Shown here one piece after another: positions 1 to 33,883 of a stretch of 33,883 bases of DNA. Under the pieces are notes generated by a model that saw nothing but the letters and a program-made list of their open reading frames with translations, was not told the origin of the DNA and ran no database searches. Source of the DNA: Armatimonadota bacterium (GTDB lineage: Bacteria; Armatimonadota; UBA5829); assembly GCA_012522555.1 (NCBI GenBank), contig JAAYKG010000012.1, positions 1 to 33,883 on the forward strand, read 5' to 3'. The stretch's first letter is position 1; each line of letters starts with the position of its first letter. A program made the translations under genes and the position numbers.

Positions 1-62
1 CCCAAAGCCGGCCTCGTCACATGCTATAATATAATCATAACGCCAAATCCACAAACAGTCCT

Positions 63-1262
63 ATGTCTGAACCAAAATCGCCGACATTTGTGCAGGATAT
101 AAAACAATGGCCGCTGCTGACCCTGGGCATCATCGGGCTGAATATTGTCGTCTATCTCGCGATTTTTCGTGACATCACACCGGGTTATCCTGATATCTAC
201 CCCTCACGGCTATATGGGCTGGTTCCCGCGAACCTCCGAGTCGGCAAAATGCTGACATCCAACTTCGTCCACGTCAGCGTGGGGCATCTGATCGTAAATA
301 TGACTGTGCTCTACCTGTTCGGCAGAGGGGTCGAGCGGGCGATGGGCAAGCTGGAATTCGGGTTATTTTATATCGGCGCTTGTTTCGCGTCGTCGATAAC
401 TCATGCCGCGATGGTTCTGGCGGCGCTGCCGGTATATTATGCGGATCAGCCTGTTGTGGGGGCCTCCGGCGCGGTAGCGGGGGTGGTTGGGGTCTATGCG
501 GTGCGCTATCATCGCAAAGTGTTCAATCTTTTTGGCGCCTATATCCCTGCTTTGCTGGTAATCGCGGCCTGGCTTATCACGCAGCTTCTTCTCGCAATTG
601 TCGGCCTGTATCGCGATAATTTGTGGGGGATCGGGCTAAAACAAGTCAGCTATTGGAGCCATCTTGGCGGGTTTGGCTTCGGCCTGTTGGTCGCGCTTGC
701 GGGCAATATGGCGCTAAAAGGCGAACGTGAACACCTCATTGAAGAAGCAACAAGATTATATGACAACGGCAGCGTCCTCGAAGCGACCCAGCGCTATGAA
801 TCCTTGATCAAATGTGACCCGGACAATGCTTTTGCACACGCCGAGCTTGGCCGATTCTGGGCGATACTCGAAGAAGAGGATCAATCGCTGCCGTATTATC
901 AGATGGCTATAGAGCTATATTTATCGCAGGGCCGTGAGGCGCAAGCGCTGGCGTGCTCCGATGAAATGAGACGCTTCTGGCCAAAAGCAGTGGTTGCGAC
1001 CCCGACGCGATTCAGATTCGCATCTTATTTGGAGGAATCGGGATATACGAAGCGGGCGGTGCGGGCGCTGCGCAAACTCGCCGAGGATGAGCCGGATAGT
1101 ATCGAAGCGGAGATGGCGCTGCTCAAAATAGGGCAGCTTCAACTGAGCTACCACCACGACCCGGCCGCTGCGCTGGAGACGGCGGAAGGTTTTCTCGAGA
1201 AATATCCCGAAAGCGAATGGCGGCAGTTCGCCGAAGAGGTCATAGACAGGGCCAAAAGCTAA
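63..1262 (+). CDS. Rhomboid family intramembrane serine protease with C-terminal TPR-like region
   Basis: Multiple TM segments; HLIVN motif, catalytic GASG (VVGASGAVAG) and WSHLGGFGFG His motif; C-terminal helical repeats. Confidence 0.93.
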   Translation: MSEPKSPTFVQDIKQWPLLTLGIIGLNIVVYLAIFRDITPGYPDIYPSRLYGLVPANLRVGKMLTSNFVHVSVGHLIVNMTVLYLFGRGVERAMGKLEFGLFYIGACFASSITHAAMVLAALPVYYADQPVVGASGAVAGVVGVYAVRYHRKVFNLFGAYIPALLVIAAWLITQLLLAIVGLYRDNLWGIGLKQVSYWSHLGGFGFGLLVALAGNMALKGEREHLIEEATRLYDNGSVLEATQRYESLIKCDPDNAFAHAELGRFWAILEEEDQSLPYYQMAIELYLSQGREAQALACSDEMRRFWPKAVVATPTRFRFASYLEESGYTKRAVRALRKLAEDEPDSIEAEMALLKIGQLQLSYHHDPAAALETAEGFLEKYPESEWRQFAEEVIDRAKS

Positions 1263-2158
1263 TCCATCAAATGCCTCTGGAAGAATTCCAGCACTGTTTT
1301 TTTCAACTCGTCAAAAGAAGGCTCCGTTTTTGGTATTGGCCCAAAGCCATGGCCTCCTTTTTTTACCTCAACGAATGTCACATCCGCGCCAACCCTTTTG
1401 AGAGCGTTATAAAGCGCCTCGCCCTGACTCAACGGGACCAGTGGATCTGAATCTCCCTGCAAAATCAGCGTCGGCGGGTCGTCCTTTGAAACGAACTCAA
1501 CAGGGCTTGCCATTCGCGCTAGCCCCCGGTTCTCGCTCACCGGCCCACCCAAAAGCGCGCTTACCATCTCGACGACCTCGGGGATGAGGGTCTTCATAGC
1601 GGCATCGGAGAAATCCGTAGGGCCATATTTTACACACACCGCCTGCACCCGGCTCGAGTATTCGAGGTTGTCACCGTCACCATCGAGCCTTTTAATATCC
1701 GCAGTTGTTCCCAGCAGAGCGGCCAGATGTCCCCCCGCCGAGCCTCCCCAAACGCCGATCCGATCTGCATCGATGCCATACTTATCTGCGTTAGCGCGCA
1801 AGAATCGTATAGCGGCTTTGCAATCCTCAATCTGCGCGGGATATTTGGCTTCCTGACTCAGCCTATACTCGATGCTGCCGGTAACGAACCCGTGACCGTT
1901 AAGCCCCCATTCCTGGGTCAAATCGGCGTTTCGGTCACCCATAAACCAACCGCCGCCGTGAATCCATATAATAGCCGGAGATTTCTTCTCAGGTGCGCCG
2001 GCGGGCAAAGTGAGGTTCATGCGAAGTGTTCGGCTGCCTGCTTTGCAGAAAACAATATCTTTCAGTGTCGTGGATTCTTCAGTTGCCGCCGCGAATACCA
2101 CCGAAGCGCTGAAAACAAGCAAAATAGCTGCGATAACTAACATTACTGTTCTCTCCAT
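1259..2158 (-). CDS. Secreted alpha/beta hydrolase (BD-FAE/acetyl-esterase-like)
   Basis: N-terminal signal peptide; HGGGW oxyanion motif, GGSAGG nucleophile elbow, GDSDPLVP Asp, GGHGFG His. Confidence 0.9.
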   Translation of the reverse strand: MERTVMLVIAAILLVFSASVVFAAATEESTTLKDIVFCKAGSRTLRMNLTLPAGAPEKKSPAIIWIHGGGWFMGDRNADLTQEWGLNGHGFVTGSIEYRLSQEAKYPAQIEDCKAAIRFLRANADKYGIDADRIGVWGGSAGGHLAALLGTTADIKRLDGDGDNLEYSSRVQAVCVKYGPTDFSDAAMKTLIPEVVEMVSALLGGPVSENRGLARMASPVEFVSKDDPPTLILQGDSDPLVPLSQGEALYNALKRVGADVTFVEVKKGGHGFGPIPKTEPSFDELKKTVLEFFQRHLMD

Positions 2159-2185
2159 AATACCTCCGCAAGCGAAGATTTAACG

Positions 2186-3925
2186 TCATTTATCCTGCCG
2201 AACCCCGCATACTTTCCAGTCGCGACCGTGTTTACAAAGCGTAATGGTGGCAAATTTGTGCTGGTTGCCTCGGAAAACAAATTTCACCCGTACTATCGCT
2301 CGCCCATCCACAGGCATAGTCGGCAAATATACGGTATACCATAATGCATCGAGCTTTTCGTGATATTGAACATACAGCTTTGATGCCTCTGTTGATGCTT
2401 GCAGGCCGTTCCACCCGTCCGGGCCGTGGCGCAGCGCGTATTTCATCGCCTGGTCAGGTTTGCCTTGATATAATTGCTGCACCCATTGCCAGGCGACTCT
2501 GTCCGGCGGAACAGGCTGCGTATACCTCCAACCTATCCAGGCCAGCAGCGCCGCCAGGCCCAAGATCGACAACCCCACTACCATCTTGCGCTGCCACGCT
2601 TTTATACCACCGCCAACATCTCGTCCGCTGTTGCGGCCGCACATCCATGTGAATGCCATCACCGTTCCGGCCGACATCAATATCGCGCTCCACCAGAAAG
2701 GCACATTATAATTTACTACGCCCAGTCTGGGAAAACTCAACCGATCGTTGGAATACATTAAAGCGCCGAGCGCGGTTCCGACAATCGCAGCCAGGCCCTG
2801 CACCGCTCCCACAGCCCCGATCACCTCTCCGCGTCTGTTGGCAGAAGTCGCAGATGCGATAAGCGCCATCCACGCCGGAAACGCTACCGTGAACCCAAGC
2901 CCAATCACAATTCCAGCAAGCCCCGCAAGGACAATGCTTCGGAACATCGCCAGCACCCACAGCGCAATCGCGCTCCCGAAAAGGCCCCAGCATACCGCCA
3001 CGCACCTTCCATATTTGTCCCCAAGCCTACCCATCGGCACCGCGAATATCCCCATAGCCGCCGCCACCGGGGCCACCGCCAAACCAAACGCCGTCTCGCT
3101 GAGATCCAAATGCTGCACCGCATATAGTTTGACTACAGGCATCAACGTGCCGATCCCAAGGAATATCACGCTGGCCAGCACAACCATGTCCGGCACTTCC
3201 TTGAAACTTCGCAAAATCTTGGAGAGCTTGAATTCGGCCGGCTGCTCTTCGAGGGTAGTCAGCTCAATATGATCGTGGACCGGGCCGGGTTCCGCCCGCT
3301 CCCCTCCGATCTTTTTCGGCAGCAGCACAGCCATCACGACCACGCTGACGATCAACATCGCAGAAACAAGATAAAACGAGGCCAGGTAGGAGTGAAAAAC
3401 CTGATTCACCAGCCCGCCGAATAAAAACCCCAACGCGATGCCGCTCATATACGTCACATTGAGCATACTCATCGCCGCGCTGTGATGTTCCTCCTCGACG
3501 ACATCCCCCACAGCCGCAAACGCATTTATCCATAACGCCCCGCTGCCGAGGCCGTCGATAGCCTTCAAAATCAGCAGCCCATATATCGCCCACGGGCCTT
3601 GCAGCTTGATCGTGAGATATGCCGTGACCGCCGTCACCAGCGGCCCCGCGATCAGCAGTGGCTTTCTGCCGATTCTATCCCCTAAAGCGCCGAACCACGG
3701 CCTGGAAAGCGCTTCAGTAAGCAGAAAAGTGCTTATTACAATTCCAAGCGCCGCCTGTTCTTTGAGGACAAACGAAACATACATCGGCAGCGCGGATAAA
3801 TTGAGGATGGCATAGGCAAGCTCCGCCAGCAGCGCAGCAACCCCGAGGCTGAGCAAAGATCGATATTTGCGCAAAAATCCGGTTATAACAGACACGCTGC
3901 AGGTCAAACTTGCCTCACAAAACAC
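2186..3925 (-). CDS. MFS transporter with extra C-terminal soluble domain
   Basis: About 12 hydrophobic TM segments, GDRIGRKP loop motif (RxGRK), second GRLGDKYGR motif; about 110 aa soluble C-terminus after the last TM. Confidence 0.88.
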   Translation of the reverse strand: MFCEASLTCSVSVITGFLRKYRSLLSLGVAALLAELAYAILNLSALPMYVSFVLKEQAALGIVISTFLLTEALSRPWFGALGDRIGRKPLLIAGPLVTAVTAYLTIKLQGPWAIYGLLILKAIDGLGSGALWINAFAAVGDVVEEEHHSAAMSMLNVTYMSGIALGFLFGGLVNQVFHSYLASFYLVSAMLIVSVVVMAVLLPKKIGGERAEPGPVHDHIELTTLEEQPAEFKLSKILRSFKEVPDMVVLASVIFLGIGTLMPVVKLYAVQHLDLSETAFGLAVAPVAAAMGIFAVPMGRLGDKYGRCVAVCWGLFGSAIALWVLAMFRSIVLAGLAGIVIGLGFTVAFPAWMALIASATSANRRGEVIGAVGAVQGLAAIVGTALGALMYSNDRLSFPRLGVVNYNVPFWWSAILMSAGTVMAFTWMCGRNSGRDVGGGIKAWQRKMVVGLSILGLAALLAWIGWRYTQPVPPDRVAWQWVQQLYQGKPDQAMKYALRHGPDGWNGLQASTEASKLYVQYHEKLDALWYTVYLPTMPVDGRAIVRVKFVFRGNQHKFATITLCKHGRDWKVCGVRQDK

Positions 3926-4007
3926 GAAAAAGAGCGAAGTCAGGCTCAGATCTGATCTGTCTCGACCAGCACATCAATCGAAATTCGCCTGCTTCGCCCC
4001 TATATAA

Positions 4008-5048
4008 TTAGTCGATTGCGACTTCCTTGCCGGCGTCGCTGGATCGATAGATTCCGTCGATGATCTTGATTACATTCAGCGCCTGCTCTCCGGTGACAGG
4101 AACTTCGGTGTCATCTCGGATAGCATCATAAAACGCCCGAATCTCGCTCTCATAGATATTTGGCTGCTTTAACCCCGAAGGCGTGGTATCGGTAAGCGTA
4201 CCGTGCTTTTCTCCGTAGATCTCCAACGGGCCGGTCTGCGCTCCACCTTTGTCGCCAATAAACGTGGTGGTGAACTTGTCCTCTTTGATATTAGCGGCAA
4301 AGCTCGACTCAATGACCAGGCTTGCGCCGTTGTCGAGTCTAACGAACCCCGCAGCATAATCCTCGACGGTGTAGTTCTCCCAATCCCACTGGCCGAGATT
4401 GCCAACGTGCCCCGGCTCCTTACCAATATTGGTATAAGTCTTTCCGGATGCCGCGATCGGTTTGGGGTTGCCGAGCAAATACATCGTAAAGTCCAGGATA
4501 TGCACTCCGATGTCGATCAATGGGCCTCCGCCCTGCTTCTCCTTGTTGATAAACACGCCCCATCCGGGGATTCCCCTGCGGCGCATCGCCCACACGCGAG
4601 CCATGAAAATATCCCCAAGCTCTCCGGCATCAATAAATCGCTTAAGAGCCACCACGTCCTGGTTCCATCGCCAGCATTGGGCTACCATGAACTTCTTGCC
4701 GGATTTTTCCGCGGCATCGCACATCGCTTTGCCTTCGGCGGGGTTTCGACCGATCGGCTTCTCGCAGATTACATGCTTTCCAGCTTTAAGCGCACTGATC
4801 GTGGGATCCATGTGAACATCGTTCGGCGTGCAGATATGCACCGCGTCAATCTCAGGCATTTCGAGGAGCTTGTTATAGTCCTCGAACTGGTTCTTCACGT
4901 TCCAGCGCTCTCCCGCCGCTTTCAAAACATCACCATTGATGTCGCAGATCGCCATTATGTTCACGTCCTGCTGTTTTTCCAACGCCGGAAAGTGTGCTCC
5001 ATTGGCGATTCCACCAGTCCCAATAATACCAACATTAAAAATCTTCAA
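4008..5048 (-). CDS. Gfo/Idh/MocA family NAD(P)-dependent oxidoreductase
   Basis: N-terminal GIIGTGGIA Rossmann motif, CEKPIGRN (EKP motif), GGGPLIDIGVHILD. Confidence 0.95.
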   Translation of the reverse strand: MKIFNVGIIGTGGIANGAHFPALEKQQDVNIMAICDINGDVLKAAGERWNVKNQFEDYNKLLEMPEIDAVHICTPNDVHMDPTISALKAGKHVICEKPIGRNPAEGKAMCDAAEKSGKKFMVAQCWRWNQDVVALKRFIDAGELGDIFMARVWAMRRRGIPGWGVFINKEKQGGGPLIDIGVHILDFTMYLLGNPKPIAASGKTYTNIGKEPGHVGNLGQWDWENYTVEDYAAGFVRLDNGASLVIESSFAANIKEDKFTTTFIGDKGGAQTGPLEIYGEKHGTLTDTTPSGLKQPNIYESEIRAFYDAIRDDTEVPVTGEQALNVIKIIDGIYRSSDAGKEVAID

Positions 5049-5070
5049 GTTTATTGCCCCTTTCTGAACG

Positions 5071-6528
5071 CTATCCCTTCACCACCCCAAGCGGCCGCAT
5101 TTTGGCGACCAATCTCGAAATATTGGCTCCGGCGCAAGCTTCCACAACCTCGGCCGCATCTTTATACGCATACGAAGCCTCCTCAGACAGCGTATCGCGT
5201 CCCTTCGCCCTTACTACAATTCCCCGTCGAGCCAATTCTTCCTGCACATCTTTGCCCTTCATTCGCTTGATTGCCGCACTTCGGCTCAACAACCGACCCG
5301 CCCCATGGCACGTCGAGCCCCAAGTCTGCTCCATAGCCGCCGATGTGCCCGCGAGTAAAAACGAATACCTGGCCATATCCCCCGGCACCATTACAGGCTG
5401 CCCCACCGAACGATATCGCTCGGGAATATCCGGATGCCCCGGCGCAAATGCGCGTGTGGCCCCCTTTCTATGCACGCAAAGCTTCGTCAGCTTTCCAGCC
5501 ACAGTATGACGCTCTATTTTGGCTATATTGTGAGCGATATCATAAACCTGCCGCAAGCCGAGCTTGTGCGCGCCGACCCCCATTATCCTCTCGAAGCTCT
5601 CTCTCACCCAATGCGCTATAGCCTGCCTGTTTGCCCAGGCGAAGTTCGCCGCGCATGCCATCGCTCCCAAATATTGCTGCCCCTCAACAGATGTGATCGG
5701 AGCGCAAGCGAGCTGGCGATCCGGCAGATCTATTTTATACTTGGCAACCGCATTTTGCATCACCCGCAGGCTGTCCTCGCACACCTGGTGGCCGAACCCT
5801 CGGCTGCCGGTGTGGATCATAACAGTGATCTGGCCTTTACCAGTGATTCCAAATACCTCCGCGGTCTGTTGGTCATATATCTCGTCAACTACTTGAATTT
5901 CTAGGAAATGATTGCCCGACCCCAGCGTTCCGAGCTGCGGCCGGCCGCGTTTAATCGCTTCGGCGGATACACCCTCGGGGTCGGCATTGTCCATGCAGCC
6001 GTCTTGTTCACACACCTCCAGGTCTTCCGCCCAGCCCAATCCCCGCTCAATCATCCATTTTGCGCCCTTGCGCATCACTTGTTTAAGCTCTAGCTCATCG
6101 ACGCGCACATTTCCTACCCCGCCGACTCCTACAGGGATGTTTAGATAAAACTGATCGGCGATATCCCGCACTTTTCCCTTTATATCATCAATAGTGAGGT
6201 CACTGCGCAGCAATCGAACTCCGCAGTTAATATCATAACCGACCCCTCCTGGAGACACGACCCCATCATCATAGGCCATCGCAGCTACCCCACCTATCGG
6301 AAACCCGTATCCCAAGTGAATATCGGGCATTGCCATCGATTGTCCCACTATTCCAGGCAAAAATGCTACGTTGGCCACTTGTTCCGGCGCTTTGTCGCTG
6401 CGAATATCATTCAACATTTCCTGGGTGGCGTAAATGATGCCGTCGGTGCGCATACCCGGTTTATAAGACTCAGGTATTCTCCACCGAAAATCGTCTATTT
6501 TTTCTAAAGGGCCAGACCACTCAGCCAT
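5071..6528 (-). CDS. rtcB: RNA-splicing ligase RtcB
   Basis: MPDIHLGYGFPIGGVAA, GVGYDINCGVRLL, GSGNHFLEIQ, HTGSRGFGHQV, HRKGATRAF, GTCHGAGR-like (STCHGAGRLLSRS). Confidence 0.97.
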   Translation of the reverse strand: MAEWSGPLEKIDDFRWRIPESYKPGMRTDGIIYATQEMLNDIRSDKAPEQVANVAFLPGIVGQSMAMPDIHLGYGFPIGGVAAMAYDDGVVSPGGVGYDINCGVRLLRSDLTIDDIKGKVRDIADQFYLNIPVGVGGVGNVRVDELELKQVMRKGAKWMIERGLGWAEDLEVCEQDGCMDNADPEGVSAEAIKRGRPQLGTLGSGNHFLEIQVVDEIYDQQTAEVFGITGKGQITVMIHTGSRGFGHQVCEDSLRVMQNAVAKYKIDLPDRQLACAPITSVEGQQYLGAMACAANFAWANRQAIAHWVRESFERIMGVGAHKLGLRQVYDIAHNIAKIERHTVAGKLTKLCVHRKGATRAFAPGHPDIPERYRSVGQPVMVPGDMARYSFLLAGTSAAMEQTWGSTCHGAGRLLSRSAAIKRMKGKDVQEELARRGIVVRAKGRDTLSEEASYAYKDAAEVVEACAGANISRLVAKMRPLGVVKG

Positions 6529-6573
6529 GGCGATCCTCCTTATCTGTGTTGGGCGAGGTTAATATACCCGCAC

Positions 6574-7149
6574 CTATCGCAGAGTCCGGCAACTGTCGCA
6601 GATTTCGTGCTCATCCGCGTGCAATTCGCCACATTTGAGACACTGTTTATAGCCCTCCCGGCGTTTCTCCGCGTTCAATCGCTTGCTCGCCAAAACTGCC
6701 TGCCTGATCTTTACTGCCAACCCTTCCGATTGGCAGGCGGATGCAATCGCGTCCGCAGTTTGTATTTCAGATTCCTCGAGTTCGATAGGCTCGGCCTTAA
6801 CACGCTCCGAAAGCTCTTTGTCGGGTTCAGCTTTGCGAAAGCCGCGCGCCTTGAATCGAATATCTTTGACAACAGCCTTGCCGACCGCTGCATTGAGCCT
6901 GTTGATGATGTCGGGCTTATGCAGCGTCAATTCGCTGGACCACATGCTGTTTTTGCAGGCTACAAACAACGCACCCTCTCGGACTTCCTCCGCTCGGCTC
7001 GAGGCTGCTATATGCGGGCCAACTACATTGGCCCATTTTTCCACAACACTTTGCTCCAGCAATCGCTCCTCGACTCCCAACGCCTGCAGGGTGTTTTTTA
7101 ATAACCCTCCAACATGCGATGCCCGGCCTCTTTTGAACGAGCGTTTCAT
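6574..7149 (-). CDS. DciA-like DUF721 protein with C-terminal zinc-ribbon-like CxxC...CxxC
   Basis: DUF721 core (VEKWANVVGPHIAASSRAEEVREGALFVACKNSMWSSELTLHKPDIINRLN); C-terminal CLKCGELHADEHEICDSC; adjacent to recF. Confidence 0.85.
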   Translation of the reverse strand: MKRSFKRGRASHVGGLLKNTLQALGVEERLLEQSVVEKWANVVGPHIAASSRAEEVREGALFVACKNSMWSSELTLHKPDIINRLNAAVGKAVVKDIRFKARGFRKAEPDKELSERVKAEPIELEESEIQTADAIASACQSEGLAVKIRQAVLASKRLNAEKRREGYKQCLKCGELHADEHEICDSCRTLR

Positions 7150-8261
7150 ATCCGCCTCACCTGCGCTGCCTCCACCTCGAAAATCGCAGCCCGTTCAAGG
7201 GCTTCCGGGCTTAAATCGGAGAGATGTGTCGTGGTTATCAGGGTCTGACAATTGGTTGCGAACTCCATAATTCTCTTGCGCCGCATCTCATCAAGCTCCG
7301 CCATAACATCGTCGAGCAGCACCACCGGGTTTTCTTTTTTTGCTTCCGCAACAAGCGATATCTCGGCCAGTTTGATCGCAATCGCGGCTGTCCTCTGCTG
7401 GCCCTGAGAAGCGAATTCTCGCGCCGCCAGGCCGTTGATATTTATAGCTATATCATCTCTGTGTGGCCCGGAATGCGTCGTCGCACGGCTCATATCGATC
7501 TCTCTTTTCGCTGCCAGCGTCTTCAAATGGATCCGGGCTATCTCACCTTCCGCCATATCCGTTTCAATCTTCAGATTGGGTTTGTATGTCACCTGCAGCT
7601 CCTCAAGCCCACCAGTCAATTCGGAGTATAATCCCACCGATGATTCGGCTAGAGCAGCGACATATTCGCTCCGCCTCTTCGTTACCGACGCGCCATACGC
7701 CGCCAGTTGGGCATCCCATGCGTCCAGCCCGGCGAAAGAAGCGCGTTCCATCTTTATTTCCCTGAGCAGATTGTTCCTTTGGTCAAGGACCCTCTTATAA
7801 CGACCCAGCGAATAAACATACTGAGGGCTGATCTGAGATATCTCCAGGTTCATAAACCTGCGCCGTTTGGATGGCTCCCCACGCACCATCTCTATATCCG
7901 AATCACTGAATATCACCGCGTTAAGCTGGCCGACGATATCAGCGATCCTCTTGGGTTTCACGGTATTTATCTTCACCGTCTTTTTTTGGGTCCGGCTGAT
8001 ATCGATTCCAATTATCACATCGTTTCTGTTGGATCGCGTGATATCAGCCGATACCTGTAAAGCGTCTTCCCCAAGCTTGATCATTTCCACATCCCGAGAC
8101 GTTCTGTGCGATTTACTCGTAGCCAAAAGATAGATAGCCTCGAGTATTCCGCTTTTCCCCTGAGCATTTCGGCCGTCAAGCACATTCAGCCCTTCGGAAG
8201 GCTCAAAAGACAACGACTCATAATTCCGAAATTTACTCAGACTCAGCGATGATATATACAT
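7146..8261 (-). CDS. recF: DNA replication/repair protein RecF
   Basis: MYISSLSLSKFRNYESLSFEPSEGLNVLDGRNAQGKSGILEAIYLL Walker A; SQGQQRT signature; VVLLDDVMAELD Walker B. Confidence 0.96.
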   Translation of the reverse strand: MYISSLSLSKFRNYESLSFEPSEGLNVLDGRNAQGKSGILEAIYLLATSKSHRTSRDVEMIKLGEDALQVSADITRSNRNDVIIGIDISRTQKKTVKINTVKPKRIADIVGQLNAVIFSDSDIEMVRGEPSKRRRFMNLEISQISPQYVYSLGRYKRVLDQRNNLLREIKMERASFAGLDAWDAQLAAYGASVTKRRSEYVAALAESSVGLYSELTGGLEELQVTYKPNLKIETDMAEGEIARIHLKTLAAKREIDMSRATTHSGPHRDDIAININGLAAREFASQGQQRTAAIAIKLAEISLVAEAKKENPVVLLDDVMAELDEMRRKRIMEFATNCQTLITTTHLSDLSPEALERAAIFEVEAAQVRRI

Positions 8262-8466
8262 TCTTATTATTATATATAATATAGTAATAGTAGTAATTAC
8301 GGGTGTGGATGCTGTGGATATCGGGTATATCCTATCTTACGTTGAGCGTGAAACAGATTGTGGATACTGCTGGGCAAAGATAAGACGCGTCCTGGAGTCG
8401 AAGTGGAAAAAGGCCGGGTTACCAACAGCCGACTAATCCACAACGCACGTCCAACGATATTCCACA
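8251..8466. other. Candidate chromosomal replication origin (AT-rich tract + DnaA-trio-like repeats + DnaA-box-like 9-mers)
   Basis: AT-rich 8251-8300; TAG TAA TAG TAG TAA at 8282-8296; TTACGGG spacer; tandem TGTGGATGC (8304-8312) and TGTGGATAT (8313-8321); TGTGGATAC (8359-8367); TAATCCACA (8434-8442); TATTCCACA (8458-8466); next to recF. Confidence 0.6.
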
Positions 8467-8484
8467 GCTTGTTCAATAATCTCA

Positions 8485-9270
8485 TCAACAGCTTTTGCTC
8501 AACGCCGCATCGTAGATCAATTTCGATATTCTGCCGATCGTCACTTGAGCTTCTCCGATTGATTTTGCACCCTGGGTAAATACCGCGATTGAATAACAAA
8601 AATCCGGGGTCGTGACAAGGCCGCAGTCGTTGACCGCATCGTTCACTTGTCCGGTTTTGTTGGCCAAAATCCCCTCGGGGAGCAGCAAACCCAGGTTTGC
8701 AGTAAATTGCTGCGCGCCCATCGTCGAAAGCAGCATTTCGTCCCACTTTTTACCCAACAACTCACGGCGCGCGGCTCTCGCCAGCATATCCGCAGCCTCG
8801 CTTGCAACAATATAATTATCCCGCCCGGCAGCGATAGCCTCCCAGTCGTACATCTTACGCTGTAATCGAGTTTTCGCGTATCCAAGCGACCGTAGAGTGT
8901 TGTTCACATTATCCATACCCACGCGATCGACCATAATGTTTGTGGCGGTGTTGTCGCTGACGATTATCATCAGGGTCAACAGATCCCGCACAGACACTTC
9001 AATGCCGTCGTGCAGATGCGAAAGCACCCCGGAACCATCGCACCGAAGCTGCGGGGTAACCGCACAAATCTCGTCCAGAGATAGCACGCCATCTCGAACC
9101 TGTCTCAGCGCCTCGATGAAAATCGGAACCTTGATAGTGCTTGCCGCGACCACTTCCATATCTTCGTTCAAAGACAAATCCACAGCCCCGCGAATATTAC
9201 GGACGCACAGCGACAGCTTTCCCCTGAGGTCGTGCGCTAAGGACTCGATTTCATTCACGATTAGCCGCAT
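8485..9270 (-). CDS. Class A beta-lactamase-like serine hydrolase
   Basis: STIK (SxxK), SDN, KTG motifs in class A order. Confidence 0.85.
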   Translation of the reverse strand: MRLIVNEIESLAHDLRGKLSLCVRNIRGAVDLSLNEDMEVVAASTIKVPIFIEALRQVRDGVLSLDEICAVTPQLRCDGSGVLSHLHDGIEVSVRDLLTLMIIVSDNTATNIMVDRVGMDNVNNTLRSLGYAKTRLQRKMYDWEAIAAGRDNYIVASEAADMLARAARRELLGKKWDEMLLSTMGAQQFTANLGLLLPEGILANKTGQVNDAVNDCGLVTTPDFCYSIAVFTQGAKSIGEAQVTIGRISKLIYDAALSKSC

Positions 9271-10049
9271 CCGCAGACTACCTCGTCGTAGATGAGCTTA
9301 GAAATTTTGGCGACCGCCATAAATGCGTCGCTGCGTGACTGCCATCCGCTGGTGGTGATGCAAATCGAATAGCTGAAATCATCGGTCCAAAGAATGCCGG
9401 AATCGTGGAGTATTCCCTCGATTCCGCCCGGCTTGCTGGCCACGCAGACATCTTCCGGCAGCAGCAAGTTCAGATGGGCTTTGCTTATCTGTCTACTCAT
9501 AATATCCAACGCAAGCTCGTCGAAATCGGTTCCAGTCACCTGCCTGCAATAGATTTTTTTGCACAAATCCGCGATCTCCCCCGCCGCGATCCAGTTATAA
9601 AGCCCCTTGCGCATACCTTCATAATCGTAGATTTTGCGTTGAACCTCGGTTTCGGTATATCCAAAACCGCGCATGGTGTTGGTTATCGCTTCCGGGGTGA
9701 GGTAGTCTATGAGCATGTTCGTGGCGTGGTTGTCGCTGGTCACGATCATCAGCAACATCAGGTCTTCGTAGGTCAGCTCGGCTCCCCCGTGCATATACCG
9801 CAGCACTCCCGAACCCGGCGCCCTGTCTTCGTTTTGCAAGACGAACTTGGTGTCAAGCGATGCGCTGCCTTCCGCAAGCCGCTTTACAGCCTCCACCAAA
9901 ACCGGTACTTTTATCACGCTGGCGGACCATACCCGCTCGGTGTCGTTATAAGAATAATCAAAAGCGTTTTCAATGTCGCGCACCGCCACCGATACGCAGC
10001 CGCCGATTTCGGCGGCGAGGCGATTGATTTCCGATCTAATATCTGTCAT
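9261..10049 (-). CDS. Class A beta-lactamase-like serine hydrolase (paralogue, KPG in place of KTG)
   Basis: SVIK, SDN, KPG; start placed at ATG 10049 (MTDIRSEIN) behind GGAGG, inside the longer ORF to 10097. Confidence 0.82.
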   Translation of the reverse strand: MTDIRSEINRLAAEIGGCVSVAVRDIENAFDYSYNDTERVWSASVIKVPVLVEAVKRLAEGSASLDTKFVLQNEDRAPGSGVLRYMHGGAELTYEDLMLLMIVTSDNHATNMLIDYLTPEAITNTMRGFGYTETEVQRKIYDYEGMRKGLYNWIAAGEIADLCKKIYCRQVTGTDFDELALDIMSRQISKAHLNLLLPEDVCVASKPGGIEGILHDSGILWTDDFSYSICITTSGWQSRSDAFMAVAKISKLIYDEVVCGCG

Positions 10050-10179
10050 GGTGCAGTCCTCCGTGCATAACTTAGCACAACCAGGCCCCGCCTGCAAGGC
10101 AGTATACGAAACTGGATAAATTTTGTTGCGTATGGCTCATTATCCAACACACAACAGATAAGATGCGATAGAATAAAGT

Positions 10180-10959
10180 ATGGCTTTGGAAGCTCTATCT
10201 CTTGCGAGCGGAAGCTCGGGCAACGCAATCCTTGTCAAAGACGATACCACCGCGATTTTGATCGACGCAGGAATAGGAATCAGAAAACTGACGGCTGCGT
10301 TACGCTATCGCGGGGTCGATCCATCCGAGCTGTCCGCTATTTTGATTACCCACGAACACTCCGACCATATAACCGGCGCTGTCAGAACAGCACACCGATA
10401 TGGAGTGCCCCTGGTTGCCAATGCACCAACGCTGCAAGCGATACGACATTCCGAAAATGTGCCGACGCAAGTGATGGACGTAGGGGAGTGCATAGCGTTT
10501 GGGGGGATGCAGGTTCGGTCTTTTCGGGTGTCACACGACGCCGCATGCCCGGTTGGATATACCATTTGCGGATGTAAAAGCACGATCACCAGCGTCACCG
10601 ATACAGGAATGCTGCTGCCGGAGATACAAGAAGAGGCCGCAAACGCCGATCTGCTGATTTTGGAATCCAACTACGATGAAGAGATGCTCATCGAAGGGCC
10701 ATATCCGTATTTTCTGAAATATCGGATCAAAAGCGAGAACGGCCACCTCTCGAATGATGCGGCCGCGGGGCTGATAATCGACCTGGCTGAGTCCGGCAGA
10801 ACGCCGAGTGTTTGGCTGGCGCACTTGAGTAAAACAAACAACAGCCCATCGATTGCCCTGGCCACCGCACAGCACCTGCTGTGGGCCTATTCGGGCGAAC
10901 ACCTCAACATATCCGTGGCGCTGAGAGATATCCCCAGCCTGCACTGGATCGGCAACTAG
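10180..10959 (+). CDS. MBL-fold metallohydrolase, YycJ/WalJ-like
   Basis: SLASGSSGNAILV N-terminus, THEHSDH zinc motif, LLILESNYD, GHLSN, HLSKTNN. Confidence 0.92.
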   Translation: MALEALSLASGSSGNAILVKDDTTAILIDAGIGIRKLTAALRYRGVDPSELSAILITHEHSDHITGAVRTAHRYGVPLVANAPTLQAIRHSENVPTQVMDVGECIAFGGMQVRSFRVSHDAACPVGYTICGCKSTITSVTDTGMLLPEIQEEAANADLLILESNYDEEMLIEGPYPYFLKYRIKSENGHLSNDAAAGLIIDLAESGRTPSVWLAHLSKTNNSPSIALATAQHLLWAYSGEHLNISVALRDIPSLHWIGN

Positions 10960-11159
10960 CCGACATTATTCATGAGTGCTGCGCTGGCTTGTCTGGCGCG
11001 GGGTTTTCGAGCCTTTGGTCGGTCATTTTCGGGTTATCCGGGCCATTGTCGCTTAGTTATGTCTACCACAAGGAGCAAACAAGCTCTTGTCCTCGTATTT
11101 TTTGCATTATAAGACACGATTATCCCTTCCAGGCTGATCTGGCCGCTTGTCTCGTCAAT

Positions 11160-11414
11160 ATCATAGGGTTGAGACCTGAGCATCCGCGAAATCCATTCCA
11201 GGCAAAAGTTTCCTCAAAGCCAGCAACAACAGAAAGCTGCAGAATGCAGGATAAGCCGAAACTGGTTGGCAAGAAATCGATGACAACTCGTTTTGCCTGA
11301 AAGCAGATCGCCTTTAAGCTCCTTTATACGATTCTCAACATCGCCGCCATCAAAGTTGGTTGAGATAGTCTTGGAACCGAAAGGAATATCGAAGCTTAAA
11401 TCCGAACTCTTCAT
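11160..11414 (-). pseudogene. IS1380-family transposase remnant (internally deleted, frameshifted)
   Basis: N-terminal-type KTISTNFDGGDV fused directly to C-terminal-type ENRIKELKGDLLSGKTSCHRFLANQFRLILHSAAF; +1 frame continues LLLLALRKLLPGMDFADAQVSTL then stop. Confidence 0.7.
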
Positions 11415-11568
11415 CAGAGATACCTCCGCTGGAGTTTTTTCACAATGACTACTCCTTCAACAGCAGAGTGTATCCCTTTCTATCTCATCAAGAATTATCC
11501 GGATTAACGCAATTGCCTCGATTCATTTGGTTTTCTCAACAGTAAACAGGCAATCGAGGATCGAAATA

Positions 11569-11609
11569 GTGTGGGGTGGTCCGCCAAACCCATCCCACAC
11601 TTTATTTTT
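11569..11609 (+). terminator. Intrinsic terminator
   Basis: GTGTGGGGTGG ... CCATCCCACAC stem (one G.T) followed by TTTATTTTT. Confidence 0.65.
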
Positions 11610-12231
11610 GCGCGGTGATCAATAACATAGAAAAATCCCTGACTTTACCATCGGCTGCTTCCTTTGTATAAGTATAAGCAGTTGAGGTCGCAATCCTTTG
11701 GAAACCTGCATTCTCAAACAGATCTACCATCTGATCGCGATTGAAACCATGGTGATGTACTTCGGTTGTGTCGGAATGAAAACTGCCGTCCTCAGCGTCT
11801 AGATCAGACACTGCGACCAGGCCCCCTAGCTTCAACAGCCTGTAAAACGCCTGCAGCACGGCATCGACATCGCCGATATGGTGCATGGTCATAACACTAT
11901 AGATGAGGTCCAAAGGCCCCCCGCTATATTCTTCGACAAAATTGTCGCACATCACGGGTACGATGCCGTCAATACCCTGCGATTCGATCTTCTCCCGCAA
12001 CTCATCGAGCATGCCCTGCGATTTGTCCACAGCGATAATCGAACCAAGATACGGCCGCAGAGCAAGAGAGATCAGACCTGTGCCTGCGCCAAAATCCAGC
12101 GCATGCATAGTGGGCGTAATATCGAGTTGATTTCTTATGGCCTCAGCAACAGCCTGGGCCCTTTGAATTGTGCGTGGCTTATCGTAATCTGATGCAAGAT
12201 CATCGAAGCGCCGGTTTGATTCAGTCGCCAT
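11602..12231 (-). CDS. Class I SAM-dependent methyltransferase
   Basis: ALDFGAGTGLISLAL motif I, VDKSQGML; start placed at ATG 12231 (MATESNRRFDDLASDYD). Confidence 0.9.
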   Translation of the reverse strand: MATESNRRFDDLASDYDKPRTIQRAQAVAEAIRNQLDITPTMHALDFGAGTGLISLALRPYLGSIIAVDKSQGMLDELREKIESQGIDGIVPVMCDNFVEEYSGGPLDLIYSVMTMHHIGDVDAVLQAFYRLLKLGGLVAVSDLDAEDGSFHSDTTEVHHHGFNRDQMVDLFENAGFQRIATSTAYTYTKEAADGKVRDFSMLLITAQK

Positions 12232-12236
12232 AAATC

Positions 12237-13298
12237 CTACTTCTGTTTCGCTTTTAGATCCTCGATGCGCTTTTTGAGCATATTCACGACATCCGGGGAA
12301 ATGTTTTTGTCTTTCTCTACCAGCGCGATAGCTTTGGTTTCGCAATCAACGGCTTTGGCGAGATCATCCGCGCTCTCGAACACATAAGAACACCCGTGCA
12401 GGACACTCGGATCTTCTTCTTTGCTGATAGACAGAGCGCGCCCGGCCAAAGATGAAGCCAGCTTAAAATCCGGGGTTTTCAAAGTCTCTTTTGAACCGGT
12501 TATACTCAACGCCATTGTCAAGAGCATATCCGGTTTGTCTTTCATCGTACCATCCGCCAGTTTTTGGATGTAATCATAACCGGCTTTTTCGTCGCACGCA
12601 AACATTAGCTGAAGCTTGAGCGGAACGGCATACTCCTCGAATGAAGGATCCTCTTTTATATAATCATCCAGCTTGGCCAAGGCTTCTTTGTGTTTCCCTT
12701 GCTCGGACAAAACCTCGACGTCACTGATCAATTCCCCCTTTTTTTCTTCAGCGGCGATCTCTTCGGCTCGCTGTTTAGCGTAGCTTGCCACATCGAACTT
12801 ACCTTCTATAATCAGGCCCAGGGTTTTATCAAGGTCTCGCATTGGATGGCCGATCCAGGCGATTTTCCCTTTGTCGACTATGAATGCCGTTGGAATGCCG
12901 GTTTGGTTTGCCGCTTCCATCCAGTTTTTGGCCATAAACCCCGCCGAATCGTCGGTCGCAACGCTATAGCCCATCTTATCGCCCATATTCTTCACAAAAG
13001 CGGCCACATCCCCGCGCTCCCAAACGCTGATCCCCGCGAACGTTACCTTGTTTTTATATTTTTTCGAAAGCTCGGTCAGGTGTGGAATCGTGGCTTTACA
13101 AGGGCCGCACCAGGTCGCCCAGAACTCGATGACGTAGATTTTGCCGGTGTCCAACTTGTCTACAGCCGGCCCTTTGATCCATTTGGCAACCTTTATAGTC
13201 GGAGCTTTATCCCCTATGTTGAGCTTGGCTGCGAACCCCGCCGTGCCCAGCGCCGTTATAAATATTATCGCTGCAACTAAAACCAATAGTCTTTTCAT
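12237..13298 (-). CDS. TlpA-like thioredoxin-fold protein with signal peptide and helical C-terminal region
   Basis: Signal peptide MKRLLVLVAAIIFITALGTAGFA; FWATWCGPCKATIPHL; start placed at ATG 13298. Confidence 0.9.
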   Translation of the reverse strand: MKRLLVLVAAIIFITALGTAGFAAKLNIGDKAPTIKVAKWIKGPAVDKLDTGKIYVIEFWATWCGPCKATIPHLTELSKKYKNKVTFAGISVWERGDVAAFVKNMGDKMGYSVATDDSAGFMAKNWMEAANQTGIPTAFIVDKGKIAWIGHPMRDLDKTLGLIIEGKFDVASYAKQRAEEIAAEEKKGELISDVEVLSEQGKHKEALAKLDDYIKEDPSFEEYAVPLKLQLMFACDEKAGYDYIQKLADGTMKDKPDMLLTMALSITGSKETLKTPDFKLASSLAGRALSISKEEDPSVLHGCSYVFESADDLAKAVDCETKAIALVEKDKNISPDVVNMLKKRIEDLKAKQK

Positions 13299-13506
13299 GT
13301 CTGCTCCTCGCAAAATAGCTTGCTGCCGGCTCGGCGGTTGGAATGCATACGTGCCTGCCATCATAGACGCAGCCACGCACCAAAATGTTGCATTGGTGCA
13401 TAATAGCTTCACTTTCGGACAGCATACATCCTTCTTCCCCTTTTTGATGAAGGACAACCGACGCTTTTGGCAAAAGTAGACTTGAGGACTCCGGAGGACC
13501 CAAATT

Positions 13507-14382
13507 ATGTATATATCGGTTAGAGACGCACACCTGCCTGGACCGTTTGGCAGCATACACGCCGGCCTTAAGGCGATGGGCATCGAGCACGTGGAGCTTA
13601 ACTACAGCAAAGACAAGACCGTACCGTCAGTGGATTCAGATGGACGCGAGTCGCTCGCCAACCCCACCGCAATTGAACAATACCTCTATAAAGCCCACGG
13701 CTATGGCGTGAAGCCGTGCTCATTGCTGCTGGCCAATAATTTCGGCTCTGAGGACCTGCAAAGCGAGATCGACTACGTTATTTATGCGCTTCAGGCGGCG
13801 GCGCAGATGGAGATTAAGGCTATCAGAATCGATGCATATCTCAGCACACAAGACCAATGGCCGCTTGAAAAACGCGCGCAGCATTTCGCCGATTGCATGA
13901 AAAAGATCCTGGATGCAACAAATAATCTTGACGTCACGATGGGAATTGAGAATCACGGCCACAAAGGCAACGAGCAAGAATTCCTCGATGCGGTGCTGAA
14001 TGCGGTTGGCTCCGATCGAGTCGGGATGACCATAGACACCGGGAACTTCTATTGGTATGGCTATCCCCTTAAACGGGTGAATGAGATCATCAAACATTTC
14101 GCGCCACGCCTCAAGCACACCCACATGAAAGCGATAAATTACCCTGCCGATAAGCGCGACATCCAAAGGGAGGTCGGCTGGGGTTATGGAGAGCACTGCA
14201 GTTCTCTCCGCGAGGGAGACCTGGATCTGCGTGAGATCGTCAAGTCGTTCAAACAGGCGGGCTATATCGACGACTTGTGTATAGAAAACGAGTCGCTTGG
14301 CAGATATAATAAAGATAAGCAGCAGGCCATTCTAATAGACGATGCTGCTTATCTGCGTGAGATTCTTAAAGCCATAGGCTAA
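13507..14382 (+). CDS. Sugar phosphate isomerase/epimerase (xylose isomerase-like TIM barrel)
   Basis: MGIENHG, MTIDTGNF, HTHMKA, IENES metal/active-site type motifs; GGAGG RBS upstream. Confidence 0.88.
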   Translation: MYISVRDAHLPGPFGSIHAGLKAMGIEHVELNYSKDKTVPSVDSDGRESLANPTAIEQYLYKAHGYGVKPCSLLLANNFGSEDLQSEIDYVIYALQAAAQMEIKAIRIDAYLSTQDQWPLEKRAQHFADCMKKILDATNNLDVTMGIENHGHKGNEQEFLDAVLNAVGSDRVGMTIDTGNFYWYGYPLKRVNEIIKHFAPRLKHTHMKAINYPADKRDIQREVGWGYGEHCSSLREGDLDLREIVKSFKQAGYIDDLCIENESLGRYNKDKQQAILIDDAAYLREILKAIG

Positions 14383-15197
14383 AGAGTCATCACGTAGCTT
14401 ATGCCAAAAGAAAATTCAAACTCGCCGTCGCCGACAAATCCCGTATCAAGGACAAGCCCGGGGACAAGTTCCGGGTACATCCTCAGGCCGACATTGAAAA
14501 GATAACGGCCATGCAAGTCATCTTCTCCGAAGTGTCGGAAATTGAGATACGGAGCGTCCCATACGCCTTCTATTATGAGGCTGGCGTTCGGCACGAGGGT
14601 AAGCTCGATACCGGCAAAACCCGCCGAGGCGTTATGGTCGAAGGTCAGACCGGCATGGCAGTCCATGAACCTGCCGATCCGCTCATCTTTAAGAACCTTC
14701 TTACTCGCGACTATAAACCCTTTGGTCCCGTTATTGACGCTGCGAAGCGGGCCAACATCGGCTGTATCGTTTGTGATATCGCGCACACCTACAGCCACAG
14801 CGGGATACCAGTAGTGCGGATGTTCCTGTAAGATCTGTATCTTGCCGCCAAACGTGTGGAAGTGGTGATTGCTCAACATCGGGGTGACGTTGGGTGGGAT
14901 AACATACATGTTGTTATAGTAGGTTGCTGATATCTCGATTTTATCGGTTATGCCATAGGTACCGACGCCTCTGATCTGACGATCTACGTATCTGCCCCCC
15001 TTTATTGATTCGGCGTGCTTGGACTCGTTGAATCCGACTGCGAATTTGCTAGGCCCGACGATTCTTGCTGTGGGAATCACATACAACCCGGACAGCCCGT
15101 GCCACGATGTAGTTACTACCTGATGCATAACGGGCGCGGCTGAACAGGGCGCTGAAAAAGCCACAGATATTGCTGCCAAGACGATTAGTGTTCGCAT
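14379..15197 (-). CDS. YjbH-like predicted outer-membrane/beta-rich protein
   Basis: Signal peptide; GLSGLYVIPTARIVGPSKFAVGFN and repeated beta-strand-like segments ending in an aromatic/hydrophobic C-terminus; ORF can extend to TTG 15209. Confidence 0.6.
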   Translation of the reverse strand: MRTLIVLAAISVAFSAPCSAAPVMHQVVTTSWHGLSGLYVIPTARIVGPSKFAVGFNESKHAESIKGGRYVDRQIRGVGTYGITDKIEISATYYNNMYVIPPNVTPMLSNHHFHTFGGKIQILQEHPHYWYPAVAVGVRDITNDTADVGPLRSVNNGTKGFIVASKKVLKDERIGRFMDCHAGLTFDHNASAGFAGIELTLVPNASLIIEGVWDAPYLNFRHFGEDDLHGRYLFNVGLRMYPELVPGLVLDTGFVGDGEFEFSFGISYVMTL

Positions 15198-15233
15198 AAA
15201 CCCTCCCAAACAACGAATAATACTGCTCGCCCG

Positions 15234-16505
15234 TCAACCGTTCGCCAATATCAGATTTGCAGCCGCCTTGCCGGACCGAACCGCGCCCTCTATCGTCGCG
15301 GGCCATCCGGTGGCAACCCAGTCTCCTGCGAGGAACACATTTTTCAACTCTGTGGCCGCTTGCGGTCTATGCGCATCGCAGGCCAAAGTTGCAAATGTAG
15401 CTCGACGCTCAATATAAATTACGCTTCTTTTCAGCGGCATATCGGCCAGCCGCGGCTCAACTCTGACCGCCGCCCTCAGGGCCAGCGCTTGAAGATCATC
15501 GCGATCCAGCCCCATCAGCTTCGAGGCTGCGCTTGCCACTGCCTGCACGTATCCGAATTGAGTATGCTTGCCGAATACCCACCCAAACGGCTCTCCAACC
15601 ACGCAAGCCGGAGGAAATTCAGGGATCGGCTTTTCAAAAAATAAATGAGCCGCAACAATTGGCTGCCAGAGAAGCTGCTGTGCGCCGCCCGCCTCGAGTC
15701 CCATTTTGCTTAATATATATGGCGGCACAGCGACCACGCATTGATCGAAACTTATGCATTCGCCGGATTTCGTCTCTATAGATCGCATCAGCCCATTTTG
15801 TACTTGCAGCTTTCGAACAGGCGAAGCAAGCCGCACCCGACATCCCAACTCGCTGAGGCGTCGCAAGGCGGCCTCGTGAACCAGCTCGCTCAAAGCAACA
15901 TCCGGAACCCCAAGCCGGTAGGCCTCGCGATCCTTCAACAGCATCTCTATCAACACCATCCTCGCGTATTTAGCTGAGCCTGCTGACGCGGATTCGTTGA
16001 GAGCGGATTCGATTACGGGTTCAACCAACTTTTCGATCAGATTGCTCGGGCAGCCCAATTTCAGCAAATAATCGGCTGCGGCATCGTTTTCCGAGGGTTT
16101 TATAAGCAGCATCGAGATCAAAACGCGCGCCAGCGTCAGCTTGTTTATGCTGGCTGTCAATTCGCCGGACATTATGGATCCCAACAGGTGAAAAGGAGCA
16201 GGCAGCCTCGACGATTCAATCACCGAGCGATCTGAATCAATGACATTGAGCCTATCGTGGTAAGTTATTTTGTCCCCTGACCCAAGTTTGTCAAAAAAAT
16301 CTTTGGCCTGTCTGCAGCATCCCAGGAGTACGTGCTGGGAGTTGTCGAGCATCAACCCCGTCCGGCTATCGCGAAAGGAGCTTGCCCTCCCACCGAGTAT
16401 TCTTCGGGACTCAAAGATGGTGACGGCGAACCCTTTTTCGGCGAGTTCGTATGCGCAGGAGATGCCGGCTACCCCGCCCCCTATGACTGCGACGTTGGTA
16501 GGTAT
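15234..16505 (-). CDS. hpnE: Squalene-associated FAD-dependent desaturase HpnE; probable ATA start
   Basis: Called ORF (15234-16355) lacks N-terminus; the same frame upstream encodes NVAVIGGGVAGISCAYELAEKGFAVTIFESRRILGGRASSFRDSRTGLMLDNSQHVLLGC; in-frame TAG just upstream; GGAGG at 16512-16516 precedes ATA at 16503-16505. Confidence 0.85.
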   Translation of the reverse strand: MPTNVAVIGGGVAGISCAYELAEKGFAVTIFESRRILGGRASSFRDSRTGLMLDNSQHVLLGCCRQAKDFFDKLGSGDKITYHDRLNVIDSDRSVIESSRLPAPFHLLGSIMSGELTASINKLTLARVLISMLLIKPSENDAAADYLLKLGCPSNLIEKLVEPVIESALNESASAGSAKYARMVLIEMLLKDREAYRLGVPDVALSELVHEAALRRLSELGCRVRLASPVRKLQVQNGLMRSIETKSGECISFDQCVVAVPPYILSKMGLEAGGAQQLLWQPIVAAHLFFEKPIPEFPPACVVGEPFGWVFGKHTQFGYVQAVASAASKLMGLDRDDLQALALRAAVRVEPRLADMPLKRSVIYIERRATFATLACDAHRPQAATELKNVFLAGDWVATGWPATIEGAVRSGKAAANLILANG

Positions 16506-17371
16506 GGCTTGCCTCCGGGGAACTTTGATCTAAGCAGAGCACGCGCGGCAATGCCCACTTTTTTTGCGCGCGAGATCGCGATCGGGTGTTGAAAAACATT
16601 ATATTGCCTGCGCTCGATGGTGTCGAGTATGCTGAAATAGATATCGATCATAGCGCATAAACCCGGCCGCCCCGCCCCATGAACCATTTCTACCAACGGC
16701 AGTGCTTTTTGGTAGTATTGCCGTGCGCGGGCAACCTCAAATTGCATAAGCCGCACAAAACGCTCATCTCTGGGGCCGTTGATAAGCTCCTCGGCGCTGT
16801 AGTTGAATGCGCGTAGGTCTTCTTCGGGTATATAAACCCGCCCGTTGGCGGCATCTTCTCTGACATCACGCAGAATATTGGTAAGCTGAAAAGCAATCCC
16901 GCAATACTCGGCGTATTTTTTTGCCTCCGGCGCATCAAAACCGAATATATGGATACACACCAGCCCAACCACCGACGCCACTTTATAACAATAGTCGTAG
17001 AGCTGCTCAAAGGTTGCATAGCGATCCATATAAAGGTCCATCGACGCGCCATCTATTAGTTGATGAAAATACTCCAGCGGAATATCATAACTTTTCACTG
17101 CGTGGTGAAATGCCGGCAGGATCAGGCTGTCGCCGCCATCCTCACAACAATCCAACGTGCTTCGCCACCGCTCCAGCATCTCGGCGCGATTTGCATGCAT
17201 ATTCGGATCATCGGCAATATCATCGCAGTATCTCATAAAGGCATACACCGCACACATCGCGTCGCGCTGCTTCCGAGGCAGCACAATAAAAGAATAGTAG
17301 AAGTTGCGCGCCCTTTGGCGAGCCACCCTGCGGCAATAGCGATAAGATATTGCCAGTTTATCATCCATCAA
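16481..17371 (-). CDS. hpnD: Presqualene diphosphate synthase HpnD
   Basis: Trans-isoprenyl diphosphate synthase head-to-head motifs: YAFMRYCDDIADD, QLTNILRDVREDAANGRVYIPEEDL. Confidence 0.93.
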   Translation of the reverse strand: MMDDKLAISYRYCRRVARQRARNFYYSFIVLPRKQRDAMCAVYAFMRYCDDIADDPNMHANRAEMLERWRSTLDCCEDGGDSLILPAFHHAVKSYDIPLEYFHQLIDGASMDLYMDRYATFEQLYDYCYKVASVVGLVCIHIFGFDAPEAKKYAEYCGIAFQLTNILRDVREDAANGRVYIPEEDLRAFNYSAEELINGPRDERFVRLMQFEVARARQYYQKALPLVEMVHGAGRPGLCAMIDIYFSILDTIERRQYNVFQHPIAISRAKKVGIAARALLRSKFPGGKPYLPTSQS

Positions 17372-17379
17372 TTTCTATC

Positions 17380-18288
17380 CTATCCCGTAATAATGCGCCT
17401 CAGTGCCCAGCCAAGCGCGATCATCAGTTTACGACCCTTCGACAGGCTGATGCGCCTGGTGAGCACGCTGAATCCGCTGTGCTCTATCGAGTTCAGCAAA
17501 GCCAGCCCGCATCGACCGAAAAGATCAACATCCGCCGCGCCCGGCCCCTCTACAAGCCGACCGAGAACGGCGCCGTTTTCGAAAAATTCCCTCGTTCGAT
17601 TCAGTTCAAACCGCATCAGTTGTGCGAATGCCGGATTGGTGATTCGGTTTTTAAGCTCGATTTCTGTGTATCCGAAGCGCCGCAGGTCCTCCTGCGGGAT
17701 ATATATCCTACCTTTTTCGTAATCGACAGCTACGTCCTGCCAAAAATTGATCAGTTGCAGAGCAGTGCATGTATAGTCGCTGAGGGTAAGCCTGGCCTGA
17801 TCGCGATATCCCATCAGCCCCAAAAACAGCCTGCCGACGGGATTTGCAGATTGCCTGCAATAGTCTAAAAGCTGCTCAAATGTCTCATATCTGTTGGTGC
17901 TTTGGTCTTTTATAAACGCGCTGATGAGGTCGTCGAACGGCTCCATCGGCAGATCGAACATATCAATAGTCGGCTTCAGGGCGACGAAAACCGGATGGTT
18001 TGTCTTGCCTTCGTAACAAGCATGCAGCTCTTCGCGCCACCAGTGCAAAAGTTCCAAGGAAAGCTGCGGGTCCCCTGTCTCATCGGAAAGGTCGTCACAT
18101 ACCCGGCAATACGCATAAATGTTGCATACGTGTTTTCGCAGTTGCCGAGGCAAAAAGATCGACCCAACAGGAAAATTTTCATAGTGAGAACGAGCGAGCT
18201 TTTCACACAACTTTTCCGGGATCGAGCCGGCCATCCCCGCCGGCAGAAACTGATCCGCCACGCCACTCAATCGAGATGTTGTATCCAA
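17380..18288 (-). CDS. hpnC: Squalene synthase-like HpnC
   Basis: YAYCRVCDDLSDE, QLINFWQDVAVDYEKGRIYIPQEDLRRFGY; order C-D-E with hpnD and hpnE. Confidence 0.92.
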   Translation of the reverse strand: MDTTSRLSGVADQFLPAGMAGSIPEKLCEKLARSHYENFPVGSIFLPRQLRKHVCNIYAYCRVCDDLSDETGDPQLSLELLHWWREELHACYEGKTNHPVFVALKPTIDMFDLPMEPFDDLISAFIKDQSTNRYETFEQLLDYCRQSANPVGRLFLGLMGYRDQARLTLSDYTCTALQLINFWQDVAVDYEKGRIYIPQEDLRRFGYTEIELKNRITNPAFAQLMRFELNRTREFFENGAVLGRLVEGPGAADVDLFGRCGLALLNSIEHSGFSVLTRRISLSKGRKLMIALGWALRRIITG

Positions 18289-18488
18289 CGCCGCTTAAGC
18301 CTCCGACTTTCCTACACTATCCTACCAGACTCCGCGAATTACTGCTAACCCACCCACCGCTTCTCAGCTCATTATCTCCACCGGCAGACAGATTAAACCA
18401 ACAGCCTACACATTCTGCGGCGTTTGCTGGCGCGCGGCGGATGGGAATATGGTACGGTGTTCAACGTGGGAGGCTGGAAGGATTTGAG

Positions 18489-20417
18489 ATGAACAGGACG
18501 TTTCTCGATTCACTGAACCTGCCTGATGATCTGAAGGAATTAACATATCATCAACAGCACAAACTGGCCGCGGAAGTAAGAGACCTCATAGTCGATGTTG
18601 TCAGCACGAACGGTGGGCATCTTGCGCCAAGCCTCGGGGTGGTGGAGCTGACGATTGCGCTGTTGAGCGCGATGGAGATGCCAAAAGACAAGATCATCTG
18701 GGATGTTGGACATCAGTGTTATGCCTATAAAGTGCTCACCGACCGGCGCGACCGGTTTTCCACGCTTAGACAAGCCGGCGGGTTGAGCGGTTTTCCAAGG
18801 CCGCAGGAAAGCCCCTACGATTGCTTTTGCACCGGGCATGCCAGCACGGCGATATCCGCAGCGCTCGGAATGGCTCGTGCGAGGGATCTGATCGGGGAAA
18901 AACACTGTGTTACGGCTGTAGTGGGGGACGGGGCTTTGGGCGGAGGCATGGCCTGGGAAGCGCTCAACGACGCCGGAGATGCCGACACCCCCTTGCTCGT
19001 GATCCTCAACGACAACCGCATGTCCATTTCTCCCAGCATCGGCGCGTTAGCCACTCATATCGCTCGTTTGAGAACCCAGCCTCTATATATCAGTATGGAA
19101 GACAGCGCCCAATTTGTCTTTCGGACAATTCCAATGGGTGGGCTTGTCAAAAGAATAACCGAGGGATTCAAGCGCGGGGTTACAAATCTCGTCTCCCCCA
19201 CCTCCGGGACGATCTTCGAAGCCCTGGGTTTCAAATATTACGGCCCAATAAACGGCCACGACATCGGCGACCTCAAACACTTTATTTCGCTGTCGCGGAA
19301 TATGAAAGGCCCGGTGCTGCTGCATGTTGTCACTACGAAGGGCAAAGGATATTCCAAAGCGGAACATAAGCCTCGATACTTTCACGGTGTTCCGCCATTT
19401 AACAGCGGCAACGGCAAAACTTCCGGCAAAAAAACAAAGACCTACACCGACGTGTTTGGCGGCGCTCTGGTCGCCTTAGCCTCTCGAGACTCGAATATAG
19501 TCGCCATCACAGCAGCGATGACAGACGGCACGGGGCTTGCGAAATTCGCCCGCAGATATCCGACCAGGTTCTTTAACGTGGGCATCGCCGAGGGGCATGC
19601 GGTTACATTTGCCGCCGGGCTTGCATCCGCAGGGGCGAAGCCGGTGGTTGCGATTTATTCCACTTTCCTGCAGCGAGCCTATGACCAGATAGTGCAGGAC
19701 GTGTGCCTGCAGAACCTGCCGGTTATATTCGCCATCGACCGGGCGGGGATAGTGGGGGAGGATGGGCCAACCCACCACGGCGCTTTTGATCTCCGTTATC
19801 TGGGCCACATCCCGAATCTGATCGTTATGGCTCCAAAGGACGCGCCGGAGTTGGTAAATATGCTCAAAACAGCCCTCGACCTGGCTTGCCCCGTGGCAAT
19901 ACGCTATCCACGCGGAGCAGTAGGCCGATCGGCAAGCGCCAACCAGACCGCTATACCCGTGGGGCGAGCAGAGATTTTGCGTCACGGAGATGATATAGCG
20001 GTTATCGGAGTCGGCCCAATTGTGCATGAAGCCTGCTGTGCTGCCGATGAGCTTGCCAACAAAGGCATTCAACTGCGGGTGGTCAACGCCCGGTTCGTGA
20101 AGCCGCTTGATGAAAAGACTATTCTATCCGCTACACGAGAATGTTGTGGGCTGGTCATTGCGGAAGAAAACGTCGCGCGGGGCGGATTTGGCAGCGCTGT
20201 GATCGAGTGCCTGGCAAAGCACGGTGCATCCAGCATCCCTATAGAACGAGTTACCCTGCCGGATTCTTTCGTCGGATTCGGCTCCACAACCGAACTGCGT
20301 GCGATACACAGACTTACGAAAGACGGCATCATGCTAGTCGTAGATCGGCTGCTGAAGCGAACTGAAAGCTATCAGGCAAAACGAGGAGAAAGCTTTGTCA
20401 TACGCACAAGCATCTGA
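18489..20417 (+). CDS. dxs: 1-deoxy-D-xylulose-5-phosphate synthase
   Basis: WDVGHQCYAYKVLTDRRDRF, GDGALGGGMAWEALNDAG, GEDGPTHHGAFDLRYL; start placed at ATG 18489 behind GGAAGGA, inside the longer called ORF. Confidence 0.97.
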   Translation: MNRTFLDSLNLPDDLKELTYHQQHKLAAEVRDLIVDVVSTNGGHLAPSLGVVELTIALLSAMEMPKDKIIWDVGHQCYAYKVLTDRRDRFSTLRQAGGLSGFPRPQESPYDCFCTGHASTAISAALGMARARDLIGEKHCVTAVVGDGALGGGMAWEALNDAGDADTPLLVILNDNRMSISPSIGALATHIARLRTQPLYISMEDSAQFVFRTIPMGGLVKRITEGFKRGVTNLVSPTSGTIFEALGFKYYGPINGHDIGDLKHFISLSRNMKGPVLLHVVTTKGKGYSKAEHKPRYFHGVPPFNSGNGKTSGKKTKTYTDVFGGALVALASRDSNIVAITAAMTDGTGLAKFARRYPTRFFNVGIAEGHAVTFAAGLASAGAKPVVAIYSTFLQRAYDQIVQDVCLQNLPVIFAIDRAGIVGEDGPTHHGAFDLRYLGHIPNLIVMAPKDAPELVNMLKTALDLACPVAIRYPRGAVGRSASANQTAIPVGRAEILRHGDDIAVIGVGPIVHEACCAADELANKGIQLRVVNARFVKPLDEKTILSATRECCGLVIAEENVARGGFGSAVIECLAKHGASSIPIERVTLPDSFVGFGSTTELRAIHRLTKDGIMLVVDRLLKRTESYQAKRGESFVIRTSI

Positions 20418-21420
20418 GAACACAAAGCGCAAAATGGATCATATCGACATCGCACTTAACCGAGACGTCGAGTTTCATCGCGTCACCACCGGCTTGGAGC
20501 GATTCAGTTTGGTATATGAAGCGCTGCCTGAGATTGATAGGCGGGAGGTCGATTTGTCGATTTCGCTGTTCGGAAGACGCCTGTCTATGCCTCTTATAAT
20601 CTCGTCTATGACAGGAGGCGCGAGCGAAGGAAAGAGATATAATCGAATCTTTGCAAATGCCGCCCAGCATTTTGGCATTGCTATGGGGGTCGGCAGTCAG
20701 CGCGTCGCCCTTGAGCATCCCGAACTGGCGGAGACATTTATGGTCAGGGACGTAGCCCCCGACATCCTGCTGTTCGCAAACATCGGCGCTGTTCAGCTTG
20801 TGGACGGTTATGGCATAGAAGAATGCGAGCGCCTGGTAGATATGATCGACGCGGACGGACTCATTATTCACCTGAACCCTCTGCACGAATGCGCCCAGTT
20901 GGAGGGTGACACAAATTTCAGGGGGGTCGCGATCAAACTACGGGAGATATGCCTGGGTTTGGAGGTTCCCGTTATCGTAAAGGAAGTCGGGCACGGAATT
21001 TCCGAGAGAACAGCCCGGCTGCTTGCCGATGCTGGGGTGGACGCCATCGACATTGCAGGTGCAGGGGGGACCTCCTGGGCGAAGGTGGAGAGTTATCGGG
21101 GCACTCGTCTTGGCCCTTCCCTTGGGGAGTGGGGAATACCGACAGCCGACAGCTTGAGCGCTGTTCGAGACGCGGCGCCACACGCTGTGCTTATCGCCAG
21201 TGGCGGGATCAAAACCGGCGAAGATATCGCCAAGTCCATCGCGTTAGGAGCGGATGGGGCGGCTATGGCGCTTCCGATCCTCAAAGCCGCTGCGATCTCC
21301 AGTGAGGCGCTCGATGGATTTATAGCACAATTGCGCGAGGAGTTGGCGACAGCGATGTTTTGCGCCGGAGCACGCAGTATAGAGGAACTGAAGCGCGCCC
21401 CACTCAGGCGTAGCTCTTAA
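20395..21420 (+). CDS. fni: Type 2 isopentenyl-diphosphate delta-isomerase
   Basis: SSMTGGASEGKRYN, MGVGSQR, HLNPLHECAQLEGD, VKEVGHGIS, IDIAGAGGTSWAKVE, SGGIKTGEDIAK; overlaps dxs by 23 bp. Confidence 0.95.
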   Translation: MSYAQASENTKRKMDHIDIALNRDVEFHRVTTGLERFSLVYEALPEIDRREVDLSISLFGRRLSMPLIISSMTGGASEGKRYNRIFANAAQHFGIAMGVGSQRVALEHPELAETFMVRDVAPDILLFANIGAVQLVDGYGIEECERLVDMIDADGLIIHLNPLHECAQLEGDTNFRGVAIKLREICLGLEVPVIVKEVGHGISERTARLLADAGVDAIDIAGAGGTSWAKVESYRGTRLGPSLGEWGIPTADSLSAVRDAAPHAVLIASGGIKTGEDIAKSIALGADGAAMALPILKAAAISSEALDGFIAQLREELATAMFCAGARSIEELKRAPLRRSS

Positions 21421-22192
21421 CCAGCCGAACCGTTGTGCCGCCGTTGAAGCTGAAGCTGACATCATCGACGAGGGTATGCATACAGTGTATCCCTCGCCCA
21501 GTCTCGGCATAAACGGATGTTTTTTTCGGCGCGGTATCAGCAAGCGTGAATCCCGGCCCATGGTCGCTTACTGACACCGACAGCTTGTTGGAGCTTGCCA
21601 GGCAGCTTACGGTGAATGAGCTGTCCTTCCGGCCGGAATGTCCATGCCGGATCGCATTAGCCACCGCTTCGCCGACCGCCAACAGCATATCGCATATCCA
21701 ACTATCTTGAAGCCCTGCCTCACGGGCGACCTTTCGAACCCGATGCCTGGCCTCACGACAGCAAACAGGATCGCTGGGCAGGCTAAAGACATCAATTCGA
21801 CACGATTGCACGGGCCTGTGGCAGGTTTGATCGATGCAGTTTTCTTCTAAACAGAGAAATTCGTTGAGGGGGTGTTGGTCGAGGCATTCACGAATCTGGC
21901 CGTTTATTCGGCTGAGATGGAAGCGACAGGGGCGCTCTGAATGCGCAAATACCCTTTCAGCCAGGCAATCGAGCGCGGCCGAGTCGATGCTGTCGACCTC
22001 ACCGAGATCAAGCGACACGCACCGGTCGTGCTGTTCAGTCAAATGATCGAGCGCCGAAACTATGCGAGATACGTCACTTTCATCCACATGCCCGCTGATC
22101 GCCAACGCCGGGCGCTCATCGTCGGGCCGCAACGACAGCCCCATAGGGGCCGAATCAATGGCCATAATGTGTAATACCTGTAACCCACACAC
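21404..22192 (-). CDS. STAS domain fused to HATPase_c anti-sigma-factor-type kinase domain
   Basis: N-terminal STAS-like region (LDLGEVDSIDSAALDCL); C-terminal GEAVANAIRHGHSG, VSDHGPGF, GRGIHCMHTLVDDV RsbW/SpoIIAB-type N/G boxes. Confidence 0.85.
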   Translation of the reverse strand: MCGLQVLHIMAIDSAPMGLSLRPDDERPALAISGHVDESDVSRIVSALDHLTEQHDRCVSLDLGEVDSIDSAALDCLAERVFAHSERPCRFHLSRINGQIRECLDQHPLNEFLCLEENCIDQTCHRPVQSCRIDVFSLPSDPVCCREARHRVRKVAREAGLQDSWICDMLLAVGEAVANAIRHGHSGRKDSSFTVSCLASSNKLSVSVSDHGPGFTLADTAPKKTSVYAETGRGIHCMHTLVDDVSFSFNGGTTVRLVKSYA

Positions 22193-22212
22193 TCTTGGTA
22201 ATTTGCACTATG

Positions 22213-22241
22213 AGAATAGCACCACTATTTTGGGGCGTCAA
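22213..22241 (-). promoter_or_regulatory. Sigma-70-type promoter for the STAS-HATPase gene
   Basis: TTGACG - 17 nt - TATTCT on the minus strand upstream of 22192. Confidence 0.55.
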
Positions 22242-22276
22242 GGCTTTTTGCTTGCTGATCTGCGAGATTTTTGAAA

Positions 22277-24565
22277 TTACCAAACCTTTATCTTCCCGCA
22301 GGCACCATCCAGAGTTACCTTATGCCCGTTTTTGAATCGCATAATCCCTTTGCAGGACATTATTGCCGGTATCTCATAGACTCGCGCAGCTATTGCTTCC
22401 GCGCTCATATCATCGCCGTCGCCACAAATATATCCCCCCGCCACGGCGAGAAACGGCGCCCACACGCTGCCTTGAAACGGGCTAATTAATATTTCCCCGG
22501 GTTCTATCTCCGATGCCTCCTCCAACGTTCTCACAATTCTAACCCGCCCGGTGACGACTCCTCCGCTGGCCGAGATGCCCGTCAATCCATCGGCGAATAT
22601 TTTTGTTTGCTGATCTCCATCCACGACTAGCTCAGGGGCGATCAATCGCCGCTCCAACCACATTTTATGCTTACGTTGTGCGATTTTCGACGCAAACCCC
22701 AGGTAGTCTGCATCCGTAAGTTGAACCAATTCATCGGCGGTCAAATAAAATATGTCCTGCGGATCAGAAATCGCGCCTGCTTGCGCCAGGCGTGCGGCGA
22801 GTTTAACGACCGTCAAGCGCAGCGCCGTGCATGCCCGAGCGGATACCTGTTCGACCTCCGCTCTACGGGCTATCCATTTTCGACACAATTGTATCAACTT
22901 CTTGCAGTGTGGATATTCGGCCTGGGCTATTTCGGCGTCCTGGTCGGCGGAGCAGTTCAGAGTAACCAGGCTTGCAGAGTTACCCCGCTTTGAAACTCCG
23001 CTTATGATCCTGTATACCGCATCGCTGTCCTCAACCCAACTGCGCCACCTCGACACATCAGCAGCCTCGCCCCCGTATTTGAAAGCATAAACATAGTCCC
23101 CGGCGAAACGCTCCACGTCGGATTTGTACGACCTCCACCAGGATTGATCGTCGATTTTACCAGTGTTTTCTGCAGCGACGAACCTCTCGGCAAGCTCTTG
23201 CAAAACTGCGTCCCGATCCAGCAGCGCGCTGGGCAGACCTCCGAGAACCTTCCAAAGCAGTTCCCGGCTTCCCAGCCCCTTGGCAAGCGAGCCGCTCAGC
23301 AAATCTAAAAAATTGTGCGATCGGCAAAACCAATCATAAGCAGTCCCCGCGACCTCCACCGCCGATTTCAAAGTGGACGAAAGCGCCGCCGAATCCATAT
23401 TCGACCGATCACAGCCCAGCAGTTGGGTAACCCGTTCGTTCATCTCCGGGCATATTCGTTTCTCCCACTCCTTAGCAGCCGCCGCGGATGCGTCCGTTTC
23501 TTTCAATCGAGCGCGTTCATCGGATAAATCTGAAGTCGCTCGTTTTTCGTAAAGATAACCATTTAACGTGATGCGATTGCCCCTGGTGGCGACGCCGCGC
23601 GCAAAAAATGAGATAGGCTGCGCGTCGAGCCTTTTCCAGGACACACCCTCCGAGCCGGCATCAATAAGCGGGAAATATGCAGGCAGATTGCGCATGGGGT
23701 CGGCTTGCAGGATCCATATCCCTTCCCTATCCACCGCCCATTCCGATGAGATTCTACCCCCCACATTCTCTTCGATCAAAATAGCCTGCTCGGCAATCTG
23801 CCCGACAAGGTCGCTTGGCATCGACTGTTGCGGCGCATCGGCGGCTTCGCTGACCGACATCGTGTTTAGATCCACCGCAAAACGCGCACTTGTTCCATCC
23901 TGGCGCTTTGCCGTAATAACCGTGCTGTGGGGGTTTCCTGTAGCGGGGTCGGCTGTAAATACGGCACCCGAATGTTGCGCAGGGATCATCAACTGAACAA
24001 TCACCGCCATCGCAGGGTCCGATACTGAGCCGAACCTGATACGGCATGCAGCCGCAGCGCCTGACCACAGCGACGCCCAGACCCATTTAATCGCCGTGTA
24101 GACCGATTCCAGCCCAGCAACATTCAAACAGGTCTCATAAGCGCCTGCGAATCCGCCGTAATCGGCAGCGGTATCCAACGCGGAGGGACGTATGGCGACC
24201 TTTGGATCTTGCAGCCCCGTCCGCCATGCGAGCCGCTTGTATGCCTCTGCTATAGAAGCTCGAATGTCCTCGGGTATCTGCCCATCAAGCATCGCCGCTC
24301 GAATGGTTTCTCTATGTTCGGCATCGGGCACGGCAGCGGCCTGCTGCCTCATCCCGCTCTCCCAGAGATGTGCGCGACAGGCGTCTGCACTGACAACAAA
24401 CCCCCTGGGCACGGCGAAACCGGCTGCGACGAGTTTGGCCAGGTTGGCAGCCTTAGCCCCGTACTTTCGGGCGTTTATCGCATCGGCGAGTGGAATTATC
24501 ATCGTAAAGTCGGCTGGTAACATAAAGCTGAGGGCATTATATGGGCGGGGCCGCACTAGTGTCAA
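22277..24565 (-). CDS. PEP-synthase-like protein (PEP/pyruvate-binding ATP-grasp domain + C-terminal PEP-utilizer-like domain)
   Basis: ARKYGAKAANLAKLVAAGFAVPRGFVV; AIRPSALDTAADYGGFAGAYETCLNV; C-terminal GEILISPFQGSVWAPFLAVAGGYICGDGDDMSAEAIAARVYEIPAIM; start codon uncertain. Confidence 0.88.
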   Translation of the reverse strand: MTLVRPRPYNALSFMLPADFTMIIPLADAINARKYGAKAANLAKLVAAGFAVPRGFVVSADACRAHLWESGMRQQAAAVPDAEHRETIRAAMLDGQIPEDIRASIAEAYKRLAWRTGLQDPKVAIRPSALDTAADYGGFAGAYETCLNVAGLESVYTAIKWVWASLWSGAAAACRIRFGSVSDPAMAVIVQLMIPAQHSGAVFTADPATGNPHSTVITAKRQDGTSARFAVDLNTMSVSEAADAPQQSMPSDLVGQIAEQAILIEENVGGRISSEWAVDREGIWILQADPMRNLPAYFPLIDAGSEGVSWKRLDAQPISFFARGVATRGNRITLNGYLYEKRATSDLSDERARLKETDASAAAAKEWEKRICPEMNERVTQLLGCDRSNMDSAALSSTLKSAVEVAGTAYDWFCRSHNFLDLLSGSLAKGLGSRELLWKVLGGLPSALLDRDAVLQELAERFVAAENTGKIDDQSWWRSYKSDVERFAGDYVYAFKYGGEAADVSRWRSWVEDSDAVYRIISGVSKRGNSASLVTLNCSADQDAEIAQAEYPHCKKLIQLCRKWIARRAEVEQVSARACTALRLTVVKLAARLAQAGAISDPQDIFYLTADELVQLTDADYLGFASKIAQRKHKMWLERRLIAPELVVDGDQQTKIFADGLTGISASGGVVTGRVRIVRTLEEASEIEPGEILISPFQGSVWAPFLAVAGGYICGDGDDMSAEAIAARVYEIPAIMSCKGIMRFKNGHKVTLDGACGKIKVW

Positions 24566-24651
24566 TCGTAAACCTCATAACCCGCCCAATCAATCGGGCC
24601 ACAGATAAAAAATGACAGGACAAAAACTTTCACTGACATATTTACCAGATA

Positions 24652-24667
24652 TGGCACGAATTGTGCA
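24652..24667 (+). promoter_or_regulatory. Sigma-54 (-24/-12) promoter A
   Basis: TGGCACGAATTGTGCA versus consensus TGGCACNNNNNTTGCW; GG-GC spacing correct, one mismatch. Confidence 0.75.
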
Positions 24668-24677
24668 GCTTACTAAA

Positions 24678-24779
24678 CTAGAGACAACATCTTATTCTCC
24701 TTCCCAAAGCTTTAAGCTGGAGTCGAGGCTTTATTCGACCAAGGGATCCGCCTGCGGAAGACCGCAGGCGGTTTTTTTT
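24678..24779 (+). ncRNA. Predicted sigma-54-dependent small RNA A
   Basis: Starts about 12 nt after promoter A; 5' block AGAGACAACATCTTATTCTCCTTCC; GTCGA/TCGAC hairpin (24722-24739); ends in an intrinsic terminator; no credible ORF. Confidence 0.65.
24748..24779 (+). terminator. Intrinsic terminator of sRNA A
   Basis: CCGCCTGCGG AAGA CCGCAGGCGG perfect 10-bp stem followed by 8 T. Confidence 0.92.
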
Positions 24780-24815
24780 GCAAGAAGAAATCTTTACTGA
24801 TACAAATACCAGTTT

Positions 24816-24831
24816 TGGCACGATTCTTGCT
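24816..24831 (+). promoter_or_regulatory. Sigma-54 (-24/-12) promoter B
   Basis: TGGCACGATTCTTGCT, full match to TGGCACRNNNNTTGCW. Confidence 0.88.
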
Positions 24832-24841
24832 GTATAAATAC

Positions 24842-24962
24842 ACAGAGACAAACATCTTTTTTCTCCTTCCTTACAGTGTTATGGATTACTCGCTAGTTTG
24901 AAGGCTCCCAGCCTTCAACAAGGCGGCCCGCCAGCGGAAAAGTTCGCAGGCGGGATTTTTTT
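24842..24962 (+). ncRNA. Predicted sigma-54-dependent small RNA B
   Basis: Starts about 12 nt after promoter B; 5' block AGAGACAAACATCTTTTTTCTCCTTCC matching sRNA A; hairpin TTGAAGGCT-CCC-AGCCTTCAA (24898-24918); intrinsic terminator. Confidence 0.68.
24927..24962 (+). terminator. Intrinsic terminator of sRNA B
   Basis: CCCGCCAGCG GAAAAGTT CGCAGGCGGG stem (one A.A mismatch) followed by A then 7 T. Confidence 0.9.
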
Positions 24963-25036
24963 GTACGAACACACCCCCAACGTGGAGGTATGCAGAGAGG
25001 ATTTAACTAATTGGTCATTGGCGGGAGGGGCGATTA

Positions 25037-25990
25037 ATGAAAACAATCGGTGTCTTGACCAGCGGGGGCGATGCTCCAGGCATGAACGCCTGCATAGCAG
25101 CTATCGCTCAATCCGCGGAAGCTCGAAACTTGCATGTCCGCGGGATATTTTTGGGCTTTTCGGGTCTTGCAGAACATAATTGCATACCTGTAGGCGGCGA
25201 AATCGCCGGTCTTGCCAGAAGAGGCGGCAGTTTTCTCGGCACGTCTCGCAACGAGACGATCCAGCAGGCGATAAAGGATGAAGATTATCACCACTTGTTT
25301 GAGGCTTGCGGAATCGACGGGCTAATTGTGCTCGGCGGGGGCGGCTCTTTGCAAGCTTTGGCCGAATTCGCGGCCACCGGCGCTCCGGTCATTGGAATAC
25401 CCTGCAGCATAGACAATGATATAAGCTGCACGGACTATTGCATTGGGTTCGATTCCGCAGTAAATCGAGCGCTGCGGGCGATCGACGAAATACTGGACAC
25501 CGCGGAAAGTCTGTCGGACAGGGTGTTTTTGGTGGAGACTATGGGAGGAAACACAGGCCACATCGCGCTGGCTACGGCCTACGCCGCAGGCGCGGATGCT
25601 GTATTCATCCCGGAACAGCCTATGCCTATCGAGCGTGTTTCCCTACGGATTCGCGCAAAGATGGACATCGGCGGAACCCACGGCCTGGTTGTGTTGTGTG
25701 AGGACCAGGGCACATTTGAGATTCAACAAAAGCTGGAGGCGGCCATCGGCAAAAAGGTGCGCTTGACTGTGCTCGGGCATATTCAGCGCGGCGGCAACCC
25801 GACTTTTCTGGATCGCCGATTCGCCAGAGAGTTCGGTGAGGCTGCGGTCGATTTGATCGCATCCGGCCAAAGTTCCAAGATGATCGCGTATTCAAATGAA
25901 GCCTTACATGCCGTCCCGCTGACCGTAGAATTAGCCGCAGCCAAGCCGATTGACCTGATAAAATATCGCACAATCAATCGACTTGTATAA
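25037..25990 (+). CDS. 6-phosphofructokinase family protein (PfkA-like)
   Basis: TSGGDAPGMNA, SIDNDISCTDYCIGFDSA, VETMGGNTGHIALA, LGHIQRGGNPTFLDR. Confidence 0.93.
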   Translation: MKTIGVLTSGGDAPGMNACIAAIAQSAEARNLHVRGIFLGFSGLAEHNCIPVGGEIAGLARRGGSFLGTSRNETIQQAIKDEDYHHLFEACGIDGLIVLGGGGSLQALAEFAATGAPVIGIPCSIDNDISCTDYCIGFDSAVNRALRAIDEILDTAESLSDRVFLVETMGGNTGHIALATAYAAGADAVFIPEQPMPIERVSLRIRAKMDIGGTHGLVVLCEDQGTFEIQQKLEAAIGKKVRLTVLGHIQRGGNPTFLDRRFAREFGEAAVDLIASGQSSKMIAYSNEALHAVPLTVELAAAKPIDLIKYRTINRLV

Positions 25991-26012
25991 TATCCACTTG
26001 GAGGCTTCCACT

Positions 26013-29000
26013 ATGCGACTCTCAGCGCTTATCTTCGCGTTGCTGATTATAGCGGCCCGGAGTCATTCGGCTTCTGCGATGATCCCGGATTCCGCAGTCA
26101 CCGACTTTGACGAGATCAGGCGATATGAGGTAGGGTTCGCATATCGCAACAAACCCGAACAGCATCTGCCTGTCGGGTGGACCGGGGCTTTTGAAGAAGA
26201 AAGCGGGGTGGCGTGCTTCAGCGACGGGATCGTCGACGGCAAAAACGCCTGGCTGCTGCACTGCCCGTGGCTGAACGGCACCGGGATCACATTCCAACAA
26301 TTTGCCTTCAGCCTCCCCAAGGTCAACAAGATCTCCCTGAGCGGGTTCACCGCTATGCGGCCGCAAGCGATAGGCAAATCCGACGGCGCAATTTTCCGAA
26401 TATACGTAAACGGCTCCAAATTGTTCGAGGAATATAGCTTAACTATCGACTGGAAGCCGTTTGAGCTTGACCTGACCCAATACGCCGGCAGAGATGCCGT
26501 CATCCGATTCGAGACCGATCCTGGACCAAAGGACAACCCAGGCTGGGATTTCACAATATGGGGTGACAGGAAATTAACTCTGGACGGATTTTATCCCAAA
26601 CCAAAAACACATCCTGGCCCACCGACTCTCGATCTTTCAAAGATGACCCCGAGGAAGCGATCGTCGGTTCCTGTCAGCGGATTCAAAGGAAAGACAAGCG
26701 TCGAACTAGCGCAAGGTGCGGCATCGCTGAAATATGTCGGCGCGGACGGGACCCTGGAATATTCGTGGCGTCCCCCGACAACCCTCAAGGATCCATTGCT
26801 GGGCAAGTTCAAACTGAGAGCGCGGATGATAGGGGATTCCCCCGTCGAACTGGACCTGGCCAACGGATCGAGGGCCTCGTGGACAGGAAATGCGGAGCTG
26901 TTGTCCAGCAAATGGTCGTCAAGCCCCGACTCGATCACCCTGACTCACGACCTGACGGTGGACGACAAGCCGGTAAAAATGACCATAACGGGACGCATCG
27001 TCGACAAAAGCCTGGTTCTTGATGTGAGCTGCAGCGCGCCGGTTATCAAGCTGCTCGACAATACAGGATGGCTGCCGGCTATGCGAGCCAACTCGGTGGT
27101 GACGCCATATTACTCCGGCCAGGTGAAATACCTGCCGCATGAGAACATCTTCGTTAACGCATTTTTGGATTGGACGGCAAGCAGCGCGTCCGCCCTCGAC
27201 AGCATCCGAGCCGGCTACTCCCAACTCACGGATGGCAGCCGCAATTTGCTTAAAGAAAGAGTTATCTATACGGCTGCCTGGCATCCGTCGGAGGTTTTGC
27301 CCTGCATCCCCAACCCGACTTCCCCGTTTATAAAAACAGTCGGCGATAAGATAGTGCTGGATATCTGGGGCGGAAAGTTTCGATATATAGCGGATCAACT
27401 GCAAGCTCTGCATTCTCTTGGAATCGACAAGTGCATTGTGTTGATCCACAACTGGCAGCGCAGCGGCTATGATAACGCGCTTCCCATGCACTATCCGGCA
27501 CAGGCGGATATGGGGGGAGACGAGGATATGAAATACCTGGTTGCGACGGCCAAAAAGCTGGGGTATCTGATCTCGCTGCACGAGAACTACGCTGATTATT
27601 ACCCCAACTACGACTTCTTTGACGTTAACGATATCGCTCAGGACGCAAAAGGAGAAAAACAGGAAGCCTGGTATAATCCCGGCACGCGAATTCAATCTTT
27701 TGCGGTCAAACCGAACGCGATAATGAGATTCGCCCATGAACAGTCGCCGGAAATCTACAAGCGCTATAGATCCAATTCCAACTATCTCGATGTTCATTCG
27801 GCAGGTGGCCCTTGGTTCCACGTGGATTTGAACGCAAAGGAACGCGGAGCCGGGATGTTTCGGCGTGTCTTCGATGCGCATAGCGAGCTTTTCGCATTCG
27901 AGCGAAAGACTTTCGGTGGACCTGTCTTCGGAGAAGGGAATGTTCACTGGTATTGGAGCGGACTGCTGGATGGAGTGGAGGCTCAGTTCGGGACCGGCTG
28001 GGGACACAAGCAGGGGCCAAGCGCTCCATTAGCTGTGGATTTCGATTTGCTGCGCATTCATCCGCTGCAGATCAACCACGGGATGGGCTATTACCAGAGG
28101 TGGGCAGACAATTTGGGTGGGGATAAAGTTCCTCCGATGCAGATGCTGGATCAATATCGAATGCAGGAGATGATCTTCGGGCATAATGGTTTTATCGGAC
28201 AATCGACGTGGGAGCTGCCGGGGTTGGTCTGGCTGGAGCATCATTTGACTACTCCCGTATCCGAAAAGCATTCCGGCGCGAAGGTGGTCGATATTCGTTA
28301 TGAAATCGGCGGCAAATGGGTGGACAGCGCGGCGGCGGCGAAGATTGGGACCTACGACAGGGTGAAGGCAGTATATTCCAACGGGCTGAAGATAACCGCA
28401 AACAACAGCACAGAGCCGATGCGTATCGGTGATCGCACTCTGCAACAGTATGGGTGGCTGGCTGAAGGCGCGGGTGTGACCGCTGGGACGTTTCTTGATG
28501 GTAACAATATTATAGACTACGCGGAGACAAAGGATTCCATCTTCGCCAATGCCCGCAGCTCCAAAGACTGGAGCTTCGCTTGGCCGCAAGAAATAACCCC
28601 TGTGGTGTCGTCTTTCAAACAAACTGCGCCTGGGGAGTTCCAAGCGACATATTCCTGGGATGTGAATGATATCCCGGATAAGGACTATCGCGCCCTTGTT
28701 CATTTCGATTATCCCGGAATATTCGACGAGGTAAGGATCGCGTGTCAGCAGGACCACAATTTCAGCACGCCTGCCAGTCAGTGGAAATCGGGGGTATTTG
28801 TCGATGGGCCATATTCGATCAAGCTGCCGGCTGATATTGAGGATGGAGATTACCCGTGGTATACGGGCCTGTTCGCCCCGGATGGACGCAGGCTGCTGTT
28901 GACTGGGGTCGACGACGGCTCTTGCAGGATACGGCTTGGAACGCTGAAGGTTAGAGATTCGGGGGCAGTGATCACATTTGAGCCGGAGACCGGTCGCGAC

Positions 29001-29288
29001 AACCAAAAAATCTACCCGAAAAACGTCAACGATCAAGCCCCGATGATAGACTTCGGCAAACTGCGAACCGACGCAAGCGTATTGCTGCGCAAAGAATCCG
29101 GGGATTGGGTGTTGCGGGTGTGGCCCGATAGACAGACAACCGTCGAGATCAGCTCAAAATCAATCAAGATGCCGAAGCAGGTGGATGCCATTGGCGGCGC
29201 GGGGCCGATCGCGCCGGAAAGCCGGGGAGATTGGTGGCGCCTGAAGGTCGGAGGAGCCACCCAATATCGTTGGAAAGACAATCAATAG
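26013..29288 (+). CDS. Large secreted glycoside-hydrolase-like protein (family uncertain; DUF5696/GH101-like flavour)
   Basis: Signal peptide MRLSALIFALLIIAARSHSASA; N-terminal beta-sandwich-like region, central barrel-like segment rich in Trp/Tyr/Asp (GIDKCIVLIHNWQRSGYDNALP, NYLDVHSAGGPWFHVD, GPVFGEGNVHWYWSG); start placed at ATG 26013 after GGAGG. Confidence 0.6.
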   Translation: MRLSALIFALLIIAARSHSASAMIPDSAVTDFDEIRRYEVGFAYRNKPEQHLPVGWTGAFEEESGVACFSDGIVDGKNAWLLHCPWLNGTGITFQQFAFSLPKVNKISLSGFTAMRPQAIGKSDGAIFRIYVNGSKLFEEYSLTIDWKPFELDLTQYAGRDAVIRFETDPGPKDNPGWDFTIWGDRKLTLDGFYPKPKTHPGPPTLDLSKMTPRKRSSVPVSGFKGKTSVELAQGAASLKYVGADGTLEYSWRPPTTLKDPLLGKFKLRARMIGDSPVELDLANGSRASWTGNAELLSSKWSSSPDSITLTHDLTVDDKPVKMTITGRIVDKSLVLDVSCSAPVIKLLDNTGWLPAMRANSVVTPYYSGQVKYLPHENIFVNAFLDWTASSASALDSIRAGYSQLTDGSRNLLKERVIYTAAWHPSEVLPCIPNPTSPFIKTVGDKIVLDIWGGKFRYIADQLQALHSLGIDKCIVLIHNWQRSGYDNALPMHYPAQADMGGDEDMKYLVATAKKLGYLISLHENYADYYPNYDFFDVNDIAQDAKGEKQEAWYNPGTRIQSFAVKPNAIMRFAHEQSPEIYKRYRSNSNYLDVHSAGGPWFHVDLNAKERGAGMFRRVFDAHSELFAFERKTFGGPVFGEGNVHWYWSGLLDGVEAQFGTGWGHKQGPSAPLAVDFDLLRIHPLQINHGMGYYQRWADNLGGDKVPPMQMLDQYRMQEMIFGHNGFIGQSTWELPGLVWLEHHLTTPVSEKHSGAKVVDIRYEIGGKWVDSAAAAKIGTYDRVKAVYSNGLKITANNSTEPMRIGDRTLQQYGWLAEGAGVTAGTFLDGNNIIDYAETKDSIFANARSSKDWSFAWPQEITPVVSSFKQTAPGEFQATYSWDVNDIPDKDYRALVHFDYPGIFDEVRIACQQDHNFSTPASQWKSGVFVDGPYSIKLPADIEDGDYPWYTGLFAPDGRRLLLTGVDDGSCRIRLGTLKVRDSGAVITFEPETGRDNQKIYPKNVNDQAPMIDFGKLRTDASVLLRKESGDWVLRVWPDRQTTVEISSKSIKMPKQVDAIGGAGPIAPESRGDWWRLKVGGATQYRWKDNQ

Positions 29289-30013
29289 CCTTTCTGCTTA
29301 TATCTTTCCTGGCGTGTCTGGACATCTTCGACACCGCCGGGGGCGTTGACGCTTTTGTAGACTGTGGGAGTGATTCCGCGCTCCAAAAGAAGCTCGACAA
29401 TCCCGGCGGTAATCGCCCACATTATCGTCGCAGCCGATATTCCTGAAGCCGGGCAGACCCCTGCGTCGAGGTTCTCCAATGTGAGCATAGAATCGCCGTA
29501 AGGCGCATGGTTGTCTATCGCAAACTCAGCGGCCTCATAAAGTCGCTTGCCGGACGGGTGCAGGGAATCGAGCTTGCTGGAATATGCTATTGCGGAAATG
29601 GCGACGGTGATGACACCCATCTTGCGAGCCTGCAAGACAAGCTCCACCACCTGCTCGCTTTTTCCGGAGACGCTGCCGACAAACAACACATCCCCAGGAC
29701 GGATATTACTGCGTTTGAGCGCCAAGGCGATTGTTTCAGAGGTGAGATTAGCTTTATCGGTTTCTTTATCTCGAAATGAGTTCGGGTTGTTGACGTTCAA
29801 GCCAAAGGTAAACGGGGTCATTCCGACCAGCCCTCCGGCTCGCCCAATCAGCTCTGAGTTAAGCATGTGGCCGGTGTCGTGAATATGAATCACCCCGCCG
29901 AACTCGATGGAGTGTGCGCATATCTCGGCTATTTGCGCGATGTTATCGAATTCGGCCTGTTCAAGTTCTTTGATTTTGCCGGACAGTGCCTGGAAAAAAT
30001 CCTTTATCAGCAT
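29282..30013 (-). CDS. SIS-domain sugar-phosphate-binding protein
   Basis: GGVIHIHDTGHMLNSELIGRAGG, GDVLFVGSVSGKSEQVVELVLQARKMGVITVAIS. Confidence 0.88.
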   Translation of the reverse strand: MLIKDFFQALSGKIKELEQAEFDNIAQIAEICAHSIEFGGVIHIHDTGHMLNSELIGRAGGLVGMTPFTFGLNVNNPNSFRDKETDKANLTSETIALALKRSNIRPGDVLFVGSVSGKSEQVVELVLQARKMGVITVAISAIAYSSKLDSLHPSGKRLYEAAEFAIDNHAPYGDSMLTLENLDAGVCPASGISAATIMWAITAGIVELLLERGITPTVYKSVNAPGGVEDVQTRQERYKQKGY

Positions 30014-30921
30014 GTAAAATCCTCTCTTGCGACTAATCTTGCGACCGCTTCACCTGGACGTCTATCTGCAACGATAATTTTTGACGCCGGAAACTGGGGC
30101 CTCAAAACCGCTCGAATTGGGTCGACAACGGGTTTGCCTATATTGAACACCCCACCAGCCAACACGAACGGAAAGGCGTCGTGTTCATTAAAATATTTCC
30201 TCGCCACAAACGCCGCCAATTCGCCGAGGGATTCGGCGGCGGATTCTATTATTTCTTTGGAGACCTGATCTCCTGCAGCCGCTGCTTTGCTTACGCGGAC
30301 CGCGAAACCAGCTATAAACGTCTGGTTAATTTTATTATCAAAAAGTTTGCGCATAGCCCCTCGAGCGCGATCGCTGCCGAAATAATCTCGCATCTCCTGC
30401 GATAATAGCGTCTCTGGAGAGCGACCTTCCTGGGCAAGCAGCGATTTCTTGATTCCCTGCAAGCCTATATCATAAGCGCTGCCTTCGTCGCCAAAAATCG
30501 GCCCCCAGCCTCCGGCTGAAACTACACCTTTGCCGGGATCTACAGCCACACACGACGAACCCGTGCCTGCCACCAGCGCAACCCCACGCAGTTCGCGAAT
30601 ACCGGCGCGCTCAAATGCCACTGGGTATTCCGAATATGCTTTCGCCTTAACAAGAATCCCCAGCTCCGCAAATACTTGATCGGCGACAGACCCGAACGTG
30701 CAGCCCGCCTTTGCAATCATATCTGCGGAGATCCCGGCTTCTTTGAGAGCGGCTTTGATCGCGCGCTTATAAGATGCGCCTGCAGCCCGACGGGACATAA
30801 AGTTAGCATTGCATCCCCCGCCCAAACCAGCGCCGACAACATTTCCGCGCTCATCGAGAATCACGGCGTCGGTCTTGCTGCCGCCGCCGTCTATGCCAAG
30901 TATATAGGTGGTATCGGACAA
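30007..30921 (-). CDS. BadF/BadG/BcrA/BcrD-type ATPase, N-acetylglucosamine-kinase-like
   Basis: YILGIDGGGSKTDAVILDERGNVVG, VAGTGSSC, GGWGPIFGDEGSAYDIG; start placed at TTG 30921 behind GAGGAG. Confidence 0.9.
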   Translation of the reverse strand: MSDTTYILGIDGGGSKTDAVILDERGNVVGAGLGGGCNANFMSRRAAGASYKRAIKAALKEAGISADMIAKAGCTFGSVADQVFAELGILVKAKAYSEYPVAFERAGIRELRGVALVAGTGSSCVAVDPGKGVVSAGGWGPIFGDEGSAYDIGLQGIKKSLLAQEGRSPETLLSQEMRDYFGSDRARGAMRKLFDNKINQTFIAGFAVRVSKAAAAGDQVSKEIIESAAESLGELAAFVARKYFNEHDAFPFVLAGGVFNIGKPVVDPIRAVLRPQFPASKIIVADRRPGEAVARLVAREDFTC

Positions 30922-30929
30922 CTTTCTCC

Positions 30930-31925
30930 TCACGCCATCGTGCGCAGCATTTGCCTGGTCACGAGGTTCTTGGGCCGCTCTCCCGCCCAAAACAGCTTCA
31001 GATCGTCGACAACGCATCTGAACATATCCCGCCTGCCGTCGGTCGTCGGCCCTGCTATATGCCCAGCGATAAACACATTAGGAAGCCGCCTGAGCGCATG
31101 ATCTTGAGGGAGCGGCTCCGGCCAGGTCACATCTAAAGCGGCCTTGAATCTGCCGGATGATAATTCACTTGCCAGCGCGTCGTGGTCTATCAAAATCCCT
31201 CTTGCGGTATTGATAAACACCGCGCCGTTGGAAATCAGCTTTAACTTGTCCGCGCCAAGCATACCCTTTGTTTCCTCGGTGATCGGCGCGTGCAGCGAGA
31301 TCACTTTAGAACTCGACAGCAATTCTTCAAGACAAACCAGCTTGATCCCCAGATCCTCCGCTGCATTCTCGCTTGCATACGGATCATAAACAATCACATT
31401 GCAGTTGAATGGGGCCAGCAATCTGAGAAACGCGCGGCCTGTGTGGCTCAGCCCTATTATGCCGACGGTTTTGCCGTAAAGGGTCTCATTTCCGGCGCAG
31501 AGAATATCATCCCACGCTCCGTGTGGCGCGCCGAACGCATACCTCGGCAGTGTTCTCATCATCGTCAGAGTGAGGGCAAGCGCAAACTCACCCACATACG
31601 TCGCCATCACCGATGCTGCGTTGGTTATCGTAACTCCGGCCTCAAATATCTCTTCACCGAAAAGATGCTTTATGCTGCCGGCAGCATGCGATATGATCCT
31701 CAGCTTTGGCGCAGCCTCCACAACGGACATATCGATCGCCGCAGATCCCCACGAAGTGATAACGGCGTCGCAATCCGCCGCCCGTTCGGCAACCTCAGCA
31801 GTGGTAAAAGCCCTGCCAAGCTCGTTGTGGATGACCTCGGCAGAGCTTTCCAGATCAGACATAATATCAGCTTGAAAAATATCGGATCGCTCCGGCACTG
31901 TGATTAAGACTCGCCTTGTGCTCAT
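30930..31925 (-). CDS. D-isomer-specific 2-hydroxyacid dehydrogenase family protein
   Basis: GKTVGIIGLSHTGRAFLRLL NAD motif, FINTARGILID, DVTWPEPLPQDHALRRLPNVFIAGHIAG. Confidence 0.93.
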   Translation of the reverse strand: MSTRRVLITVPERSDIFQADIMSDLESSAEVIHNELGRAFTTAEVAERAADCDAVITSWGSAAIDMSVVEAAPKLRIISHAAGSIKHLFGEEIFEAGVTITNAASVMATYVGEFALALTLTMMRTLPRYAFGAPHGAWDDILCAGNETLYGKTVGIIGLSHTGRAFLRLLAPFNCNVIVYDPYASENAAEDLGIKLVCLEELLSSSKVISLHAPITEETKGMLGADKLKLISNGAVFINTARGILIDHDALASELSSGRFKAALDVTWPEPLPQDHALRRLPNVFIAGHIAGPTTDGRRDMFRCVVDDLKLFWAGERPKNLVTRQMLRTMA

Positions 31926-31955
31926 TTATGCGACCTCCGGGGCCGGATTTTCGTC

Positions 31956-32144
31956 TCAGTCTTCCAGTATAATCGATTCGGTCGGACAAGAATCGGCGGC
32001 TTCCCGGGCACAATCAATCTGATCCTCGGGCACGACATCCACTATCGGGAAAGCCTTGCCATCGTCGGGCATGTCGAATACTTCAGGGCAAAGCTCTACG
32101 CACAGCCCGCAAGAAATGCAATCATCGTTGATGCTGACCTTCAT
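31956..32144 (-). CDS. Ferredoxin
   Basis: DDCISCGLCVELCPEVF and second Cys in DSCPTESI. Confidence 0.93.
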   Translation of the reverse strand: MKVSINDDCISCGLCVELCPEVFDMPDDGKAFPIVDVVPEDQIDCAREAADSCPTESIILED

Positions 32145-32202
32145 AATCCTATCTCCTCAGAATTGTCGGATATCAATAAGTTACAACTTGCGGTAGCGCT
32201 CG

Positions 32203-33258
32203 TCAAGGCCGCACTTGGATTTTGCAGTCTTTGTCGCTTACGATCTCCCCTATTTCAGCGGCACATATCACACCGGCATCAGCTAAAGTATGCTGTAGCG
32301 CTCGTGATTTGCCGGCAGGAACGCTGATAAGCAGCCCGCCGGATGTCTGCGCATCGCAGAGGGCAAGCTGGTCCTGTTCACTGACGTTTTCGCCCCACTC
32401 CACCGCATCCTCCGCGTTCAAATGGTCGCGATTTGTATAGGTTCCTCCAGGGGCCTCATCAAGCGCGAGCAGCTCGCGAACTCCGTCAATCAACGGCACG
32501 TCGTGTATGTGCACAACCGCTCCGACCCCGCTTGCCGCCACCATCTCATGCAGATGCCCCAGCAGCCCGAACCCGGTCACATCGGTGCAGGCATTGGCCC
32601 CGCTCTTTACTACCGCCTCGGCAGCAGCAGCGTTCAGGGTAGTCATAACCCGTATCGCTTCGGATGCGACCTCGGCTGGCGCGGCGTCGTGTTTTATTGC
32701 AGTCGTGATTATTCCGGTGCCGATTGGTTTGGTCAAAATCAGCTTGTCTCCGACTCGAGCACCCGCGTTGCTTAACACCGCGCCGGGGTTCACTATACCA
32801 AGGACGCACAAGCCGTATTTCGGCTCTGGATCGTCGATCGAATGCCCCCCTGCTATACTAACGCCGGCAGCGGCAGCCTGATCGGCTCCTCCGCGCAGTA
32901 TTTCTTCGAGAACATCCAGTGAATGCGTGCGGGATGGATACGCGACCAGATTCAAGGCGAGCACGGGCTTCGCACCCATCGCATATATATCCGATAGGGC
33001 GTTAGTTACGGCGATTCGTCCGAATTGGTAGGGATCGTCCACCACAGGGGTGAAGAAATCCGCGGTGAGTACAACCGCAACCTCATCGGATATCCTGTAT
33101 ACGGCGGCATCATCCGATGTCGACAAGCCGATAAGTACGTTCGGATCTGTGATAAGGGGCATTTGACGCAGCACCTGCGCCAGAGCCTGAGGGCTCAATT
33201 TGCACGCTCACCCAGCTCCGTGTGACAACGAAGTCAGCTTGAAATCCATTTCAGACAC
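32203..33258 (-). CDS. selD: Selenide, water dikinase; predicted selenocysteine protein (TGA at 33208-33210)
   Basis: SelD body (TADFFTPVVDDPYQFGRIAVTNALSDIYAMGAKP); upstream in frame GTG...SEMDFKLTSLSHGAG-TGA-ACKLSPQALAQVL with AGGAGG 9 nt before GTG 33258. Confidence 0.9.
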
Positions 33259-33400
33259 CCGGTCTCACCTCCTCGCTATATAAGTTGCAACTATGATAGC
33301 GTTACTGTGAGAAAAAAGCGAGCGCCCTCGAGAGATGACAATGAAAAGGTGACGATTCCACCGCAAAAATCGCCACCACGATACTCTTTGGCAGGCTGGG

Positions 33401-33883
33401 TCACAGAGGATAGGCGGTGGCCGATAGCCCACTGTCTTGATAATCTATCCTCACCCTGACCGTCTTGACCCCGTCCAAGACCGGAAAATCGAACCTGTAG
33501 GGCGGCCCAATGGCTCGCTGGCTGGCTAACTCCGCCCCATTGAAAGCCAGCATGGTCACGGTGATGCAGCTTACCCCGGGAATGTCGTCAGGAACGGCAA
33601 CTTTGATTCTGCCGTTTTTGATTTTTATCGCCGGAGGCCCAGCATCCCTGTATGCGCCTGGCAGCGAGTCGAACAATCCGGGGGGTGAAGAGCCGCTACG
33701 CGGGCTGAATATGTATGGCCCCCAGCCTTCCCCCAAATGTCCGGTCCCGTAGCCCATCGAGCCCCACTTTTCGGGCGGAACATATCGGCGCATGTAGTCA
33801 CCATTCGGCCCGTAGGGGCTGCCGGTCGAGTTGCCGTAGCCTGATGGATAACCCACACCAGGACCAAAATATTTGTGAAGGCC
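33401..33883 (-). CDS. Hypothetical protein with Gly/Tyr/Pro-rich N-terminal region, probably truncated by the window edge
   Basis: ORF 33401-33856 remains open upstream to the window end in the same frame. Confidence 0.5.
   Translation of the reverse strand, partial: GLHKYFGPGVGYPSGYGNSTGSPYGPNGDYMRRYVPPEKWGSMGYGTGHLGEGWGPYIFSPRSGSSPPGLFDSLPGAYRDAGPPAIKIKNGRIKVAVPDDIPGVSCITVTMLAFNGAELASQRAIGPPYRFDFPVLDGVKTVRVRIDYQDSGLSATAYPL

Follow-up and report, generated by a model that had tools for sequence, protein, structure and literature searches.

PEP-CTERM/exosortase systems carry out the sorting of matrix and surface proteins, dozens of them, in bacteria that form biofilms, and to our knowledge the control of PEP-CTERM genes outside Proteobacteria has so far received no explanation. 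For Proteobacteria, the excerpts available of Haft et al. (2006, PMC1569441) and of the work on Aquincola pepA (PMC9850573) describe a control by sigma-54 and the PrsK-PrsR pair, and those of PMC3333781 report sigma-54 control in Desulfovibrio too. The excerpts of Haft et al. (PMC1569441) also point out that, in Proteobacteria and elsewhere, the upstream regions of many such genes are unexplained. A literature search for small RNAs (sRNAs) regulating PEP-CTERM genes, covering sources available in part, returned none.

Transcription of the Qrr sRNAs is sigma-54-dependent. In Vibrio they are siblings under LuxO activation, as described in the accessible parts of PMC4211561. The alpha-r14/NfeR1 sRNAs of rhizobia carry an ultraconserved CU-rich anti-Shine-Dalgarno (anti-SD) seed, three copies of CCUCCUCCC per RNA, and silence transport and metabolic mRNAs at the translation initiation region, their transcription being repressed by NtrC and activated by LsrB (PMC10746234, in the portions at hand).

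The window, that is the whole stretch of 33,883 nucleotides analysed here, contains two tandem units that invite comparison with these systems. A preliminary description had read at this place two promoters with GG/GC spacing, 164 bp apart on the same strand, each with a shared 5' block 15 nt past the GC dinucleotide and then a GC-rich hairpin with a T7-8 tail, and rereading the positions bears out each of these elements. The sigma-54 promoter of unit 1, TGGCACGAATTGTGCA (24652-24667, plus strand; -24 GG and -12 GC, the latter at 24665-24666), is conserved in the family, and that of unit 2, TGGCACGATTCTTGCT (24816-24831, plus strand; GC at 24829-24830), in orthologous units. The block GAGACAA(A)CATC begins at 24681 and 24845. 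The predicted sRNAs span 24678-24779 in unit 1 (plus strand, about 102 nt, with a start predicted from the -12 element) and 24842-24962 in unit 2 (plus strand, about 121 nt, with a putative start at 24842; E = 1.2e-16 against the family model R1 introduced below). Intrinsic terminators close both on the plus strand, at 24748-24779 (CCGCCTGCGG-AAGA-CCGCAGGCGG, a 10-bp stem followed by T8) and at 24927-24962 (CCCGCC..GGCGGG, an A, then T7); the second has a mismatched stem and for that reason escapes a simple terminator scan, yet does fold. Both RNAs have predicted folds well beyond those of shuffled sequences (z = -3.4 for unit 1 and -4.7 for unit 2, with 0/200 shuffles as good in either case). 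The units are intergenic and without conserved ORF, the ATG frame of unit 2 running for 6 codons only. Taken one by one, the promoter boxes do not exceed chance in the ~34-kb window, with 16 loose matches where 18 would be expected; a chance origin is ruled out because promoter, 5' block and terminator are conserved as a unit.

This conservation extends well beyond one genome. A plain DNA search gave matches in 14 of 41 related genomes, whose kinship ranges from a shared genus to a shared phylum, and 21 aligned units formed the basis of the family alignment. In order, these have the sigma-54 promoter, GAGAAAAACATCTTTTTCTCCTTCC or a sequence close to it, a middle portion that varies, and a terminator, and about 48 units have TGGCAC-like and TTGC-like boxes in corresponding positions. 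In the class, the sequence model R1 matches 21 of 28 genomes, and eight of the 21 lie outside the training set. Beyond the class it matches one of 263 genomes of the phylum, over 43 nt that cover the promoter half only, and none of 37 genomes from other groups. Tandem copies are common, with three in G011 (C19) and G020 (C18) and two in G022 (C49), G026 (C9) and G016 (C65). In the 5' hairpin, two sister genomes have GGGAAAG/CUUUCCC in place of GAGAAAA/UUUUCUC, the single clean compensatory change, and shifted versions also occur; this covariation is suggestive, short of a formal test. In families f3 and f4 the hairpin is weak or missing. Rfam covariance models, including Qrr, GlmY/GlmZ, CrcZ and alpha-r14, gave no match at the gathering score, the best chance scores (15.1 and 13.8 bits) lying far under the cut-off; weak matches to narK RNA and RcsR1 (E = 2-4) were set aside as chance. 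Viral contigs gave no match to the f1 core with its downstream motif. In another class of the phylum, L012 and L019 (G030) carry sigma-54 boxes TGGTACGATTCTTGCTATATATAGG devoid of the RNA block, apparently before protein genes, and L146 (G217, likewise of another class) is a promoter-half match only.

The units are a conserved sRNA family not represented in Rfam, of a known mechanistic kind, the sRNA directed against ribosome-binding sites (anti-RBS), with a new predicted target class. The preliminary description had proposed a paralogous pair of sigma-54 sRNAs possibly undescribed in this lineage, and had suggested looking for rpoN and enhancer-binding proteins, for Rfam relatives, for conserved promoter-terminator pairs and for further copies in the genome. 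The proposal has held up on these points: among the genes of this genome are two for rpoN and two for full NtrC-type activators, Rfam has no match, and relatives keep the promoter-terminator units, tandem copies included. The link to PEP-CTERM ribosome-binding sites, set out below, goes beyond that description. In the window's own genome (G000) the two window copies alone fit the whole unit, a third match (C97) being devoid of the hairpin block.

Set against the described systems, as far as the available portions of the cited reports allow, these RNAs resemble the Qrr sRNAs in having several siblings per genome, a conserved core and, presumably, an NtrC-family activator acting with sigma-54. 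They show no sequence relation to Qrr at the Rfam gathering threshold, their genes are often in tandem where those of Qrr are dispersed, and their predicted targets are PEP-CTERM genes, whereas Qrr targets quorum-sensing regulators. Like alpha-r14/NfeR1, they conserve an anti-SD seed while the remaining RNA varies; unlike these, they have one longer seed that covers spacer and AUG as well, a sigma-54 promoter and PEP-CTERM genes as predicted targets. The three hairpins with unpaired CCUCCUCCC that mark alpha-r14 are absent from the window RNAs, which have a single CUCCUUCC core after the 5' hairpin.

The key to their predicted function lies in this core. The reverse complement of the conserved form CAUCUUUUUCUCCUUCC reads exactly GGAAGGAG-AAAAAG-AUG, which amounts to an ideal RBS followed by a start codon, and in the window the core appears as CATCTTATTCTCCTTCC (24688-24704, plus strand), the complement of SD, spacer and AUG, and as CATCTTTTTTCTCCTTCC (24853-24870, plus strand). 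When the core complement was searched in the 28 genomes with at most one mismatch, all seven hits at starts of ORFs of at least 100 aa fell on PEP-CTERM genes, a class of about 560 genes in these genomes and well under 1% of the total; nearly all other such sites are sRNA copies or sRNA-like units on the opposite strand. Forty sites with at most two mismatches were fetched, and 20 of them start ORFs of this length, 14 of which are PEP-CTERM genes. The predicted target proteins have the C-terminal PEP motif, hydrophobic segment and basic tail together with an N-terminal signal peptide.

An independent test took PEP-CTERM loci by protein family and not by RBS, with one gene-calling rule throughout. 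At a predicted duplex energy of -18 kcal/mol or lower, a cut-off chosen among five tried, 24 of 95 PEP-CTERM genes qualified against 1 of 416 others (p = 4e-18), the latter comprising 0/73 other signal-peptide genes and 1/343 remaining genes; the other 71 PEP-CTERM genes fall short of this strong-pairing cut-off. These p-values overstate independence, as the genomes are related. A control RBS pattern, GAAAGGAGGT-N5-ATGA, proved too rare (3 matches), and therefore shuffled cores and non-PEP genes served as controls.

Any anti-SD sequence pairs somewhat with every strong-SD gene, and the RNAs might be genuine sigma-54 sRNAs acting as general anti-SD regulators, among whose targets PEP-CTERM genes are prominent only through their strong purine-rich RBS. 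PEP-CTERM starts do have stronger SDs and pair better with the 16S tail (p = 3e-6), and some non-PEP genes, pfkA included, pair moderately with the RNAs; alpha-r14/NfeR1, from what is accessible of PMC10746234, acts in this way on many targets. We consider this explanation unlikely, since the advantage of PEP-CTERM genes persists when strong-SD genes alone are compared (mean -15.8 against -11.5 for the others, p = 3e-13) and depends on the 5' part of the core, whose pairing partners are spacer and AUG: when this part was shuffled and CTCCTTCC kept, 1 of 200 shuffles did as well. The absence of strong pairing among the other signal-peptide genes also speaks against general action, and so does the fact that the RNA is missing where PEP-CTERM proteins are missing, being present in 21 of the 24 PEP-CTERM-positive genomes of the class and in none of the four negative ones (p = 0.0017, a value that ignores kinship, three of the four negative genomes forming one genus). 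In the genome G006 the PEP-CTERM proteins, about 30 in number, belong to another subtype (VPEPATAAYALMGLGSLAGIKRRIRK), and there the sRNA, core-matching starts (0/9) and the palindrome discussed below are all absent (for example at loci L262, L285 and L292). Co-evolution of core and target, assessed by swapping RNAs between genomes, is a trend only, own-RNA pairing being slightly better (147/2000, p = 0.07).

Two PEP-CTERM genes of the window's own genome stand out as candidate targets. The start of the gene on contig C181 (GGAGGAGAAUAAGAUG) is predicted to form 16 consecutive pairs with unit 1 (-25.1 kcal/mol), and that on C138 (GAAGGGAGAAAAAGAUG) to pair with unit 2 (-21.3 kcal/mol). Either unit is predicted to pair strongly with both starts; the best fit to C181 is that of unit 1, in whose core (CAUCUUAUUCUCC) an A stands at a place where the core of unit 2 has U only. 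In the full-length fold about half of the core is predicted to be paired, while the CAU end and the CU step after CUC have an unpaired probability of at least 0.73 in both units.

Since the units lie directly upstream of a pfkA-like gene (25037-25990, plus strand; PFK, PF00365, E = 1.1e-82) in the window, and of pfkA in G001 and G008, they could in principle be leader or attenuator elements of that gene in place of trans-acting RNAs. We rejected this reading, which has very little probability: a promoter and a strong terminator belong to each unit itself, the pairing predicted with the start of pfkA is moderate and has interruptions (-15.8 to -16.6 kcal/mol), and these are the only three sampled genomes with this arrangement. 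Elsewhere single or tandem copies adjoin unrelated genes, among them YkuD, nitroreductase, asparaginase, DXP synthase, aminotransferase and glycosyltransferase. The position upstream of pfkA is incidental, and this neighbour stands outside the proposed system. A sigma-70 promoter that agrees perfectly with the consensus (TTGACA-18-TATAAT, 12/12; 24565-24536, minus strand) lies directly upstream of a divergent PPDK_N/PEP-utilizer gene.

A second line of evidence may link the RNAs and PEP-CTERM genes. Two nt before the -24 box of each unit lies a putative operator on the plus strand, a degenerate palindrome ACTGACA-TATT-TACCAGA at unit 1 (24632-24649) and ACTGATA-CAAA-TACCAGT at unit 2 (24796-24813), and this is exactly the distance at which the inverted-repeat signal of family f1 reaches its maximum. 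The unit 1 palindrome is related to the CTGGTA-N4-TACCAG of PEP-CTERM upstream regions. With at most one mismatch, the fetched class DNA (767 kb) contains 24 occurrences of this motif against 1.7 expected at equal base frequencies. These lie mostly upstream of PEP-CTERM genes (L230, L247, L266, L306, L345, L357, L375 and others), plus the one at the unit 2 sigma-54 box. Among the 95 PEP-CTERM genes, 11 have it within 400 nt upstream, as do 5 of the 416 other genes (p = 1e-5), one of these five cases being the window site itself; four scrambled versions gave at most one match in this comparison. We regard the palindrome as a putative binding site that would tie the sRNAs and their PEP-CTERM targets to one candidate regulator.

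The sigma-54 machinery of the genome includes, on contig C174, a cluster of histidine kinase, activator and rpoN. The activator scores 423 bits against TIGR02915, the PEP-CTERM response regulator model, and the kinase 96.6 bits against TIGR02916; both lie below the respective cut-offs of 502.6 and 300 that define PrsR and PrsK, and the activator is therefore not filed as PrsR. Two PEP-CTERM genes of this genome, on C13 (TGGCACGAATATTGCA, L379) and C58 (TGGCACGTTTATTGCG, L376), have upstream sigma-54 boxes, and the end of the C58 gene adjoins the second rpoN in convergent orientation. At the matched PEP-CTERM targets, sigma-54 boxes directly upstream were found at 0 of 17 loci; sigma-70-like TTGACA..TATACT elements are often seen instead. 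The likeness to PrsK-PrsR, as presented in the excerpts of the reports, is the link of sigma-54 and an NtrC-type regulator to PEP-CTERM genes, with C13 and C58 carrying the box. The difference is that sigma-54 activates PEP-CTERM genes directly in that system, whereas here sigma-54 sRNAs appear directed against the starts of genes many of which have sigma-70-like promoters.

Other RNAs of the class also bear the core. A second RNA family in f1 combines core CATCTTTTCCTCCTTCC and a terminator with a conserved GGCACAACTATAGTGGCACAAACAAC before them, does without a sigma-54 box, and is likewise complementary to the PEP-CTERM start region (L217-L224, in G010, G003, G002 twice, G008, G013, G011 and G004). 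Three terminator-bearing candidates, L236 (G000:C25, in the window's own genome), L228 (G015) and L249 (G010), have CATCTTCTTCTCCTTTC or a similar sequence followed by ACCTCC, hence two anti-SD blocks, and strong predicted pairing with their own PEP-CTERM starts. In family f5, L226, L227 and L235 (G027, G026 and G020) show CCGATAAT..GAAAGCACCATCTTTTTCTCCTTTCC and a terminator, again without a sigma-54 box.

That terminator-bearing RNAs devoid of a sigma-54 box share the core makes competition between RNAs conceivable, and the 5' arm, GAGAAAA, is similar to the spacer of the targets; the window RNAs might activate PEP-CTERM synthesis, or compete with the other core-bearing RNAs of the same genomes. 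Such a role seems improbable to us, as the predicted pairing spans the SD and AUG of the target, which would normally block initiation, and the other RNAs bear the same strand and not its complement, so that they would compete for targets and not be sponged directly.

We favour instead, with a probability of about 0.77, a system in which sigma-54-induced sibling sRNAs block the translation of PEP-CTERM (exosortase-sorted) surface proteins. An NtrC-type activator would probably open both promoters, from which sigma-54 RNA polymerase would transcribe two sibling trans-acting sRNAs, each with a short 5' hairpin bearing the core CAUC-U(n)-CUCCUUCC and an intrinsic terminator at its 3' end. Hairpin and terminator probably protect the RNAs, while the exposed CAU end and CU step would invade the target start region. 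The core would then mask SD, spacer and AUG together on a subset of PEP-CTERM mRNAs; ribosome access would be blocked and the synthesis of the targeted proteins would fall. The sequences themselves show the conserved units, the complementarity and its clustering at PEP-CTERM starts, and the occurrence of the RNAs together with PEP-CTERM proteins; transcription, pairing in vivo, repression as its outcome and the identity of the activator are what we infer. Because the matched targets have no sigma-54 box and often TTGACA..TATACT-like promoters, they would otherwise be made, and the boxes at C13 and C58 suggest a change of surface repertoire over a simple shut-off. A further and more tentative possibility, which we hold to be somewhat doubtful, is a sigma-54 surface switch: C13 and C58 would be turned on directly, the tandem sRNAs, a lineage-specific family tuned to a common RBS, would turn off sigma-70-driven PEP-CTERM genes, and one protein reading CTGGTA-N4-TACCAG would act on both arms.

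An sRNA seed matching PEP-CTERM translation starts provides a testable post-transcriptional layer in the control of these genes. It also represents an anti-RBS sRNA family whose regulon is predictable from sequence in uncultivated bacteria. Should the surface switch prove true, membership of a protein-sorting class would be what defines this sRNA regulon.
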